Shown piece after piece: positions 1 through 64,000 of a stretch of DNA of 64,000 nt (positions within the stretch are counted from its first letter, which is position 1; each line of letters begins with the position of its first letter). A program made the translations under genes and the position numbers. The stretch comes from Micromonospora wenchangensis (GTDB taxonomy: Bacteria > Actinomycetota > Actinomycetes > Mycobacteriales > Micromonosporaceae), in the NCBI RefSeq assembly GCF_002210435.1, contig NZ_MZMV01000011.1:62001-126000 (forward strand). The letters run 5' to 3'. Below the pieces are notes generated by a model. That model made no database searches and was not told the origin of the DNA. It worked only from the letters and a program-made list of their open reading frames with translations.

Positions 1-791
1 GTCAGGTCGGCGGCCCTGGCCAGAATGGGACGCACTTCGTCGATCTCGTAGAGGTTGTCCACCCCCTGCAGGATCGAGGCGATCCGTTCCAGGCCCATCC
101 CGGTGTCGATGTTCTTGTTCGGCAGTTCGCCGATGATCCGGAAGTCGGTCTTCGACGCCACGTCAGTGATCTCGTACTGCATGAACACGAGGTTCCAGAA
201 CTCCAGGTAGCGATCCTCGTCGACCTCCGGGCCGCCCTCGGCGCCGTAGGCCGGGCCGCGGTCGTAGTACAGCTCGGAACAGGGACCCGCCGGGCCGGGG
301 ATGCCCATCGACCAGAAGTTGTCCGCCTTGCCCCGCCGCACGATGCGCTCGACCGGCACGCCGGTCTTGAGCCACAGGTCGTACGCCTCGTCGTCGTCCA
401 GGTAGACCGTCGCCCAGATTCGTTCCGGGTCCAACCCGAAACCACCCTGCTCCACCGGGGTGGTCGACAGCTCCCAGGCGAGGGGGATCGCCCCGGCCTT
501 GAAGTAGTCGCCGAACGAGAAGTTGCCGTTCATCTGGAAGAACGTGCCGTGCCGGCTGGTCTTGCCCACCTCGTCGATGTCCGGCGTGCGGATGCACTTC
601 TGCACCGACGTGGCCGTCCGGTAGGGCGCGGCCTGCTGGCCGAGGAAGTAGGGGACGAACTGCACCATCCCGGCGTTGATGAACAGCAGGTTCGGATCCG
701 AGATCGCGGGCAGCGGTGCCGAGGGCACCACCGTGTGTCCGTTGGCCTCGAAGTGCGCCAGGAAGCGCCGCTTGATCTCCGCCGTCTGCAC
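1..791 (-). CDS. alaS: alanyl-tRNA synthetase, N-terminal part (runs off left edge)
   Basis: The first 263 codons of alanyl-tRNA synthetase, which charges tRNA-Ala in the cytoplasm. Visible class II core blocks are [57 protein letters not shown] and [17 protein letters not shown], all collinear with the family. The GTG start at 791 is forced by an in-frame TAA at 801-803, and AAGGGGG lies about 5 nt upstream. The editing and zinc-binding parts lie outside the window. It stands next to sodF and not beside the usual ruvX-type neighbours, and a Nur-like box overlaps its promoter region. It may therefore be a second, metal-regulated copy; that is inference. Confidence 0.93.
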
Positions 792-803
792 AACGCCCCC
801 TTA

Positions 804-830
804 TTGCCGCATCTTTGCAACTGCAGTCTA
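804..830 (-). promoter_or_regulatory. Nur-type box and -10 element upstream of alaS
   Basis: TTGCCGCATCTTTGCAA at 804-820 fits the pattern tTGCaa-N5-ttGCAA reported for Nur, the nickel-dependent Fur-family repressor of Streptomyces. A -10-like TAGACT reads toward alaS at 830-825, so the box would cover the transcription start and the complex would repress. The same 17-bp element occurs at 1920-1936 and 3114-3130. No good -35 is visible. Confidence 0.6.
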
Positions 831-952
831 TTGGCAGGAGGGTGAGGCGGTTCGGGACGCCCCACGGTCGACCGCCCCGCTCGACTGTCCGTGGTGCGGT
901 GCGGCCAGCGAGCCGACTGGGGAGGACGGCAGGCACTGCGCGAGCGCGGGTT

Positions 953-991
953 CCGGTCGGTGCCGCCGTCACGTCTGGCGGCACCGACCGG
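953..991 (-). terminator. stem-loop terminator after the sodF unit
   Basis: A perfect 15-bp inverted repeat (953-967 with 977-991) has a 9-nt loop and begins about 14 nt after the stop codon of the small gene at 1005. There is no U-tract, as is common for actinobacterial terminators. It separates the sodF unit from alaS, so alaS needs its own promoter. Confidence 0.65.
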
Positions 992-1004
992 ATGACCACC
1001 GCCG

Positions 1005-1265
1005 TCAGCTGTCGGGCGGGGTGGCGGTGGCGGCGACGAGCAGGGACAGTTCCCGCACGAGATCGTCCATGGACTGGCCGCTCTGCGCGCGGAGCAGCCC
1101 GAGGCTCAGATCGGCCAGCAGGTAGAAGCCGAGGCTCTTGGCCTGCTCGGAACCGAACGCGGCGAGCAGCTCCTCGGCGCCGTCGAGGTCACCGCGGTGC
1201 TTGGCCGCGATGACCCCGGCGGCGCGTTGGACCAGTTCGGCCGCTGCCGGGGTGGGGCTGGTCAC
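1005..1265 (-). CDS. small conserved hypothetical protein downstream of sodF
   Basis: An 86-residue, mainly helical, soluble protein with no signal peptide. The GTG start at 1265 lies 5 nt after the sodF stop, so it is the second gene of the sodF unit. The central part (AAKHRGDLDGAEELLAAFGS) looks like a short helix-turn-helix repeat of unknown function. I do not recognise a named family. Coupling to sodF suggests a role in the same metal or oxidative response, which is inference only. A terminator follows at 953-991. Confidence 0.65.
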   Translation of the reverse strand: MTSPTPAAAELVQRAAGVIAAKHRGDLDGAEELLAAFGSEQAKSLGFYLLADLSLGLLRAQSGQSMDDLVRELSLLVAATATPPDS

Positions 1266-1270
1266 GCCGA

Positions 1271-1885
1271 TCAGATCTTTGGCGTGGTGGCGCGGGCGGC
1301 GTCGAAGCGGGCGATCACGTCCGACCAGTTGACCAGGTTCCACAGCCGGTCGACGTAGTCCGGCCGGACGTTGCGGTACTGCAGGTAGTAGGCGTGCTCC
1401 CAGGCGTCGAAGACCAGCAGCGGAACGGAGCCCTGGCCGACGTTGCCGTGGTGGTCGTAGACCTGCTCCACGATCAGCCGCTGCCCGAGTGGTTCCCAGG
1501 CCAGCACGCCCCATCCGGAGCCCTGCACGCCCTTGGTGGCGGCGGACAGCTGCCCGGCGAACGCGTCGAACGTACCGAAGTGCTCCTCGATCGCGGCGGC
1601 CAGCTCGCCGTCGGGACGGTCACCGCCGTCCGGGGAGAGGTTGCCCCAGAAGATCGAGTGCAGCACGTGCCCGGACAGGTTGAACGCGTACGTCTTCTCC
1701 AGGCCGACCAGGGTCGAGAAGTCTCCCTTCGCGCGGGCCTCGGCGAGCTGCTCCAGGCCGTCGTTGGCGCCCTTGACGTACGCGGCGTGGTGCTTGTCGT
1801 GATGCAGCTCCAGGATCTGCCCCGACATGGCCGGCTCCAGCGCGCCGTAGTCGTAGGGCAGATCGGGCAGGGTATAGACCGCCAT
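1271..1885 (-). CDS. sodF: superoxide dismutase, Fe/Mn family (sodF type)
   Basis: Cytoplasmic superoxide dismutase of 204 residues, full length for the family. The metal ligands are all present: H28 ([11 protein letters not shown]), H76 ([10 protein letters not shown]), D160 and H164 ([12 protein letters not shown]). W125 in GSGWGVL and H145 near the metal site fit the mycobacterial Fe-type enzymes better than Mn types, but metal use cannot be read from sequence. ATG at 1885 has GAGGAG 6 nt upstream; longer in-frame starts would run through the box region. It is divergent from a Fur-family gene, and a Nur-type box lies between them. This is the arrangement expected if Nur represses sodF when nickel is plentiful and a Ni-SOD is in use. 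Confidence 0.93.
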
Positions 1886-1919
1886 CAGAACTCCTCGGGT
1901 TGCTGCCAAGTTGGTGCTC

Positions 1920-1936
1920 TTGCCACTATCTTGCAA
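1920..1936. promoter_or_regulatory. Nur-type box between sodF and nur
   Basis: TTGCCACTATCTTGCAA is an imperfect inverted repeat with half sites TTGCca and tTGCAA separated by 5 nt, the known Nur spacing. It is 35 nt from the sodF start and 33 nt from the nur start, so one bound dimer could silence both divergent promoters. Confidence 0.7.
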
Positions 1937-1969
1937 TAGATCCGGTGACTGTGCGGCGAGGAGTGGCGG

Positions 1970-2428
1970 TTGACCACGTCGGAGACCGAGCGCGTGAACG
2001 CTGCGGTGCAGCGACTACGCCGCGCTGGCCTGCGCAACACCGCAGCCCGCCGCGGAGTACTCGACCAACTCGCCCACGCCGTGGGCGGCCGCGGGCACCT
2101 CAGCGTGAGTGAGCTGCATCACGCGCTGCTCGCCCGTGGCGTGGTCGTGGAACTGTCGACGGTGCACCGGGTGCTGCGGCAACTGGTCGAGCTGGGCATC
2201 GCCCACACGGTGCCGGTCGGCAGGACGACGACCTTCGGGCTCGCCGACGACATCCATCACCACGCCGTCTGCGGCACCTGCGGCGACATGCGGCAGCTAC
2301 CGGCCGAGGCGGTCGCGGCGAGCGTGGCCGCCGCCCGCGCTGTCGGGATCGACACAGACCAGTCGGGCCATCCCAACGGTGTCGTCGTCTACGGGCGGTG
2401 TGTGCGGTGCCGGACGACGGACCGCTAA
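1970..2428 (+). CDS. nur: Fur-family metalloregulator, probably Nur (nickel sensor)
   Basis: A 152-residue Fur-family repressor. The N-terminal winged helix spans about residues 10-85, with recognition helix [11 protein letters not shown] at 62-72. The C-terminal metal and dimer domain has H96-H97-H98, then CxxC at 101/104 and a second CxxC at 144/147 that normally hold structural zinc. The TTG start at 1970 is chosen because GAGGAG lies 7 nt upstream. Divergence from sodF plus a box of tTGCaa-N5-ttGCAA form point to Nur, not Fur, Zur or PerR/CatR. The family is sure; the metal is inferred from the context. Confidence 0.85.
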
Positions 2429-3048
2429 GGACCGCACCCGCCGGTGCACATTTCGCCCCGGCTTCGGTCACACTCGAACGTCCGTCGCGCGCTCACGGCA
2501 CCGGGGTGGGCAACCGCAGCGGGCTGACCGGCACTTACTCACTGGCCCTCCGTGCGACGGCACTGGCCAACGCGCGGCTCGAAGACCCTGCGGACGTGTG
2601 GGTGCTGCTGGCGGACCAGCCGTGGCTGCGCGACATTGCCACGGAAGCCGACCTGCACACACTGCGGGTGGCCGGACATCGCCTGCGCGAGGTGTTCCAG
2701 ACCGTGACGGCGGGACACGAGCGGGAGGCAGTCGACCGTCTCAACGGCCTGCTGACCCGGTATCGGGTTCGGCCGACGATTTCCGGCACCTACGCGGGCG
2801 ACTGGCATATCCACGTCGCCGCACCCGGCACTCCTCCAGTTGAGTACCTCGCTGCTGCCGTGTGGGGACTCGCCGTATGGCTGTGCCAAAGGGGGATCGA
2901 TCGACTCGGCGTCTGCGCGGAACCCCGATGCCACAACGCGTTCCTCGATGACAGCAGCAACCGATGCCGCCGGTTCTGCTCCGACCGTTGCGCCACCCGC
3001 AACCACGTCCGAGCCCACCGCGCCAGACGCCGCGCCACCCACCCCTGA
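2398..3048 (+). CDS. CGNR zinc finger protein (ABATE-type putative regulator)
   Basis: A protein of up to 216 residues. The C-terminus holds a CGNR-type zinc finger with four cysteines (GVCAEPRCHNAF... then RRFCSDRCATRNHVRAHRARR), where CGNR is changed to CATRN. The upstream part (LADQPWLRDIA, HRLREVFQTV, LNGLLTRYRVRP) matches the alpha-helical stress-associated ABATE region. These proteins are thought to be transcription regulators, but few are characterised. The start is uncertain: GTG 2398 overlaps nur by 31 nt, and GTG 2506 would give 180 residues. It follows nur on the same strand and may be cotranscribed. Confidence 0.8.
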   Translation: MCAVPDDGPLRTAPAGAHFAPASVTLERPSRAHGTGVGNRSGLTGTYSLALRATALANARLEDPADVWVLLADQPWLRDIATEADLHTLRVAGHRLREVFQTVTAGHEREAVDRLNGLLTRYRVRPTISGTYAGDWHIHVAAPGTPPVEYLAAAVWGLAVWLCQRGIDRLGVCAEPRCHNAFLDDSSNRCRRFCSDRCATRNHVRAHRARRRATHP

Positions 3049-3113
3049 CCGCCGCCCGACCAGACCGACGCGCCCGTACCCAGTCCGCAGTATCAAGCGG
3101 CGGGAGACCCTTA

Positions 3114-3141
3114 CTGCAAAGTTATGGCAACTACCTATGAT
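3114..3141 (+). promoter_or_regulatory. Nur-type box and -10 element upstream of def
   Basis: CTGCAAAGTTATGGCAA at 3114-3130 (reverse complement TTGCCATAACTTTGCAG) is the third copy of the 17-bp element. A -10-like TATGAT follows at 3136-3141, so the box occupies the -35 to -10 region of the def promoter. Confidence 0.6.
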
Positions 3142-3149
3142 TGGCAATT

Positions 3150-3698
3150 GTGCAAACCTCGGCCGGCGCTCCGCGCCCGATCACCCGTTACGGCACCCCC
3201 GTGCTGCACCGCCGCTGCGCCGAGGTGACCGACTTCGATGACAGGCTCGTCCAGCTCGTCGCCGACATGTTCGCCAGCATGTACGCCGCCCACGGCGTCG
3301 GTCTGGCCGCCAACCAGATCGGCGTCGACGCACGGATCTTCGTCGTCGACTGCCCCGACGCCACCGGTACCCACACCGTCGCCACCGTCATCAACCCGGT
3401 TCTGCACCTACCCGAGCACCGCGAGTTGGTGACCGACTCCGAGGGCTGCCTGTCCGTCCCCGGCCAGCACGCCGACCTGGCCCGCTGCGCCACCGCCACC
3501 GTCACCGGGTTCGACCTCGACGGCCAGGAGATCCGGCTCGACGGCACCGGCACCCTCGCCCGCTGCTTCCAACACGAGGTCGACCACCTCGACGGCCTCG
3601 CCTACGTCGACCGGCTCCCCACCAAACTCCGCAAACAGATCCTCGCCGCCAGCGCCGAACACCCCGGCGTCGGCGCCGGCGCGGCGCAGGACGCCTGA
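3150..3698 (+). CDS. def: peptide deformylase
   Basis: Removes the formyl group from N-terminal methionine of nascent proteins. It has 182 residues with all three family motifs: GVGLAANQIG at 49-58, EGCLSVPG with metal ligand C100, and QHEVDHLDG with ligands H142 and H146 and catalytic E143. An in-frame TTG at 3141 exists, but GTG 3150 lies about 8 nt after the -10 element TATGAT, so the mRNA may be leaderless and start at this GTG. tsaD follows after 3 nt. A def-tsaD pair outside the usual def-fmt and tsaB-rimI-tsaD settings, under a Nur-type box, suggests paralogous copies used under metal stress (inference). Confidence 0.93.
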   Translation: MQTSAGAPRPITRYGTPVLHRRCAEVTDFDDRLVQLVADMFASMYAAHGVGLAANQIGVDARIFVVDCPDATGTHTVATVINPVLHLPEHRELVTDSEGCLSVPGQHADLARCATATVTGFDLDGQEIRLDGTGTLARCFQHEVDHLDGLAYVDRLPTKLRKQILAASAEHPGVGAGAAQDA

Positions 3699-3701
3699 CC
3701 G

Positions 3702-4748
3702 ATGCCGGTCGTCCTCGGCATCGAGACCTCCTGCGACGAGACCGGCGTCGGCATCGTCGCCGATGGCATCCTGCTCGGCGACGCCCTCGCCACCAGCATG
3801 GACGAGCACGCCCGCTTCGGTGGCGTCGTCCCCGAGATCGCCGCCCGCGCGCACCTGCACGCCGTCACCCCCATGGTCCGCCACGCCCTCGACCGCGCCG
3901 GGATCAGCTACGGCGACATCGACGCCGTAGCCGCCACCGCCGGACCCGGCCTCGCCACCGCCGTGCAGGTCGGCCTCGCCGCCGGCAAGGCATACGCCCT
4001 CGCCCTCGGCGTCCCCCTCTACGGCGTCCACCACCTCGCCGGCCACGCCGCCGTCGACACCCTCGAACACGGCCCCCTACCCGATCGCTGCGTCGCACTC
4101 ATCGTCTCCGGCGGACACACCTCACTCCTCCTGCTCGGCGACCTCGCCCGCGACCCCGTCATCCACCTTGGTGACACCGTCGACGACGCCGCCGGCGAAG
4201 CCTTCGACAAAGTCGCCCGCCTCCTCGGCCTGCCCTACCCCGGCGGACCCGCCATCGACCGCATCGCCCAGAACGGCAACCCTGACGCCATCACCTTCCC
4301 GCGCCCCATGACCAGCCCCCACGACCCGCCCTACCAATTCTCCTTCTCCGGCCTCAAGACCGCCGTCGCCCGCTGGATCGAAAAGCACGGGGACCAGCCC
4401 GTACCCGTGGCCGACGTCGCCGCCTCCTTCCAGGAGGCCGTCGCGGACACCCTCACGCAGAAAGCCATCGCCGCCTGCCGCGACCACCACGCGGACACGC
4501 TGCTGCTTGTCGGTGGTGTCGCCGCCAACATTCGGGTGCGACATCTCGCCGAACAACGTGCCGCCACCGCCGGAGTGCGGCTGCGCGTACCCTCACCACG
4601 ACTCTGCACCGACAACGGTGCCATGATCGCCGCCGTCGGCGACCTACTCGTCCGCGCGAACGTCGCGCCGGACCGACTCGATCTCAGCGCAGACCCGTCC
4701 GCCGTCCTACGCGGCGCGCTCCTACACGGCCCACGCGGGACCGCGTAG
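3702..4748 (+). CDS. tsaD: tRNA N6-adenosine threonylcarbamoyltransferase TsaD
   Basis: Transfers threonylcarbamoyl to A37 of ANN-decoding tRNAs, with TsaB and TsaE. At 348 residues it is full length for the Kae1/TsaD family. The N-terminus [13 protein letters not shown], the metal-binding histidines H111 and H115 ([11 protein letters not shown]), the phosphate-binding SGGHTSL block and the C-terminal [10 protein letters not shown] and [14 protein letters not shown] blocks are all present. ATG 3702 is 3 nt after def, so the two genes form one unit. tsaB, tsaE and rimI are not nearby, which supports a second copy elsewhere. Confidence 0.93.
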
Positions 4749-4906
4749 ATTTCCGGGCGCCCGACCCGACGTCCGGCCACATCAACGGCTCAGGACTGAG
4801 ACCGGTAGGACGCGCGGGTCGGAGGGGAATGGCCGGCGACGTACGATCGCGGTGGTGGCGAGGCGTAACGCCGAGATCCCGGCACTGGTGCGAGGGAGGG
4901 GTCAGG

Positions 4907-5344
4907 GTGTTTGGTCGGAAGAAGAAGCTCGACGCTATGGTGGCGCAGCTCAGGCCTGACCTGAGCCGGGAGTCGCTGGGCGTCGGGCCCGGCTTCCCGG
5001 GCGTCGCCCCGAATCCGCTCCTGAGCAGTGATGCACGCAAGCGCAATGCGGAACTGCGTACAGGGGCGCTTGCGCTCGGTGTCCTCGTCGGCTGGCGGGA
5101 GGTGAACAGCAACCCTCGCGTGGTCCTGATGTTCGACGTGGAGACCGCCGAGGGCATCTCGTTCCGCGGTGTCGCCGACGAAGACCTCACGATCACCGAG
5201 CTCGCCCGACTCGCCCCAGGACAGACGTTGCCCGTGCGCTACCGGCCGGCCGTCATGGACCACTACGTCGCCCTCGCCCGGGACGCGGACCCCGCCCGTG
5301 TGCGGCAACTCTCTGACCAGATCGCGAGCCGCAAGCGGACCTGA
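4907..5344 (+). CDS. hypothetical protein
   Basis: A predicted 145-residue soluble protein with a very basic start (VFGRKKKLD). It continues with a beta-rich part (GALALGVLVGWREVN, VVLMFDVETAEGISFRGV) and a short helical C-terminus. The beta part resembles a small barrel that binds a partner, but I do not recognise a family. GTG 4907 is preferred because of AGGGAGGGG about 6-10 nt upstream; an ATG at 4829 in frame would add 26 residues. The 80 nt after tsaD allow a separate promoter. Confidence 0.6.
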   Translation: MFGRKKKLDAMVAQLRPDLSRESLGVGPGFPGVAPNPLLSSDARKRNAELRTGALALGVLVGWREVNSNPRVVLMFDVETAEGISFRGVADEDLTITELARLAPGQTLPVRYRPAVMDHYVALARDADPARVRQLSDQIASRKRT

Positions 5345-5702
5345 CCGGGAACCCCCGGCACCGGGTGCGGGTTGTGCCGTGACCATGAACGTTCACGGTG
5401 TTGATTGACACGCCGCCCGTGGTGTCCGTCGTGGCGATCAGGCTGTGGCAGATCTTGTACGCGTGCGGCGGCTCAGCGATCAAGAAGGTCAGCAGCTGCT
5501 CAGAGCCACCCGTCGGGGAGCCGGCTCACCGACCGAGGCGGGCGGTGGGGCTGTCCCGGCCAGATCAGCCCCGATGACGAGGCATCCATCGTTGAGACGG
5601 CCAACACCCGTTCACCACTGGACGAACCTGCCCATCGAGATCTGTAGCGCCGGGGGGCCAGAAGGGGACCACACGGTGTGCGCAGTGGTGGCGGGCATGC
5701 CG
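5345..5702. other. gene-free stretch before the integrase remnant
   Basis: No open frame here has a convincing start, codon pattern or family match. No tRNA or att-like repeat was seen. Confidence 0.4.
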
Positions 5703-6185
5703 TCAACCACACGGTCTGATCGTGGGGACAGCATGCGTGACGGCGGCGTCGCGGGTGAGGTGGCCGTAGATATCGATGGTGGTGGCCACGTTGCTGTGGC
5801 GCAGCGTCTTGGACACCACGGCGATCGGCACCCCTCGGTTGATCGTGGTCGTGGCGGCGATGTGTCGCAGGTCGTGCACCCGAATCGCCGGAAGCCCGGC
5901 GTCGGCGGTGAGACGCCGCAGGTGGTCGAGCACGTACTGCGGCAGTAGGGGTTGCCCGTCGGGTCTGGCGAACACGAGGTCGAGATTGTCGTGATGGCGG
6001 GTGGGCACCTGTTGCCGGCATTGGCGGCGGCGTTGCCGCTGTAACGCGTCGACGGCGCGGGTGGACAGGGCGATCCAGGCCCGGCTGCCGTGGGTATTAG
6101 GCGCATTGAACATGCTGCGGCTGTTGTCGACGCTGACCAACGTTGAGCGCACGAACAGTGCCCGTGCATCGAGGTCCGCGATCTC
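5703..6185 (-). pseudogene. tyrosine recombinase (phage integrase) remnant, catalytic domain only
   Basis: About 160 residues of the C-terminal catalytic domain of a tyrosine recombinase. Present are ADLDARALFVRSTL, LVFARPDGQPLLP, the HDLRHIAAT box (H..R), the LRH box (KTLRHSNVATT) and the tyrosine in IDIYGHLT. The N-terminal arm and core-binding domains and the first catalytic Arg block are missing. The frame continues upstream only as unrelated low-quality sequence, so this is a decayed gene, probably left by an element that once inserted here. It marks the left border of the catabolic island. Confidence 0.75.
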
Positions 6186-6279
6186 GCAGGAACGCCTCCT
6201 GCTCGCGGGATTGAGGCAGCGGTCCGCGCGACCACACGTCGCTGTCGGCACCTCATGACCTGCGTCGCCTTGTGTCATG

Positions 6280-6318
6280 CTGCTCAGCATCGGGCGATCC
6301 GGCCCGATGCCTGAGCAG
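6280..6318 (-). terminator. stem-loop after the ridA-like operon
   Basis: A 16-bp stem (6280-6295 with 6302-6318, one bulged C) has a 6-nt loop and lies about 85 nt after the stop of the RidA-family gene. It is the probable end of the transcript that begins at the importer gene near 9567. Confidence 0.6.
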
Positions 6319-6400
6319 GTGCCGCCAGTTCGTCCATCCGCTCCGGGTGCGAGGAGGTCGCGGGCGGCTGGCCGCCGCACGGTCATCGCGCGCCGCGTGG

Positions 6401-6874
6401 TCAGGACTGCAGCGGGCGCACCTCGACAATCATCTCCGTCTCGCAGCAGATGTCCAGCGTCAGCGCGGCGACGGTGACCGCCGAACGGGCGTGCCGTCCG
6501 CGCTCGCCGTACAGGTCGATGAGCAGGTCCGAGCAGCCCTCGGCGACCACCGACGGCTTGTTGAAGCCGGGCTCGCCGTAGACGTATGCGTTGATCTTGA
6601 CGATCCGGACCACGTCGTCCAGGTCACCGATCTCCTGACGCAGCGAGGAGAGCAGGGCGAGCGCGTTGTAGCGGGTCGCCGCACGGGCCTCGGCGACGCC
6701 GATGGTCACCCCGACGGGCCCCTTGAAGGGGTAGCCCCCCTCGTGGAACGGACCGTGGCCGGCGAGGTGGACGAGGTTGCCGGTGCGGACCGCGCGGACC
6801 CGGCGAGTGCCCGGCTTCTCCGGCAGCACGGGCAGTTCCAGGCCCAGTTCCGCGATCTTCTTCTCGATCTCCAT
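6401..6874 (-). CDS. RidA/YjgF/UK114 family protein
   Basis: 157 residues, with LVHLAGHGPFHEGG, ARAATRYNALALLSSLR, VVRIVKINAYVYG and the C-terminal CCETEMIVEVRPL typical of the longer RidA-like subgroup. Founding RidA proteins hydrolyse reactive enamine/imine intermediates to ketones and ammonia; other subgroups have pathway-specific deaminase roles. It is the last gene of the importer operon, 12 nt after the permease. The cluster may therefore produce an enamine or other N-containing intermediate. The specific substrate is not readable. Confidence 0.88.
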   Translation of the reverse strand: MEIEKKIAELGLELPVLPEKPGTRRVRAVRTGNLVHLAGHGPFHEGGYPFKGPVGVTIGVAEARAATRYNALALLSSLRQEIGDLDDVVRIVKINAYVYGEPGFNKPSVVAEGCSDLLIDLYGERGRHARSAVTVAALTLDICCETEMIVEVRPLQS

Positions 6875-6886
6875 CGTGCTGCTCCC

Positions 6887-7711
6887 TCAGTTCCGGTCCC
6901 AGAAGACGATCCGTTTGCGGGCCAGCTCGATCAGCTTCGTCATGCCGATGCCCATCAGCCCGAGCAGGATGAGGATCGCGAAGACGGTGGCGATGTCGAG
7001 CCGGAAGTTGGCCTGGAGGATCAGCACGCCCAGCCCCATCTGGCCGCTGACGAACTCGCTGACGATCGCGGCGATGACCGCGTAGACCGCGGCGATCTCC
7101 AGGCCGGCGAAGATGAACGGCAGGGCGCTGGGCACGATCACCAGACGGATGGTGAGCGCCCGGCCGGCGCGGAGCGAGCGCATGAGTTCGAGCCGCTCGG
7201 CCGGCACCGAACGCATTCCCGACACGGTGTTGACGAAGATCGGAAAGAACGTGACGAGGACTGCCAGCGCGACCTTCGACTCGATGCCGAATCCCAGCCA
7301 GACCACCATCAGCGGAGCGATCGCGATCTTCGGTACGGCTTCGATCATGACGATGTACGGGCGGATGATCGCCTGCGCGGTGGGGGAGATGGCAACCAGG
7401 CCGCCCAGCAGGAGACCGATGACCACGCCGCCGCCGAACCCGAGCAGCACCTCTTGGAGCGTGCGCCAGAAGTGCGGGTAGAAGCTGGCCGGACCGGTTT
7501 GCGCGAGTCCTCGCCAGAGCGCCTGCACGACACTGACCGGAGTGGGGACCAGCACCGAGTTGACCTGGGTGACCCGGACCGCGACCTCCCAGCCGACGAT
7601 GATGAGCAGGAGGGAGGCCGGAAACCAGAGTCGCGCGGTGATGCGGCGCTCGGCCGGCTCCCCGCCGCCGAGGGTTTTCCGGGCCGACAGGACTTTCTCC
7701 GACACTGCCAT
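6887..7711 (-). CDS. ABC importer permease, SsuC/TauC/NrtB type
   Basis: 274 residues with about six membrane segments. The EAA-type cytoplasmic loop reads ELMRSLRAGRALTIRLVIVPSALPFIFAG near residues 180-210. The family imports sulfonates, taurine, nitrate, pyrimidine precursors or aromatic acids. ATG 7711 is 3 nt downstream of the ATPase stop. The gene lies between its ATPase and the RidA-like gene in one operon with binding protein, ATPase and permease in canonical order. Substrate unknown. Confidence 0.9.
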   Translation of the reverse strand: MAVSEKVLSARKTLGGGEPAERRITARLWFPASLLLIIVGWEVAVRVTQVNSVLVPTPVSVVQALWRGLAQTGPASFYPHFWRTLQEVLLGFGGGVVIGLLLGGLVAISPTAQAIIRPYIVMIEAVPKIAIAPLMVVWLGFGIESKVALAVLVTFFPIFVNTVSGMRSVPAERLELMRSLRAGRALTIRLVIVPSALPFIFAGLEIAAVYAVIAAIVSEFVSGQMGLGVLILQANFRLDIATVFAILILLGLMGIGMTKLIELARKRIVFWDRN

Positions 7712-7714
7712 GCG

Positions 7715-8494
7715 TCACTCCGGTCGGTCGAGGAGCTTACGGATCTGGTTGGTGTACGCGCCGAAGTCCGCCGAGCCGGTGACCTCGAGTTCGCGCGGCC
7801 TGGCCAGGGTGACGTCGACGATCTCGCGGATCGTGCCGGGGCGTCCGGTCATCACGATGATCCGGTCGGAGAGGAACACCGCCTCGGCGATGCTGTGCGT
7901 GACCAGCAGGATGGTCTTGCCGGTCTGCTGCCGGACCCGCTCCACCTCGAGGTTCATCTGGTCGCGGGTCATCGCGTCCAGTGCTCCGAACGGTTCGTCG
8001 AGCAGCAGCAGCCGGGGATCCTGCAACAGCGAGCGGGCCAGTGCGGCACGTTGCTGCATGCCGCCGGAGAGTTCGCCGGGGTACTTCTCGGCGAATCCGT
8101 CCAGCCCGACCATCTCGATCAGGGATCGGGCCCGGGGCCGTACGTCCCGGAACCGGCGTCCGGCCACGATCCCGGGCAGGGCGACGTTCTGTTCGACCGT
8201 CCGCCACGGCAGCAGGACCGCCTGCTGGAACATCAGGCCGACGTCGGTCCCCGGTCCGGCTCCGGCGGCGTTGACGTCCACCGTGCCCTCGGTCTCGCCG
8301 GTCAGGCCGGCGACGATGCGCAGCAGGGTCGACTTGCCGCAGCCGGACGGGCCGAGGATGGAGACGAACTCGCCCTCGGCGACGTCGAACGACACGTCCG
8401 TGAGGGCGACGACAGGGGTGCCGGTCCGGGTGCTGTACACCTTGGACAGGCCCCGGGCCGATACCACCGGTGTCCGGGTCACGAGGTCGGCCAC
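7715..8494 (-). CDS. ABC importer ATPase, SsuB/TauB/NrtD type
   Basis: 259 residues. Walker A is GPSGCGKST, the Q-loop is MFQQAVLLPW, the signature is LSGGMQQR, Walker B is RLLLLDEPFGALD and the switch histidine is in VTHSIAEA. It powers the permease encoded directly downstream. GTG 8494 has AAGG 7 nt upstream and overlaps the binding-protein gene by 16 nt. GTG 8482, forming a GTGA overlap with that gene's stop, is an alternative. Confidence 0.92.
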   Translation of the reverse strand: MADLVTRTPVVSARGLSKVYSTRTGTPVVALTDVSFDVAEGEFVSILGPSGCGKSTLLRIVAGLTGETEGTVDVNAAGAGPGTDVGLMFQQAVLLPWRTVEQNVALPGIVAGRRFRDVRPRARSLIEMVGLDGFAEKYPGELSGGMQQRAALARSLLQDPRLLLLDEPFGALDAMTRDQMNLEVERVRQQTGKTILLVTHSIAEAVFLSDRIIVMTGRPGTIREIVDVTLARPRELEVTGSADFGAYTNQIRKLLDRPE

Positions 8495-9567
8495 GACGTC
8501 GCCTTGTCCCGTACCGCCGCCGCGTCGATCGAGCCGATCTTGGCGGCCACGTCGTTGGTGTAGAAGGCCGAGACGTCCTTGACCTTGTCCTGGACACCGA
8601 GGAACTGGACGTATGCCTGCCACGACTCCGTGGTGAACTGGCCGTACGGCTTCTCCGCCGAGCCGTCGTCCTCGATCACGTCGATCCGGCGTTTGAGCAC
8701 CGGCAGTGCGGCCTGCATGGCCTTGGCCCGGTCGCCGGTCGGGGCGAACTGGGGGTACTGCTCCCAGTGGATGCGGATGGCCGCCTCCGGGTTCGCCTTG
8801 GCGAACAGCACGGATTTGGTGTACGCGCGGGCGTATCCCGCCGCCGCCTCGGGGTTCTCGGTCAGCCAGGCATTGCGGGCGAGCAGCCCGGCTCCGAAGA
8901 GGTTCGCGGTCACGCCGGGCTTGTCGAGGTAGCGGAACTGGTACCCGGCGGCCTCCAGCGCGGCGTATCGCACGTCGTTGATGACCAACGCGTCGATGTC
9001 GCCCTTCTTCAGCGACTCGGCCGCCGCCGCCTCGGTGCCGACGGCGACGAAGTCGACCGAGGCCGGGTCGACACCGGCGGCGCGCAGGCCGGCCTTGGCG
9101 AAGAGTTCGAAACTGCCGCCCAGGGAGGCCAGGCCGATGGTGGCGTCCTTCAGGTCGGCGAAGGACCGGACCGGGCTGTCCGGCAGGACCGTCGCGTCGA
9201 AGAGGAACTTCGGTGCGACCTCGTAGAAGTACCGCAGGTCGAGGTTGCGACCGTCGGCGGCGGCCTGCACCAACACGTCCGGGCTGGGCGCGGAGATGTC
9301 GGCCTGACCGGCGGCGAGCAGTTGCAGGCAGGCGCCGGTGCCGCCGGAGACGGGCAGCATCTCGAGGGAGATCTTCTCCTCGGCGAAGTAGCCGAGCTTC
9401 TCGCCGATCCAGAACGTCGCGCCGCTGGCGGCGAGCGTCTCGGCGCAGTAGACGTAGCGGACCTTGCTGAATCCGTCCGCGCCGCCGTCCGCGCCGTCGT
9501 CGCCACACCCGGTGGCGGAGAGCGACACGGCGAGCACACCGGCGAGGAACAACCGCTTTCTGATCAT
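8479..9567 (-). CDS. ABC importer substrate-binding lipoprotein, NMT1/SsuA type
   Basis: 362 residues with a lipoprotein signal (MIRKRLFLAG... ending LSATGC, lipid cysteine C21). The periplasmic-binding fold of the NMT1/Thi5 class follows: ETLAASGATFWIGEKLGYFAEE, QLLAAGQADISAPSPDVLVQAA, SLGGSFELFAKAGL. Members bind sulfonates, pyrimidine precursors, riboflavin or aromatic acids. ATG 9567 has GGAGGT 6 nt upstream; frames starting further out would cross the operator. First gene of the unit ending with the RidA-like gene. Confidence 0.9.
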   Translation of the reverse strand: MIRKRLFLAGVLAVSLSATGCGDDGADGGADGFSKVRYVYCAETLAASGATFWIGEKLGYFAEEKISLEMLPVSGGTGACLQLLAAGQADISAPSPDVLVQAAADGRNLDLRYFYEVAPKFLFDATVLPDSPVRSFADLKDATIGLASLGGSFELFAKAGLRAAGVDPASVDFVAVGTEAAAAESLKKGDIDALVINDVRYAALEAAGYQFRYLDKPGVTANLFGAGLLARNAWLTENPEAAAGYARAYTKSVLFAKANPEAAIRIHWEQYPQFAPTGDRAKAMQAALPVLKRRIDVIEDDGSAEKPYGQFTTESWQAYVQFLGVQDKVKDVSAFYTNDVAAKIGSIDAAAVRDKATSWPTS

Positions 9568-9610
9568 CCGACTACCTCCACGACCGTTCCGGATAGGCCC
9601 CCGACTGTCA

Positions 9611-9677
9611 TGTTCCGTTTGGTGGAACATTGTTTCTATGGTTGATGAAGCTAGGGAGTGGTCGGGATCGCTGTCAA
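9611..9677 (-). promoter_or_regulatory. promoter and IclR-type operator of the SsuABC/RidA unit
   Basis: Reading on the minus strand: -35 TTGACA at 9677-9672, 18-bp spacer, -10 TAGCTT at 9653-9648, then the operator at 9636-9612. The operator reads GAAAC aat GTTCC accaaa CGGAAC. The third half-site starts 20 bp after the first. The same architecture recurs before eight other units of this island. Confidence 0.75.
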
Positions 9678-10642
9678 GACATCGCCCGGACGGCGGTGGC
9701 AAAGTCGGCCATCTGTGCCAGCGCGTCGTCGCCGCTGATCCGACCGGCGAACTTGACCACCAGATCGGTCACCCCGACCTCGGTCTTCAGCCGCCGTACC
9801 CAGTCGACGCAGGTGGCGAGGTCACCGACCACGTACCGATCCGTCAGCCGGCTGGCGAAGTCACCGACGCTGGCCTGGGCCACCATGGGATTGCCCCGCA
9901 GCAGGTGCAGCTCGTGCGAGACGCGCAGGTACTCCTCGGCGTCCCGCCGGGCCTGCGCGTCCGTCTCGCCCAGCACCACGTGCCGGACCAGGGGTCGCAG
10001 GGCGGCCGGTGGCCGGCCCGAAGCGGCCCGGTGCTGGTCCACGGTCGCGAAGCCCTTGACGACCTCGTCCACGGTGAGCGCCGCGTCCGGGAACCAGGCC
10101 TCTGCGTGTCGGGCCGCCCTGCGCATCGCGGCCACCGACCGACCGCCGACCCAGACCGGGACCGGCCAAGCGGGACGGGGGGAGAGGGTGAAGTCGACCA
10201 GGGTCCGGACGTCGTCCCGGTACGAGATCGACTCCTGCTGCCAGAGCCGGTCCATCAGGGCCAGGTGACGGTCGGTGACGGCACCCCGCCGGCGGACGTC
10301 GGCGCCCAGCGCGGCGAACTCCGGCTCGTCCCAGCCGATCCCCGCGCCGAGCACGGCCCGGCCCTCGCTGAGGTTGCTGAGCAGTGCGAATTCCCCGGCC
10401 AGCCGCACCGGGTCGACCAGCGGCAGGATCAAGATGTTCGTGCCCAGCCGGACCCGGTCGGTCCGGGCCGCGACCGCTGCCAGCACCAGGTGCGGAGAGG
10501 GCCAGTAGGTGGGGTAGCCGTGGTGCTCGCCAAGCCAGACCGAGTCGTACCCCATCGCCTCGGCGGCGACGGCGTGGGCGACGGTACGGCGCACGTCCGG
10601 CCCGCCCTCGGGCAGCCGGACCCCGAGTCGGAGCCTAGCCAC
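9674..10642 (-). CDS. LLM-class flavin/F420-dependent oxidoreductase
   Basis: 322-residue luciferase-like TIM barrel. Typical blocks are LGVRLPEGG, YDSVWLGEHHGYPTYWPSPHLVLAAVAART, RVRLGTNILILPLVDPVRLAGEFALLSNLSEGR and GAGIGWDEPEF. Proteins of this subgroup in actinomycetes usually use F420 or FMN for hydride transfer or monooxygenation. The start overlaps the lactonase-like gene end by 8 nt, so both form one unit. Cofactor and substrate cannot be told from sequence. Confidence 0.9.
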   Translation of the reverse strand: MARLRLGVRLPEGGPDVRRTVAHAVAAEAMGYDSVWLGEHHGYPTYWPSPHLVLAAVAARTDRVRLGTNILILPLVDPVRLAGEFALLSNLSEGRAVLGAGIGWDEPEFAALGADVRRRGAVTDRHLALMDRLWQQESISYRDDVRTLVDFTLSPRPAWPVPVWVGGRSVAAMRRAARHAEAWFPDAALTVDEVVKGFATVDQHRAASGRPPAALRPLVRHVVLGETDAQARRDAEEYLRVSHELHLLRGNPMVAQASVGDFASRLTDRYVVGDLATCVDWVRRLKTEVGVTDLVVKFAGRISGDDALAQMADFATAVRAMS

Positions 10643-11405
10643 GGTCGGCCGCCGGGTAGCTGGCCTGGTCGAACACCCTCATGTCATGACCGGGGAGCAC
10701 CACGTCGGCGTGTTCGGCCAACCGGTCGAAGGACCGGTAGTAGTCCGCAAGGTTGACGTGGGTCCGGGACGGGACCACCCGGTAGGGCCCGGCGCCCCGC
10801 CAGTTCTCGAACTGGGCGCAGTGGTCCCCGGCGAGGGCGTACCGGCCGGCGGCGGTGTCCACCACCATGGCGGTCATGCCGGGGGTGTGCCCCGGGATGT
10901 GCAGCAACCGTAGACCGGGACGGAGCGTGACGTCGCCCTCGATCAGCCGCGTCCGGTCCATGGTGGCCAGCCAGCGGGGGGTGAAGCCGAGCGCCGGGGC
11001 CTCGTAGGCGGCCTGATGCACCGGGTATGGCGCGACGGCGTACGCGACCTCGCTGCGCTGCACCACGAACTCGGCGTTCGGGAACAGGTGGTTGTTGCCG
11101 CAGTGGTCGTAGTGCAGGTGGCTGAGCACGACCGTCCGGACCGCGGCCGGGTCCACGCCGGCGGCGGCGAGCGCGGCGGCCGGTTCCTCCTCGGCCGTGC
11201 GCTCGAACGGCCGGTGGTGCCGGGTCACCCACTCCGCGTCCGGCGAGCCGGTGTCCAGGACCGTCACGTCGCCCCGCTCGTCCCGGACCACCCAGATGAT
11301 GTGCGGACTGTCCACCGTGTCCCCGGGGTGCTGCCCCCAGAGCAGGTCGGCGCGTCGGATGCCGGGGGCGCGACCCACTCGTACCGGCACGATCTGCGAT
11401 CTCAT
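10635..11405 (-). CDS. metallo-beta-lactamase-fold hydrolase (AHL-lactonase-like)
   Basis: 256 residues with the dinuclear zinc motif HLHYDHCGNN (H96, H98, D100, H101) and later ligands in HIPGHTPGM, AGDHC and LPGHD. The fold and order match AttM/AiiA-like N-acyl homoserine lactonases. Many relatives open other lactones, and in a catabolic operon a pathway lactone is the more likely target. ATG 11405 has GGGAGGA 3 nt upstream. First gene of a two-gene unit with the LLM oxidoreductase. Confidence 0.88.
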   Translation of the reverse strand: MRSQIVPVRVGRAPGIRRADLLWGQHPGDTVDSPHIIWVVRDERGDVTVLDTGSPDAEWVTRHHRPFERTAEEEPAAALAAAGVDPAAVRTVVLSHLHYDHCGNNHLFPNAEFVVQRSEVAYAVAPYPVHQAAYEAPALGFTPRWLATMDRTRLIEGDVTLRPGLRLLHIPGHTPGMTAMVVDTAAGRYALAGDHCAQFENWRGAGPYRVVPSRTHVNLADYYRSFDRLAEHADVVLPGHDMRVFDQASYPAADRG

Positions 11406-11448
11406 CGTCCTCCCGCCCCGACGGGCCAGCCGTCGATCGGTCCATGTC

Positions 11449-11473
11449 GGCCCGCTTGGTGGAACACCATTCC
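11449..11473 (-). promoter_or_regulatory. IclR-type operator before the lactonase/oxidoreductase unit
   Basis: On the minus strand it reads GGAAT ggt GTTCC accaag CGGGCC, with the conserved 3-nt and 6-nt spacers. The inverted repeat is almost symmetric, so it could also be read on the plus strand (11461-11485). It lies 44 nt upstream of the lactonase start. No clear -10 was found. Confidence 0.6.
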
Positions 11474-11539
11474 GTTGAGCGGCACGGTAACAGTGCGTGA
11501 GAGTGAATCCCAGGGTCGGCGGACCGCCATTTCCTCTCC

Positions 11540-11598
11540 TTGACCAGCAGGTCCGGCACTCGGTACGGTTTGAGGAACGACGTTCCTGCTAACGGAAC
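11540..11598 (+). promoter_or_regulatory. promoter and IclR-type operator of the CoA-transferase unit
   Basis: -35 TTGACC at 11540-11545, 18-bp spacer, -10 TACGGT at 11564-11569, then the operator GGAAC gac GTTCC tgctaa CGGAAC at 11574-11598. All three half-sites are perfect here, and the direct repeats are exactly 20 bp apart. The operator covers the predicted transcription start, as for a repressor. Confidence 0.78.
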
Positions 11599-11622
11599 GA
11601 CCGAACGACGGGAGTGGGCCGG

Positions 11623-12840
11623 GTGGGTGGTCAGGAGTCGCGGAGCCGGCGGGCACTGGACGGTGTCCGGGTGCTCGACGTGTCGACGATCCTGGCGGGT
11701 CCGTTGACCTGCCAGATCCTCGGCGACTTCGGCGCCGACGTGATCAAGGTCGAACACCCGCGGCACGGAGACGGCATGCGGGGCCACGGCCTCAGCAAGG
11801 ACGGCATCGGCCTCTGGTGGAAGATGATCGGCCGGAACAAGCGGACCGTCGGGCTCTACCTGGGCGACCCGGAGGGTCAGGAGATCTTCCGGGAACTGGT
11901 CCGCACCGCCGACGTGGTGGTGGAGAACTTCCGCCCCGGCACACTGGAGCGCTGGGGCCTGGGCTGGGCGGACCTGCGGGCGCTCAACCCGGCGCTGGTG
12001 CTGCTGCGGGTCACCGGTTTCGGACAGACCGGCCCGTACGCCGCCCGGCCCGGCTTCGGCACCCTCGCCGAGTCGATGAGCGGCTTCGCCCACCTGACCG
12101 GGGCGCCGGACGGACCGCCGATGCTGCCCGCCTTCGGACTGGCCGACTCCATCGCCGGGATCGCCGGCGCGGCGGCGGTGCTGACCGCCCTCTACGCGCG
12201 GGCCACCGGCGACGGCACCGGCCAGGAGATCGACCTCGACATCCTGGAACCGATCATGACGGCGGTCGGTCCGAGCGTCATCTACGTCGACCAGCTCGGC
12301 GTGGTCCAGCAACGGACCGGCAACCGGTCGCTGAACAACGCCCCGCGCAACACGTACCGAACCTCCGACGGACACTGGGTGGCCATCTCGACCTCGGCGA
12401 CCTCCATCGCCGAACGGGTGCTGACCCTGGTCGGGCACGCCGAGGTGATCGGCGAGGAGTGGTTCGCCACCGGCGCCGGCCGGGCACGGCACGCCGACCT
12501 GCTCGACGGGTACGTGGCCGACTGGATCGGCGTGCGGACCCGGGTCGAGGTGATCGACTCGTTCACCGCCGCCGGGGCCGCCGTCGCGCCGGTGTACGCG
12601 CCGGACGAACTCCTGGCCGACCCGCAGGTCAGGGCGCTGGACATGATTACCCAGGTGCCCGATCCGGACCTGGGCCACATCCGGATGCAGAACGTGCTGT
12701 TCCGGATGAGCGACACCCCCGGAGAGATCCGCTTCACCGGGCGGGGCGTGGGAGCCGACACCGACGAGGTGCTCGGCGACGAACTGGGTATCGGCGCGGA
12801 ACGACTCGCCGAGCTGCGAGACCGGGGAGTGCTGCGATGA
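11623..12840 (+). CDS. class III CoA-transferase (CaiB/BaiF family)
   Basis: 405 residues. N-terminal block LDVSTILAGPLTCQILGDFGADVIKVEHP, then NKRTVGLYL and ENFRPGTLERWGLG. The catalytic aspartate is D175 in FGLADSIAGIAGA, where family III enzymes form the aspartyl-CoA intermediate. It moves CoA between carboxylic acids, probably activating a pathway acid. GTG 11623 is preferred over GTG 11614 because GGGAG then lies about 7 nt upstream. It heads an overlapping three-gene unit with the cyclase and MmgE/PrpD genes. Confidence 0.92.
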   Translation: MGGQESRSRRALDGVRVLDVSTILAGPLTCQILGDFGADVIKVEHPRHGDGMRGHGLSKDGIGLWWKMIGRNKRTVGLYLGDPEGQEIFRELVRTADVVVENFRPGTLERWGLGWADLRALNPALVLLRVTGFGQTGPYAARPGFGTLAESMSGFAHLTGAPDGPPMLPAFGLADSIAGIAGAAAVLTALYARATGDGTGQEIDLDILEPIMTAVGPSVIYVDQLGVVQQRTGNRSLNNAPRNTYRTSDGHWVAISTSATSIAERVLTLVGHAEVIGEEWFATGAGRARHADLLDGYVADWIGVRTRVEVIDSFTAAGAAVAPVYAPDELLADPQVRALDMITQVPDPDLGHIRMQNVLFRMSDTPGEIRFTGRGVGADTDEVLGDELGIGAERLAELRDRGVLR

Positions 12841-13682
12841 CCGTGGAGACCATCCCGAGCGAGCGGCGGGGCGACGTTCTGCTCGCCGCCGTCGAGGCGG
12901 GGGTCCGGGTCTTCGACCTGGGCCGGCCGCTGCGCATCGGCATGCCCCAGTCGCCGAACCACCCGCCGTTCTGGCACACCCTGCCCCGCCGCCACGGCGA
13001 CAGTTACCGGGCCGACGGGATGTCCGCCGCCAACGACCTGATCTCGTTGGGCACCCACGTCGGCACGCACATCGACGCCCTCGCGCACGTCTCCGTCGAC
13101 GGCCGGCTGCACGGCGGCTCCGACGCGATGCGGGCGCAGACCGGCGGCGGCTTCAGCACCGGGGCGATCGACGAACTGCCCCCACTGGTGGGACGAGGGG
13201 TGCTGCTCGACGTGCCGGCCGCGCTCGGGGTGCCCGCCCTCGATGCGGCATACGAGATCACGCCCGCCGACCTGGACGTTACCGTCGCCCGGCAGGGCAC
13301 CCCGGTCGGACCGGGCGACGTGGTCCTGATCCGCAGCGGCTGGGGGCGCCGCTATGACGACCGCGAGGCCTACCTCGGACACGCGACCGGGGTGCCCGGC
13401 GTCGGCGAGGCCGGTGCCCGGTGGATCGCCGCCCGGGACGTCCGGGTGGCCGGTGCGGACACCATCGCCTTCGAACGCCTGGCCGCCGGGTCCGGGCACG
13501 CCCTGCTGCCCGCGCACCGGGTGCTGCTCGCCGAGCACGGGATCAACCTCATCGAGGCGATGGCCCTGGAGGAACTGGCCGAGTCCGGGGTGCGGGAGTT
13601 CACCCTCGTCCTCGCGCACCTGAACATCGTCGGCGCGACCGGCAGCCCGGTCCGCCCGCTTGCCCTGGTCGTGTCCGGATGA
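12837..13682 (+). CDS. cyclase/kynurenine-formamidase-like metal hydrolase
   Basis: 281 residues. The signature HVGTHIDALAH gives metal ligands H74, H78, D80 and H84. LGRPLRIGMPQSPNHPPFWHTL at the N-terminus and DVVLIRSGWGRRY are typical of the family. Members hydrolyse amides (kynurenine formamidase, isatin hydrolase) or close rings. The ATGA overlap with the CoA-transferase gene shows translational coupling. An isatin-hydrolase-like or cyclic-imide role would fit the N-ring theme but is not shown. Confidence 0.88.
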   Translation: MTVETIPSERRGDVLLAAVEAGVRVFDLGRPLRIGMPQSPNHPPFWHTLPRRHGDSYRADGMSAANDLISLGTHVGTHIDALAHVSVDGRLHGGSDAMRAQTGGGFSTGAIDELPPLVGRGVLLDVPAALGVPALDAAYEITPADLDVTVARQGTPVGPGDVVLIRSGWGRRYDDREAYLGHATGVPGVGEAGARWIAARDVRVAGADTIAFERLAAGSGHALLPAHRVLLAEHGINLIEAMALEELAESGVREFTLVLAHLNIVGATGSPVRPLALVVSG

Positions 13683-15121
13683 CCGGCACGCCGCCGGCGG
13701 CCACCCTCGCCGGTCAGCTCGCCGCGTTCGCCGCTGAATACGGGCCGGCAGGCGTTGCCCTGCCCCCGCCGGTGGTGCGCAGCGTCGCCCAACGGGTGCT
13801 GGACGTGCTGGGTATCGCGGTCGCCGCCACCACCCTGCCCACCAGCGTGGCCGTGCTCGAGCTGGTCGCCGAGCGGGGCGGCCGGCCGGACGCCCGGGTG
13901 GTCGGGCTGCGCCAGCGGGTGCCGGCCAGCGAGGCGGCGTTCGCCCACGGTGTGCTCGCCCACTCGCTCGACTACGACGACACCCACCTGCCGTCGGTGC
14001 TGCACCCCAGCGCCAGCGTGGTCCCGGCGGCCCTGGCCGTCGCCGAGCGGACCCGGGCCACCGGCGCGGAGGTGGTCGCCGCGATCGCGGTCGGGTTGGA
14101 GATCTGCGTACGGGTGGGGATGGCCGGGTACGACGCCGAGACCGGCGCGAACCGGTACTTCGACCGGGGACAGCACGCCACCTCGATGTGCGGGGCGGTG
14201 GGCTCCGCCGCCGCCGCCGCGAAACTGCTCGGTCTCTCCGCCGACGGCGTGCTGCACGCCATGGGCATCGCGGCCAGCATGGCGTCCGGGATCATCGAGA
14301 GCAACCGCACCGGCGGCACCGTCAAGCGGATGCACTGCGGCTGGGCCGCGCACGCCGGGGTGTACGCCGCGCAGCTGGCCCAACGGGGGATCACCGGACC
14401 GCCGACTCTGTTGGAGGGGCGCTTCGGCTTCTTCCAGGCGTTCCTCGGCGGCGAGTTCGACGCCGGAGCGGTCACCGACGGGCTCGGCCAGCGCTGGGAG
14501 GTGCCGGGGATCTTCTTCAAGCCGTACCCGGCGAACCACTTCACGCACGCCGGCATCGACGCGGCGCTGGCGCTGCGCGGCGCCGGCCTGCGCCCGGCCG
14601 ACGTCGCCAGCGTCGAGTTGGCGGTGCCGACCGCCACCGTCCGTACCATCGGCGAGCCCCTCGACGTCAAGCAGTCCCCGGAAACCGGCTACCAGGCGCA
14701 GTTCTCCGGCCCGTACACCGTCGCGGCCGCGCTGCTCGGTGGCGGCGGTCTCGGTCTGGGTCTGGACGACTTCACCGACGACCTGGCCCGCGACCCGGTC
14801 CGGCGGCACCTGATGAGCCGGATCACCGTGGTCGCCGACCCGCGCTGCGACGAGATCTTCCCGCACCAGTTCCCGGCCGTGCTGCGCGTGCGCACCACCG
14901 ACGGCCGGCTCCTCGAGGAGGCGGTGCTCGCCAACCGGGGCGGCTCGCACCGCCCGCTCACCGACGACGAGGTCGCCGGCAAGTTCCGCGACAACGCCGG
15001 CCGGGTGTTGCCACCGGAGCGGGTGACCGCGATCGCCCGGGCCGCTCGGGCGCTGCCCGACGCGGCCTCGGTGGATGACCTGCTCAGCCCTCTGGTCTTT
15101 GAGAACGGTATTCCGCTGTGA
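13679..15121 (+). CDS. MmgE/PrpD family protein
   Basis: 480 residues, normal family length, with the two-domain pattern of 2-methylcitrate dehydratase relatives: HSLDYDDTHLPSVLHPSASVVPAALAVAE, MGIAASMASGIIESNRTGGTVKRMHCGWAAHAG and FFKPYPANHFTHAGIDAALAL. Relatives include PrpD, the itaconate-forming cis-aconitate decarboxylase and iminodisuccinate epimerase. Dehydration or isomerisation of a small polycarboxylate is therefore the likely chemistry. ATGA overlap with the cyclase gene. Confidence 0.9.
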   Translation: MTGTPPAATLAGQLAAFAAEYGPAGVALPPPVVRSVAQRVLDVLGIAVAATTLPTSVAVLELVAERGGRPDARVVGLRQRVPASEAAFAHGVLAHSLDYDDTHLPSVLHPSASVVPAALAVAERTRATGAEVVAAIAVGLEICVRVGMAGYDAETGANRYFDRGQHATSMCGAVGSAAAAAKLLGLSADGVLHAMGIAASMASGIIESNRTGGTVKRMHCGWAAHAGVYAAQLAQRGITGPPTLLEGRFGFFQAFLGGEFDAGAVTDGLGQRWEVPGIFFKPYPANHFTHAGIDAALALRGAGLRPADVASVELAVPTATVRTIGEPLDVKQSPETGYQAQFSGPYTVAAALLGGGGLGLGLDDFTDDLARDPVRRHLMSRITVVADPRCDEIFPHQFPAVLRVRTTDGRLLEEAVLANRGGSHRPLTDDEVAGKFRDNAGRVLPPERVTAIARAARALPDAASVDDLLSPLVFENGIPL

Positions 15122-15148
15122 GGAACTACGTCGCCCTCGGCGTACAAT
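15122..15148 (+). promoter_or_regulatory. probable iclR promoter with a degenerate half-operator
   Basis: A -10-like TACAAT lies at 15143-15148. Just upstream, GGAAC tac GTCGC at 15122-15134 keeps only one good operator half-site. Weak autoregulation is possible, or the site has decayed. Confidence 0.35.
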
Positions 15149-15204
15149 CTCGTTCGCCGCGTCACGGACCGGAGTGGTCTGACGCCGCAGCGGAAGGACT
15201 GTCA

Positions 15205-16005
15205 GTGAGCGAGACCAGCAAGACGATTCTCACCGTGGGACGGGCGATGGAGGTGCTCACCCTCTTCACCGAACGGAGGGAGTCCACCCTCGGGGTCACC
15301 GAGATATCCAAGGCGCTCGGACTGTCGAAGGCCGTCGTGCACCGGATCCTGTCGACCCTGCTGGAGAAGGACTACATCCAGATCGAGCCGCAGACCCGCC
15401 GGTACGCGCTCGGCCACGCGGCACTCAAGCTGGGCCTGACCTACTTCGAAGGCATCGACGTGCGTCGCATGGCTCAGCCGATCCTGCACGAGCTGGTCAC
15501 CGCCACCCAGGAGACCTCCACGCTCTCCATCCGCAGCGGCTGGACCCGGATCTACATCGACCAGGAGACCCCGCCCACCGACATCCGCATGTCGGTGCGG
15601 CTCGGTCATCCGTACCCGCTGCACGCCGGTTCGTCGTCGAAGGCGCTGCTGGCCTTCCTCGACCCCGAGGAGCAGGACGCCTACCTGGCGACCGGCCCGT
15701 TCGAGCGGCTGACCGACGCCACCATCACCACGCCTGAGCAACTGCGCGCCGACCTGGACCGCATCCGCAAGCGCGGGTACGCCCGGTCGTTGGGGGAGCG
15801 CCAGGCCGACGCGGCCTCGGTGGCCGCCCCGGTCTTCGACCACCGGGGCAAGCCGACCGCGGCGATCAGCGTGTGCGGCCCCCTGCGCCGCTTCGAACCG
15901 AAGATCGACGAGGCGGCGGACGCGCTGCTGGACGCCGTACGGCGACTCTCGGCCCTGATGGGCCACCGGGAGTCGGCGATCATCGGGCAACGCTCCACGG
16001 AGTGA
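15205..16005 (+). CDS. IclR-family transcriptional regulator, proposed master regulator of the island
   Basis: 266 residues. The N-terminal winged helix spans about residues 8-70, with recognition helix SKAVVHRILSTLLEKDYIQ. The C-terminal IclR effector domain (about 80-260) contains LSIRSGWTRIYIDQETP, LHAGSSSKALLAFL and GERQADAASVAAPVFDHRGKPTAAISVCGP. GTG 15205 is chosen for AAGGA 7-8 nt upstream; an ATG-free extension to 15118 is unlikely. It is the only regulator in the 31-kb island. IclR relatives PobR and PcaU bind three half-sites, two inverted and one direct, the same shape as the repeated operator here. Confidence 0.92.
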   Translation: MSETSKTILTVGRAMEVLTLFTERRESTLGVTEISKALGLSKAVVHRILSTLLEKDYIQIEPQTRRYALGHAALKLGLTYFEGIDVRRMAQPILHELVTATQETSTLSIRSGWTRIYIDQETPPTDIRMSVRLGHPYPLHAGSSSKALLAFLDPEEQDAYLATGPFERLTDATITTPEQLRADLDRIRKRGYARSLGERQADAASVAAPVFDHRGKPTAAISVCGPLRRFEPKIDEAADALLDAVRRLSALMGHRESAIIGQRSTE

Positions 16006-16017
16006 TGCCCGCCAGTG

Positions 16018-16037
16018 GTGGGGCCGCGCCGCCCCAC
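16018..16037 (+). terminator. short stem-loop between iclR and the CoA-ligase gene
   Basis: A 7-bp stem GTGGGGC/GCCCCAC has a 6-nt loop, 12 nt after the iclR stop and just before the ribosome-binding site of the next gene. It could end or attenuate the iclR transcript, or shape mRNA stability. Confidence 0.4.
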
Positions 16038-16051
16038 GGGAGGGAACAGCG

Positions 16052-17437
16052 GTGTCGGTGCCATCCGTGCTCGACCCATCGGGCGACTCGGTGCTCTACG
16101 CGGAGCCCGGCGAGGTGGACCGGCTACGTGCCCCGCTGATCGCGGCGCAGGTCCAGCTACTGGCCCGGCACCACCCCCACTACCGTCGACTCTTCGCGCG
16201 CGCCGGCGTCGACCCGGACCGGGTACGCGGGATCGCGGACCTGCACCGGCTTCCGGTCACCGGCAAGCAGGACTTTCTCGGTGACCCCGAGTCCTTCCGG
16301 CTGACCGCCCCGGCCGACCTGCCGGTCGCCGACCGCACCCTCGCGTACGTCATCTACACCACCGGCACCACCAGCGGAGCGCCCGCCCCGCTCTACGTCA
16401 CCACCAGCGACGACTGGGCCTACCTGCTGCACGCCCGGCGCTGCGCCCGACTGCTTGGTCTCGGTGCCGACGAGGTGATCGCGAACCTCTTCCCGCTCAC
16501 CCCGTTTCCGATGGGCGCCCGGATCCGCGCCGACCGGACGGCGGCGGCTGTCGGGGCGACCATCTTCCAGGGGCACACCGGTCGCCCCTCGCCGGACTGG
16601 CCGGTGCACCGCCGGCTCGACGAGGCGATCGACCTGGTGGTGGCACACGGTGCGACAGTGCTGTGGGGGGTGGCCGGGTTCGTCCGCCGGGTGCTGATCC
16701 GGGCCGCCGAACGCGGGCTGCGGCTTCCCGCGGTCCGCTGGTGCTTCGTCACCGGCGAGGCGACGAGCGCCGCCGGCATCGAGGACTTGCGTGCCCGGCT
16801 GCGCGCGGTGGGCGCGGAGTCAGCCCGGGTCGCCAACAGATACGGCTCGACCGAGGGCTGGTCGATGATCGAGTGCGGGCAGGGGGCGGGTTGGCACAAT
16901 CCCACCCCGGACCTGATCCACCTCGAGACCGTCGACGCGGCCAGCGGGGAGCCGGTGCCCGACGGGGAACCCGGCCTGCTGCTCATCACCCACCTGCGGG
17001 CCCGGGGCACCGCCTTCCTCCGGTACGCCGTCGGCGACATCGTCCGGCTGACCCGCGAGCGGTGTGCCTGCGGGCGGAGCGCCGAGCGGATCGTCTCCCA
17101 GCCGATCCGCACCAAGGACCTGGTCAAGGTCAACGGCACCCTGGTCAACCTGACCGTGCTCGGCGACGCCCTGGTCGACCTGGCCGGCGTCGCCGAGTAC
17201 CGGGTGGTCCTCGACCACCGGCTCCCCGGTGACGCGCTCTCCGGCGACGGCGTGGTGGTCGAGGTCGCGCCGGTCGCGGGCCGGGACGCCGACGCGCTGG
17301 TCCTGGCCGTGCGGTCGCGGATCCGCGACCTGACCCACCTCACTCCCGAGGTGCGGGTGGTCGGTGTGGACGACATCTACGACCCCCTGGCCGATGCCAA
17401 ACCCCGTCGTCTCGTCGACCGCCGTCACGTCGGCTGA
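16052..17437 (+). CDS. phenylacetate-CoA ligase-like adenylate-forming enzyme
   Basis: 461 residues, PaaK-type acyl-CoA ligase. The nucleotide-binding loop TTGTTSGAPAPL is at about 103-114. The A5-type RYGSTEGW block and the C-terminal DLVKVNG block are present. A zinc-like CACGRSAERI stretch is typical of PaaK relatives. It would activate an aryl or small carboxylic acid with ATP and CoA. The GTG start at 16052 is preceded by GGGAGGG about 9 nt away. It lies between iclR and an amidohydrolase gene on the same strand. Confidence 0.9.
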   Translation: MSVPSVLDPSGDSVLYAEPGEVDRLRAPLIAAQVQLLARHHPHYRRLFARAGVDPDRVRGIADLHRLPVTGKQDFLGDPESFRLTAPADLPVADRTLAYVIYTTGTTSGAPAPLYVTTSDDWAYLLHARRCARLLGLGADEVIANLFPLTPFPMGARIRADRTAAAVGATIFQGHTGRPSPDWPVHRRLDEAIDLVVAHGATVLWGVAGFVRRVLIRAAERGLRLPAVRWCFVTGEATSAAGIEDLRARLRAVGAESARVANRYGSTEGWSMIECGQGAGWHNPTPDLIHLETVDAASGEPVPDGEPGLLLITHLRARGTAFLRYAVGDIVRLTRERCACGRSAERIVSQPIRTKDLVKVNGTLVNLTVLGDALVDLAGVAEYRVVLDHRLPGDALSGDGVVVEVAPVAGRDADALVLAVRSRIRDLTHLTPEVRVVGVDDIYDPLADAKPRRLVDRRHVG

Positions 17438-17474
17438 CGTCGTCGACACGAAGCTGTTCAGAGAGGTCGTGACC

Positions 17475-18332
17475 GTGTATACCGGTGCCATCGACGTGGT
17501 CGTCAATCCGTACACACCCGAGATCGTGGCCGGGCGACCGGCGTGGTCGAAGGACTTCCTCGGTCGCAAGATCGGGGTCGGGGACCGGCTGCCCGGGACG
17601 ACGATCGAGGAGTATCTGGCCAAGATGGACCGGGCCGGGATCGCCCGGTCGTTCCTGATCGCCGCGAAGCTCGGCCCGGCCGGTGATGTCAACAGCTACG
17701 CCCTGCAGGTCGAAACGGTCGCGGAACTGGTCGCCGCGCATCCGGACCGATTCAGTGGCCTGGTCGGGTTGGACCCGACCGCCGGCATGGCCGAGTTGCG
17801 GCACCTGGAACGGGCGGTCACCGAGTACGGCTTCGTCGGCGCGCACTCGTACCCGCACTGGTTCGGGCTGCCCCCGGACCACCGGCGCTACTACCCGATC
17901 TACGCCAAGTGCGCCGAGTTGGGCGTACCGATCCAGCTCCAGGTGGGCCACTGCCTGCGATACGACGACGCCCGGCCGCTGCGCAGCGTCGGCCGGCCGA
18001 TCACCCTCGACACGGTCGCCTGCGAGTTCCCCGAACTGAAGCTGGTCGGCATCCACACCGGGTGGCCGTGGACCGAGGAGATGATCGCGGTCGCGTACAA
18101 GCACCCCAACGTGTACATCGGGGTGGACGCGTACGCCCCGAAGCACTGGCCGGCCGCACTGGTGCACTACATGAACACCTTCGGCCGGGAGAAGGTGCTC
18201 TTCGGCACCGACTACCCGGTGATCGACCCGGAGCGCGCCATGACGGAGTTCGCCGAGTTGGGCCTGCGGGCGGAGTCGGCCACGGCGGTGCTGCGCGACA
18301 ACGCCCTGCGCCTCTACGGCCTCACCGGCTGA
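17475..18332 (+). CDS. amidohydrolase-2 (ACMSD-like) family protein lacking the N-terminal HxH
   Basis: 285 residues, TIM-barrel decarboxylase/hydrolase of the ACMSD group. Later blocks are intact (FVGAHSYPHWFG, VGHCLRYDDARP, GIHTGWPWTEEM, LFGTDYPVID). At the first strand, where relatives have DxHxH, this one reads IDVVVNPYTPE and lacks both metal histidines. It may therefore be metal-independent or catalyse different chemistry. GTG 17475 is taken because AGAGAGG lies about 9 nt upstream; GTG 17469 is possible. It overlaps no neighbour and ends the rightward unit. Confidence 0.85.
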   Translation: MYTGAIDVVVNPYTPEIVAGRPAWSKDFLGRKIGVGDRLPGTTIEEYLAKMDRAGIARSFLIAAKLGPAGDVNSYALQVETVAELVAAHPDRFSGLVGLDPTAGMAELRHLERAVTEYGFVGAHSYPHWFGLPPDHRRYYPIYAKCAELGVPIQLQVGHCLRYDDARPLRSVGRPITLDTVACEFPELKLVGIHTGWPWTEEMIAVAYKHPNVYIGVDAYAPKHWPAALVHYMNTFGREKVLFGTDYPVIDPERAMTEFAELGLRAESATAVLRDNALRLYGLTG

Positions 18333-18354
18333 CGGCCCCGCCGCCGGGCCCGCG

Positions 18355-19530
18355 TCACCGGCGTCGACCGACCACGGTGAGGGCGACAAGCGCGACGACG
18401 GCGGCGGCGCCACCGACTGAGAACGCGGCCATCGGGCCGACCGTGCCGACCAGCACCGCGCCCACGGCCGGGCCGGTGGACTGGCCGAGCCGCGACGACG
18501 CCGACCACGCGCCGATGAGCATGCCCCGGCCGTCGACCGGCTGCCGGGAGACCGCGTGCACGGAGGCGTTGTACGCGCAGCCCACCCCGACGCCGAGGAG
18601 GACCACGGCGACCGCCACCACCCACACCGCCGCGGCGGCGGCGGTGAGCAGCAGGGAGGCCGCGCACAACCCGAGCCCGATCCGGGCGACGTGCCGGTCG
18701 GCGGTTCGGCCGGCGAGCAGGGCCAGGGCCGCCGAGGCGGCGAGGCTGCCCACGTTGCCGAGTCCGACGAGCAGACCTCGAGCCGCCAGGGGCACCTCGA
18801 AGACCCGGTCCAGGGCCAGCGGCAGCATCGCCGCGGTGGCCGCGGTCATCAGGCCGATGACGACGGTGGTCAGGGTCAGCGCGCCGATCACGGTGCGCAG
18901 CTCTCCGGTCTGCCGCAGGTCGGCCAGGAGCTTGGCGGAGCGGTGGTCGCCCGTCGCCCGTCGCCCGGGGCCGAGTCCCAGCACCCGGACGGTGCCGGGC
19001 ACCAGCAGCGCGCCCAGCGCGTAGAGCCAGAACGCGGCCCGCGGGTCGCCCAGGCTTGCCACCGCGCCGCCGGCCATCGGTCCGACCGTGGAGGCGGTGG
19101 TCAGCACGAAGGTGTTGACCGCCAGGCCGCGCTGCCGGGCTGCGCCGGTCAGGGTTTCGCCGATCACGGTCGGGGGGATGGTGAGCAGGCCGGCGAAGCC
19201 GATTCCCTGGACCGTCCGGAGCGCGACGGCCGTGCCGAACGAGTCGACCAGCGCGCAGGCGGTGCCGGCGACGGAGAACAGCAGCAGGCAGGCGAGCGCC
19301 ACCCGGCCGCGGCCGAGTCGGTCGGAGAGGCCGCCCAGCGCCACGGTCAGCACGATGCCCGGCACCGCGATCACGCCTTGGAGGAGCCCGACGGCGGTTT
19401 CCGAGACCTGGTACGCGGCGGCGAGTTCCGCCATCGCCGGGGCGAGTGTTCCGTAGCCGGTGGCGCCGACCGCGGACAGGGCGGTGACGGTCAGGATCGC
19501 GTCGGTACCGAGCGGTGGAGAAGGCGCCAC
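18355..19530 (-). CDS. MFS transporter
   Basis: 391 residues with about 12 membrane segments. The motif-A-like loop GGLSDRLGRGRVALA follows segment 2, and segments 6 and 7 are split by a basic loop (GPGRRATGDHRSAK). It is probably a proton-coupled carrier for the island's substrate or a product. GTG 19530 is the first start after the operator; the gene is convergent with the amidohydrolase gene. Longer reading to 19593 would place the start upstream of the operator. Confidence 0.88.
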   Translation of the reverse strand: MAPSPPLGTDAILTVTALSAVGATGYGTLAPAMAELAAAYQVSETAVGLLQGVIAVPGIVLTVALGGLSDRLGRGRVALACLLLFSVAGTACALVDSFGTAVALRTVQGIGFAGLLTIPPTVIGETLTGAARQRGLAVNTFVLTTASTVGPMAGGAVASLGDPRAAFWLYALGALLVPGTVRVLGLGPGRRATGDHRSAKLLADLRQTGELRTVIGALTLTTVVIGLMTAATAAMLPLALDRVFEVPLAARGLLVGLGNVGSLAASAALALLAGRTADRHVARIGLGLCAASLLLTAAAAAVWVVAVAVVLLGVGVGCAYNASVHAVSRQPVDGRGMLIGAWSASSRLGQSTGPAVGAVLVGTVGPMAAFSVGGAAAVVALVALTVVGRRR

Positions 19531-19534
19531 AGGC

Positions 19535-19569
19535 GGTCCATTCAGCGGAACGATGTTTCGCTGAACGTA
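19535..19569 (-). promoter_or_regulatory. IclR-type operator and -10 of the MFS gene
   Basis: Minus strand: -10 TACGTT at 19569-19564, then after 4 nt the operator GAAAC atc GTTCC gctgaa TGGACC at 19559-19535. The operator ends 4 nt before the GTG start, so a bound repressor would block both transcription and any leader. Confidence 0.72.
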
Positions 19570-19610
19570 CCGTAAACCCTGGCATGGGTCCATAACGGCA
19601 CGTCAGGCCG

Positions 19611-19668
19611 TTGACACTCCGGAGAAGCCGGTCCTAGTGTGTAGAAACGCTGTTCCGCCAAGCGGATC
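19611..19668 (+). promoter_or_regulatory. promoter and IclR-type operator of the peptide-type ABC operon
   Basis: -35 TTGACA at 19611-19616, 18-bp spacer, -10 TAGTGT at 19635-19640, then after 3 nt the operator GAAAC gct GTTCC gccaag CGGATC at 19644-19668. This is the same layout as at 11540 and 30496. Confidence 0.78.
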
Positions 19669-19701
19669 GAAGTGCGAATCGTACGGGAGAGGGGTGCCGG
19701 G

Positions 19702-21303
19702 ATGAGTCCGAAGACGGAAGTTCTCGGCCGGTTCAGAGCCCTGAAGGTTTCTGCTCTGGTCGGGGTGGTGGCCCTCCTGGCCACAGCCTGTGGTTCGTCC
19801 AACGGGGACAAGAAGGCGGAGGCGGACTCCTCCCCGGGAGCAGCCGGGGCGAACATCGTGGTCGGGGTCGGGGCGATCAACCCCGACCTTGACGCATTCT
19901 CCGCCACGTCCCCGCCGCGTTCCTTCTACGCCTACCCGGTCTGGTCCCTGCTGACCCGGGTCGACACCCTCGGTGAGGGTGCCAAGGTGGTCCCCGGCGT
20001 CGCCGAGTCGTGGACCCGCGTCAACGATCTGACCTGGCAGTTCGTCCTCCGCAAGGACCTGAAGTTCGCCAACGGCGAGCCGGTCGACGCCGCGGCCGTC
20101 GTCTACTCCACCAAGTTCATGCTCGACCCGAAGAACGAGGCGAGCATCCGCGGCAAGCTCGGCATCATCAAGCAGGTCGAAGCGGTCGACGACAACACCA
20201 TCCGGTTCACCATGAGCGCGCCGGAGGCGATCCTGCCCCGGCTGCTCGGCGCGATGCCGATCGTCCCGCCCAAGGAACACGCGCGGGTGGGCGCGAAGGC
20301 GTTCAACGTCAAGCCCATCGGCACCGGCGCGTTCATGGTGGAGAAGTTCGTCCCCGGCAAGGAACTCGTGCTGGTGCCGAACCCCAACTCCGGACAGGGC
20401 AAGGCCCTGCCGGCCTCGATCACCTTCAAGGCGATCCCGGAGGACGCGGCCCGGGTGGCCGCCCTGCGCGCCGGTGACGTCGACATCATCACCAAGGTCC
20501 CGATCGACGGAATCAAGCCCCTGGAGTCCGGAGCCTTCACGCTCTACGACGCGGTCGAACCCCGCACCTACGTGGTGGACCTGTTCACCGACTCCGGGCC
20601 GCTGACCGACGTGCGGGTCCGGCGCGCGATCGCCCAGTCCCTCGACCTGGACGCGTTGGTCCAGGGCGTCATGGGCGGCAAGGGTCAGGTCGGCCAGGGC
20701 CAGTTGGCGCCGAGCTTCATGTCCGGCTACTGCAAGGACGTCACCCGGTACCCGTACGACCTGGCCGCGGCCAACAAGCTGATGGCCGAGGCCGGAGTCT
20801 CCGGGCTCAAACTGAAGTTCCAGACCTCGCAGGGCTTCATCCTCAACGACACCCTGCTGGCCCAGGCGATCGGCGAGATGGTCAACAAGCTGGACGCGGT
20901 CGAGTCGGTGGAGATCGCCCCCATGGAGTTCTCCAACTACCTCGACGTGTACTACAACCGCACCGAACGGGCCGACTTCTTCGCCTGGGGCATGAGCAGT
21001 TCACCATTCGTGGATGCCTCCGTGCAGCTCGAGCGCCTGGTCAGCGGCTACCCCCAGCACAACATCGGCTACTCCAACCCGAAGTACGACGAGTGGTTCG
21101 GCAAGTTGCGCTCGGCCGAGGAGGGCACCCCGGAGCGGCAGCAGGCGTTCTGCGAGTTGTCGAAGATCTACAAGGAGGACGTCCCGTCGGTGGCGGTGAT
21201 GACCATGCCGGACGTCTGGGCCAGCTCCGACAAGATCCGGGGATTCAAGGTGGACCAGGCGGGCAACCCGGCCTGGGAGCTGATCACCAAGGTGACGGGC
21301 TAA
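19702..21303 (+). CDS. ABC importer substrate-binding lipoprotein, DppA/OppA (SBP family 5)
   Basis: 533 residues. Lipoprotein signal ends LLATAC with C30 as lipid anchor. Family blocks are VVPGVAESWTRVNDLTWQFVLRKDLKFANGEPV, PIGTGAFMVEKFVPG and VRRAIAQSLDLDALVQGVMGG. Members bind peptides, opines, glutathione or other solutes. ATG 19702 has AGAGGGG about 8 nt upstream. First gene of a six-function operon: two permeases, a double ATPase and a hydrolase follow. Confidence 0.92.
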   Translation: MSPKTEVLGRFRALKVSALVGVVALLATACGSSNGDKKAEADSSPGAAGANIVVGVGAINPDLDAFSATSPPRSFYAYPVWSLLTRVDTLGEGAKVVPGVAESWTRVNDLTWQFVLRKDLKFANGEPVDAAAVVYSTKFMLDPKNEASIRGKLGIIKQVEAVDDNTIRFTMSAPEAILPRLLGAMPIVPPKEHARVGAKAFNVKPIGTGAFMVEKFVPGKELVLVPNPNSGQGKALPASITFKAIPEDAARVAALRAGDVDIITKVPIDGIKPLESGAFTLYDAVEPRTYVVDLFTDSGPLTDVRVRRAIAQSLDLDALVQGVMGGKGQVGQGQLAPSFMSGYCKDVTRYPYDLAAANKLMAEAGVSGLKLKFQTSQGFILNDTLLAQAIGEMVNKLDAVESVEIAPMEFSNYLDVYYNRTERADFFAWGMSSSPFVDASVQLERLVSGYPQHNIGYSNPKYDEWFGKLRSAEEGTPERQQAFCELSKIYKEDVPSVAVMTMPDVWASSDKIRGFKVDQAGNPAWELITKVTG

Positions 21304-21316
21304 ACGGGGTCCGACC

Positions 21317-22246
21317 GTGGCGAAGCTTCTGCGACAGCGGCTCCTGCAGCTGGTCCTGGTCATCCTCGGACTGTCCAGCCTGGTGTTCTTCCTGGTCCGC
21401 ATCTCCGGCGACCCGGCTTCGGCCATCGCCGGTGCGGACGCGGACCCGGAGACCCTGGCGGCCATCCGCAGCAACCTCGGGCTGAACGAACCGGTGCTCG
21501 TCCAGTACGTGAGGTTCCTCGGCGACCTGCTGGTGCTCGACTTCGGCGACTCGTACCAGTACCGCAGCGACGCGATGGCGTTGGTGCTGGACCGGTTCCC
21601 GGCATCGGCGCTGCTGACCATCATCGCGATGCTCATCGCGGTCGGACTCGGCGTACCGGCCGGGGTGCTCGGTGCGGTGCACCGCGACGGGCTCCTCGGC
21701 CGGGCCGTCAACGGCCTTGCCATCCTCGGGCAGAGCGTGCCGAACTTCGTGCTCGGCCTCGTGCTCATCATGATCTTCGCGGTCAGCCTGGGCTGGCTGC
21801 CGAGCTTCGGCGGGGACGGGGCGATGAGCCTGATCCTGCCGGCCGTCACCCTCGCCGCCTTCATCTGCGCCCGGCAGATGCGGCTGGTGCAGGCGTACAC
21901 CCTGGAGGAACTCAGCAAGGGGTACGTGCGGACGGCGAACTCGCTCGGCTACAGCACCCGGCGGATCCGTTACCGGCACATCCTGCGCAACGTCACCGTG
22001 CCCATGCTCTCGCTCGTCGGGCTGGAACTCGGCCAGTTCATCGCGGGTTCGGTAGTGATCGAGTCGGTGTTCTCCTGGCCCGGCCTGGGCCGGTTGATGG
22101 TCGAGTCCGTCACCGCCCGCGACTACCCGGTGCTCCAGGCGGGCGTGTTCGTCATCGGCGTGCTCGTCGTGCTGATCAACTTCATCGTCGACCTGCTCTA
22201 CCAGGTGGTCGACCCCCGACTCAAGGCGCAGTTGGTGACCCGATGA
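21317..22246 (+). CDS. ABC importer permease, DppB type
   Basis: 309 residues. The N-terminal segment RLLQLVLVILGLSSLVFFLVRISGDPA and the EAA loop YVRTANSLGYSTRRIRYRHILRN followed by VESVFSWPGLGRLMVESVTARDYPVLQ are diagnostic for DppB/OppB. GTG 21317 is 13 nt after the binding-protein stop. It forms the channel with the next gene. Confidence 0.92.
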   Translation: MAKLLRQRLLQLVLVILGLSSLVFFLVRISGDPASAIAGADADPETLAAIRSNLGLNEPVLVQYVRFLGDLLVLDFGDSYQYRSDAMALVLDRFPASALLTIIAMLIAVGLGVPAGVLGAVHRDGLLGRAVNGLAILGQSVPNFVLGLVLIMIFAVSLGWLPSFGGDGAMSLILPAVTLAAFICARQMRLVQAYTLEELSKGYVRTANSLGYSTRRIRYRHILRNVTVPMLSLVGLELGQFIAGSVVIESVFSWPGLGRLMVESVTARDYPVLQAGVFVIGVLVVLINFIVDLLYQVVDPRLKAQLVTR

Positions 22247-23151
22247 GCACAGTGCTGACCGTCCCTGGCCCCGGCGGGACCGAACCCGACGCCGAGGTCG
22301 TCCCCGCGCCCCGACGCCGACGCCTCCTGCCGAGACACTTCGGTGCCCGGATAGCGCTCGGCTTCCTGATCGTCGGCGTCCTGGCCGCGATCTTCGCCCC
22401 GGCCGTCGCGCCGTTCGACCCCAACGAGCAGGTACTGCTCAACCGGCTCGCCGCACCGTCGCTGTTCGGCGGCGAGGGCGGGCACCTGCTCGGCACCGAC
22501 GAACTCGGCCGGGACCTGCTCAGCCGCGCCATCTACGGCGGCCGGGTCAGCTTCACCGTCGGGTTCGTCGCGGCCACCTTCGCCGGGCTGCTCGGCACCG
22601 TCCTCGGCGTCGTCGCCGGCTACTACCGGGGCATCGTGGAGTCGGTGATCATGCGGACGGTCGACATCCTCACCGCATTCCCGTTCCTCATCGTCGCCCT
22701 CGCCGTGGTCGCCGTCTTCGGCGCCAAACTGTCGGTGCTGATCATCGTGCTGGTGCTCTGGGAATGGGTGCCGTTCACCCGGCTCGCCCACGCCAAGACG
22801 CTGAACGTGGTCTCCACCGACTACTTCCGGGCGGCGGTGGCCATCGGCCGCCGGGGCGTCGGCATCCTCGCCCGGCACGTACTGCCCAACATCGCCGGTC
22901 CGCTCATCGTCGTCTGGACGTTCGTGGTGGCCCGGTCCATCGTCATCGAGAGTTCGCTCAGCTTCCTCGGGCTCGGGGTGCCGCCGCCCACCGCCACCTG
23001 GGGCGGGATGCTGAGCGCCAGCCGTGGCTACCTCGACACCGCATGGTGGATCCCGCTGGTCCCCGGCGTGGCCATCACCCTGGTCGTGTTGAGCGTCAAC
23101 GTCGTCGGTGACTGGTTGAGTGAGAGGTGGGATCCGCATGGCCGGCGCTGA
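22243..23151 (+). CDS. ABC importer permease, DppC type
   Basis: 302 residues with an N-terminal cytoplasmic tail, then six membrane segments. GTDELGRDLLSRAIYGGRVSF is the DppC/OppC signature. The EAA loop is YFRAAVAIGRRGVGILARHVLPN, and SLSFLGLGVPPPTATWGGML follows. ATGA overlap with the dppB-like gene. Confidence 0.92.
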   Translation: MSTVLTVPGPGGTEPDAEVVPAPRRRRLLPRHFGARIALGFLIVGVLAAIFAPAVAPFDPNEQVLLNRLAAPSLFGGEGGHLLGTDELGRDLLSRAIYGGRVSFTVGFVAATFAGLLGTVLGVVAGYYRGIVESVIMRTVDILTAFPFLIVALAVVAVFGAKLSVLIIVLVLWEWVPFTRLAHAKTLNVVSTDYFRAAVAIGRRGVGILARHVLPNIAGPLIVVWTFVVARSIVIESSLSFLGLGVPPPTATWGGMLSASRGYLDTAWWIPLVPGVAITLVVLSVNVVGDWLSERWDPHGRR

Positions 23152-25045
23152 CGCCGTACCGCTGCTCGAGGTCGAAGGGCTGGACGTCACCTTCGACACC
23201 CTCGGCGGGCCGGTGCACGCCGTCCGGGGAGCCGACTGGTCGGTGCGGCAGGGCGAGACCCTGGTGGTGCTCGGCGAGTCCGGCTCCGGCAAGAGCGTCT
23301 CGCTGCATGCCGTCGCGGGGCTGCTGCCGGCCAACGGCCACACCGCCGGCCGGGTCCGCTTCCAGGGCCGTGACGTGCTCGGGCTGCGCGGCGCGCAGCT
23401 GCGCCGGTTCTGCGCCGAGAACTACGGCATGGTCTTCCAGGACCCGATGAGTTCGCTGGACCCCAGCTTCACCGTCGGCGACCAGATCGCCGAGATCCTA
23501 CGGGTGCACCGGGGCGCGTCGGCGAAGGACGCGTGGCAGCGGGCCATGGACCTGCTCAGCGTGGTCCGAATCGACGACCCGGCCCGCCGGGCGAAGCAGT
23601 ACCCGCACGAGCTCTCCGGCGGCATGCGTCAGCGTGTCATGATCGCCATGGCGATCGCCCTGGACCCGCCGCTCTTCCTCGCCGACGAGCCGACCACCGC
23701 GCTGGACACCAGCGTCCGGGGCGCGGTGCTGGAGACCATGATCGAGTTGCGGGACCGCCTGTCGATGGGGGTCGTCCTGATCACCCACGACATCGGCGTG
23801 GCGGCGGCCGTCGCCGACCGGGTCGCCGTCATGTACGCCGGCCGGGTCGTCGAGTACGGCACCGCGGAGCAGGTGCTGCACCAGCCCGGCCATCCGTACA
23901 CCGCCGCGCTGCTCGGGTCGCTGCCCCGGTTGCGGCGGCTCCGGTCCACGCTGACCGCCATTCCCGGCGCGCCTCCGAACGCGGCCCGGCTGCCGGCCGG
24001 CTGCTCCTTCCACCCCAGGTGCCGGTTCGCCACCGACCGCTGCGCCGAGGAACTGCCGGTCCTGCAACTGAGCGGCGCCGGCCAGGTCGCGGCCTGCCAC
24101 TGGACCGAACGGCTGAGCGCCGACGGCGACCTCGGCTACTGGCGTGCGGGCGGCGATCCGCTCGTCGACGCCCGGCCCGGCGATGCGGAACAACCGTTCG
24201 TGGCGGTCGAGAACCTGGTCAAGGAATATCCACTCGGCTCCGGCCGTAAGGGCCGGGTGTTGCGGGCGGTGGACGACGTCTCCTTCACCATTCCGAAGGG
24301 CACCACTCTCGGCCTGGTGGGGGAGTCCGGGTCCGGCAAGTCGACCACCGCCATGATCATGTCCGGGCTGCTCGCCCCCACCTCCGGACGGGTGGTCATC
24401 GGCGGCGTCGACATCGCCCGGCTCTCCGGCAAGGCCATGCGTGACGTCCGCCGTGACCTTCAGGTGGTCTTCCAGGACCCGTACTCCTCCATGGACCCCC
24501 GGATGACCATCGGGCAGATCGTCGACGAGCCACTGCTGGTGCACAAACGGGGCTCGAAGGCCCAGCGGCGGGGCCGGGTCACCGAACTGCTCGACCTGGT
24601 CGGGCTGGACGGCGACTACGCCGGACGTTTCCCGCACCAGCTCTCGGGCGGGCAGGCCCAACGGGTCGCCATCGCACGCGCGCTCGCGCTGGAACCCGCG
24701 CTGATGGTGCTGGACGAGCCGGTCGCCGCGCTGGACCTCTCCATTCAAGCGCAGATCCTCAACCTGCTGCGCGATCTGCAGGCCCGGCTCGGCCTGACGT
24801 ACCTGTTCATCGGGCACGACCTGGCGGCGGTGGCGTACATCTCCGACCGGGTGGCGGTGATGTCCAGCGGGAAGATCGTCGAACTGGACCGGGTCGACGC
24901 GATCTACCAGCGGCCGGCGGCGGCGTACACCCGGCAACTCCTCGACGCGGTGCTCGACCCCGAGACCGACCTCGGCCGGTACCGGGATCGCCCGACGACC
25001 CGGAAGGAGGCGTCGTGCGTCCCCTCGGCCCCGGTGACGCCCTGA
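23138..25045 (+). CDS. fused DppD-DppF double ATPase of a peptide-type ABC importer
   Basis: 635 residues carrying two complete ABC domains. The first has Walker A GESGSGKS at 46-53, signature LSGGMRQR and the C-terminal oligopeptide-type cysteine block CSFHPRCRFATDRC. The second has Walker A GESGSGKS at 395-402, signature LSGGQAQR and Walker B LMVLDEPVAALD. Usually these are two genes; the fusion fixes a 1:1 ratio. ATG 23138 overlaps the dppC-like gene by 14 nt, with AGGTGGGA upstream. Confidence 0.92.
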   Translation: MAGADAVPLLEVEGLDVTFDTLGGPVHAVRGADWSVRQGETLVVLGESGSGKSVSLHAVAGLLPANGHTAGRVRFQGRDVLGLRGAQLRRFCAENYGMVFQDPMSSLDPSFTVGDQIAEILRVHRGASAKDAWQRAMDLLSVVRIDDPARRAKQYPHELSGGMRQRVMIAMAIALDPPLFLADEPTTALDTSVRGAVLETMIELRDRLSMGVVLITHDIGVAAAVADRVAVMYAGRVVEYGTAEQVLHQPGHPYTAALLGSLPRLRRLRSTLTAIPGAPPNAARLPAGCSFHPRCRFATDRCAEELPVLQLSGAGQVAACHWTERLSADGDLGYWRAGGDPLVDARPGDAEQPFVAVENLVKEYPLGSGRKGRVLRAVDDVSFTIPKGTTLGLVGESGSGKSTTAMIMSGLLAPTSGRVVIGGVDIARLSGKAMRDVRRDLQVVFQDPYSSMDPRMTIGQIVDEPLLVHKRGSKAQRRGRVTELLDLVGLDGDYAGRFPHQLSGGQAQRVAIARALALEPALMVLDEPVAALDLSIQAQILNLLRDLQARLGLTYLFIGHDLAAVAYISDRVAVMSSGKIVELDRVDAIYQRPAAAYTRQLLDAVLDPETDLGRYRDRPTTRKEASCVPSAPVTP

Positions 25046-25608
25046 TCGTCATCGACGTCCAACGCAAGTACGTCACGGGTCCGCTGGCCGTCCCGGACGC
25101 CGCCGGGCTGGTGGATCGGATCGCCCGGTTCACCGATGCGGCCCGCGCCCGCGACGTACCGCTGGTGTGGGTGACCCGCGAGCTGCGCCCCGGCGTGTCG
25201 ATGGGCGCCGCCACCACCGCCGGGTACGGCGCCGCGGTCGCCGAGATGTTCCGGAGCCCGGCCGCCGACCTGCATCCCGGCCTCGGCGCACGCGACGACG
25301 AGATCCGGGTGGTCAAGCCCCGCCAGTCGGCGTTCTACGGCACCGACCTCGAGGTGGTGCTGCGCACGCTCGGCGCGGGCCGGGTGGTCCTCGCCGGTGT
25401 CACCACCAACATCTGTGTCCAGGCCACCGCCCAGGACGCCCGCGCCCGCGACCTCGACGTGCTGGTGGTCGCCGACCTGACCGCCGCGCTGCCGGTCACC
25501 GCAGCCGGTTTCGACCTGCCGGCGGAACAGGTGCAGCGGGCCACACTGGCCACCCTCGCGCACGCCGTCGCCACCGTCCGGCCCGCTGCCGCCGTCCTGT
25601 CCGCCTGA
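25015..25608 (+). CDS. isochorismatase-family cysteine hydrolase
   Basis: 197 residues with the catalytic triad D14 (LIVIDVQRKY), K101 (VVKPRQSAFYGT) and C134 (GVTTNICVQATAQDA), including the cis-peptide-type VTT. Relatives hydrolyse small amides (nicotinamidase, maleamate amidase, N-carbamoylsarcosine amidase, ureidoacrylate amidase RutB). GTG 25015 overlaps the ATPase gene by 31 nt. Cotranscription with an importer suggests it acts early on the imported compound or on an amide intermediate that releases ammonia. Confidence 0.92.
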   Translation: MRPLGPGDALIVIDVQRKYVTGPLAVPDAAGLVDRIARFTDAARARDVPLVWVTRELRPGVSMGAATTAGYGAAVAEMFRSPAADLHPGLGARDDEIRVVKPRQSAFYGTDLEVVLRTLGAGRVVLAGVTTNICVQATAQDARARDLDVLVVADLTAALPVTAAGFDLPAEQVQRATLATLAHAVATVRPAAAVLSA

Positions 25609-25613
25609 ACCCG

Positions 25614-25642
25614 CCCGGGGCGGCACGCCGTGCCGCCCCGGG
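25614..25642. terminator. bidirectional stem-loop between convergent units
   Basis: A perfect 12-bp stem (25614-25625 with 25631-25642) has a 5-nt loop. It lies 5 nt after the hydrolase stop and 40 nt from the stop of the convergent dehydrogenase gene. Confidence 0.75.
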
Positions 25643-25681
25643 ACCGCCGGCGCGACGTCTGGTCGGGCGGGGTCCCGGATC

Positions 25682-26665
25682 TCAGTAGCCGCGGTCGCGG
25701 TCGAACTCGCCGAGCAGGGGTTCGCCGGCGTGCCAGCGGCGCAGGTTCTCGCAGAACTGCTCGACCACCCGTTCGGCGCGGCGCGGCGACCCGCCGGCGA
25801 TGTGCGGGGTGACCACCACGTTGGGCAGTCGCCACAGCGGGTCGTCGGGGGCGAGGGGCTCCCTGGTCACCACGTCCAGCCCGGCCCCGCCGAGGCGTCC
25901 GCCGGTGAGCGCGGCGCGCAGGGCCGATTCGTCGACCAGTTCGCCTCGGCTGACGTTGACCAGGATCGCGCCGGGTTTCAGCGTGGCGATCCGGCTGGCG
26001 TCCAGCAGGTGGCGGGTGGCCGGGGTGAGCGGCACGGTGAGCACCACCACGTCGGCGGTGGGCAGCACTTCGTCCAGTCGGTCCGGGGTGACCAGCAGGT
26101 CCACGTCGGGGCCGGGCTCGACGGACTCCGGCTCGACCGCGACGATCCGCGCGAACTCGAAGCCCCGGGCCCGGCGGGCCACCGCACGGCCGGCCCCGCC
26201 GAGGCCGACCACCAGCATGGTCCGGTCGGTGAACTCCCACTGGGTGGCCCGCACCGCGATGCGGTACGCGTCGGTCCAGTCGGGCGCGCGCAGCACCGTC
26301 GCCACGCCCCGGGTGAGGGCGAGCAGCAGCGCGAACGCGTGCTCGGCCAGGTGCGCGCCGACGATCCCGCCCTTGGCCGAGACCAGGCGGACGTCCCGGC
26401 CGGCGAGGTGGGCGGCGATCCGGTCCACGCCGGCGCCGACCGACTGCACCCAGCGCAGGTTCGGCGCGGCGTCGAGGGCGGCCGGCTGGATGTCACCGAA
26501 GAGGACGGCCGCGTCGGGGGCGTGCCGCAGCACGGTGGCGGGGTCCCGGGCGACCACCACCTGCTCGGGTGCGGCGGCGGCGCGGATCGCCTCGACCTGC
26601 GCCTCGGTCAGCGGGGCGATCAGCGCGTGCGCGGCGGCCAGGACGGTGCCGCTCGACCCGCTCAC
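25682..26665 (-). CDS. D-isomer-specific 2-hydroxyacid dehydrogenase
   Basis: 327 residues. The NAD(P)-binding Rossmann motif VVGLGGAGRAVARRA lies near residue 150. The catalytic Arg lies in NVSRGELVDE, the Glu in GLDVVTREPL and the His in VVTPHIAGGSP, all present. It interconverts 2-oxo and 2-hydroxy acids. GTG 26665 overlaps the upstream gene stop in GTGA form. It is third in the unit headed by the ThDP enzyme, which makes or uses a 2-oxo acid. Confidence 0.9.
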   Translation of the reverse strand: MSGSSGTVLAAAHALIAPLTEAQVEAIRAAAAPEQVVVARDPATVLRHAPDAAVLFGDIQPAALDAAPNLRWVQSVGAGVDRIAAHLAGRDVRLVSAKGGIVGAHLAEHAFALLLALTRGVATVLRAPDWTDAYRIAVRATQWEFTDRTMLVVGLGGAGRAVARRARGFEFARIVAVEPESVEPGPDVDLLVTPDRLDEVLPTADVVVLTVPLTPATRHLLDASRIATLKPGAILVNVSRGELVDESALRAALTGGRLGGAGLDVVTREPLAPDDPLWRLPNVVVTPHIAGGSPRRAERVVEQFCENLRRWHAGEPLLGEFDRDRGY

Positions 26666-27582
26666 GTGTCGCCCGGCCCGGCCCCGGGGCCGCCCGGCCG
26701 GGGCGGGACACCGCCGGCGTCCAGGTAGCGGTCGCGGAGCCGGGTGACCTCGTCGTAGCCGATGAGCCGGGTGAACTCGCGCAGCGGTACGCCCCGGGCG
26801 GCGACCACGCCGGGCTCCGGGCCGAGCAGGTCGGTGTACGCCGCGGTGAGCGCGCGGGCGGTGGCGAGCAGGCCCTGGAGCCCGTAGATGACCACGGCGA
26901 TGCCGAGTTCCCGGGCGATGCCGGGGGTGAGTTCGCGTTCCAGCCAACTGCCGGGGGCGACCGCGGCGGCCAGTGGCCGGCCGCAGGCGTCCCGGGTGGC
27001 CTGCCACGCCTCGAACGGGAACGTCTCGTCGTGGCGCATCGGGAAGACCACGTCCGCCCCGGCCGCCGCGTACGCCTCGGCGCGCCGCAGCACCTCGTCG
27101 ACGGTGTCGGCGTTGGTCCGGGCGACCACGGCGGCCCGGTCCCGGGCGTCGACGCACGCGCGGACCTTCGCCGCCGCCTCGGCCCGGGGCACCAGGCTCA
27201 CTCCGGCCTGTTCGCTCAGCGGCCCCGGCTTGGGGGAGATCTGGTCCTCCAGCATCAGCGCCGCCGCGCCGGCCTGCTCGAAGTCCCGGGCGGCGTGGTA
27301 CGCGTTGACCGCGTTGCCCCAGCCGGTGTCCAGGTCCGCGATGACCGGCAGGCCGCCGGCCCGGGCGGCGACGCCGACCGCGCGGGTCATGTCGGCGCGG
27401 GTGTAGAGGTCGGCGTCGGGCAGGCCGAGCGAGGCGGCCACGGCGAAACCGGAGACGAAGAGGCAGCGGAAACCGGCTGCGGCGGCCAGGGTGGCGCTGA
27501 GCCCGTCCCAGACGCCGGCAGCGTAGACGGGCGGTTCGGCGGCGAGGACGTCGGCGAAGCCGACCGGGGCGTGTACCGGCAT
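26662..27582 (-). CDS. isocitrate lyase/PEP mutase superfamily protein without the KKCGH cysteine
   Basis: 306 residues. VWDGLSATLAAAAGFRCLFVSGFAVAAS, the metal aspartates in PVIADLDTGWGN (D83, D85) and MLEDQ (E112, D113) place it in the ICL/PEPM superfamily. Lyases have PKRCGH after EDQ; here it is PKPGPLSEQ, so the catalytic cysteine loop is absent. The EDKxxxxxNS mark of PEP mutase is absent as well. Oxaloacetate-hydrolase-like or other C-C cleavage activity is possible. ATG 27582 is 4 nt after the ThDP gene. Confidence 0.85.
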   Translation of the reverse strand: MPVHAPVGFADVLAAEPPVYAAGVWDGLSATLAAAAGFRCLFVSGFAVAASLGLPDADLYTRADMTRAVGVAARAGGLPVIADLDTGWGNAVNAYHAARDFEQAGAAALMLEDQISPKPGPLSEQAGVSLVPRAEAAAKVRACVDARDRAAVVARTNADTVDEVLRRAEAYAAAGADVVFPMRHDETFPFEAWQATRDACGRPLAAAVAPGSWLERELTPGIARELGIAVVIYGLQGLLATARALTAAYTDLLGPEPGVVAARGVPLREFTRLIGYDEVTRLRDRYLDAGGVPPRPGGPGAGPGDT

Positions 27583-27586
27583 CGGA

Positions 27587-29305
27587 TCACACCTCCGGCA
27601 GGTCGACGACCACGTCGACCAGGACGGGACGACCCTCGCGGACGCTCTTGACCGCCTCGGTGAGGGTGGATGCCAGGGCGTCGCGGTCGGTCACGGTGAA
27701 CGCCTCGACGCCCTGGGCGCGGGCCATCCCGGCGTGGTCGACGTCCGGTCCGGTCAGGTCCATGCCGTGCCGGGCCCGGTCCAGGTCGCCGCCGCGCGTC
27801 TGCACCACCCGACGTTGGTGCAGCCAGTCCGCGCCGTAGCTGCGGTTGTTGACCACCACGGCCAGCAGCGGGAGCCGGTGGTGGGCGGCGGTCCAGAGCG
27901 CCTGCGGGGTGTAGAGCAGGTCGCCGTCGGGTTGCAGGTCGACCACCACGGTGTCGTCGTCGCGGTGGTGCAGGGCCGCGCCGATCGAACCGCCGATGCC
28001 GAAGCCGAGGCCACCGGCGCCGGAGCCGCCCAGGTGGCAGTTGTAGTCGACCAGGTCCCAGGTGCGCCGGGGCCAGCCCCGGAACATGGTGAAGCCGATC
28101 TGCCAGGGGCCGTCGCGTACCGCGTCGTAGGTGGCGGCGGCGAGGACGCCCTCGGTGATCCCGCCGTGCGGCGACTCGGGCGGCGGACCCTGCGCGGCGC
28201 GCAGCGCGGCGGTGTGGCCGGTCAGCCACTCGCGTCGGGCGGCGACGGCGTCGGCGCGGCGGGCGACCCGCTCGGCGACCAGGTCGGCGAGGACGGGCAG
28301 GGCGACGGCGGTGTCGGCGACCAGGTACTCGTCGGCCCGGATCGGCGGTTCCAGGTCGAGGAAGCCGTTGTGTTTCAGGTCGTTGAGGGTGATCACGGCG
28401 AGCTTCGTGCCGGGCCGGGTGAGCATCCGGTAACCGCGCCGGTCGTTGTCCACCTGGGACGTGGCCCAGCGGACGTCCCGGCAGTCCAGCGCCAGGACGA
28501 GGTCGGCGTCGGCGAGCCGGCCGGCCCGGTCGGCGGTGCAGTCGGCCCAGTGCCCGGTGGGGAAGTTGTGCCGGCTGCCGAGGTCCACCACGGGCACGGC
28601 GAGGGTCTCGGCGAGCCGGCGCAGCGCGTCGAAGCCGGCCCGGCTGCGGCCGACGAAGTCGGCGAGGACGACCGGGGAGTCGGCGGCGACGAGCAGGTCG
28701 GCGACGGCCTCGAGGCGATCCAGCGGGGCGGTCGGCGGGGCGAGCGGGGCCGGCCCCCAGTCGCCGAGGTCGACCGCGGGCGCGGGCGACTCCTGCATCA
28801 GCGCGTCGAGGGCCACGTAGGTGGGGCCGGGCGGTTGGGCCACGGCGAGCTGGTGGGCGCGGAGCATCAGGTCGGGCAGGGCGGCGACGGACGTGGGTTC
28901 GGTGTCCCACTTGACCACGTCCCGGACAGCCTGGCCCTGCTGGTTCGCGGTGTGCACCCAGTCGATCCACGGTCGGCGGCGGGCCTGGTCGGCCGGGCCG
29001 GAGCCGCCGAGCAGGAGCACCGGCGCGTGGTCGGCGTACGCGTTGAAGGTCGCCATCACGGCCTGCTGGAGGCCGACCAGGTTGTGCACGGCGGCGGCCA
29101 TCACCTCGCCGGAGGCCTTGGCGTAGCCGTGGGCGACGGCCACGGCTACGCCCTCGTGCAGCGCCGAGATCACCTCGGGGCTTCCGCTGGTGGTGAGGGA
29201 GTCGTGCAGGCCCCGGAACGAGGCACCGGGGTTGGCTGCCACGTACCGGATGCCGAGGCGCTGGAGCAGCGCCACCATCACGTCGCTTCCGTATGTCAGA
29301 TCCAT
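27587..29305 (-). CDS. thiamine diphosphate-dependent enzyme (acetolactate synthase/benzoylformate decarboxylase-like)
   Basis: 572 residues in the usual three domains. The N-terminal PYR domain has catalytic glutamate E51 in SALHEGVAVAVAHGYAKASG. A central domain follows. The C-terminal PP domain has a GDG-type motif changed to PDGDLLYTPQ and ending VVVNNRSYG. It probably decarboxylates a 2-oxo acid or joins two carbonyls. ATG 29305 starts the three-gene unit with the lyase-like and dehydrogenase genes. The unit diverges from an amidohydrolase gene, with an operator between them. Confidence 0.88.
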   Translation of the reverse strand: MDLTYGSDVMVALLQRLGIRYVAANPGASFRGLHDSLTTSGSPEVISALHEGVAVAVAHGYAKASGEVMAAAVHNLVGLQQAVMATFNAYADHAPVLLLGGSGPADQARRRPWIDWVHTANQQGQAVRDVVKWDTEPTSVAALPDLMLRAHQLAVAQPPGPTYVALDALMQESPAPAVDLGDWGPAPLAPPTAPLDRLEAVADLLVAADSPVVLADFVGRSRAGFDALRRLAETLAVPVVDLGSRHNFPTGHWADCTADRAGRLADADLVLALDCRDVRWATSQVDNDRRGYRMLTRPGTKLAVITLNDLKHNGFLDLEPPIRADEYLVADTAVALPVLADLVAERVARRADAVAARREWLTGHTAALRAAQGPPPESPHGGITEGVLAAATYDAVRDGPWQIGFTMFRGWPRRTWDLVDYNCHLGGSGAGGLGFGIGGSIGAALHHRDDDTVVVDLQPDGDLLYTPQALWTAAHHRLPLLAVVVNNRSYGADWLHQRRVVQTRGGDLDRARHGMDLTGPDVDHAGMARAQGVEAFTVTDRDALASTLTEAVKSVREGRPVLVDVVVDLPEV

Positions 29306-29353
29306 GTGTCACGTCCTGTGTCGGTCGGCCTGTCCCGCCCCCGTCGGCTGCGC

Positions 29354-29386
29354 TACTTTATGAAACACCGTTTCATCAACCGGAAC
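29354..29386. promoter_or_regulatory. IclR-type operator in the ThDP/amidohydrolase divergent promoter region
   Basis: Plus strand: -10-like TACTTT at 29354-29359 and operator GAAAC acc GTTTC atcaac CGGAAC at 29362-29386. The core repeat is a palindrome, so the minus strand also fits (third half weaker). One site may therefore serve both divergent units. Confidence 0.72.
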
Positions 29387-29402
29387 AAGAGGGGTGCGTG
29401 TC

Positions 29403-30443
29403 ATGCATCGACCTGGTCAGGCCGTGGATCTGCACAGTCACTGGTGGCCCCGGGAGTTCGCGTCGGCCGTCCGGGCCGGCCGGCGCTGGCACGCCTGGGA
29501 CGCCGACCTCACCGCCGCCACCCCTCGGATCGTGGCCGGGGACCGGGACGCCCCGGCCCCGGTCGACCTGTACTCGACCGACCTGGCCGCCCGTCGGGAA
29601 CGCCGGGCCGCCGAGGGCATCGTCCGCGAGGCGGCGATGGTCCCGGTCTTCCTCTGGGGGTACGACCTTCCGGCTGCCGAGGCCGAGGCGTACTGCCGAG
29701 ACGTCAACGCGGACCTGGCCGACGCACAGGCCGCCTCCGACGGCACCTTCACCGGCCTCGGACTGCTGCCGCTGCAGGACCACGACGCGTCGCTGCGGGT
29801 GCTCGACCACGCAGTGAAGGACCTCGGCCTGTATGCGTTCAGCATCGGCACCAACGTCGAGGACGCCAATCTGGACGACCCGAAGGTGGTCGCCATCCTC
29901 GACCAGGTGCTCGCCGCCGGGGCGGCGATCGTCATCCACGCCAACTGGTACACCCGTGCCGGGCGTGAGCGCACCTGCCGGCACATGTTCGACAACTCGG
30001 TGGGTGTGCCTCTCGAGTCCGGGCTGGCGTTGGCGTCGCTGATCTACTCGGGCCTGCTGGATCGGCACCCGGGCGCCCGGATCTGCTGCTCGCACGGGGG
30101 TGGCTGGCTGCCGTACGGCATCGGCCGGCTCAACCTGCGCTACCTGCAGGGGCGGGACAGTGGCCTGCTGGCCGAGGCTCCGGACCGGTACCTGCGCCGG
30201 TTCCACTACGACTGCCTGGTGCACGACGAGCGTGCCCTGCAACTGCTTGTCGAGCGGGTCGGCTCGGACCGGGTGGTGATCGGCACCGACCACCCGTACG
30301 GCGGGGACATTCCCGAGGTCGGCGCGGTGCGCTGGGTCGCCGATCAGCCGTTCCTGACCAGCCGGGAGAAGGACATGGTGGTCCGGGAGAACGCGGCTCT
30401 CTTCCTCGACGGCGCCCGGCGGGCGGTCGGCGGCGCCGGCTGA
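29403..30443 (+). CDS. amidohydrolase-2 (ACMSD-like) metal enzyme
   Basis: 346 residues with a full metal set: HxH in VDLHSHWWP (H11, H13), H in IVIHANWYT, H in CCSHGGGWLPY and D in VIGTDHPYGG. ACMSD-type enzymes decarboxylate amino-carboxymuconate semialdehyde or hydroxybenzoates, or hydrate and hydrolyse rings. ATG 29403 has AGAGGGG about 9 nt upstream. It is closely similar in layout to the gene at 32336, suggesting duplication with split substrates. Confidence 0.9.
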   Translation: MHRPGQAVDLHSHWWPREFASAVRAGRRWHAWDADLTAATPRIVAGDRDAPAPVDLYSTDLAARRERRAAEGIVREAAMVPVFLWGYDLPAAEAEAYCRDVNADLADAQAASDGTFTGLGLLPLQDHDASLRVLDHAVKDLGLYAFSIGTNVEDANLDDPKVVAILDQVLAAGAAIVIHANWYTRAGRERTCRHMFDNSVGVPLESGLALASLIYSGLLDRHPGARICCSHGGGWLPYGIGRLNLRYLQGRDSGLLAEAPDRYLRRFHYDCLVHDERALQLLVERVGSDRVVIGTDHPYGGDIPEVGAVRWVADQPFLTSREKDMVVRENAALFLDGARRAVGGAG

Positions 30444-30495
30444 CGTCCCGTCGCGCCCGACGGCGGATTCGCTGGTCACGGCGTCCGTCCGGCCC

Positions 30496-30554
30496 TTGAC
30501 ACGGTTCGACGGGCCCCCCTACGTTTCGTGGAACGCCGTTTCGCTGAGTGGAAG
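30496..30554 (+). promoter_or_regulatory. promoter and IclR-type operator of the acetoacetate-decarboxylase-like unit
   Basis: -35 TTGACA at 30496-30501, 18-bp spacer, -10 TACGTT at 30520-30525, then after 4 nt the operator GGAAC gcc GTTTC gctgag TGGAAG at 30530-30554. It overlaps the ribosome-binding site of the next gene. Confidence 0.78.
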
Positions 30555-30561
30555 GAATGTG

Positions 30562-31365
30562 ATGGCCACGCTTCGAGGGTTCGGCAATCCCCTGTCCCCG
30601 TCGGGTCGGGCGGCGCTCGTCGACGACCCCCCGCACCACATCAGCGCCGACGCCATCCAGGTGATCTACCGGGTCGACCCGGACAAGGCCCGCGCCTACC
30701 TGCCCGACGGCCTCGACCTGCACCCGGAGGCCCTGGCCTACGCCTACGTCGCCGATATGGTCAAGGTCAGCGACAGCCACCCCGACCAGGCCTGGACCGA
30801 ACCGCAGTGGTCGCAGTACCAGGAGGGCATCCTCGGCCTCTACTGCACCTACCAGGGCCAGCCCGGCCGGTTCAGCGCCTACATCTACGTCAGCGAGGAC
30901 TGGTCGGTGGTCTTCGGCCACTTCATGGGCTTCGCCAAGAAGCAGGGCGTCATCCACAAGACCAAGATCCAACCGGCCAACCCGGCGTTCGGGCCGATCG
31001 GCCCCGGCAGCCGGATGCGGGGGACCGTGGACCGGTTCGGCCGGCGGATCTTCAACGTGGACATCCAGCTCACCGAGAAGATCGACGACGACGCGGTGCC
31101 CTCGCACGGGCACCGCGTCTACACCTACCGGCACATCCCCTCGCCCAGCCCGCAGGTGCCCGACCAGCGGCAGCTCTTCGCCCTCGACCTGGACCGGGCC
31201 ACCACCATCGACGCCTGGAAGGGCACCGGCGGCGTGGAGATCTTCACCGACGTGATCAACGAGGACCTCGACGGCTTCCAGCCACTGGAGATCGTCGAGG
31301 CGTACAGCTTCCAGCGCGGCTGGACCACCAAGGCCGGCGCCACCCTGCTGCGAGAGGACCACTGA
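30562..31365 (+). CDS. acetoacetate decarboxylase (ADC) family protein
   Basis: 267 residues. IQVIYRVDPDKARAYLPDGLDLHPEALAYAYVADM and the Lys-rich GFAKKQGVIHKTKI lie where the Schiff-base lysine of ADC is found. Many ADC-fold proteins are aldolase/dehydratases or unknown, so decarboxylation is only one option. ATG 30562 has GAAGGA 7 nt upstream. Its stop overlaps the next start by 1 nt (TGATG). Confidence 0.85.
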   Translation: MATLRGFGNPLSPSGRAALVDDPPHHISADAIQVIYRVDPDKARAYLPDGLDLHPEALAYAYVADMVKVSDSHPDQAWTEPQWSQYQEGILGLYCTYQGQPGRFSAYIYVSEDWSVVFGHFMGFAKKQGVIHKTKIQPANPAFGPIGPGSRMRGTVDRFGRRIFNVDIQLTEKIDDDAVPSHGHRVYTYRHIPSPSPQVPDQRQLFALDLDRATTIDAWKGTGGVEIFTDVINEDLDGFQPLEIVEAYSFQRGWTTKAGATLLREDH

Positions 31366-32339
31366 TGACCGACTGGGCCGCGATCCAGGTCGCCAAGGCC
31401 GCCGACAACATCGTGAACACCTCCCTGGCCGTGCGGCCCGGGGAACTCGTCGCCGTCGCCGCCGACCACAACTCCGACCACGCGGTCGTCGACGCGCTCC
31501 TCGCGGCGGTTGCCGCCGCCGGCGCCGAGGGCACCCTGCTGGTCCAGCCCGCCCGCGCCCGGGCCGGCGAACCGGCGAACCGGATCGTCGCCGCCGCACT
31601 GGCCGGCGCGGACGTGATCATCTCGCCGACCTCGACCGCGCTGAGCTTCACCCCCGAACTCAAGCAGGCACTCAACCGGGGCGCCCGGGCGATCGTGATG
31701 ACCGGGGTGACCCGGGCCGAGCTGACCGGCGGCGCGGGCATCGCCGACTACGAGGAGGTCCACCGGATCACCAAACCGCTGGCCGACGCGATCACCGCCG
31801 GCTCCCGGATCCGGGTCACCTCGCAGCAGGGCTCCGACCTCACGGCCAGCCTGGAGGGCGTCACCTGCGGAGTGGGCGCGTCCTTCGCCCGTGAGCCCGG
31901 CCAGATCTCCAGCTACCCCAGCGGCGAGGCGTGGAGCGCTCCGGCCACCGGCACCGGGCAGGGCGTCCTGGTCGCCGACGGTTCCGCGCACCAGCTCGGC
32001 AAGCTGCGCGAACCGATCCGGGTCCACTTCGACCAGGGGCGCGCGGTCCGGATCGAGGGCGGCGACCAGGCCGGCGAGCTGCGCCGCATGATCGACGGGG
32101 TGGAGAACGGCGACAACCTCGGTGAGATCTCCATCGGCACCAACCCGGCGGCCCGCTTCCTCGGCAACATCACCGAGGACAAGAAGCAGGTCGGCACCGT
32201 CCACTTCGCGCTGGGCAACAGTGTGGTCGGCGGGACGGTCAAGGCCCCGATCCACGTCGACCTGCTGCTGCTCACCCCCACCGTGGAGGTGGACGGGGAG
32301 ATCCTGGTCCAGGACGGGAAGATCGTGAAGGTGGCATGA
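31365..32339 (+). CDS. M29-fold protein, aminopeptidase T / 2,5-dihydroxypyridine dioxygenase (NicX)-like
   Basis: 324 residues. The N-terminal half is Rossmann-like (PGELVAVAADHNSDHAVVDALL, GADVIISPTSTALSFTPE). The C-terminal half carries candidate metal ligands H280 (GTVHFALGN) and H297-x-D299 (PIHVDLL). These recall the metal sites of AmpT peptidases and of the Fe(II) ring-cleaving enzyme NicX. The sequence is divergent from both. In a catabolic operon with amide hydrolases, an extradiol-type ring-cleaving enzyme is more likely than a peptidase, but this is inference. Confidence 0.75.
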   Translation: MTDWAAIQVAKAADNIVNTSLAVRPGELVAVAADHNSDHAVVDALLAAVAAAGAEGTLLVQPARARAGEPANRIVAAALAGADVIISPTSTALSFTPELKQALNRGARAIVMTGVTRAELTGGAGIADYEEVHRITKPLADAITAGSRIRVTSQQGSDLTASLEGVTCGVGASFAREPGQISSYPSGEAWSAPATGTGQGVLVADGSAHQLGKLREPIRVHFDQGRAVRIEGGDQAGELRRMIDGVENGDNLGEISIGTNPAARFLGNITEDKKQVGTVHFALGNSVVGGTVKAPIHVDLLLLTPTVEVDGEILVQDGKIVKVA

Positions 32340-33433
32340 CCGCCGCATCCGCCCCGGCCCCCGGAGACGCCGTCTCCGGGGTGCCGGCCATCGACACCCA
32401 CACCCACTTCTGGCCCCGAGGGCTGCTCACCGCCGGGCGGGAAGGACGGGACTGGTACGGCTGGCGACCGGTCACCGAGGCCGACGGCCGGCGGGCGTTC
32501 GCACTGGGACGTACCGTGCTGGCCTTCGCCCCGCCCGAGGTGGACCTGGCCGACCCGACGGCCCGGCTCGCCGCCCGCGCCGAGCAGCAGGGGATCGGCT
32601 TCGAGGCCGTCCAGGTGGCCGGGTTCCTGTTCAACTACCACCTGGACGCGGCCCGCGGCGCGGCCTTCTGCCGGGAACTCAACACCGAGCTGGCCGAACT
32701 GGAGGCCGCCGCCCCGGGCACCTACCGGGGGCTGGCGCAACTACCGCTCCAGGACCGCGAAGCCGCGCTGGCCGTGCTCGACCACGCCGTGACGGAGTTG
32801 GGGCTGCGGCACTTCGTGCTCACCCCGGCGGTCAACGGGCGCAACCTCGACGATCCGCAGATCCTGCCGGTGCTGGAGGCGATGGCCGAGGCCGGCGTGA
32901 CCGCCAACGTCCACCCGGCGTTCTTCGACAAGCTCGGCGCCGGCGACCGGCTCGGCCGGTACTACTTCGAGAGCTCGTTCGCCGCGCCGGTCGAGGCGAG
33001 CATCGGGCTGATGACGGTGATCCATTCCGGCCTGCTGGACCGTTACCCCGACTTCCGGATGTGCTTCACCCACGGCGGCGGCATCGCGATCCACTCGCTG
33101 GGCCGGTTCGACCACCGCTGGCACATGATCTCCCCGGCGCAGCGCACGATGGCCCGACCGCCCAGTGAGTACCTCTCCGCCGGCAACCTCTTCTACGACG
33201 TGCTGGTACACGACGAGCGCGCGCTGGAGATGGTGATCGAGCGTGTCGGGGTGGACCAGCTCACCATCGGCACCGACCATCCGTTCGCCTGGGACCACCC
33301 CGGTGGCGCCGCGAACTGGATCCGTAGCGCCGACTTCCTGGACACCACGGCCCGGGAGAAGATCCTCTGGCGCAACGCGGCCCGCTTCTACGGCCTCGAC
33401 CCCGACAGCCCGCCCGGGACGGCCGGCTCATGA
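32336..33433 (+). CDS. amidohydrolase-2 (ACMSD-like) metal enzyme
   Basis: 365 residues, all metal ligands present: HxH in IDTHTHFWP (H22, H24), H in ANVHPAFFD, H in CFTHGGGIAIHSLG and D in TIGTDHPFAW. It shares order and local sequence with the gene at 29403 (LPLQDREAALAVLDHAV, LVHDERAL, IYSGLLDR-type block). ATG 32336 overlaps the upstream stop in ATGA form. Likely a decarboxylase or hydratase of a ring-cleavage product. Confidence 0.9.
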   Translation: MTAASAPAPGDAVSGVPAIDTHTHFWPRGLLTAGREGRDWYGWRPVTEADGRRAFALGRTVLAFAPPEVDLADPTARLAARAEQQGIGFEAVQVAGFLFNYHLDAARGAAFCRELNTELAELEAAAPGTYRGLAQLPLQDREAALAVLDHAVTELGLRHFVLTPAVNGRNLDDPQILPVLEAMAEAGVTANVHPAFFDKLGAGDRLGRYYFESSFAAPVEASIGLMTVIHSGLLDRYPDFRMCFTHGGGIAIHSLGRFDHRWHMISPAQRTMARPPSEYLSAGNLFYDVLVHDERALEMVIERVGVDQLTIGTDHPFAWDHPGGAANWIRSADFLDTTAREKILWRNAARFYGLDPDSPPGTAGS

Positions 33434-34785
33434 ACGACTGCGACACCCTGGTCGCCGGCGCCGGAGCGGCAGGCATGGCTGCCGCGCTGGCCGCCGCCCG
33501 ACCCGGCCGCACCGTCGTCCTCGCCGAGGCTCGGGAGACGTTCCGGCAGGGCAGCAACACCGCGATGAGCACCTCGATGATCCCGGCCGCCGGCAGTCGC
33601 TGGCAGCGGGCGGCCGGCGTCGAGGACTCACCCGGTCGGTTCCTCGCCGACATCCGGGCCAAGACCCACGACCGGGTCGACCCGGTCGTGGCCGCCGCGC
33701 TCACCTCGGTCGCCCCCGAGCTGGTCGACTGGCTGGCCGACGACTGCGGGGTCCCTCTCGAACTGGTCACCGACTTCCGCTACCCGGGGCACTCGGCGCT
33801 GCGCTGCCACAGTGTGCCGGACCGCTCCGGTGCGGCCCTGCACCGCGCCCTGCTCGACGCCGCCGCGGACCGGGACGACCTGCACCTGATCGTGCCGGCC
33901 ACGCTGGTCGACGTGCGCACCGACGAGGGCGGCGCGGTCCGGGGCGCGGTGCTGGAACGACCCGACGGCAGCCGGGAGGAGCTGAGCTGCCCGGCGGTGG
34001 TGCTGGCCACCAACGGCTTCGCCGCCGACCCCGACCTGGTCCGTCGTCACCTGCCCGAGATCGCCCACGGCGTCTACCACGGCGGGGAGGCGTCGCGCGG
34101 GGACGCGTTGCGGCTGGCCGAACGGCTCGGCCTGGACACCGGCTACCTCGACGCCTACCAGGGGCACGGCTCGCTGGCCGTACCGGACGCCATCCTGCTC
34201 ACCTGGGCGACGGTCATGCACGGCGGCTTCCTCGTCGACTCCACCGGGCGACGCTTCGGAGACGAGACGGTCGGCTATTCCGAGTACGCCGTACCGGTGC
34301 TGTCCCGTCCGGACGGCCGGGCCTGGGTGGTCTACGACGAACGCGTCCACGACGCCTGCCGGGCGTTCAAGGACTACCGGGACGTGCTGGCCGCCGGTGC
34401 GGTCCGCTGGGCCGACGACGTCGACGCGCTCGCCGCCGTGCTGGGCGCTCCGACCGACGCGCTGGCGGCCACCCTGGCCGACGCCGACGCGGCCGCCTCC
34501 GGAACCGCGTCCGACGCGTTCGGTCGGAGCGCCTGGGGCGCGCCGCTGCGTCCGCCGTACGCGGCCGTCCGGGTCACCGGGGCGCTCTTCCACACCCAGG
34601 GCGGGCTGCGGGTGGACCGGCACGCCCGGGTGTTGCGCGCCGGGCAGCCGGTGCCGGGACTGTACGCAGCCGGTGGCGCGGCCGTAGGCATCTCCGGGCA
34701 CGGGGCGGACGGGTATCTGGCCGGAAACGGCCTGCTCGCGGCCCTCGGCCTCGGATACCTCGCCGGCCGGCACGCCACCGCCTGA
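33430..34785 (+). CDS. FAD-dependent oxidoreductase, fumarate-reductase/tricarballylate-dehydrogenase-like
   Basis: 451 residues. The FAD-binding GAGAAGMAAALAAAR motif starts at residue 10 with EAR at the second strand end. NTAMSTSMIPAAGSRWQ, AVVLATNGFAADPDLV and the C-terminal GLYAAGGAAVGISGHGADGYLAGNGLLAALGLG match the SdhA/FRD-like group. It would oxidise or reduce a C-C bond in an acid. ATGA overlap with the amidohydrolase gene makes it the last gene of the ADC-headed unit. Confidence 0.9.
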   Translation: MNDCDTLVAGAGAAGMAAALAAARPGRTVVLAEARETFRQGSNTAMSTSMIPAAGSRWQRAAGVEDSPGRFLADIRAKTHDRVDPVVAAALTSVAPELVDWLADDCGVPLELVTDFRYPGHSALRCHSVPDRSGAALHRALLDAAADRDDLHLIVPATLVDVRTDEGGAVRGAVLERPDGSREELSCPAVVLATNGFAADPDLVRRHLPEIAHGVYHGGEASRGDALRLAERLGLDTGYLDAYQGHGSLAVPDAILLTWATVMHGGFLVDSTGRRFGDETVGYSEYAVPVLSRPDGRAWVVYDERVHDACRAFKDYRDVLAAGAVRWADDVDALAAVLGAPTDALAATLADADAAASGTASDAFGRSAWGAPLRPPYAAVRVTGALFHTQGGLRVDRHARVLRAGQPVPGLYAAGGAAVGISGHGADGYLAGNGLLAALGLGYLAGRHATA

Positions 34786-34830
34786 TCCGGTACCGGTCCG
34801 GTCTGACCCGGGCCGGTACCGGCGGTGCCG

Positions 34831-35559
34831 CTAGGCCGTGTTTCGTAGCGGCCTGTGGCATGGCGGTGGTCGCTAATCGAAGAGGTCTCCGGTAGTTGGT
34901 TCAGCGACCAAGCAGAACTTCACACCGGAGACCTCGTGCCGAGCGTAGCGGCGGTGAGGCGACATGACCTGGCAGACCCTGTATCGATGATTTCGGCGCT
35001 GGCAGCGTGACGCTATCTTGGCCCGGCTCCTCACCTCGTGGTGTGCAGACCGAACCGGCCGATCACGGGCTCGGCCGATCGCGGGGCGGCTGGACCACCA
35101 AGACCCATCTGGCCTGCGAAAGGGCCGCAAACTGATGGCCGTGGTGGTGACCGCCGGACGACGCGGCGACAGCCCGCGGTTCATCCCCGCGCTGGCCAAG
35201 GTGCGCGTCCCCCGCCCCGGTGGCAGCCGGCCACGGACCCGCCCCGACACCGTGCTGGCCGACAAGGCGAACACGTCCACAGCCAACCGAGCCCACCTGC
35301 GATCCCGGAGCATCCGCGTGTGCATTCCGAGCAAGACCGGCCAGGATGCCCACCGCAAGGCCACAGGCTCCAAAGGCGGACGTCCGCCCGCCTTCGACCC
35401 CGAGACCTACCGCCTGCGTCACGCCGTGGAGTGCGGCATCAACCAGCTCGAACAACACCGCGCCATGGCCATCCGCTACGACTCGCCGTGCGCTACGAAG
35501 CCACCCTCACCATCGCCGCCATCAACCAATGGCTCCGCGCCCTACGAAACACGGCCTAG
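34831..35559 (+). mobile_element. defective IS5-family element with perfect 18-bp ends
   Basis: The inverted ends CTAGGCCGTGTTTCGTAG (34831-34848) and its exact complement (35542-35559) bound 729 bp. The outer CTAG on both sides is probably the 4-bp target duplication usual for IS5. Inside, plus-strand pieces of a DDE transposase remain: TWQTLYR near 34963, [26 protein letters not shown] near 35115, [22 protein letters not shown] and [23 protein letters not shown]. They are broken by a stop and an internal deletion of the central DDE part. It cannot transpose by itself. Confidence 0.85.
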
Positions 35560-37022
35560 CGGCTGACCGGGCGGCGCAGGTATTCACCGCGCGGGGTGCC
35601 GACGACCGCGCCATCGCGGAGGATGCGATGTCCGCGTAGCCATACGTCGTCCACCCGGGCGGTCAGCTCGAACCCTTCGAACGGGGTGTACTCCTGAGTG
35701 GACTCACTGGCCTCCGCCGTCACCGTCCAGGTGCGGTCCGGGTCGACCAGGACGATATCCGCGTCGAAGCCCACCGCCAGGTCCCCCTTGCGCGGCCACA
35801 ACCCGTAGCGCTTCGCCGGATTGGCGCAGACCAACTCGGCGACCCGGCCCAGCGGCAGCCCTTGCCGCCGTCCCTCGGTGATCAGGGCGGGGAGCAGGTA
35901 CTCCGCCCCGCCGAACCCGGACTTCGCCACGAAGACGTCGTCCCGGTCGGCGCCGAACTTCGCCTCGTCCCGGCAGCAGGCGTGGTCGGAGACCACCCAG
36001 TCGACCTGTCCGGCGAGCACGGCCCGCCAGAGCGCCTGCCGGTCGGACTCGGCGCGTAACGGAGGGTTCACCTTGCCGCCGAGCCCGGCGGCGGTGTCGT
36101 AGGTGGCGATCAGGTGGCCGATGGTGACCTCGCGGCGGAAGTCCACGTGCGGGAAGGCGGCGGCCATCCGCAGCGCGGACTCCATCGCCTTCTCGCCGGA
36201 CAGGTGCAGCAGGTTGATCGCCGGCAGGCCGGTCTCGTGGGCCAGGTAGGAGGCGATGGTGATCGCGAGCCCCTCCGAGTGCGCCGGGCGGGACGCGCTG
36301 TAGGCGGCCAATCCCTTCAGATCCCCGGCCTCCTCCACCAGTTTCGAGTAGGCCGCCATGATTTCGGCGGTCTCGCAGTGCAGCGACAGGCTGATGCCGT
36401 CCGCCAGCTCGGGCCGCTGTTCCCGGACCCGTTGAAGGCCGCGCATGACGAACTCGAAGTGCGCCAGATCGTAGCGCTCACCGGGCGGGGTCATCAGGAA
36501 CGACGACTGGTCGGTGGAGCGCCCGTGCAGGCCGTGCGAACCGTAGAACATGAAGATCTTGAAAGAGCTGACCCCGAACTCGTCGACCAGCATGCCGATC
36601 TCGTCGATGTGGCCGGCCTGCATGGGGGCGAGGTGGAAGGCGTAGTCGACGTAGGCCCGCCCCTCGGCCAGGCTCAGCACCTCGGGAAAGAACTCGGCGT
36701 AGCTGCCGCCCCGGTTCAGGTAGTACTGCCCGGTGCGCATGTAGGTCAGCCCGGTGGTGACACCGCCCTGCGCCGAGGCCCGCGACTCGCTGGCGGTGTC
36801 GACGTCGAGCGGGTTGTAGATCCCCCAGTGCTGGTGTCCGTCGACCGCGCCGGGGAAGGCCAGTCGGCCGCCGGCGTCGACCACCTCCTCGGCACCGGCG
36901 GGGGAGAGGTCCGGCCCGATGGCCGCGATCCGGCCCGACCGGACCGCGATGGATGTTGGGACGGGCTCGTCCTCGCCCGGGCGTACCGCCCGCGTGTTGG
37001 CGATGAGCAGGTCATAAGCCAT
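35556..37022 (-). CDS. dihydropyrimidinase/hydantoinase/allantoinase-family cyclic amidohydrolase
   Basis: 488 residues with the full binuclear site: H63 and H65 (DGHQHWG), probable carboxylated K155 ([10 protein letters not shown]), H215 (LHCET), H273 (LHLSGEKAM) and D346 ([11 protein letters not shown]). It opens cyclic amides such as hydantoins, dihydropyrimidines, allantoin or imides. ATG 37022 has AGGAGG 6 nt upstream. Its TAG stop (35558-35556) lies inside the CTAG edge of the IS element, which therefore left the protein end intact. It has its own operator at 37062. Confidence 0.92.
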
Positions 37023-37061
37023 GGGGCCACCTCCTTGCGGTGGGCACAGGCTAAGCCCGTT

Positions 37062-37086
37062 GGACCGCTGAGCGCAACACCGATCC
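37062..37086 (-). promoter_or_regulatory. IclR-type operator before the cyclic amidohydrolase gene
   Basis: Minus strand: GGATC ggt GTTGC gctcag CGGTCC. Spacing is conserved but each half has one mismatch, so it is the weakest copy. A further half-site GTTCCGCT lies just upstream. No clear -10 was seen. Confidence 0.55.
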
Positions 37087-37109
37087 GTTGAGCGGAACAG
37101 ATGGATCGG

Positions 37110-37955
37110 CTACCGACGCGCGCGAGCCAGCACCGCCCGGGCCGAACGGGCGACCGCCTCGTCCACCATCGTTCCGGTGCCGTCCACCGCCGCCGCCCCG
37201 CCGCCCCCGCCGGCGTACGCGGCGATGACCCGCTCGGCCTCGGCCACCTCCTCGGCGGTCGGGGTGAAGACTTCGTTGATCACCGGCACCTGAGCGGGGT
37301 GGATCGCCGTCCGTCCGGAAAAGCCGAGCCGGCGCAGGGCCTCGGTGCCGGCCCGCAGTTTGTCGGTGTCCCGGTAGTTCACGGTGGCCGGGCCGACCGG
37401 CGCGGCCAGCCCGGCGGCCGCCGAGGCGACGACCGCCTCGAACCGGGCCGGAAGCAGCTCCAGCTCGTCCGGACCGGCACGCAGGCCCAGGTCGGCGGTC
37501 AGGTCCGCCTCGCCGAGTCCGAGCAGCAACACCCGGGGTGCGGCGGCGACGGCGTCGATCTGCCGGAGCCCGCGCGCCGACTCCAGTCGGGGCGAGACCG
37601 CGATGTGCCCTACCGGTAGGCCGCGCTCGCTCTCCAGGTCGGTGAGCAGGGCGTCGAGGCGACTCAGCAGGGACGGGCCGTCCACCTTCGCCACCACCAG
37701 GCCGGTGAGGCCGGGGCGGACCGCCGCCCGTAGATCCTCCTCCAGGGCGTCCGGCGAGACCCGGACCCAGGCGTCGGCGTCGCCGGTGGCGCCGGAGTCC
37801 AGCCAGTCGGCGACCACCGAACGGGCGGTCGGCCGCTGCGCTACCGGTACCGCGTCCTCCAGGTCCGCGATGATGGCGTCGGCTCCGACGCCGGCGGCCT
37901 TGTTGAGCATCCGGGGCGAGTGGCCGGGGACATAGAGCCAGGACCGGGACACCAT
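37110..37955 (-). CDS. HpcH/HpaI aldolase / citrate lyase beta (CitE)-like protein
   Basis: 281 residues, CitE-like TIM barrel. SWLYVPGHSPRMLNKAAGVGADAIIADLEDAV is the typical N-terminus. The acidic metal ligands are in SPRLESARGL and LGLGEADLTADLGL, and RTAIHPAQVPVINEVFTPT is the C-terminal signature. It probably cleaves or forms a C-C bond on a 2-hydroxyacyl or malyl-CoA type compound, which would link with the CoA-transferase and CoA ligase. ATG 37955. Confidence 0.9.
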   Translation of the reverse strand: MVSRSWLYVPGHSPRMLNKAAGVGADAIIADLEDAVPVAQRPTARSVVADWLDSGATGDADAWVRVSPDALEEDLRAAVRPGLTGLVVAKVDGPSLLSRLDALLTDLESERGLPVGHIAVSPRLESARGLRQIDAVAAAPRVLLLGLGEADLTADLGLRAGPDELELLPARFEAVVASAAAGLAAPVGPATVNYRDTDKLRAGTEALRRLGFSGRTAIHPAQVPVINEVFTPTAEEVAEAERVIAAYAGGGGGAAAVDGTGTMVDEAVARSARAVLARARR

Positions 37956-37958
37956 AAC

Positions 37959-37989
37959 GCCTCCTCAGTTGGAACGGTGTTCCAATCTA
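37959..37989 (-). promoter_or_regulatory. IclR-type operator and -10 of the CitE-like gene
   Basis: Minus strand: -10-like TAGATT at 37989-37984, followed directly by GGAAC acc GTTCC aactga GGAGGC at 37983-37959. The inverted repeat is perfect, while the third half is replaced by the ribosome-binding site GGAGG. Confidence 0.68.
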
Positions 37990-38203
37990 GCGCGGTGTGC
38001 TGAGGCGAAGCGCGCGGCCTGCCGTTCGGCCCGGCCCGGCCCGTGCCAGGCAGTCACGTCGGGCTTCGGCGACCCCGGTCGGAGAAATGCCGGGTCAACG
38101 GGGATCGCACCGATCCGGTTGTCCAGGTCCTGGTTATTTGGCATGTTCCACGCGATAGGTGGCGCGTGCCCGAGGCCGGGTAGCGGTCCGCTGAGACGGA
38201 GAG

Positions 38204-38344
38204 ATGACCGGTGACGATCTGACGGTGTTGGCGGATCGGCTGCGATGGGATCGCCGGCGGCATCCCTACCGGGGGCGACGGGAATACTCACAGACCGCCC
38301 GCCGGGTGGCCGAGGAGTGTGATCGACTGGTCGCCGAGGGGTGA
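38204..38344 (+). CDS. small hypothetical ORF (46 aa)
   Basis: A 46-residue ORF beginning at ATG with GGAGA directly upstream. It is strongly basic in the middle (RLRWDRRRHPYRGRREYSQT) and ends RRVAEECDRLVAEG. It resembles the start of a small DNA-binding or toxin-antitoxin-type protein but no family is sure. It is the first frame after the catabolic island and may be a gene fragment. Confidence 0.35.
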   Translation: MTGDDLTVLADRLRWDRRRHPYRGRREYSQTARRVAEECDRLVAEG

Positions 38345-38499
38345 GCGGATCTCGCGGTGCCGGTGTTGCGCAAGGCCGTCGACCGCATCACCCGAGCCCT
38401 GACGTACCTGACTCATGGACCTGTACGCCAAGGCGGGTGCGGCGGCGTTGCCGAACCCGATCAGCCTGGCCGGTTGGCTGCTGGAGGGTGTATACGGCC

Positions 38500-38602
38500 G
38501 CTGCTGATGGCGGCATCGATGTGTCAAGGAAGTCGCGGTCGGCTGCCCGGTTGTAGAGGGCGTCCATCTTGCCGACCACCACGTCGTCGGGGTGCAGGAC
38601 CG
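38500..38602 (-). pseudogene. nucleotidyltransferase (AbiEii-type) fragment
   Basis: About 34 residues on the minus strand (HPDDVVVGKMDALYNRAADRD then FLD) match the conserved helix block of AbiEii-like nucleotidyltransferases, as in the toxin part of some TA systems. No start, catalytic GS-DxD block or C-terminus remains. It overlaps a plus-strand fragment, so at least one of the two is a relic. Confidence 0.4.
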
Positions 38603-38969
38603 GACCGATGTCCATCTGGACTGGCGGCTGGGCGTGCCAGTCCGCGACCAGTTCCACGCGGTGCTGCTGGTCTGGGTGGCCGGCAGTGCCGTCGACTACG
38701 CCCGGTTGGTCGACCCGGCCCGGATCATCTCGCCCGAACGCCGTGCCCGGTACTGGGAAGACACCGCCCTGGCGCTGCGCGGCCGTGGACGCCCACAGGC
38801 CACGTTCCAGGCTCTGCTGGCAGCCGAACACGACACCCCACAGGAAGTCCGGTTCCGGCCCTGGGCACAACAGCTCACCACCGACCTGCTCTCCCGCAAC
38901 AGCCACAGCCTGCCGAACATACGCGAGGATTCGCGCGCGACCAGTGAAGGTGCGATGGTGCTGAGCTGA
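38592..38969 (+). pseudogene. C-terminal fragment of an XRE-type regulator (TPR-like part)
   Basis: The frame reads ARYWEDTALALRGRGRPQATFQALLAAEHDTPQEVRFRPWAQQLTTDLL, the typical end of actinobacterial HTH-XRE proteins with helical repeats. The DNA-binding N-terminus is missing, and upstream sequence is in other frames (38341-38520), so the gene is decayed. Confidence 0.4.
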
Positions 38970-38975
38970 TCGTCC

Positions 38976-39480
38976 TGGCATCAAGTTGTGTGGTGGACAG
39001 TTCGCCTACTTGTTGGCCGGTGAGGGGCAGCAGGACCAGATGGAGTACGTGGGGGACGGCCCGCTCGGTCAGGTGCTGCCTGCCGGCGTCTCCAGCGGGT
39101 CGGAACTGTGGGTGTCCTTCGTGCAGATTCAGCAGGTCGGTCAGTGGTGCCAGGAACAGCGGGATCTGGTCCGGGACGCCGTGGGTGGCCAGGAACAGGT
39201 GCAGCGCGGCGGGATCTGCCACGTGCAGGTCGTTGTGTAGGCGTTGCCGTTCCCAGCTGACGTTGTCGTAGCCGTGGAGGCTGGCAGCGGTGACGAGGGC
39301 ATCGGAGTCATCGCGGAGCGCGATGGTGGTGTCGCCGGGGCAGCGGCAGATGTTCTCGGTGAAGAGGCCGGTCGTGGTCAGCTTTCGCGCCGCTTCGATC
39401 GTCGAGGGGGACCGTAGTTCGGCCAGGGTCGCCCGGTCGGCCAGGGGCCGGCGTCCTCGCCGCCGTCGAGGATCCGCACG
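38976..39480 (-). pseudogene. hypothetical protein remnant
   Basis: A minus-strand frame with plausible coding character: TIEAARKLTTTGLFTENICRCPGDTTIALRDDSD, then WERQRLHNDLHVADPAALHLFLATHGV. It looks like a piece of an actinobacterial protein of unknown function. No good start is found and both ends run into arginine-rich shadow sequence. The region between the catabolic island and the conjugative genes is a patchwork of such pieces. Confidence 0.3.
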
Positions 39481-39619
39481 ACGTGCGTCCGCGACCACAC
39501 ATCCGAGAGCCAACTGATCACGGTCAACCTCTCCACGCCGTGCCCAGCCCCGCCGCCGATCCGGCATGCGGAATCGTCGGGCTGTCAGCGTAGGCGCTGG
39601 TCTGCGTTTCCTCGGATCG

Positions 39620-41554
39620 TCAGTTGCCGGGGCGATCGATGAGGCGGCGGAGGGCGTTTCCGGTGTGGGGGAAGGCGAGTCGCAGGGTGTCGGCGGTGAG
39701 GCGGATGCCCCACCAGGTGAGGGCGACGAGGTAGCCGATGATCAGGGCGCTGTGGGTGTTGTAGCTGATGACGAGGGCGTAGCCGATGGTGAGGCCGGGT
39801 GTGGTGATGAGGCGGATGGTGCGGGTGCGGCTGACGGTCAGGGCGGTGGCGGTGCCGAGGAGGGCGGCGCCGATGGTGCTGGCCAGGCCGGGCATGCCGG
39901 TGAGGTCGATGGGTGTGGACAGGGTGTAGGCGGCGCGGATGAGCCAGATGCCGGCGGCGGCGGTGGCGGCGTGGGTGATGGCGGGGCGGGTGAGGGTGAG
40001 CCAGTGGGGGAGGGCGTGGGCGGGGATGCGGGGTGCGGTGGCCGCGATGAGGGTGGCGCAGGCGGCGAGGGGAAGTGCGCCGCCGAGGGTCCATTTGAGG
40101 TAGGAGGTGTAGTCGAAGGAGAAGGCGGTGCCGGTGGCGAGGCCGTAGAGGGTGGCGGTGATGGTGCCGCCGACGGCGGCGGCGAGGTAGCTGCGGCGGA
40201 TGAGGCTGCCGGTGGTGGGTTCCTCGGTGGGGGTGGTGGGTGTGCCGGTGAGCCAGGTGGTGGGGGCGAGGTGGGCGATCGCGATGGCGGTGAGCATGGC
40301 GAGGGCACCGGCGGTACCGAGTTGCGGCAGCGAGGTGCGGGCGCCGACGACCCAGGTGTTGTGGATGGTGATGTCGGCGGTGAGGACGGCCTGCACGAGC
40401 AGCGCCAGGGAGCAGGCGCCGATGAGAAGGGTGCCGGTGAGGTCGCTGATGCGCAGCCGGACGCGGGGCAGCCGAGCGGCGGTGGCGCGGGGTGCGGGCT
40501 GGTGGTGGGCGGTGAGGGTCAGAGCGCCGTCGGTGAGGGCGTGGGGGTGGTCGACGAGGACGGGGGTGGTGCCGGTGGTGTGGGCGAGGTGCTCGGCGAC
40601 GGAGGGCAGGGTGGGGTCTGGTCGCAGGATGACGGTGGGGAGGTGGCCGGTGTCGACGTCGGCGGCGTCGAGGAGGTCGGTGACGGCGCGGGGGATCTGG
40701 TCGAGGACGGGTTGCGCGGCGCGGGTGACGTCGGCGCGGGTGATGATCGCGGGTTGGCGGGGTGCGGGGAGGAGGACGGGGGCGCGTTCCTGGGTGACGA
40801 GGAGTTGCCGGGCGGTGCGGACGGCGTCGGTGAGGGCGCGGTGGTCGTCTGCGGTGGCGGGATCGTCGCCGGGGGCGCGGAGGGGATCGTCGTCGCCGGT
40901 GGCGGTGTGGATGACGTGGTCGGTGATGAGGCGGTCGAGGTCGGGGGCGTCGTCGAGGCTTCGGGTGGCCAGTTCGGTGTAGCCGCCGTCGGTGGTGTGT
41001 AGGACGGTGAGGGTCGCCGGGTGCCGGTCGGCCTGGCAGACGAGGACGCAGGAGCCGGCGGGTGTGGGGTGGCCGAGGGTCGTGGCGTGGGCGGCGAGCG
41101 CGGCGGGTGCGGTGACCAGGGCAGGGGACGGTAGTCCGGCGCGCTGTGCGGCTTCGGTGACCTGGTGGCGGCGGCGTGGCCCCCAGCTCGGTGGGATGGT
41201 CACGGTGAGGGCGGTGATCGGCTGACCGATTTGGTGGGCGGCGTGCTGGCCGACATGCCGTAGCACTGCCGCGAGGAGGTCCACGGGGTCGGTGGGTGCG
41301 GCGTTGGTGGCGTCGGTGAGAGCGGTTTTGCCGAGCAGGGCGGTCGGGTCGTCGACGAAGCGGTGGTCCGCCGGGATGGACGTCGCTGCGTCAACGCCGA
41401 CGTACAGGTGCCCGGTGGGGCCGATGACGACACCGGGGGGCATGACGAGGCGGCCGTCGATGAGGATCGGGACGCGGACGCCGTCGCGGCTGACGGTCGC
41501 GGCGATGGCGGCGGAGCTCAGATCGACGGCTGCCGTGGTGTCCCCGTGTGGCAT
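39620..41554 (-). CDS. Hsp70-like protein fused to a multi-pass membrane domain
   Basis: 644 residues. The N-terminal part (1-370) is an actin/Hsp70-like ATPase: AAVDLSSAAIAATV, FVDDPTALLGKTALT, ITALTVTIPPSWGPRRRHQVTEAAQRAGL and DLDRLITDHVI. The phosphate-2 region is poor, so ATP binding may be reduced. The C-terminal part has about eight membrane segments (for example LLIGACSLALLVQAVL, GLTIGYALVISYNTHSALIIGYLVALTWW). No peptide-binding domain is present. Divergent from the LysM/BTAD gene, with a 138-nt shared upstream region. Probably a conjugative-element membrane factor; role unknown. Confidence 0.8.
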   Translation of the reverse strand: MPHGDTTAAVDLSSAAIAATVSRDGVRVPILIDGRLVMPPGVVIGPTGHLYVGVDAATSIPADHRFVDDPTALLGKTALTDATNAAPTDPVDLLAAVLRHVGQHAAHQIGQPITALTVTIPPSWGPRRRHQVTEAAQRAGLPSPALVTAPAALAAHATTLGHPTPAGSCVLVCQADRHPATLTVLHTTDGGYTELATRSLDDAPDLDRLITDHVIHTATGDDDPLRAPGDDPATADDHRALTDAVRTARQLLVTQERAPVLLPAPRQPAIITRADVTRAAQPVLDQIPRAVTDLLDAADVDTGHLPTVILRPDPTLPSVAEHLAHTTGTTPVLVDHPHALTDGALTLTAHHQPAPRATAARLPRVRLRISDLTGTLLIGACSLALLVQAVLTADITIHNTWVVGARTSLPQLGTAGALAMLTAIAIAHLAPTTWLTGTPTTPTEEPTTGSLIRRSYLAAAVGGTITATLYGLATGTAFSFDYTSYLKWTLGGALPLAACATLIAATAPRIPAHALPHWLTLTRPAITHAATAAAGIWLIRAAYTLSTPIDLTGMPGLASTIGAALLGTATALTVSRTRTIRLITTPGLTIGYALVISYNTHSALIIGYLVALTWWGIRLTADTLRLAFPHTGNALRRLIDRPGN

Positions 41555-41692
41555 GGGGGGCAGTCTGGCCCGTGGGGGTGTGGCGACGTCAACCCTGATT
41601 GTCCGCGTGATCCTTTGTGCGCGGATGGTGAGAATCCTTCTCGACGCAATAGCCAGCGACGTGCATTCTCCTGTAAGCGGAGAGCTTCACCG

Positions 41693-44452
41693 ATGAGTCG
41701 CAGGGAGGGACGGGTGCCGAAGGTGTCCTCGGACAGGGGCGACAGACTCGCCGAGTACGGCACACGGGCCACGGTCCACCCACCCCGCGACATCCCACCC
41801 CGTCGAGTACCTCTCTCCCGCACCGTCGCTACCGGAGCCCGGGTCGTGGCCGCCGCCGGCATCCTCCTGGTGGTCGTGCCAGCCGTGCTGTGGCTCGCCG
41901 GCGGGAACCCGCTGCGGCGGCTACCGCAGTGGTCGCAGATCCCCGCCTGGTTCGAACGCTCCAGCGGACGGTTCACCCCCGACGTCCTCATCGGCGCGGC
42001 GTTCTGGGTGATGTGGCTGCTGTGGGCGGTGTTCGCCCTGCTCCTCGTCGCCGAACTCGTCACCACGCTGACCCGGTGGCGCATCCCGGCGCTCACCCTG
42101 CCGGCACCCCTGCACCGCCTGGTGTTCGGCCTGGCCGGCACCGCCGCGCTCGCCGTCACCTCCGCAGGCTCCCTCGACGCGGCGGCAACACCTGACCGGC
42201 CGACGACCCCCGTCGCCACCGCCGAACACATCGATGTTCCCCGCCAGGCACCCGCCTCCGGCCCGGCAATCATCCAGGTCGCCGACCAGCGGTACCTCTA
42301 CACCGTCGAACGCCACGACACCCTGTCCAAGGTCGCCAAGGAATGGCTCGGCGACGCGAACCGGTGGCCGCAGATCTGCCAACTGAACAAACACCGCCAC
42401 TTCCCCGGCACCGGCGGCACCCTGCGCGACTGCGACCTCATCTACCCCGGCTGGGAACTGCGGCTACCCGCCGACGCCCGCCCACCACACGCCGCGACCC
42501 CAGCGACCCCGACCACCCCACCACCGCAAGCCCCGCCCCGTCGGGTGCCACCACCGACCTCCGCCAGCGCCGACCCGCAACCCCCAGCACCCACCACCCG
42601 ACCGTCCGACACCACCACCGAAACGCCGCCAGCCAGCCCGAGCAGCACGCCGGCAACCCCAACCATCAGCGGGACGCCGCCAGCACCCTCACCCACCGAG
42701 CCGACCCCCACCCCGCAACAACCCACCGCCGTCGACCCGACCGAACCCACGACCACCGACGACCATGGGGTACGGCTGTCGGCCACCGAGTGGCTGCCCT
42801 GGTCGCTGGCCGCCGCGATCAGCGCCGCCGCCACGATGGTCTGGCTGCACCGTCGCCGCCGCTACACCGGTGAACCCGACACCGAACCCCTCACCGCGCT
42901 GCCGGCACCGGTCGTCCAGGTCCGCCGCGCCGTCACCGCCCACCCATCAGAGCCGGGCAGCGACGAGCAGCCACCGCGCCTGCACCCCGTACTCACATCG
43001 CCGCCCGGTGGTGGAATCGGCATCATCGGCGACGGCGCGCACGCCGCCGCCCGCGCCACCCTCGTCGCCGTCCTCGCCGCAGGCGACCCCCACCACCCCG
43101 ACAACCGCGGCGAAATCATCATCGACACCGCCACCCTGACCACCCTCCTCGGCCCCGACGCCACCACCCTCACCCCATGGCCACGGCTGCACCTCGTCGA
43201 CACCCTCACCGACGCACTCACCACGATCGAAACCCACCTGCTGCACCGCAGCCGCATCCTCGACGACCACACCCTGACCGACCTCGACACCACCCCACCC
43301 CCGGACACCCCCGACGCGGGAGCCCTGCCACCGATCGTCCTCATCACCGACGCACCACCCCCCACTGCCCGGATGCGAACCAGGACCGCCCTCACCCTGG
43401 GCGCGGACCTGCACGTGTCCGCGCTACTGCTCGGTGAATGGACACCCGACGCCACCGTCGACGTCACCACCGACGGACACACCCACCCTGCGGCCGAGCA
43501 GCCCGCCGGACCGGTGCCGCCGCAACTGCCGGTGCTGGAAGCCGCCACGGCGATGCAGATCCTGCAAACCCTCCGCGAGGCGCACACCGGCACACCACCC
43601 GCCGCTGCACCCGCCGTGCCCGTGCCCCTGCACACCAGCCGAGCTGACACGCCACCCGCCGACACCGCACCACCGCCGGGCACCGACCGGCCCGCCGACG
43701 ATGTCCCCACGGGACGCGCTCGACTGCGGGTACTGGGTCCACCGCGCATCGAAGGCATCACCGGGCCGGGACGTCCGCTGCGCGCCAAAGCCCTCGAACT
43801 GGCGGTGTACCTCGCCGTGCACCCCGACGGGGCCGCCACCCGCGAAATCGGCGAGTACCTCGAACCCGACGCCCGCCTCAGCCAAGCCGACCAACGCGTC
43901 CACACCAACGTGTCGAACCTGCGACACGTACTCGGTCGCGCCGGCACCGCAGACACCAAGAACGCCTACGTCATCAAAACCGCCGGCCGGTACCGACTCG
44001 ACCCGACGACCGTCGACGTCGACGTGTGGACCCTGCGCGACCTGATGCGCAACGCCACCATCGCCACCGGACCCCGCCGCCGCGAACTCCTCACCACCGC
44101 CTGCGACCTCTGCACCGCACCACTGGCCGAAGGCCAGGACTACGAATGGCTACCCCCACACCGCGAGACCATCCGACGCTGGGGCACCGAAGCCCACCTT
44201 CTCCTCGCCGACGACCTACTCCACCATGATCCGCAGGCTGCATCGGACCTGCTCGACAAAGCCATCACCCTCGACCACTACAACGAAGCCCTCTACGTCA
44301 AAGCGATGCACGCCCGCCACACCCTCGGCGACGCCGACGGCATCCGCACCCTCCTCCGCGCCCTCACCAAAGCCCTTACCGACCTCGACACCCAACCCCA
44401 CGATGACACCATCACCCTGGCCACCCAGCTGCGCACCAACCTGAGCAAGTAA
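41693..44452 (+). CDS. membrane LysM protein with C-terminal BTAD domain
   Basis: 919 residues. It has three N-terminal membrane segments (about 50-70, 97-122, 140-160), an extracytoplasmic LysM module at 201-258 (YTVERHDTLSKVAKEWLGD) and a Pro/Thr-rich linker (262-365). A membrane segment at about 375-395 is followed by a long cytoplasmic part that ends in an OmpR-like wHTH plus bacterial transcriptional-activation (BTAD) repeats at about 680-919 (RLRVLGPPRIEGITGPGRPLRAKALELAVYLAVHP). This suggests a sensor that couples cell wall to regulation or assembly. ATG 41693 has GGAGAG; GTG 41714 with GGGAGG is an alternative. Confidence 0.85.
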   Translation: MSRREGRVPKVSSDRGDRLAEYGTRATVHPPRDIPPRRVPLSRTVATGARVVAAAGILLVVVPAVLWLAGGNPLRRLPQWSQIPAWFERSSGRFTPDVLIGAAFWVMWLLWAVFALLLVAELVTTLTRWRIPALTLPAPLHRLVFGLAGTAALAVTSAGSLDAAATPDRPTTPVATAEHIDVPRQAPASGPAIIQVADQRYLYTVERHDTLSKVAKEWLGDANRWPQICQLNKHRHFPGTGGTLRDCDLIYPGWELRLPADARPPHAATPATPTTPPPQAPPRRVPPPTSASADPQPPAPTTRPSDTTTETPPASPSSTPATPTISGTPPAPSPTEPTPTPQQPTAVDPTEPTTTDDHGVRLSATEWLPWSLAAAISAAATMVWLHRRRRYTGEPDTEPLTALPAPVVQVRRAVTAHPSEPGSDEQPPRLHPVLTSPPGGGIGIIGDGAHAAARATLVAVLAAGDPHHPDNRGEIIIDTATLTTLLGPDATTLTPWPRLHLVDTLTDALTTIETHLLHRSRILDDHTLTDLDTTPPPDTPDAGALPPIVLITDAPPPTARMRTRTALTLGADLHVSALLLGEWTPDATVDVTTDGHTHPAAEQPAGPVPPQLPVLEAATAMQILQTLREAHTGTPPAAAPAVPVPLHTSRADTPPADTAPPPGTDRPADDVPTGRARLRVLGPPRIEGITGPGRPLRAKALELAVYLAVHPDGAATREIGEYLEPDARLSQADQRVHTNVSNLRHVLGRAGTADTKNAYVIKTAGRYRLDPTTVDVDVWTLRDLMRNATIATGPRRRELLTTACDLCTAPLAEGQDYEWLPPHRETIRRWGTEAHLLLADDLLHHDPQAASDLLDKAITLDHYNEALYVKAMHARHTLGDADGIRTLLRALTKALTDLDTQPHDDTITLATQLRTNLSK

Positions 44453-44511
44453 GCTCAGAGCTGTACAAACAGGGCTCGGTCAATGTGTGGGCGGCACGGT
44501 GGTAGTCATGA

Positions 44512-44722
44512 AGGGGCCTTGAAGCACTTCATCCTGGCCAGGGCATGGTCGACCCCCGCTCGGACGGTCCGGTGCTCGAGGTTCAGGGCTTCCTTTCAGG
44601 CGGGTAGCGAGCTGCCGTCGGCGGGTTTGCGGGAGGGCATGATCTCTCGGGGTTCCTGCGGTAGCCGCCGTCGGCCATCATGGGCCGCCCGTTCAGCATC
44701 TCGGCAATGCCCGAGGTCCGGC
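44512..44722 (-). pseudogene. C-terminal relic of a DDE transposase (IS5-type)
   Basis: Minus-strand pieces EMLNGRPMMADGGYRRNPE, SRKPADGSSLPA and NLEHRTVRAGVDHALARMKCFK are the end of an IS5-type transposase, spread over more than one frame. The N-terminus and inverted ends are gone. It abuts, and probably cut, the gene at 44693-45079. Confidence 0.65.
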
Positions 44723-45079
44723 CCGCCTTGCATAGCCGCAAACGTCGTACACCCAGTACCCCAGATACCTGGCCACGGCCTCGCGATTGGCGAGGTCCAG
44801 CGATAGCCACTCCCGTGCTGCCCGGACCCTCTCAGCTCTGGCCTGCTCATGCTCGTCAGGCTTGAGTTCCACCCGGTCGGTAAGTTCGCCCCAGATGAAG
44901 TGCACGGAGCCGGCCGCATCCACTTCGATCGACGTATGCGCGGACACCCCGTGGATGCTCAGCGCTGCCTCGTAAGGATCCTCCGCGGTGATGACGCTCT
45001 CGGCCAGTGCGGTGACCTCCCGCAGGTAGGCAACCTCGGCGTCATCCTGCCTGGGCCCCTCATGCCCTGAGGATTGCAT
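44693..45079 (-). CDS. hypothetical protein, 3' end replaced by an IS relic
   Basis: 128 residues. A coherent part (VAYLREVTALAESVITAEDPYEAALSIHG, HFIWGELTDRVELKPDEHEQARAERVRAAREWLS) is alpha/beta and acidic. After YWVYDVCGY it changes to ARRAGPRALPRC, which is read from the transposase relic. I do not recognise the family. The protein is probably truncated and nonfunctional. Confidence 0.5.
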   Translation of the reverse strand: MQSSGHEGPRQDDAEVAYLREVTALAESVITAEDPYEAALSIHGVSAHTSIEVDAAGSVHFIWGELTDRVELKPDEHEQARAERVRAAREWLSLDLANREAVARYLGYWVYDVCGYARRAGPRALPRC

Positions 45080-45149
45080 CCGGCTGCGAACCCCGCTCGG
45101 ATCTGCGAGACGTCTCTTACGGACACGGTCGAGTTGGTCGCCATGGTCG

Positions 45150-45270
45150 CCACGGGGAGGAGCGGGAAGGGATCTGGGCCGCGCAGAAGGTTGCGTTCCC
45201 GGGTTTCGCCGACTACGAGCGGAAGACCGGCCGCGAGATCCCTGTCGTGGTGCTGGAACCCGCGCCGTAG
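45150..45270 (+). pseudogene. F420-dependent nitroreductase (DDN) C-terminal fragment
   Basis: The last 35-40 codons of a deazaflavin-dependent nitroreductase: EEREGIWAAQKVAFPGFADYE then RKTGREIPVVVLEPAP and a TAG at 45268. The rest of the gene is not present upstream. Confidence 0.6.
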
Positions 45271-45380
45271 GTGGGGGCCAGCTTCGCTCCTGTCGTGGAC
45301 CGCGCGTCGCAGATCATCGGCAGTTGGGGCGGGTAGCGTCAGCGGGAGGATGCTTGATCGATAGGACGGGGGTGCGGTCC

Positions 45381-45821
45381 ATGGCACATGTGCGACGCTT
45401 CGACCACGTCGGTATCACGGTGGCGGATCTTGATGTCGTGACGGCCTTCTTCGTGGCGCTTGGCCTGGAGGTCGAGGGGAGGGCGTTCGTCGAGGGGGAG
45501 TTCCTGGAGACGGTGTGCGGCATTCCCGACTCCCGTACCGAGATCGTCATGCTGAGGTCACCCGACGGCGGTGCCCGTCTGGAGCTGGCGAGATTCGTCC
45601 GGCCGGATGCCGTGCCGGGCTCGCCGGCGGCCATGGCCAACGAGTTGGGGTTGCGTAACGTGTCGTTCGAGGTCGACGACGTGCGGGCCGTCGTCGACTG
45701 GGCTGCGGGCGAGGGTTACGGACTGGTCGGTGGCATCGGCGAGTATGAGGGTGCGTGGCGGATGGCCTACGTCCGGGGGCCGGAGGGGATCGTCGTCTCG
45801 CTGGCCGAGCGGATCGGCTGA
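45381..45821 (+). CDS. VOC-family (glyoxalase/bleomycin-resistance fold) protein
   Basis: 146 residues with two beta-alpha-beta-beta-beta units. FDHVGITVADLDVVTAFFVALGL opens the first; LRNVSFEVDDVRAVVDWAAGEGYGLVGGIG opens the second; YVRGPEGIVVSLAERI ends it. His and Glu positions for metal are present in part (H10, E end of the first unit, E in PEG). Function cannot be set: such proteins include dioxygenases, epimerases and drug binders. ATG 45381 follows a purine-rich GGACGGGGG. Confidence 0.85.
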   Translation: MAHVRRFDHVGITVADLDVVTAFFVALGLEVEGRAFVEGEFLETVCGIPDSRTEIVMLRSPDGGARLELARFVRPDAVPGSPAAMANELGLRNVSFEVDDVRAVVDWAAGEGYGLVGGIGEYEGAWRMAYVRGPEGIVVSLAERIG

Positions 45822-45893
45822 GCCGCGCGACGCCCGGATCCGCGGTGTGCCGCGTGCCGTCATTGCGGGCGATTGGGCGGCTCTTCGGGTTGG

Positions 45894-46535
45894 TCAGGTG
45901 GTTGGCTTGTTGTGTTTGCGGATGAGTTCGGGTAGTTCGGTGAGTGAGTCGAGGTGGAACAGGCCGCGGTCGCTGATCGCTGTGTCGTTGAGGATGTGTG
46001 CCCAGGGGCCCCGGCGGATGAGTGCGGTGGGGATTCCTGCTTCTTGCGCTGGTCGGATGTCGTTGTCGAGGCGGTCTCCGACGTAGAGCACCTGGTCGGC
46101 GCGGCAGCCGGCTTCGGTCTACCCGGTCGAAGAAGGCAAGGCACGGTTTCTCCACGCCCCAGCTGTCCGAGGTGCCGATGACGTCCACCGGTAGGTTCAG
46201 GGCGCGGAGGATGGCTTCTGCGCGTGCTGTCTGGTCACCGGCGAGGCCGACGTGGAGTCCTGCGGGGGGTAGCGCGATCAGGCAGGGGCGGAAGTCGGGG
46301 TTGAGGTCGTCTTCGGTGATTGATTCGGTTGTCCTGCTGTGGTGCGGCGTTGCCGTTCCTGGGTCAGGTTGAATCCCGGTCGGAAGACCTGGAAGGTTTC
46401 CCGGTAGTCGGAGCCGCGGGCGATGGCTGCGCCGAAGACGGCGGAGAACGTGTGGCGTGGTACGCCGAACCATTCTGCCCAGGTGCCGTACTCGCGGGAC
46501 TCGTCAACGATGGTCCCGCCCACATCAAAGAACAT
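45894..46535 (-). pseudogene. HAD-superfamily hydrolase, broken by two frameshifts
   Basis: Three minus-strand pieces in different frames make one HAD protein. From ATG 46535: MFFDVGGTIVDESREYGTWAE to GFNLTQERQRR. Then to about 46110: DFRPCLIALPPAGLHVGLAGDQ and IGTSDSWGVEKPCLAFFDRV. Then EAGCRADQVLYVGDRLDNDI to the stop at 45894. Breaks lie near 46350 and near 46115, where one extra base in GTAGACCGAAGCC explains the second. The catalytic DxGGT and GDRxxND blocks survive, so decay is recent. Confidence 0.75.
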
Positions 46536-46562
46536 GCTGGCGATCACCTGGCGGATTGTGCC

Positions 46563-46874
46563 GTGAAGGCGATCTACCCTGACGACCGCGACGGCGACCG
46601 AGAGGGGGATCCCGAGGCTGTGCCCGGTCTGCGCCCCGAGACCACAGGGTCGGCCGACGCCACGTCCCACACGCTTGAGGTCGATGGAGAGACCTTCGTT
46701 CTCCGCTCGAACGCGTTCGGTGGCACCGCCTACACGTGGCTCAGCGGGCCGAACCCCGGCTACGGCTTCGGCGTCAGCCCGACGGCGAACCTGTCGCTTG
46801 ACGAGCACACCACGAACATCCGTGACTTACTGGACACCATCGACGCCGGCAGCGGATACATCGAAGACGACTGA
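46563..46874 (+). CDS. conserved hypothetical protein
   Basis: 103 residues if it starts at GTG 46563. The C-terminal 70 residues look like a real domain: SHTLEVDGETFVLRSNAFGG, TAYTWLSGPNPGYGFGVSPT, HTTNIRDLLDTIDAGSGYIEDD. The first 30 residues have poor coding character, so the true start may be later or lost. Function unknown; similar short proteins occur in many actinomycetes. Confidence 0.5.
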   Translation: MKAIYPDDRDGDREGDPEAVPGLRPETTGSADATSHTLEVDGETFVLRSNAFGGTAYTWLSGPNPGYGFGVSPTANLSLDEHTTNIRDLLDTIDAGSGYIEDD

Positions 46875-47080
46875 GCATCAGGATCGTCCGACGTTCCGGG
46901 CCCGCCGGGCAGGCGTGTCGGGTTCGTCCTCCGTGCCGGGCCCGGGGTACCACTTGCGTGGTGCGGCGCACGATCGGCGGCAGTTCGCGATACTCCGCCT
47001 CGACATCACCGCGCCGGTGCGACGGTGCGGCTGTGCTGGTGCGATCCTATGATCAGCGAGATCGTGAAGGGTGGGGGCCG

Positions 47081-47674
47081 ATGCGGGTCGCGATCTCCGG
47101 GACGCACGGAATCGGAAAGACCACTCTTGCCGACGCGTTGTGTGCGCGTCTGCCGGGTCACGTCATGGTCGACGAGCCGTACTACCTCCTGGAAGAGCAG
47201 GGGTACGAGTTCGACTTTCCGCCGTCACGGGAGGACTACCGGGCGATGTTGGCCTGCTCGGTGCGGAGCCTGCGGTCGCCGCCACCCTCCAGGGCCGTCT
47301 TCGACCGCACACCACTGGACTACCTCGCCTACCTGGCCGCGAACGGAGCAGACCCGGCGCAGGAGGCTGACGCCTCCATGTTGCGTCCCGCGTTCGCGAC
47401 GCTCGATCTACTGGTTATCGCGGTGATCACGCCGGAGACTGAACGAGTCCTGCCCGCCGCGGAGCTGTCCGGGCTCCGCTCGCGCATGAACGACGCGCTC
47501 CTGGAACTCGTCTACGACGACCCCCTCGATGCTTGGAATGACACTCCTGTCCTGGAGTTGAGTGGACCGCTCGACAACCGGCTGGAGGCGATCCTCGACG
47601 TCCTGAAACCAGCATCAGCGGGCCCAGGTGCGGGCCCGACCGAATCCGGGGCTGAAGAGCCACGGCAAGGGTGA
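47081..47674 (+). CDS. small P-loop ATPase/kinase-like protein
   Basis: 197 residues. Walker A is AISGTHGIGKTTLADAL at 4-20. The fold is nucleoside-kinase-like with a DR-P block (AVFDRTPLDYLAYL) and a C-terminal lid-like part. It resembles adenylate or deoxynucleoside kinase relatives annotated as AAA family, with no specific substrate evident. ATG 47081 has AAGGGTGGGGG upstream. A Pro/Gly/Glu tail ends it. Probably cargo of the element. Confidence 0.75.
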   Translation: MRVAISGTHGIGKTTLADALCARLPGHVMVDEPYYLLEEQGYEFDFPPSREDYRAMLACSVRSLRSPPPSRAVFDRTPLDYLAYLAANGADPAQEADASMLRPAFATLDLLVIAVITPETERVLPAAELSGLRSRMNDALLELVYDDPLDAWNDTPVLELSGPLDNRLEAILDVLKPASAGPGAGPTESGAEEPRQG

Positions 47675-47796
47675 CGACGCGTCACTGCGCCGCACCAGGT
47701 ACCACCGGAGCGATGCCCTGTATCGCACTCCACCCGGGAGATCCCGATGTGGTCAGGGTGCTGGGGGCCGGTCCGAGTGCTACGGAGGCTTGACGC

Positions 47797-48807
47797 TCAG
47801 CGGGGCACGATGCGGCGGATCGCTGCGATCTGGTTGGCCCAGCCGTTCAGTGTCACGAGCTTGACGACATCACCGCTACTCGGCGCGTGGATGATGAGTC
47901 CGCTGCCGAGATACATGCCGATGTGGCGGGGTGTGGTTCGGGTGCCCTGGCTGCCGGGGATGAGGATCAGGTCGCCGGGGTGGAGTTGCGTCGGGTCGGT
48001 GACGGGGGTGCCGGCGTGGATCTGATCTTGGGTGGTGCGGGGGATGGTGATGCCGGCCGTCCGGTACGCGGCCTGCATGAGGGATGAGCAGTCGCACTGC
48101 CTGGCAGGGTCGCCGGAGTGCGGGGCGGTACAGGAACCGCCGAAGTGGTATGGGGTGCCGAGTTGGCCGACGGCCCAGGTTATGGCGGTCGCGACGGCCG
48201 GCGGAGTGTCGGCCGGCACCCTGAAGCCGTCCGGTATGGCAGTAGGTGTGGCGGCACAGTCGGTCAGTGTGCCGGTGAGGCGTTGAACCAGGTGGGAGGC
48301 GTCGTCGGCCCACTTGGTGTAGGCGTCAGGGAAGGCGGAGATCTGTACTGCTTGTGCGGCCTGGGTCAGTGGCATCGTTTCCCAGCTGGGAACGGCGAGC
48401 AGTTTGTGGTAGAAGGCGTTGGCCTGGTAGGCGGGGTCGGCCAGTTGGGCTGCGCTGCCCCAGCCCTGGCTGGGGCGTTGCTGGAACACACCGATGGAGT
48501 CGTGGTCGTTGCGGTGGCCGAGGTGGGGCAGGTTCCGTAGTCCGGATTCCTGCAGTGCGGTGGCGACGGCGATGATCCAGCCTCGGCGGGGCACGCCCCT
48601 GGCCCGTCCGACGTCGATGATCGTGGTGGCGATGTCGAGCTGCTCGGTATCCCACGTGCCGGTGTTGGGCGGCTGGTCGGAGGGTGGATGGGGTGCGGAG
48701 GCGGTGTCGCAGGTGCCGGAGCGGGTGGTGGCCGACATGAGGGCCGCGGGGAGGCCGAGGCAGGCTACGACGACCACGGTGACAACTCCGATGATGACTT
48801 TGGTCAT
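47797..48807 (-). CDS. secreted transglycosylase-like + NlpC/P60 peptidoglycan hydrolase
   Basis: 336 residues. N-terminal membrane signal (about 4-25), then a lytic-transglycosylase-like domain (about 55-180; E87 in ATALQESGL, GVFQQRPSQGWG). An NlpC/P60 domain follows (about 200-336) with catalytic C240 in CDCSSLMQAAYR, histidine H295 in PRHIGMYLG and H307. Such two-domain enzymes (VirB1/TcpG-like) open the wall for conjugative transfer channels in Gram-positive bacteria. It fits the relaxase and coupling-protein genes further right. Confidence 0.9.
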   Translation of the reverse strand: MTKVIIGVVTVVVVACLGLPAALMSATTRSGTCDTASAPHPPSDQPPNTGTWDTEQLDIATTIIDVGRARGVPRRGWIIAVATALQESGLRNLPHLGHRNDHDSIGVFQQRPSQGWGSAAQLADPAYQANAFYHKLLAVPSWETMPLTQAAQAVQISAFPDAYTKWADDASHLVQRLTGTLTDCAATPTAIPDGFRVPADTPPAVATAITWAVGQLGTPYHFGGSCTAPHSGDPARQCDCSSLMQAAYRTAGITIPRTTQDQIHAGTPVTDPTQLHPGDLILIPGSQGTRTTPRHIGMYLGSGLIIHAPSSGDVVKLVTLNGWANQIAAIRRIVPR

Positions 48808-49398
48808 CGTGACGGCACGTCCTTTGCGTCGTGTGCGAACGGATGTTGCTGGTCAGGTGGGGGTTCCGGGCTGATGGACAGCGGCACCGAAGTCGCTCTC
48901 GTGGCTGCGTATCTCTTCCGCGTCGGGTGGTGAAGCACGAAAAGGACCGTGGGCCGCCCGGAACGGACGGCCCACCGTGGCGGTCAGGGTGTGGTGGCAG
49001 GTGGGATGAACAAGTGGCGGCGCAGCGGAGCGGGTTGTCGATGACACGGCTGGTGTGGGGATGGTCGGACCGGGGTGCGGCGTACGCCCAGTCCCAGGTG
49101 CCGTTGGACATGGCGGGGACGTGCCGGACGGTGTCGTGCTGGTCGAGGAACCAGACGCGGCTCCGAGGCTCCGCGAGGAGTGCCAAGGGGCTGGGTTGCC
49201 TAGGGATGGTGCAGGCGCAGTCCGACTCGCGGTAGGTGGTAGCTGGTGATGGATGTGCAGCGGCGGTCGCAGAGTCGCTGCCATGACGGCGCGTAGGCCA
49301 CGGCGGTGCTCCTGAGCGTGGGCCGGTGGGGTCGGCGCCATCGGAGGTCGGGGCCCGGGGCAGCAGCACCGATGGCCACTGCCCCGGGCTGTGGGTGG
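48808..49398 (-). other. intergenic stretch with a possible small minus-strand gene
   Basis: Between the NlpC/P60 and DUF932 genes. A minus-strand frame near 49190-49000 has good codon use (LLAEPRSRVWFLDQHDTVRH, then NGTWDWAYAAPRSDHP), perhaps from TTG 49186. The end is unclear because the frame continues without a stop into the next gene's leader. The rest shows nothing I can name. Confidence 0.3.
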
Positions 49399-50388
49399 TC
49401 AGACTGTGAGCAGGTCGAAGGCGGTGATCTTGAGGTCACCGACGTTGCCGGTGACGACCCGATTGGCGCGGGCGGTGTCGTTCTTGGCGGGCTGGTAGTG
49501 GTCGAGGTACTCGGTGATGGCCTGGTATCCGGCCCATCGGCTGCCGGTGATGGCTTTCTGGGTGTCGGCTTCGCGGATCAGGTACTTGAGGGTGCCGAGG
49601 CGCTGCTTGGCGTTTTTGCGGGTCTGCTCGGAGGCGTTGTCCTTGAGGGGCCACACCTGGCCGACGATCTGTTCGAACTCGCGCATGGTCAGCTCGGCTT
49701 GGAGCATCCGCTCGGCGGCCTTCTCGAAGGTGTCCATGTAGGTCCACATCAGGCCGATGGCCTCGCGGGCCTGGCTGATCTGTGAGGTGACGTTCGAGGT
49801 GTGCCGGAAGGTGTAGTGCCCGACGGTGTGTTGGAAGGCGGCGCGTTGGGTGTTGGCGCAGACCACCCGGATGGGGCTGGCGTCGACGCGCAGGGCGGCG
49901 GTGCCGTCGTGGGAGGTGGTGCCGATCAGGTAGAGGTCCAGTCGGTCGACGCCGGCGATGTGCATCGCGTCGGGGAGTTTCATGGTGACGAAGACGCTCT
50001 TGCCGCCGCGGAGGCTGCCGGCGGTTTCGAAGTGGGCGCCGCCGACCTGGTCGACGAGGCGGTCGAGCATCTCGGCGCACTGTTCGTTCTGGACCACGGT
50101 GTAGTCGGTGCCGACGATGCCCAGGTACTCGGTGGCTCCGGTGGCCGGGTTACGGCGGACGGTCATCCGTTTGTCGTCGGCGGGGACCTGCACCTCGACG
50201 CCGTCGATGAGGTCGATGCCGACGGTGCGGATGGTGCGTACGCCCCAGTCACCGAGGCGGGCGGCGGCCATGATCTCTTCGGCTTTCATGGTGTCCTGGG
50301 TGACGGTGCCCAGCTGATGCCAGGCGGATACGCGGGCGGACGCGAAGGCGGTTGTCCCGTCGGCGAACGTTTCCAGTTCGTGTGGCAC
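49399..50388 (-). CDS. DUF932 (phage/plasmid-like) protein
   Basis: 329 residues. ASARVSAWHQLGTVTQDTMKAEEIMAAARLGDW, GTDYTVVQNEQCAEMLDRLVD and PIRVVCANTQRAAFQHTVGHYTFRHT are the DUF932/TIGR03299 signature. Such proteins are common on plasmids, phages and integrative elements; their biochemical role is unsettled, with DNA-related functions proposed. ATG 50388 has AGGAGAACC upstream. Beside it are element-type genes of unknown function. Confidence 0.9.
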   Translation of the reverse strand: MPHELETFADGTTAFASARVSAWHQLGTVTQDTMKAEEIMAAARLGDWGVRTIRTVGIDLIDGVEVQVPADDKRMTVRRNPATGATEYLGIVGTDYTVVQNEQCAEMLDRLVDQVGGAHFETAGSLRGGKSVFVTMKLPDAMHIAGVDRLDLYLIGTTSHDGTAALRVDASPIRVVCANTQRAAFQHTVGHYTFRHTSNVTSQISQAREAIGLMWTYMDTFEKAAERMLQAELTMREFEQIVGQVWPLKDNASEQTRKNAKQRLGTLKYLIREADTQKAITGSRWAGYQAITEYLDHYQPAKNDTARANRVVTGNVGDLKITAFDLLTV

Positions 50389-50458
50389 AGGGGTTCTCCT
50401 GTCGATACGGGTGCGGGGGCCGGGCGTGTGGCTCGGCCCCCGCGGTGGTTGGCGATGG

Positions 50459-51727
50459 TCAGGACTGGTCGGGGGTGCCCGCGTCGGTGCCGGTCTCGGC
50501 GGGTGCCGGGTGGAGGAAGGTGAGCGGGTTGTCGGCGACCAGGAGGATGCGGCCCGCAGCGGCGGCCTTCGTGAGGTTGTTGCGGACGGCCCCGTTGCTG
50601 ACTGCCCGGTTGAGCTGCGCGGCGAGGGCGGTGGTGATGTCCTGCGGGGTCATCTGGCGGCCGGGGTGGGCGGCGAGGTAGTCGAGGGTCAGGCGTTCCA
50701 GTTCGCCGCGGCCGAACGGCTGGTTGCCGTCGGCGTTGACGGTGGTGTCACCGACCCGGGTCGTGGTGCTCGCCGCGCGGAGGGTGGGGCGGGTGGGTAG
50801 GACGACGATGTGGGTCTCGCCGTCGGGGGCGACGATGTGCAGGGTGCCGTCCGGGTGGATCAGCGGCTGTACTGCCGTCGTGGCGGTCGGTGCGGTGGCC
50901 AGTCCTCGGATGGCCTGGGAGCACAGCGGGCAGCGGGGCGGCTGCGGGTTCGGGTCGACCTCGCTGGCCTTGGTCGGTCCCGGGATCCACCGTGGCGGCA
51001 GGCCGGGTAGGCGTCGGGCGGCGTCGGCCTGCTCCATCGCGGTCAGCAGCCGGGTGGCCGTCGGGTGTCCGATGCCGCTTTCGGCGACGATCACGTCCAG
51101 GGTCGCGCCGATGTCGCCGTGGTCGGCCAGGACTGCCTTGATGGTCATGACCTTGCGGTCACCTGGGCGGGCAGGCGATACGGCGGCTGCCGGCTGTGCC
51201 GTGGCCTGCACGTCGGAGTTCGGCTCGGTGTCGTCGCCGCTGATGTGGGCCCCCTCCTCGTCGGGGACGGCCGGCCCGTTCGCGTCAGTGTCGTCGTCTC
51301 GGTCGGGCGGAGTGGTCCCTACCTCGGTGCCGTCGCGGTCGCTGCTGCCGTCGTCGGGGTTGCTCGCGATGTGGTCGGTCGACTCGCCGGTGTCCTCAGC
51401 CGGCTGGTCGGTCCGTTCCCCGGTTTCGGTGTCTGCGTTCTGGTTGACGGTGGTGTCGGCCCCGGTGGTGTGCGCGTCGGCGGGTTCGGTGTCCGGCGGC
51501 GCGGTGTCACCGGCGGCGGTGGGGAGGGTCCACCGGGTGGGGATGCCGTCGGTGTCGGTGTCCACCGCGATGATCAGGCCGGCGTCGGTCAGGGTCTTGA
51601 TTGCCTTGTCGGTGGTCGATCGGGCCTTGCCGGCCTTCTCGGCCAATTCGTGGATGTCGCCCTGGCCGAGTTCGGTCAGGGCGTCGAGGACGGCCTGCGT
51701 GGCAGGTGTCAGGGACAGGTCGTTCAT
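50459..51727 (-). CDS. two-headed winged-helix DNA-binding protein with acidic linker
   Basis: 422 residues. The N-terminal wHTH (about 5-65) reads ATQAVLDALTELGQGDIHELAEKAGKARSTTDKAIKTLTDAGLI. A long Asp/Thr-rich linker spans about 75-185, a second wHTH-like part lies at about 195-250 (TLDVIVAESGIGHPTATRLLTAMEQAD), then a Cys pair (RCPLCSQAI) and a third wHTH-like end (RLTLDYLAAHPGRQMTPQDITTALA). ATG 51727 has AGGAGGG 8 nt upstream. Possibly the partition or regulatory protein of the element; unproven. Confidence 0.75.
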   Translation of the reverse strand: MNDLSLTPATQAVLDALTELGQGDIHELAEKAGKARSTTDKAIKTLTDAGLIIAVDTDTDGIPTRWTLPTAAGDTAPPDTEPADAHTTGADTTVNQNADTETGERTDQPAEDTGESTDHIASNPDDGSSDRDGTEVGTTPPDRDDDTDANGPAVPDEEGAHISGDDTEPNSDVQATAQPAAAVSPARPGDRKVMTIKAVLADHGDIGATLDVIVAESGIGHPTATRLLTAMEQADAARRLPGLPPRWIPGPTKASEVDPNPQPPRCPLCSQAIRGLATAPTATTAVQPLIHPDGTLHIVAPDGETHIVVLPTRPTLRAASTTTRVGDTTVNADGNQPFGRGELERLTLDYLAAHPGRQMTPQDITTALAAQLNRAVSNGAVRNNLTKAAAAGRILLVADNPLTFLHPAPAETGTDAGTPDQS

Positions 51728-51869
51728 CAGGGTTTCCCTCCTGGGGTGAGAGCCGTCCGACCCGGTGTCGGACGGCGGTGTGTCGGGGTTGTGGGCAGCG
51801 GCGAGCACGGGCCCGCGCTGCCGTGCGGTGGTGCTCGACCCGACGGGTGGCATGGGCTCGTCGGCGACG

Positions 51870-52445
51870 TCAGTGGCCGGTGCTGGTGCGCAGGATGTAG
51901 AGGCGTCCGTTGGTCGGGTCGCGGTAGATACCGGCGTCGGGGTGGGCGAGTCGCAGCGGCTCGACGCTGCCGGACGGTCGCAGCCGGGCGTCGCAGCTAC
52001 CGACGGTGATGTGGGTGGCGTGGCCGGCGAGGTGCAGCCGGCGGCAGGAGTCGGTATGGGGCAGGACGACCAGGACGGTGTCGCCGGGGTTGACGTAGCG
52101 CCGCTGCACCACCCTGCCCTCGTGGGTCTGCGCGTGGACGGTCCGTGTGGTGTCGGCGATGAGGGTGTCGACGCGGTCGCGGGCCTGCCGGTACTCGCGG
52201 CCCAGGTCGGTGATGGTCTGCACGACGCCGGTGACCGTGGCGGTGAGATCGGTCAGGTCGTCGGTGTTGATGAGCCGGGTGCGGAGCTGGTCGGCGGCGA
52301 GGAGCAGTTCGGTGCGTAGGTGCCGCAGGGTGGCGGCGGCGTCGGGGAGGTGCGCGGCGGCGGGGATCGGGTCGGTGGCGTGCTGGTCGAGGGTGCGGCC
52401 GGTCGTGAGGGTGATCCACCGGTTGACCGGGTCGAGGTGCGGCAT
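51870..52445 (-). CDS. hypothetical element protein
   Basis: 191 residues starting MPHLDPVNRWITLTTGRTLDQ. A helical coiled-coil-like part (LRHLRTELLLAADQLRTRLINTDDLTDLTATVTGVVQTITDLGREYRQARDRVDTLI, about 40-105) is followed by a beta-rich part (YVNPGDTVLVVLPH, LYILRTSTGH). No family recognised. It lies 14 nt after the next upstream gene on the minus strand and likely belongs to the same unit. Confidence 0.6.
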   Translation of the reverse strand: MPHLDPVNRWITLTTGRTLDQHATDPIPAAAHLPDAAATLRHLRTELLLAADQLRTRLINTDDLTDLTATVTGVVQTITDLGREYRQARDRVDTLIADTTRTVHAQTHEGRVVQRRYVNPGDTVLVVLPHTDSCRRLHLAGHATHITVGSCDARLRPSGSVEPLRLAHPDAGIYRDPTNGRLYILRTSTGH

Positions 52446-52459
52446 CAGGTGTCCCGGGG

Positions 52460-53200
52460 TCAGCTGGTGAGGTGGGCGAGTTCGGTGGGGGTGAGCTGTG
52501 CGGGGGTGCGGTTGCGCCACGCGTCGGAGTGGCGCAGCTGCCACCAGCGCAGCAGCGCCCGGCAGGCGGTGGGGAGGTCGTCGCAGTCGGGCAGCGGGTA
52601 CGCCATCGGGCCGTGGCGGTGGCGGGGGTCGGTGTATGCGGTCGGTGTCCACCCCTGGTCGGTGTCGGTGACCTCCCCGACGATGCGGTTGGCGTACGGG
52701 ATGTCGAAGGCGGTGGCGGCTTCGGCGTCGGGCATCACCAGCCAGGTGCGGTCGGGGTGGCGGCGCAGCGTGGCGACACCCTGCGCGGGGTCGCCGGGGT
52801 GCAGCAGCAGGTGCCGTTCGTTGGTGCCGCTGATCGGCCGGTGGCTGCGCCAGGCGCGGTAGCAGGCGGTGAGCAGGGTGCCGAGGAGGCGGTGGCGTTC
52901 ACGGGCGGTGAGGACGTCGGTGAGGGTGTGCGGGTAGCCGGTCAGGGGTCCGTCGGCGTGGGAGGTGAGCCGGTGTCGGGTGGTGTCGGCGAGCGCACCG
53001 AGCCGGGTGAGGGTCTGGTCGAGGGTGGTGGTGCTGTCGGTGAAGTCGCGGGCGGTGCGGTGTAGGAGGCGGGCGAGGTCGCCGAGTGGGTCGAGGGTGG
53101 CGGTGTCGTGTCGCCACAGGTGTTCGGGTAGGACGTCGTTGGTGTCGGCGGCGATACGTCGCAGCGCGGGATCGGTCAGGAACACCGGGGTCTCCTTCAC
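52460..53200 (-). CDS. hypothetical element protein
   Basis: 246 residues, mostly helical, starting MKETPVFLTDPALRRIAADTND. The middle (TARERHRLLGTLLTACYRAWRSHR) is basic, and the end contains ALLRWWQLRHSDAWRNRTPAQLTP. No family recognised. The ATG has AAGGAGAC directly upstream (on the minus strand). Tandem position with the genes at 51870 and 53267 suggests a conserved module of actinobacterial integrative elements. Confidence 0.6.
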   Translation of the reverse strand: MKETPVFLTDPALRRIAADTNDVLPEHLWRHDTATLDPLGDLARLLHRTARDFTDSTTTLDQTLTRLGALADTTRHRLTSHADGPLTGYPHTLTDVLTARERHRLLGTLLTACYRAWRSHRPISGTNERHLLLHPGDPAQGVATLRRHPDRTWLVMPDAEAATAFDIPYANRIVGEVTDTDQGWTPTAYTDPRHRHGPMAYPLPDCDDLPTACRALLRWWQLRHSDAWRNRTPAQLTPTELAHLTS

Positions 53201-53266
53201 AGACGGGATGGCGAAGGCCGGTCACCGCGTGGGGCGGTGGCCAGCCTTCGGGGGGTGTGTGGGGGT

Positions 53267-53956
53267 TCAGGCGGTGGCGATGGCGCACAGCCGGGCGTCG
53301 GGGCGTAGGGCGCGCAGGTAGGCGCAGGCTTCGTTGAGGAAGCGGAACCGGTCGGCGACGGAGTCGGTGGCGGGGGTGAGGAGGCGGCCGTCGGTGGTGA
53401 TCAGGGCGTCGCCGATGAGTGCGATGCGCCAGTGCAGGCCGGCGTAGGTCGCTTCCCCTGCCTGGTAGAGGGACAGCTCGTAGGGGTCGAAGGTGTGGGC
53501 GAGCATCGCCAGGACGCGGGGTTGCAGCTCGAAGCGGCGGCGGGCCTCGTAGAGGGTGACGGTGCTCGGAGCGATGTGGTGTTGGGCGAGGAAGTCCTCG
53601 AAGGGACGGGCCGGTTTGGTGGTGGCGCCGATGTGGGTGTTCCAGGCCCGCCAGCGCAGCGCGGCGTCGTGGGCGGCGCGGGCGGCGGTGCCGGTCAGGT
53701 CCAGGCGGCTCTTGCGGCCTCCGGCGGCGAGGGTGACCGCGCCGCACCGTCGGGCGGCGTCGAGCAGCCAGTAGCCGAAGAACCGGGTCAGCCAACCGAT
53801 CAGCGGGCGGTGGCGGACCCGGTAGCGGCGGATGGGGGTGCCGTTGATGTGGAGCAGGTCGTGGACCTTCTCCGAGGCGGCGAACCAGTCGGCGTTCACG
53901 CCGGGGGTGAAGCAGACGGTGATCACGTGGCCGGTGGGGGGAGTGGGGGTGGGCAT
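53267..53956 (-). CDS. hypothetical element protein
   Basis: 229 residues from ATG 53956 (GAAGGGAG upstream). VITVCFTPGVNADWFAASEKVHDLLHINGTPIRRYRVRHRPLIGWLTRFFGYWLLDAARRCGAV forms one domain. The rest is helical, with a stretch of RALRPDARLCAIATA at the end. No catalytic motif is evident and no family is recognised. First gene of the 54.0-51.9 kb minus-strand run. Confidence 0.6.
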   Translation of the reverse strand: MPTPTPPTGHVITVCFTPGVNADWFAASEKVHDLLHINGTPIRRYRVRHRPLIGWLTRFFGYWLLDAARRCGAVTLAAGGRKSRLDLTGTAARAAHDAALRWRAWNTHIGATTKPARPFEDFLAQHHIAPSTVTLYEARRRFELQPRVLAMLAHTFDPYELSLYQAGEATYAGLHWRIALIGDALITTDGRLLTPATDSVADRFRFLNEACAYLRALRPDARLCAIATA

Positions 53957-54179
53957 GACGGAGTGCTCCCTTCGCGACAGGGCAGGGTGAGGTGGTGTGT
54001 GGGGTGGGGTCACCGGGGTGCGGCGTCTGCGGCGGAGCACTGCCTTGGGGTGCGGGTGGGGATCACGGGCCGACCGGGAGGGTGGGCTGAGGGTGATCCC
54101 GTGGCGCGGGGGCAGGTCCGGGAGGGACAGACGGGCGGCGGTGCGAGCAGAAAGAAGAAGCCGCACCGTAGCGCGGTGA

Positions 54180-54203
54180 CCTGACAGCACCGGCGCTGTC
54201 AGG
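54180..54203. promoter_or_regulatory. inverted repeat before the membrane NACHT locus
   Basis: CCTGACAGC (54180-54188) and its complement GCTGTCAGG (54195-54203) are separated by 6 nt. A half copy, CTGTCAGG, recurs at 54251-54258. It may be an operator for the divergent units or a hairpin. The 53957-54324 stretch otherwise holds no gene I can support. Confidence 0.45.
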
Positions 54204-54324
54204 AATCGTGATCATGCGGCTGAGCTGTGCTGCCAGATGGTGTCGGGCCTCTGTCAGGTTTTGTACTCAGCGGCACCCCACGCGAGGGCCGTCTCGTCGC
54301 CTCGATGTCGGGCATGATGACGGT

Positions 54325-54660
54325 ATGCGCCTGGGTCGGGCCTCTGTGGCGTTCTTCGTGGCCGGTGCGGCATCTGCGCTCTGGGCCGTGTTCCTGATCA
54401 GCGAGGGCTTGGACAAGGCCGACAAGTGGTCCAGTGTCGCGGCCTTCATCGGGACTGTCGTACTCGGCGTTCTCGGCTTGGTGACGGCACGACGATCAGC
54501 GAATCCGACGCCGAGCCCGACGTCGTCGCCGGCAGGCGACGGCGGACCATCGCCGTCCAGCGGCGTCCAGACCATCAATGTCCACGGCGGCATCGCACCG
54601 ATCGTGGGTCCTGGTGGGACTCAGACCAACACGTTCAACACCCCACCGCCGGGCACGTGA
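54325..54660 (+). CDS. small membrane protein sharing a motif with the adjacent NACHT ATPase
   Basis: 111 residues. Two membrane segments (about 6-26 and 38-56) are joined by SEGLDKADKW. A Ser/Pro-rich linker follows (60-80), and a C-terminal motif at 82-105 reads TINVHGGIAPIVGPG then GTQTNTFN. The next protein has nearly the same motif at its N-terminus. ATG 54325 is used; longer frames lack coding character. Its stop overlaps the GTG of the next gene (GTGA), so they are coupled. The small size and two membrane helices would fit a pore-type effector or a membrane anchor. No known family. Confidence 0.7.
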   Translation: MRLGRASVAFFVAGAASALWAVFLISEGLDKADKWSSVAAFIGTVVLGVLGLVTARRSANPTPSPTSSPAGDGGPSPSSGVQTINVHGGIAPIVGPGGTQTNTFNTPPPGT

Positions 54661-56915
54661 CCACGCAGTCCCGCCCGCCGCCGGAGACGCACCACCAGAC
54701 CATCAACGTCTATGGCGGCATCGCACCGATCGCCGCTCCCGGCGCCAAGCAGATCAACATCTTCCGCCACTACAGTCAGGTGGGCGCCTGGGGGCTCGGC
54801 GTGCTGTGCCTCGCCGGGTTCCTGACCGCCCCGCTCTATGCGCGGTCGACCCTGCTGTACAGCATCATGGTGGTCAGCGGAGGCATGGCTGCTCTCTTCC
54901 TGGTGACCGGGTTCCGCTCGGGACCATCGAAGGCGGCGTACATGGATGAGAGGTCAGGTGCCGCTGATCCCGCCCGACTGCGCGAGTGTGCACGGCAGTT
55001 GGCGCTGGTCGTGCGTACCAAGGAACTCGATGGTCGTTCGGTGCTGCTGCACAAGGGGCCTTCCGAACTCCCGGCGGACCTGACCTTCACCCCGATCGAG
55101 GCCGACAACGTACTGACTGGTCGACCCGCCCGTAGTGATCTTCCGTCCGGGTCGCTGCGTGAGGTGGCGAACTACTATCGGGCGCTCTCGGCGAAGCGTC
55201 TGGTCATTCTCGGTGAGCCGGGCGCGGGCAAGACGGTGCTGGCGACGGAGCTGATTATCCAGCTCCTCGATGCTGGGCTGTCCAACGAGGAGTGGCCAGC
55301 CGAACCCAACTCAGTCCCTATCCGGTTCAATCTGGCGAACTGGTCGGATGGTGACCTCTCCGGGTTTCTCGCCCATCAACTCCAGGCGCAGTACCAGGTT
55401 CCCCGCGAGGACGCCGAGGAACTTGCTCTCTCCGGTCTGATCCTGCCGGTGCTGGACGGTCTCGACGAGATGGAGCCCGCGCCGGACAGCCCACGGGACC
55501 CGCAGTGGGCTGTCGACCGCATCAACGATTTCCGCAGATCGCATCAGGACACCGCCGGGGTGGTGCTGACGTGCCGGGACGCGGTCTACGAGTCCCTCGA
55601 CCCTCCGGTCATGGAGGCCGTTGTCGTGCGGGTCGGTGCGTTGAGCGTTGATCAGATCACCGAGTTCGTCAGTGAGCGTCTCGACGGCGACCGCGTGGAG
55701 CAGCAGCGGTGGCTTCCGGTACTCACGTCGCTGAGGACCGGAGCAGACGGGGCGGCGTACCATCTGCTGCGCACGCCGTGGCGGCTCACCCTCGCGCTGA
55801 CGGCCGCGGCAGACGCCGACGTGCTGGATCCCACCACGCTTCTCGGTGAGACGGCGGGACGGTTCGAGGCGATGCTGCTGGATGCCTTCCCGTCGGCGAT
55901 GCTGAACCGCCGTCGGAAAGAGCAGAGGATCATCCGGCCGGGACAGCGCGGCGGCTCCGGATCGAGTTTCACGGTGCCGAACGAGCAGGTACTGCGGCGC
56001 TGGTTGCGGGTACTGGCCCGCTACTCGAACTCCACACTGGCCCTACACACGATGTGGGCCATCGCCGGACAGCACCTGGTGCGTCTCGTTCACCTGGTCA
56101 TCCACCTGGCGTGCGCGCTGGGGTTCCTTATCCCGTGCCTGCTCGCGATCGTCGGCGGTGCAGGGCACGGCGGGTCGGCACTGCGTGCTCTCTGGAGCGG
56201 CTCGGTGCGGCTCTCCGAGCAGCAGACGGTCGCCCTGGTCTGGCTGGCTGGCGCCGGCATCGTGCTGATCGTCTGGGCCGGGTGGCTCGCCATCACCCCC
56301 ACGCCCCGACGGTCGAAAACGAAAACTGCGCAGTACCGCAGCCGCGCGATGCGGCAGATGACCGTCCCCCAGCGCGTCGCCGCAGCCGCGGAGATCAGCC
56401 TGGCGATCGGCGCGGCGCTGGGCCTTCTGGCCTGGCTGGTCGGCGGCTGGATCGTCGGTGCCGTCGTGGGGGTCGTGGTTGCGATCCTCTTCGGCCTGGT
56501 CATGGACAAGGTCCGGCTGGACCGAGGGCTCTCCGGCGGCAGCGACCTGCGAACCGCCTGGCAGAACGACCTCATCCTCGCGCTGCTCTGCGCCGTGCTC
56601 TGCGGCACGGTCTTCCCGATCTTCCTCAGCTATCCGCTGTGGGCCGGTGCTGCCATCGGAGCGATCCTGGGCTTCGCCGGCGCCTTCGTCCTCAGCCTGC
56701 AGGCGTGGCTGCGCTACGTCATCGCCATGACGATCATGAAGCTTCGCGGTGACCTGCCGTGGCGGCTCGGCGCATTCCTCGACTGGGCATACCTGGCAGG
56801 GCTGATGCGGATCTCCGGGATCGGCTATCAGTTCCGCCACCGCCAGTTGCGTGAGTGGTTCGCCCACGACAGCCTCGACCAGGACGGGCAGGCGCACATC
56901 ACCGCCGCCCGCTGA
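54657..56915 (+). CDS. membrane NACHT-type NTPase with N-terminal shared motif
   Basis: 752 residues. Motif at 14-37 (TINVYGGIAPIAAPG then AKQINIF), then two membrane helices (42-62, 66-86) and a soluble NACHT/STAND ATPase with Walker A GEPGAGKT (186-193), Walker B LPVLDGLDE (263-271) and sensor-like TCRD. The C-terminal half has about eight membrane segments (from about 465), ending GYQFRHRQLREWFAHDSL, as in other actinobacterial NACHT membrane proteins. GTG 54657 follows the GTGA overlap. NACHT proteins in bacteria often act in phage defence; here this is inference from architecture and location in a mobile element. Confidence 0.85.
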   Translation: MTTQSRPPPETHHQTINVYGGIAPIAAPGAKQINIFRHYSQVGAWGLGVLCLAGFLTAPLYARSTLLYSIMVVSGGMAALFLVTGFRSGPSKAAYMDERSGAADPARLRECARQLALVVRTKELDGRSVLLHKGPSELPADLTFTPIEADNVLTGRPARSDLPSGSLREVANYYRALSAKRLVILGEPGAGKTVLATELIIQLLDAGLSNEEWPAEPNSVPIRFNLANWSDGDLSGFLAHQLQAQYQVPREDAEELALSGLILPVLDGLDEMEPAPDSPRDPQWAVDRINDFRRSHQDTAGVVLTCRDAVYESLDPPVMEAVVVRVGALSVDQITEFVSERLDGDRVEQQRWLPVLTSLRTGADGAAYHLLRTPWRLTLALTAAADADVLDPTTLLGETAGRFEAMLLDAFPSAMLNRRRKEQRIIRPGQRGGSGSSFTVPNEQVLRRWLRVLARYSNSTLALHTMWAIAGQHLVRLVHLVIHLACALGFLIPCLLAIVGGAGHGGSALRALWSGSVRLSEQQTVALVWLAGAGIVLIVWAGWLAITPTPRRSKTKTAQYRSRAMRQMTVPQRVAAAAEISLAIGAALGLLAWLVGGWIVGAVVGVVVAILFGLVMDKVRLDRGLSGGSDLRTAWQNDLILALLCAVLCGTVFPIFLSYPLWAGAAIGAILGFAGAFVLSLQAWLRYVIAMTIMKLRGDLPWRLGAFLDWAYLAGLMRISGIGYQFRHRQLREWFAHDSLDQDGQAHITAAR

Positions 56916-57006
56916 GCATGCGCCACGCTCTCGGCGCGTGGTACGGCACCAGCGGCACTGTCGAGAGCGGCGGATCCAGACCGACGGCACCGAAGTGAGG
57001 TGCCCG

Positions 57007-58380
57007 TCACTGGCGGCAGCCCAGGGGAGTGACGGTTGCCAAGAGGTAGCCGTCGGCCCTGTAGGTGGCGGGGTATTCCTGCCGTGCCCACTCGGCGATG
57101 GCGGGATCAACGAACTTGGCCCGGTCCGACGGGGCGAACAGGACACCCACGGCACCCTGCGCCCCCGTGATGATGTCGCTGGTGGTGAGGTAGCCACTGC
57201 TGATCCGTACCCGTGAGGTGTCGGCCAGCCACGGCGGTGTACGCAGGCCGGCACGGGCGGCGATCTCCTGATCGTCAGTGACCAGGACTGACCCGACGGG
57301 CAGGGTGCGCAGGCAGCGCAGCATGGCGCTGGCTTCCAGGCGCGGACTGACCGGCATCGTCAGCACCTGCACGACACAGGTCAGCACGAGTGCCGCTGTC
57401 GTCACCAGGTGCATCCTTGGGCGTAGCAGCGTGAAGAAGCCGGCGGCGATGATCGCCGCTCCCGGAGCGACGAACAGCAACAGATGGTGCTCGAAGATCG
57501 GCCGGTGCAGACCCGCGAAGACCACTCCGCTGACACCCCACACCAGCAGCGCGAGCACCAGGGGACGCTGCGCCCTGGACAGGCGACGCAGGCAGAGGAA
57601 CGCCCCGGCTGCGGACAGCAGACCGAACGGCACGATCCATACGGCGAGCATGGTGGTCGCCCCAGCGGGGACCGGCTGTCCTGGAGCATCAGCCGCGCTG
57701 AGGTGCAGGGCGACAACCTGGTCCCACACCACCGCTGGCGGCCTGGTCACGATCAGCGTCAGCACGCACACCGCCACCGCCGCGACTGACATCGATGCGA
57801 GGGCGGCCAGCCGTCGTCGGCTCATCAGCGTCACGACCAGTAGGGCAGGCAGCACGACCACCGCGATGAGCTTCATGGCCAGGGCCACACCCAGCAGCGT
57901 CCCCGAGGCAAGCCACCAGCGCAGCCGTCCCCGGCCTGCGCACACCACCGACCAGGTGACCAGGGCAGCGGTGGGCAGATCAGCACCGAACTGGAAGCAG
58001 TATCGCTGCACCGGCGGCAGCAATGCCACCAGAAGCGCCGCAGCCATCCCGGCGTACCGGCCGGCGAGCCCACGGCCCAGGATGCCGGCTCCGGCGGCGA
58101 GTAGTACCGCCCAGCCGATCGTGAGGATCCGTGCCGCCAGTTCCCCGCCGTTGAGCGCGAACGGTAGGGCGGACAGCCACGCGTAGAGCGGTGGCTGTGC
58201 GAAGAACACCTCCGCGTAGGGCTGGTGTCCGTCGGCCACCGCCAGCGCCGTCTGCCAGTACACCCCGTCGTCGTAGTCGAGTTGCACCATCCGCAGGTGG
58301 CTTGCCCGCACCAAGAAGTTCGCCACGACAGCGACACCGGTGGCGGCCAGCGAGCTACGCGCCGCAGCGGAGACATTCAC
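57007..58380 (-). CDS. multi-pass glycosyltransferase-like membrane protein (GT-C/PMT-2 type)
   Basis: 457 residues with about 11 membrane segments. The N-terminal loop after segment 1 has the acidic DYDDGVYWQTALAVADGHQPY, which is the GT-C catalytic DD-type site. FFAQPPLYAWLSALPF is the second diagnostic loop. A soluble C-terminal part follows (TDDQEIAARAGLRTPPWLADTS). It would transfer a sugar from polyprenyl-phosphate to an outside acceptor. ATG 58380. It is probably cargo, as it has no evident link to transfer genes. Confidence 0.82.
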   Translation of the reverse strand: MNVSAAARSSLAATGVAVVANFLVRASHLRMVQLDYDDGVYWQTALAVADGHQPYAEVFFAQPPLYAWLSALPFALNGGELAARILTIGWAVLLAAGAGILGRGLAGRYAGMAAALLVALLPPVQRYCFQFGADLPTAALVTWSVVCAGRGRLRWWLASGTLLGVALAMKLIAVVVLPALLVVTLMSRRRLAALASMSVAAVAVCVLTLIVTRPPAVVWDQVVALHLSAADAPGQPVPAGATTMLAVWIVPFGLLSAAGAFLCLRRLSRAQRPLVLALLVWGVSGVVFAGLHRPIFEHHLLLFVAPGAAIIAAGFFTLLRPRMHLVTTAALVLTCVVQVLTMPVSPRLEASAMLRCLRTLPVGSVLVTDDQEIAARAGLRTPPWLADTSRVRISSGYLTTSDIITGAQGAVGVLFAPSDRAKFVDPAIAEWARQEYPATYRADGYLLATVTPLGCRQ

Positions 58381-58500
58381 GGGCAGGACTCTAACGACAG
58401 CAGCCGCGTAACCGGTTGGAGATGCGCGGTCGATGGATGTCGCCGGCGGAGGGGCCCATCAGGCAGTCAGCGAGCGGTTGCGACGCCGCGAGCAGCGCTG

Positions 58501-59355
58501 TCAACAGACGAAGGTTCCGTCGTCGTCGAAGTTCGGGTTGTCCGCCACGGGCTGGCCGTGGCTGCTGGGTAGCCCGGCGAGGGGGACCCGGACGGTGGTG
58601 CCGGCGGTCAGCCACACCGCTTCGGCGGGGTCGCCGGGATGGGTGGCGGTGGCGACCGGAACGTCGTCGTGCCGGTCGCGCAGAGCCCGGTGCAGATGCT
58701 CCTCGCGGCGTTGGCTGCCGAGCCAGAACAGCACCGGGTAGCGGGGGCCGCCGCGGCGGGTCAGCTGCGCGTACCGGTCGAGTTTGGCGATGACCCGGGT
58801 GAGGGGTTCGGTGCCGGTGTCGGCTTCCAGGAAGAACCCGACGGTGGTGTCGCCGACGCGCCACAGGCCGTGCCCGTCGGCGGTGATGGTGCGGAACTGG
58901 CGGGTGGTCAGTGCCTCGGACCACCACCGGTCCAGGTGGGTCCCCGGATGGTGGTGGGTGTGGGTGGTGAGTCGGACGAAGAACTCGTTGACGGTGAGCA
59001 GGTGGGTCAGGTGCGGATTCGCCGACAGCCGGTGCACGGCCTGGCGGGTTGCCCGCAGGGTGGGCTCCGGGCGTCGGTGGGCGGCGGCCTGGAAGCGGTA
59101 TCCCTGGTGGCCGAGGGTCCAGTGCCAGGGTTGGCTGCCGCCGCCGGCGCGGGCGAACCGGAACCGGTCCAGCAGGCCGAGGTCGGCGAGTTCACCGAGG
59201 CGGATCTGGCAGGTGCGGCGGGCTCGGAAGAACAGGCGGTGGATCTGGTCGGTGGTGAGGACCTGGTGGTCGTCGAGGAGGTGCAGCAGGGCCCGGTCGC
59301 GGGCGGTGATGTGCGGGTAGAGGGACAGCAGGTTGGGAGAACGTGGTGTGGGCAT
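58501..59355 (-). CDS. replication-relaxation family protein
   Basis: 284 residues. N-terminal wHTH (ITARDRALLHLLDDHQVLTTDQIHRLFFRARRTCQIRLGELADLGLLDRF, about 15-65), then the alpha/beta relaxase-like part with HLLTVNEFFVRLTTHTHHHPGTHLDRWWSE and GFFLEADTGTEPLTRVIAKLDRYAQL. These are the family's replication-relaxation signatures from Streptomyces and Micromonospora elements, where it acts at the origin of transfer or replication. The ATG start lies upstream of a 212-nt region with a strong hairpin, followed by the coupling-protein gene. Confidence 0.88.
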   Translation of the reverse strand: MPTPRSPNLLSLYPHITARDRALLHLLDDHQVLTTDQIHRLFFRARRTCQIRLGELADLGLLDRFRFARAGGGSQPWHWTLGHQGYRFQAAAHRRPEPTLRATRQAVHRLSANPHLTHLLTVNEFFVRLTTHTHHHPGTHLDRWWSEALTTRQFRTITADGHGLWRVGDTTVGFFLEADTGTEPLTRVIAKLDRYAQLTRRGGPRYPVLFWLGSQRREEHLHRALRDRHDDVPVATATHPGDPAEAVWLTAGTTVRVPLAGLPSSHGQPVADNPNFDDDGTFVC

Positions 59356-59470
59356 GAAGGGTCACCCCGTGGAGAGAGAATCCCGTAGGGAGTCTGGATG
59401 AGTTGATCGTCCTGTCGTGGGGGCTGATGCCACGGTGTGCGCAGGTCGGGCACCTGACAGGTCCGGTGGT

Positions 59471-59519
59471 GGGGGCTCGGTTGGGGGCTCGTGTCGTGGA
59501 CACCCCCAAACGAGCCCCC
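59471..59519. other. large hairpin between relaxase-type and coupling-protein genes, candidate oriT
   Basis: Arms at 59471-59487 and 59503-59519 are 17 bp with one mismatch, and the loop is 15 nt. It lies in the 212-nt gap between the coupling-protein stop (59568) and the replication-relaxation start (59355), both on the minus strand. It could be a terminator of the first or an origin-of-transfer hairpin. The G-rich arm GGGGGCTCG and its size are unusual for a simple terminator. Confidence 0.5.
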
Positions 59520-59567
59520 GATGCCGTACCCGGTCGAGGCCCCGAACGCGCCGGGCCCTCAGACGAG

Positions 59568-62021
59568 TCAGCGGTCGCGGGAGGTCATCCGTCGCTTCAT
59601 CGCGGTGCGGGCGAGCTGCTGCATCGGCGGCTCGCCGTCGGTGCGGGTGTGGGCGGTGGCGCAGGCGTGCCGGATCGCGGTCGCCGCACCGACAACCGGC
59701 GTCGGCGGGTGGGTGGTGAAGGTGAACGCGGGTAGCTCCCGGTTGCCGACGAGCAGCCGGGCGGCGGCGGTGTAGACGTCGAGGTGGGCGAGGTCGTGCT
59801 CGTCGAGTTCGGGTTTCGTGTGGCGGGACAACTCCCGGGCGTCGGCCGGGTCGACGGTGAAGAACAGCTTCGACCGGGCGTTGGCCGACACCGCCGCCGC
59901 CACATCCCGGGGTAGCTGGGCGAGATCCTGGTGTGCCAGCACCAGGCCGAGGCGGAAGCCACGTGCTTCGGCGAGCATGTCGCCGATGCTGCCGGGCAAC
60001 GTCAGGAAGTTCTGGCATTCGTCGATGTAGAGGACGGCGTCGCGGCGGCGGTCCTCGGCGATGCTGGCGCGGGCGATGGCGGCCTGCCACACCCGGGCCA
60101 CGATCAGCGATCCGAGGATGCGGCTGGTTTCCTCACCGAGAACACCCTTGGGTAGGCGGCACAGCAGCACACCGCCGTTGAGGACCCGACCCATGTCGAA
60201 CGAGGAGTGGGCGTTGCCGATGACGCTCTTGACGAAGTCCCGCAGCAGGAACGCCCGGAGTCGGGCGAGGACGGGGGCGATGACCTGACCGCGGAACTGG
60301 TCGTTGATGCCGTCGTACCAGAGCCAGAACCCGCCGAGGCCGTCCGGGTCGTCCAGGCCGTGGGTGAACCGGCCCCGGAACTGGCGGTCCTGCAACAGCG
60401 ACGGCACGAGACTCAGCGTGGGTTTCGCATGCCGCATCAGCGTCAGGCACGCCACCCGCATCGTGTCGTCCATGCGTGGCCCCCACTGCCCGGCGAAGAT
60501 CTTCGCGAAGATCCCGACCAGGTTGTCCACCGCCAGGTGCGGATCACCCTGGTCGTCGAGGGGGTTGAAGCAGCCCGGATTCTCCTGGTCCGGGTCGATG
60601 ATGACGATCCGGTCGGCGTGGGAGGCGGGTAGCCGGTCGAGGACGTCGGTGACCAGGTCCCCACGCGGGTCGACCACGACCGTTCCCCGGCCGGCCCTGA
60701 TGTCGGCGAGGATCATGTTCAGCAGCAGCGTGGACTTACCGACGCCGGTCTTGCCGACCACGTGCACATGCTGCCGGGCGTCGGCCACCGCCAACCCGAC
60801 GCTGTGACCGCCGAGCTGGGAGCGGCCCAGCACCTTCACCCCCCGTCCACCGGAGGGCACCTGCACCGGCGCCGGCACCGCTCTGGCGCGTGCCCGGTCC
60901 AGGCCCGGCACCGCGAGGTCCTGCGGCAGCGCGGCGAGGACCGCGAGTTCCGGGACGGTCGCCAGGAACCCGCGGCGTAACCGGCGGCCGGCGAGCGTCG
61001 CGACCGGCTGCGGCATCCTCATCCGCCGTAGCCGGTTCGGGCCGGTGTACGCGGCGGCGGCCGTAGCGATCGTGTGCCCGAGGCCGATCAGACGCGCCCG
61101 CAGCTGCGCCACGCGGTCGGTGTCGGTGGGGCTGTCGTCGGCGGCGACGGCGAACCGTACGGCGATCTCGACGTGCGGCACCCGCACCGCCTTCTCCACG
61201 ACCGTCCGGGCGTCGGCCGTGGCCACCGGGTCCCGCTCCGCCACCCGCACCCCCGACGCCGGGTTGCCCGGTCGAGGCGACCCGGGAGTGAACACGTCGA
61301 GGAACCACAGCAGCGGGGCGACAGCCATCCCGGCCACCTGCGACACCGCCCGGGCGGCCGGGTCCGGTCGACCGTGGGGGTGGGTGGCGGCGGTCGCCGC
61401 CGCGCGGCGGGCGGCGCGGACCCGGCGCGTCGACGCCGGGCGGGCGAGGATCTGCACGCAGGCGTGTTCCCGGTAGCGGACCTCGGCACCGGCGGCGAAC
61501 AGCGCCCGCAGCGGATCCGTGTCGTGCACGGTCCGCAGCGGCACCCCGTCGCCACGCTGCGGCCAGTACGCCCCACCCACCTCCACGCCGACGTCGGTGG
61601 GAATCGGCGCGGCAGTGTCGCTGACGGTCAGGGTGGCGGCGGGCCACGCGGCGCGGACGGCGGCCTCGACCGCCCCCAGCGGCACCGTTGCCGGCACCCA
61701 CACCCGGATGGTCAGAGACCGGCCGGTCCAGGTGTACTCCCAGCCGACGTGCGGGTAGCCGAACACCCGTCGCCGCCACGCCGGTGGGGTCAGCGCACCG
61801 ACCATCAGGGTCCAGAACACGGCAGCGGCCTGCGCGGTGACCTCCGGGGGTACGGCGATGGTCAACCAGCGTGCCCCGGCGGTCAACCGGCGATGCCGCC
61901 AGGCGAGCACCTGGTCATAGCTGATCACCGCAACGACGATTGCGGTGGCGGCGACGACACCGAGCCACGGCCGGGCAAGGACCCACTGTGCAAGGTCCGC
62001 CGGCCACGATGTGGTCGTCAT
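59568..62021 (-). CDS. type IV secretion coupling ATPase (VirD4/TraG/TraM-like)
   Basis: 817 residues. Membrane segments lie near 15-35 and 60-80. The P-loop VVGKTGVGKSTLLLNM lies near 421-436 and VVVDPRGDLVTDVLDRLP follows. Walker B is AVLYIDECQNFLTLPGSIGDMLAEARGFRLGLVLAHQDLAQLP near 690-730. It pumps DNA to the recipient. ATG 62021 is preferred over the frame start at 62198 because the membrane anchor begins just after it. Followed by the relaxase-type gene in the same orientation. Confidence 0.9.
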   Translation of the reverse strand: MTTTSWPADLAQWVLARPWLGVVAATAIVVAVISYDQVLAWRHRRLTAGARWLTIAVPPEVTAQAAAVFWTLMVGALTPPAWRRRVFGYPHVGWEYTWTGRSLTIRVWVPATVPLGAVEAAVRAAWPAATLTVSDTAAPIPTDVGVEVGGAYWPQRGDGVPLRTVHDTDPLRALFAAGAEVRYREHACVQILARPASTRRVRAARRAAATAATHPHGRPDPAARAVSQVAGMAVAPLLWFLDVFTPGSPRPGNPASGVRVAERDPVATADARTVVEKAVRVPHVEIAVRFAVAADDSPTDTDRVAQLRARLIGLGHTIATAAAAYTGPNRLRRMRMPQPVATLAGRRLRRGFLATVPELAVLAALPQDLAVPGLDRARARAVPAPVQVPSGGRGVKVLGRSQLGGHSVGLAVADARQHVHVVGKTGVGKSTLLLNMILADIRAGRGTVVVDPRGDLVTDVLDRLPASHADRIVIIDPDQENPGCFNPLDDQGDPHLAVDNLVGIFAKIFAGQWGPRMDDTMRVACLTLMRHAKPTLSLVPSLLQDRQFRGRFTHGLDDPDGLGGFWLWYDGINDQFRGQVIAPVLARLRAFLLRDFVKSVIGNAHSSFDMGRVLNGGVLLCRLPKGVLGEETSRILGSLIVARVWQAAIARASIAEDRRRDAVLYIDECQNFLTLPGSIGDMLAEARGFRLGLVLAHQDLAQLPRDVAAAVSANARSKLFFTVDPADARELSRHTKPELDEHDLAHLDVYTAAARLLVGNRELPAFTFTTHPPTPVVGAATAIRHACATAHTRTDGEPPMQQLARTAMKRRMTSRDR

Positions 62022-62229
62022 GCGGCCTGCCCGATGCCGGTTGCCGGAACTACCAAGAGTTGATCTCTGTCGATGCTGTTGGTGGCGAATGTAGTCGGTG
62101 GCCAGTGCGGCGATCTCACGTTTCTCGTCGGCTGTGCAGCCGGTTGACCGTTGGTCGGGAATCTTGACCTGAATCCTGGCTTCATGACGTCCTGCCAATC
62201 TCTTCGATCGTTGGAGGGGTGTGGGGCTG

Positions 62230-63003
62230 GCTGTCGTGCGTTCGTTGGGTTCGCCGTGTCGGCTCGGATCTGCTGAGGATGAGGGGACTGCGAGCAGGAA
62301 ATTGGTGGATCAGTACCTGCTCGCGTGTGTGGGGGCGGGGATCTGCGACAGCACCCTCGCCGGTGATCGGTCGACGTTGTTCGAGTTCATCCGCTTCCTG
62401 GGGCGGCCGGTGTGGACCGCGAGGCCAGCTGACGCCGACCGCCTGCTCGCTGCGTAGCGCCGTGAGGTCGAGCGGCTTTGACGGTGCAGAAGAAGGCGTG
62501 GAGCGTCGAAGAGTTCTTCACCTTCCTGGCCGCCCGACGTCAGGGCGATATCCATGAGCTGACCGGCTGCGTCGTCGACCAGGTCATCGACGAGTTCAAC
62601 CGGCCGGTCAACGCCGACCATGGGGCGGCGCGAGTGCCGCCGGGCGAGGACGACGTCGAGTTGCTGTTCTCGCAGTGGCGGCAGTGGCTGCCGTCGGCGC
62701 GGAAGTTCCTGTCGGCCGCGCGGGACTACCTGGCGGCGTCGTTGTGGCGGCGGATCGGGGTGAGGATGAACGAGACCCGGATGCTGGACCTGCGGGAATG
62801 ATGCCGCGATCGGGGTGGGTACGGCAGTGTGTACGTCAGGTTCGGCAAGGGCAGCCGTGGGCGGGGCGCGAAGAGACGTGGCCCACGCCGCCAGCGGCTA
62901 CCTGCGCATGCTCTGCGAACTGTTCGGGCTGTCCACCGCCGGAGCCATGCGCTACATCGAGACCGTCAACAGCCCCGACCGCAGGGCCACGTACCGCATC
63001 TGA
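62230..63003 (+). pseudogene. decayed tyrosine recombinase (integrase), several breaks
   Basis: Pieces in different frames: 62281-62454 (core-binding helix LVDQYLLACVGAGICDSTLAG, FEFIRFLGRPVW), ended by TAG 62455 where CAG is expected; then 62478-62801 (AWSVEEFFTFLAARRQGDIHELTGC, SARKFLSAARDYLAASLWRRIGVRMNETRMLDL), the start of the catalytic domain. VRFGKGSRGRGAK follows in a third frame and then a tail HAASGYLRMLCELFGLSTAGAM of another protein. The Tyr-containing C-terminus is missing. It probably was the element's integrase and marks its right border. Confidence 0.65.
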
Positions 63004-63106
63004 CACGCCTCGATCAGTCCCCGCCCGCGTTCGAACACGAAGCCCCGCAGGTGTCGGCGGTGCACGGGGCAGAGATCACACGAGAATCAGTTCACTACCT
63101 GCTGAA

Positions 63107-63122
63107 TACACTGCCTGATGTA
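63107..63122. promoter_or_regulatory. candidate operator/promoter of the metal-sensor operon
   Basis: TACA at 63107-63110 and TGTA at 63119-63122 form a short inverted repeat in TGAATACACTGCCTGATGTA, 12 nt before the GTG of the ArsR-type gene. CmtR-like repressors bind similar TA-rich repeats overlapping their own promoter. -35 and -10 are not clear. Confidence 0.4.
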
Positions 63123-63133
63123 CTGTTGAGGGT

Positions 63134-63463
63134 GTGGAGACCGTAACCCCCGGCCAAGCCCTTGCACGCTTCGGCCACGCGTTGTCGGACGCGACCCGGG
63201 CCCGACTGCTACTCGCCCTGCGCGACGCGCCTGGCTACCCGGCTGACCTGGCCGATCTGCTTGGGGTGACCCGGCAGAACCTGTCCAACCATCTGGCCTG
63301 CCTGCGCGGCTGCGGCCTGGTCGTTGCCGTCCCCGAAGGTCGCCGCTCCCGCTACGAACTCGCCGATACCCGCATCCGCCACGCCCTCGACGACCTACTC
63401 GGCCTCGTCCTCGCCGTCGACCCCGCAGTCTGCCCCGATGCCGCTGACAAGGGCTGCTGCTGA
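63134..63463 (+). CDS. ArsR/SmtB-family metal sensor, CmtR-like
   Basis: 109 residues. wHTH with ATRARLLLALRDAPGYPADLADLLGVTRQNLSNHLACLRGCGLVVAVPEGRRSRYELA. C55 (NHLACLRGC) and C59 lie in the recognition helix as in CmtR (C57, C61). C-terminal cysteines in PAVCPDAADKGCC resemble the third CmtR ligand. CmtR senses Cd(II)/Pb(II). GTG 63134 is the start; its stop overlaps the next ATG by one base. It likely represses the efflux gene downstream. Confidence 0.85.
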   Translation: METVTPGQALARFGHALSDATRARLLLALRDAPGYPADLADLLGVTRQNLSNHLACLRGCGLVVAVPEGRRSRYELADTRIRHALDDLLGLVLAVDPAVCPDAADKGCC

Positions 63464-64000
63464 TGAGCCTTCCGCTGCTGCCCGTCACGCCCGCAAGGCC
63501 AAACCCGGCGCGTCGCACCGTCCTGGCCCGCCGAATTCGGCTGTTGGTCGCCGCCACCATCGGCTACAACCTGATCGAGGCCGTCGTCGCCATCAGCGCC
63601 GGTGCCGCCGCGGACTCCACCGCACTGATCGGCTTCGGCCTGGACTCGATCATCGAGGTCTCCTCCGCTGCGGCGGTCGCCTGGCAGTTCGCCGGCCACG
63701 ACCCCGAAGCCCGGGAGAAAACCGCCCTGCGGATCATCGCGATCTCCTTCTTCGCGCTCGCCGCCTACATCTCCGTCGAATCCGCCCGCGCGCTACTCGG
63801 CGGCAGCGAGGCAGCGCACTCCACCATCGGCCTCATGCTCGCCGCACTCTCCCTCGCGTTCATGCCCGGCCTGTCCTACGCACAAAGACGGGCCGGCCGC
63901 GAGCTCGGCTCCCGCACCGCCGTCGCCGACTCCAAACAGACACTGCTGTGCACCTACCTATCCGCCGTCCTACTCGTCGGCCTCGGACTCAACAGCGTCC
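63463..64000 (+). CDS. cation diffusion-type transporter, partial (runs off right edge)
   Basis: 179 codons are visible. Membrane segments start at IRLLVAATIGYNLIEAVVAISAG, then STALIGFGLDSIIEVSSAAAVAWQF with the D-S-I-E pattern of CDF/cation transporters, ALRIIAISFFALAAYISVESARALL, TIGLMLAALSLAFMPGL and TLLCTYLSAVLLVGLGL. The second-segment acidic residues match metal binding. It pairs with a CmtR-like repressor, so it most likely exports a heavy metal cation. Confidence 0.85.
   Translation, partial: MSLPLLPVTPARPNPARRTVLARRIRLLVAATIGYNLIEAVVAISAGAAADSTALIGFGLDSIIEVSSAAAVAWQFAGHDPEAREKTALRIIAISFFALAAYISVESARALLGGSEAAHSTIGLMLAALSLAFMPGLSYAQRRAGRELGSRTAVADSKQTLLCTYLSAVLLVGLGLNSV

Follow-up and report, generated by a model that had tools for sequence, protein, structure and literature searches.

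The window analyzed here, a 64-kb stretch of Micromonospora DNA (64,000 nucleotides), carries a coupling protein gene and a relaxase gene, both on the minus strand, with a 212-bp gap between them. The genes and the gap that are relevant to this study are given below.

59568-62021, minus strand: gene for a VirD4/TrwB-type coupling protein (T4CP), 817 aa, with a TrwB_AAD_bind match at 1.3e-9
59356-59567, minus strand: the gap, proposed oriT region, separating the coupling gene from the relaxase gene
58501-59355, minus strand: Replic_Relax (PF13814) gene for a MOBC-type relaxase, 284 aa, by profile match
53267-53956, 52460-53200 and 51870-52445, minus strand: three ORFs, order kept in relatives
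50459-51727, minus strand: gene for an HTH protein, order kept in relatives
49399-50388, minus strand: DUF932 gene, order kept in relatives
47797-48807, minus strand: NlpC/P60 gene, order kept in relatives

The original prediction had named the flanking genes as a coupling gene and a "relaxase-type" gene, and both assignments were confirmed by profile searches, the latter through a PF13814 match of 9.2e-52 (176.4 bits, compared with a curated cut-off of 25.3); no NCBIfam match was found for the relaxase. PF13814 is the profile that CONJscan names MobC (PMC5357655). Downstream, the order ORF229, ORF243, ORF191, HTH, DUF932 and NlpC/P60 is conserved in relatives (e.g., L008 and L012), with not every gene found in every relative. 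Immediately beyond the right edge of the window, the contig continues with genes for a pilin, a VirB6-like protein, PrgI and VirB4, which share 95.8-97.4% identity with their counterparts in Micromonospora antibiotica (L010); the families of these genes were named via homologues in L008, the VirB6/TrbL match being weak (E 0.0057). A conjugative T4SS gene set, consisting of T4CP, VirB4, membrane T4SS genes and a relaxase, is therefore present. Searching 72,556 plasmid records at the DNA level gave no match to the element, and only distant matches (35.2-38.6%) in three records were obtained at the protein level.

Two intervals of the element hold additional genes. Between the relaxase gene and ORF229, window positions 54657-58326 encode a NACHT NTPase (PF05729) and a PMT_2 membrane glycosyltransferase, both possible cargo; amongst the 25 elements compared, this interval is enlarged only in the window element (4,544 bp) and in L012 (2,551 bp). 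An ArsR-type regulator and a cation-efflux gene are found between the T4CP and VirB4 genes (63134-64000 and beyond), and about 9 kb separates the same two genes in genome G157, suggesting that this interval is a cargo spot.

The AlphaFold model of the relaxase (mean pLDDT 88.7) contains an N-terminal winged helix of the MarR/MepR type, with Z up to 10.0 over 83 residues in comparisons with the PDB. Because the PDB search with the whole model returned mostly winged helices, residues 97-284 were modeled separately (pLDDT 88.4). Of the solved folds listed, the nearest to this C-terminal model was PaqCI (Z 8.2, rmsd 4.0, 134 residues), followed by the BspD6I small subunit (Z 7.5), the nickase N.BspD6I (7.2) and FokI (6.7), all of which we take to be nucleases of the PD-(D/E)XK kind; EndoMS, Can2 and BstEII were also amongst the neighbors (Z range 6.7-7.5). 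The top neighbors are mostly restriction and repair nucleases; the structural matches are weak (Foldseek E 1.3e-2), with some non-nucleases at Z 5-6. Residues D160, E177, D179 and K191, invariant in 23/23 aligned relaxases, would fit a PD-(D/E)XK site. A winged helix followed by a PD-(D/E)XK-like domain, as predicted here, would match the published account of MOBC relaxases, in which a winged HTH accompanies a PD-(D/E)XK-related fold (PMC12857230).

The inverted repeat previously claimed for the gap was re-measured, and its 17-bp arms, single mismatch and 15-nt loop, as well as the 212-bp gap length, were all reproduced. The arms, 59471-59487 (GGGGGCTCGGTTGGGGG) and 59503-59519 (CCCCCAAACGAGCCCCC), are complementary at 16/17 positions and enclose a loop at 59488-59502. 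The hairpin is assembled from copies of a motif of approximately GGGGnCTCGT, which occurs four times (twice direct and twice inverted), and two further blocks follow toward the relaxase gene.

59534-59543, minus strand: motif copy 1, direct; at least 7/9 fixed letters in 39/43 aligned copies
59471-59519, minus strand: hairpin, 17-bp arms and 15-nt loop
59510-59519, minus strand: motif copy 2, direct, outer part of one arm; at least 7/9 in 43/43
59483-59492, plus strand: motif copy 3, inverted, loop and inner arm; at least 7/9 in 43/43
59471-59480, plus strand: motif copy 4, inverted, outer part of the other arm; at least 7/9 in 34/43
59440-59462, minus strand: CCTGTCAGG...ACCTGC block, core column identity 0.84
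59365-59408, minus strand: distal block ATCAACTCATCCAGACTCCCTACGGGATTCTCTC, a putative nic region on grounds of conservation
59388-59397, minus strand: CCAGACTCCC, column identity 0.98 in 25 elements

Read on the native strand, the order is motif copies, CCTGTCAGG..ACCTGC, a variable stretch, the distal block ATCAACTCATCCAGACTCCCTACGGGA and the relaxase start. Copies 2 and 4 make up the outer stem of the hairpin, the four copies sit 116-188 bp upstream of the relaxase start, and CCAGACTCCC lies 74-122 bp from the hairpin on the relaxase-gene side. The conserved site runs beyond the hairpin, to about 59365, and totals roughly 190 bases.

Inverted repeats with 17-bp arms, at most one mismatch and loops of 3-30 were found twice in the 64-kb window, as the hairpin and at 951-993, and one was present in 3/60 dinucleotide shuffles of the whole window. 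The repeat at 951-993 borders minus-strand genes and is a possible terminator. Folded as RNA, a 71-nt segment gave z = -5.05 on the minus strand and -4.57 on the plus strand, and folded as DNA it gave -5.40 and -5.16; none of the 200 shuffles in any of these tests was equally stable. Conservation in relatives is stronger evidence than these fold and chance statistics that the hairpin is real.

The fold energy as RNA of -43.8 kcal/mol (z -5.05), together with the co-directional flanking genes, could also point to a hairpin that acts in a transcript running from the coupling gene into the relaxase gene, whether as leader, attenuator or terminator. This explanation appears improbable, as a run of at least 5 T within the 8 nt after the stem was found on neither strand in any aligned copy (0/43), terminator prediction called nothing at the hairpin, conserved unpaired blocks lie outside the stem, and copies of the site are found inverted (one) and away from the transfer genes (17). 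An intrinsic terminator in particular was rejected on the first two of these observations.

Additional information about what is maintained in the gap was provided by an alignment of 25 elements, in which the gap measured 199-218 bp in 25/25. In ten-base steps, mean column identity was 0.79-0.85 in the first arm and loop, 0.64-0.71 in the second arm, 0.84 at TCAGGTGCCC and 0.98 at CCAGACTCCC, with 0.44-0.75 in the steps between and 0.06 at the first ten bases; fourfold sites of the T4CP gene, used for comparison, gave 0.615. The CCAGACTCCC block is better conserved than the hairpin. Averaged over its length, the gap (0.657, 25 elements) is not above the DNA downstream of the relaxase gene (0.677, 23 elements). 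That second gap, between the relaxase gene and ORF229 (e.g., L010 10847-11151), comprises about 300 bases, and its mean identity matches that of the oriT-candidate gap.

Within the hairpin, 86.2% of cells were paired in the named stem, on par with the 89.3% for pairing between motif copies 2 and 3. Two-sided changes occurred in 5/17 stem pairs, a level also reached by 162/500 shuffles, stem covariation amounted to 16 cells compared with a shuffled mean of 7.3, and the RNAalifold covariation term was -0.4. Covariation in the stem is modest, exceeding shuffles on some measures only, and conservation of an RNA structure was rejected as the main driver. Because the pairing of copies 2 and 3 is kept about equally, we read the motif copies as putative protein-binding motifs that additionally form a hairpin, rather than as a single fold.

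The distribution of the site was examined across the Micromonosporaceae. With 126 bp of the gap as query, matches were obtained in 51/160 Micromonospora genomes (E <= 0.01), the weakest of which are probably due to chance. A covariance model of the core of the gap, built from 43 copies and applied at E <= 0.001 with strict filters, gave 72 matches in 57/354 Micromonosporaceae genomes and 11/44 genera; PF13814 matches were found in 253/354 genomes of the family. In a census by hand, in which 3-kb loci show only the T4CP end, 52 of the 72 core copies were located in a T4CP-relaxase gap, 51 in the window's orientation and one inverted, three adjoined decayed genes (L021, L023 and L078), and 17 were located elsewhere, with neither a T4CP gene nor an intact relaxase gene in the stretch examined. 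Conservation of the hairpin in related elements had been proposed as a check in the original prediction, and the presence of the core at the same place in 11 genera provides it. In the inverted copy (L037/L091), about 190 bp of the gap are flipped, with the distal block included. In L091 (G095:C1:160001-176103) this inverted block was recorded at 8001-8110, and an insertion of about 2.2 kb interrupts the T4CP gene of the locus.

Amongst the relaxase matches listed, an adjacent core was found for 52/58 of those at least 57% identical, and none of the full-length matches at 41-55% identity had one; two fragment rows (G134:C95 and G357:C7) were excluded from this count, and both of their loci have the core. 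The six at or above 57% without a core were G035 (gene start missing), G258:C3, G347, G341, G342 and G289, the last of which (L204) has a diverged version of the core as judged by eye. The core thus follows the relaxase. The BLAST end of the core lies 77-119 bp from the relaxase start in the 22 loci measured.

These data bear on whether the motifs are a DNA operator on which the winged-helix relaxase, or another regulator, controls relaxase expression without any nick site. Such a role would suit short motifs that include inverted pairs and sit 116-188 bp ahead of the relaxase start, as well as the MarR-like winged helix of the relaxase; the 17/72 copies whose examined surroundings contain no T4CP gene and no intact relaxase gene, and the copy inverted between the same two genes, argue against it, and we regard an operator of this kind as unlikely. 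Autoregulation and oriT function are not exclusive of one another.

The 17 copies away from the transfer genes (L079-L086, L088 and L090; L034/L089, L148, L150, L151, L154, L163 and L169) include a weak match (L169), one that retains a relaxase start fragment (L034/L089), and three pairs that look orthologous (L148/L150, L084/L085 and L088/L163). The sequence GACTCCC downstream of the core is kept in 13/17; L080 has TACTCCC instead, L084 stops at a contig end, and L088 and L163 are without it. A DUF2637 gene, or its 3' part, was found upstream of the core in L080, L081, L084, L085, L090 and L151, and a DUF2637 gene or part of one downstream in L088 and L163, with the Pfam run covering the L080 protein only. 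DUF2637 genes belong to actinomycete elements. The upstream DNA of several of these DUF2637-side, relaxase-less copies is rich in CCTGACA/TGTCAGG repeats.

The proximity of some copies to DUF2637 genes, the iteron-like repeats and the fact that some relaxases initiate replication as well would suit an origin of replication of the element, for example a rolling-circle nick site, instead of an origin of transfer. With 52/72 copies beside T4CP and relaxase genes and a parallel in the plasmid pAM373, described below, we consider this very improbable. A dispersed small repeat of the MITE or REP type, placed between the two genes by chance, is harder still to credit: up to five matches occur in a single genome (G145), and six away copies (L080, L081, L083, L084, L085 and L090) have DNA pieces of 0.4-1.1 kb in common, but most other pairs of away copies have about 0.2 kb or less in common with no common ends seen, and the distance to the relaxase start is near-constant (77-119 bp, 22 loci) across several genera.

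No tRNA gene was found within up to 4 kb on each side of the 17 away copies, and one tRNA-Ser was present in ten wider stretches around them; no integrase was identified near away copies amongst the matches listed for 10 genomes other than the window's own. An empty-site comparison for L081 showed that the DNA downstream of the neighboring gene is variable, and a single weak relaxase trace (E 0.004) was detected 5' of its core. Away copies and intact elements co-occurred above expectation in the 160 Micromonospora genomes (7/12 compared with 23/148, Fisher p = 0.0017), as counted by hand with relatedness ignored and with G134, which has a T4CP gene fragment, taken as lacking an element. The away copies may be hitch-hikers carrying an oriT mimic, or relics. 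Recombinase activity of the kind reported for TraX (PMC5714925) is another possible explanation. Of the loose ends of this work, the relaxase-less copies, several of which neighbor a DUF2637 gene, are the most interesting.

Parts of the site recur in other PF13814 clades. Of 30 loci, 27 were tested, with L058 (contig edge) and L075 and L076 (the window's clade) left out. CTGTCAG/CTGACAG, which in the window belongs to the CCTGTCAGG block, reappeared upstream of PF13814 genes of the family in 21/27 loci (shuffles averaged 1.6 with a maximum of 5; 12/332 other gene-upstream regions had it), and CAGAC[AT]?CC, a pattern chosen post hoc from the same sequences, was likewise found in 21/27 (shuffles averaged 2.2 with a maximum of 7; 6/332 other upstream regions had it). 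Both motifs together were present in 17/27 loci, many of the 27 being related, compared with 0/332 other upstream regions. The patterns were then left unchanged and applied to 25 of 30 further loci, after removal of three already used and two belonging to the window's clade: CTGTCAG/CTGACAG was present in 7, CAGAC[AT]?CC in 5 and both in 4 of the 10 new family loci, compared with 0, 2 and 0 of the 15 loci from other families. Another 18 loci have relaxases 43-65% identical but lack a core match; CAGAC[AT]?CC lies ahead of the relaxase gene in 9 of them (13/18 when one A/G and one C/G change were allowed), and CTGTCAG/CTGACAG is present in 6. CCAGACTCCC recurs, partly varied, upstream of other PF13814 clades, and the two-motif signature is therefore a feature of many, not all, PF13814 loci of the family and not general beyond it. 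A long inverted repeat scoring above all of its own shuffles was found in 13/26 and 6/18 loci of two sets, so the long repeat is not universal. In two loci (L060 and L073), about 440 bp carrying CTGTCAG-like repeats separate a DUF2637-like gene from a PF13814 gene, with no T4CP seen between; a mobilisable-element layout is possible.

Altogether, the gap is a non-coding site beside a relaxase gene with both inverted and direct repeats. It is read as a candidate oriT because the core is conserved in 11 genera and is found away from the genes and once inverted, and because a MOBC plasmid has the same layout of genes and gap. The original prediction had offered the hairpin as a candidate oriT; the repeat-bearing, conserved non-coding site next to the relaxase gene, with the pAM373 layout, supports this for the region, whereas the oriT probably comprises more than the hairpin. 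We think it probable that the region is a MOBC oriT in two parts, one of them the hairpin, to which the relaxase would bind and which has the look of a module specific to the clade; the block at 59388-59397 (CCAGACTCCC) would be the best candidate for the nic region as judged by conservation.

Computation shows which genes are present, how the site is conserved, how its motifs are arranged and that it is retained away from the transfer genes; from this we infer protein binding, nicking and the transferred strand in the following scheme. The winged helix of the relaxase, or an accessory protein, would bind the GGGGnCTCGT motifs of the hairpin; the PD-(D/E)XK-like domain would nick about 75-120 bp off, in the CCAGACTCCC/small-stem block beside the relaxase gene; and the coupling protein would pass the strand on to the T4SS. 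More tentatively, and with the odds against it, the Micromonosporaceae might have a modular MOBC oriT, combining a binding hairpin that changes between clades with a family-wide nic block (CTGTCAG and CAGAC(T/A)CCC, small stem), and the relaxase-less copies would be oriT mimics; if so, stretches of chromosome would be carried along by MOBC elements resident in the same cell. Little is understood about MOBC relaxases, and a compact, conserved candidate site opens nicking, binding specificity and hitch-hiking to direct test and could yield a mobilisation tool for actinomycetes.

The site is ordinary in kind and well supported as a candidate oriT, and the oriT of an actinobacterial MOBC system had apparently not been mapped in the literature searched. 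The CloDF13 record, also consulted, has no annotated MobC. The closest parallel was found in the Enterococcus plasmid pAM373, typed MOBC by PLSDB, in which a T4CP gene, a gap and a PF13814 gene (27.1 bits) lie on one strand. Its gap, which we take to be its mapped oriT, contains two perfect inverted repeats, one of 25 bp (27-nt loop) and one of 18 bp, along with five direct repeats of 12 bp each. Gene order, strand and the presence of long inverted and short direct repeats in the gap are alike, this likeness being one of layout; single-sequence hhalign between the two relaxases was not significant (probability 0.6%). The two sites differ in that the direct repeats of pAM373 stand beside its inverted repeats, whereas in Micromonospora four motifs of about 10 bp, two of them inverted, form the hairpin itself. 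The plasmid has been cited amongst oriTs with inverted repeats or AT-rich regions (PMC6414798).

TraX, the relaxase of the MOBC prototype pAD1, carries a winged HTH at its N-terminus and recognises direct repeats situated 70-120 bp from nic, and for MOBC relaxases no covalent DNA intermediate has been seen and the binding site is described as far from nic (PMC12857230). The predicted winged HTH and putative restriction-endonuclease-like domain of the relaxase in the window, and the proposed binding site far from the candidate nic region, would correspond to the features described there (PMC12857230), and the 70-120 bp of pAD1 can be set beside the 74-122 bp between hairpin and CCAGACTCCC in Micromonospora, the comparison being one of descriptions. 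The away copies would resemble the oriT mimics known on non-conjugative staphylococcal plasmids (PMC8136818), in being relaxase-less site copies movable by the machinery of another element; those mimics are on plasmids, whereas the Micromonosporaceae copies are on genome contigs with no integrase or plasmid recognised beside them and may be relics. Finally, the element shares a coupling protein and a VirB4-type T4SS with the T4SS-based ICEs of actinobacteria, whose relaxases were limited to MOBF in the survey concerned (PMC3218068), whereas the system in the window is of the MOBC type.
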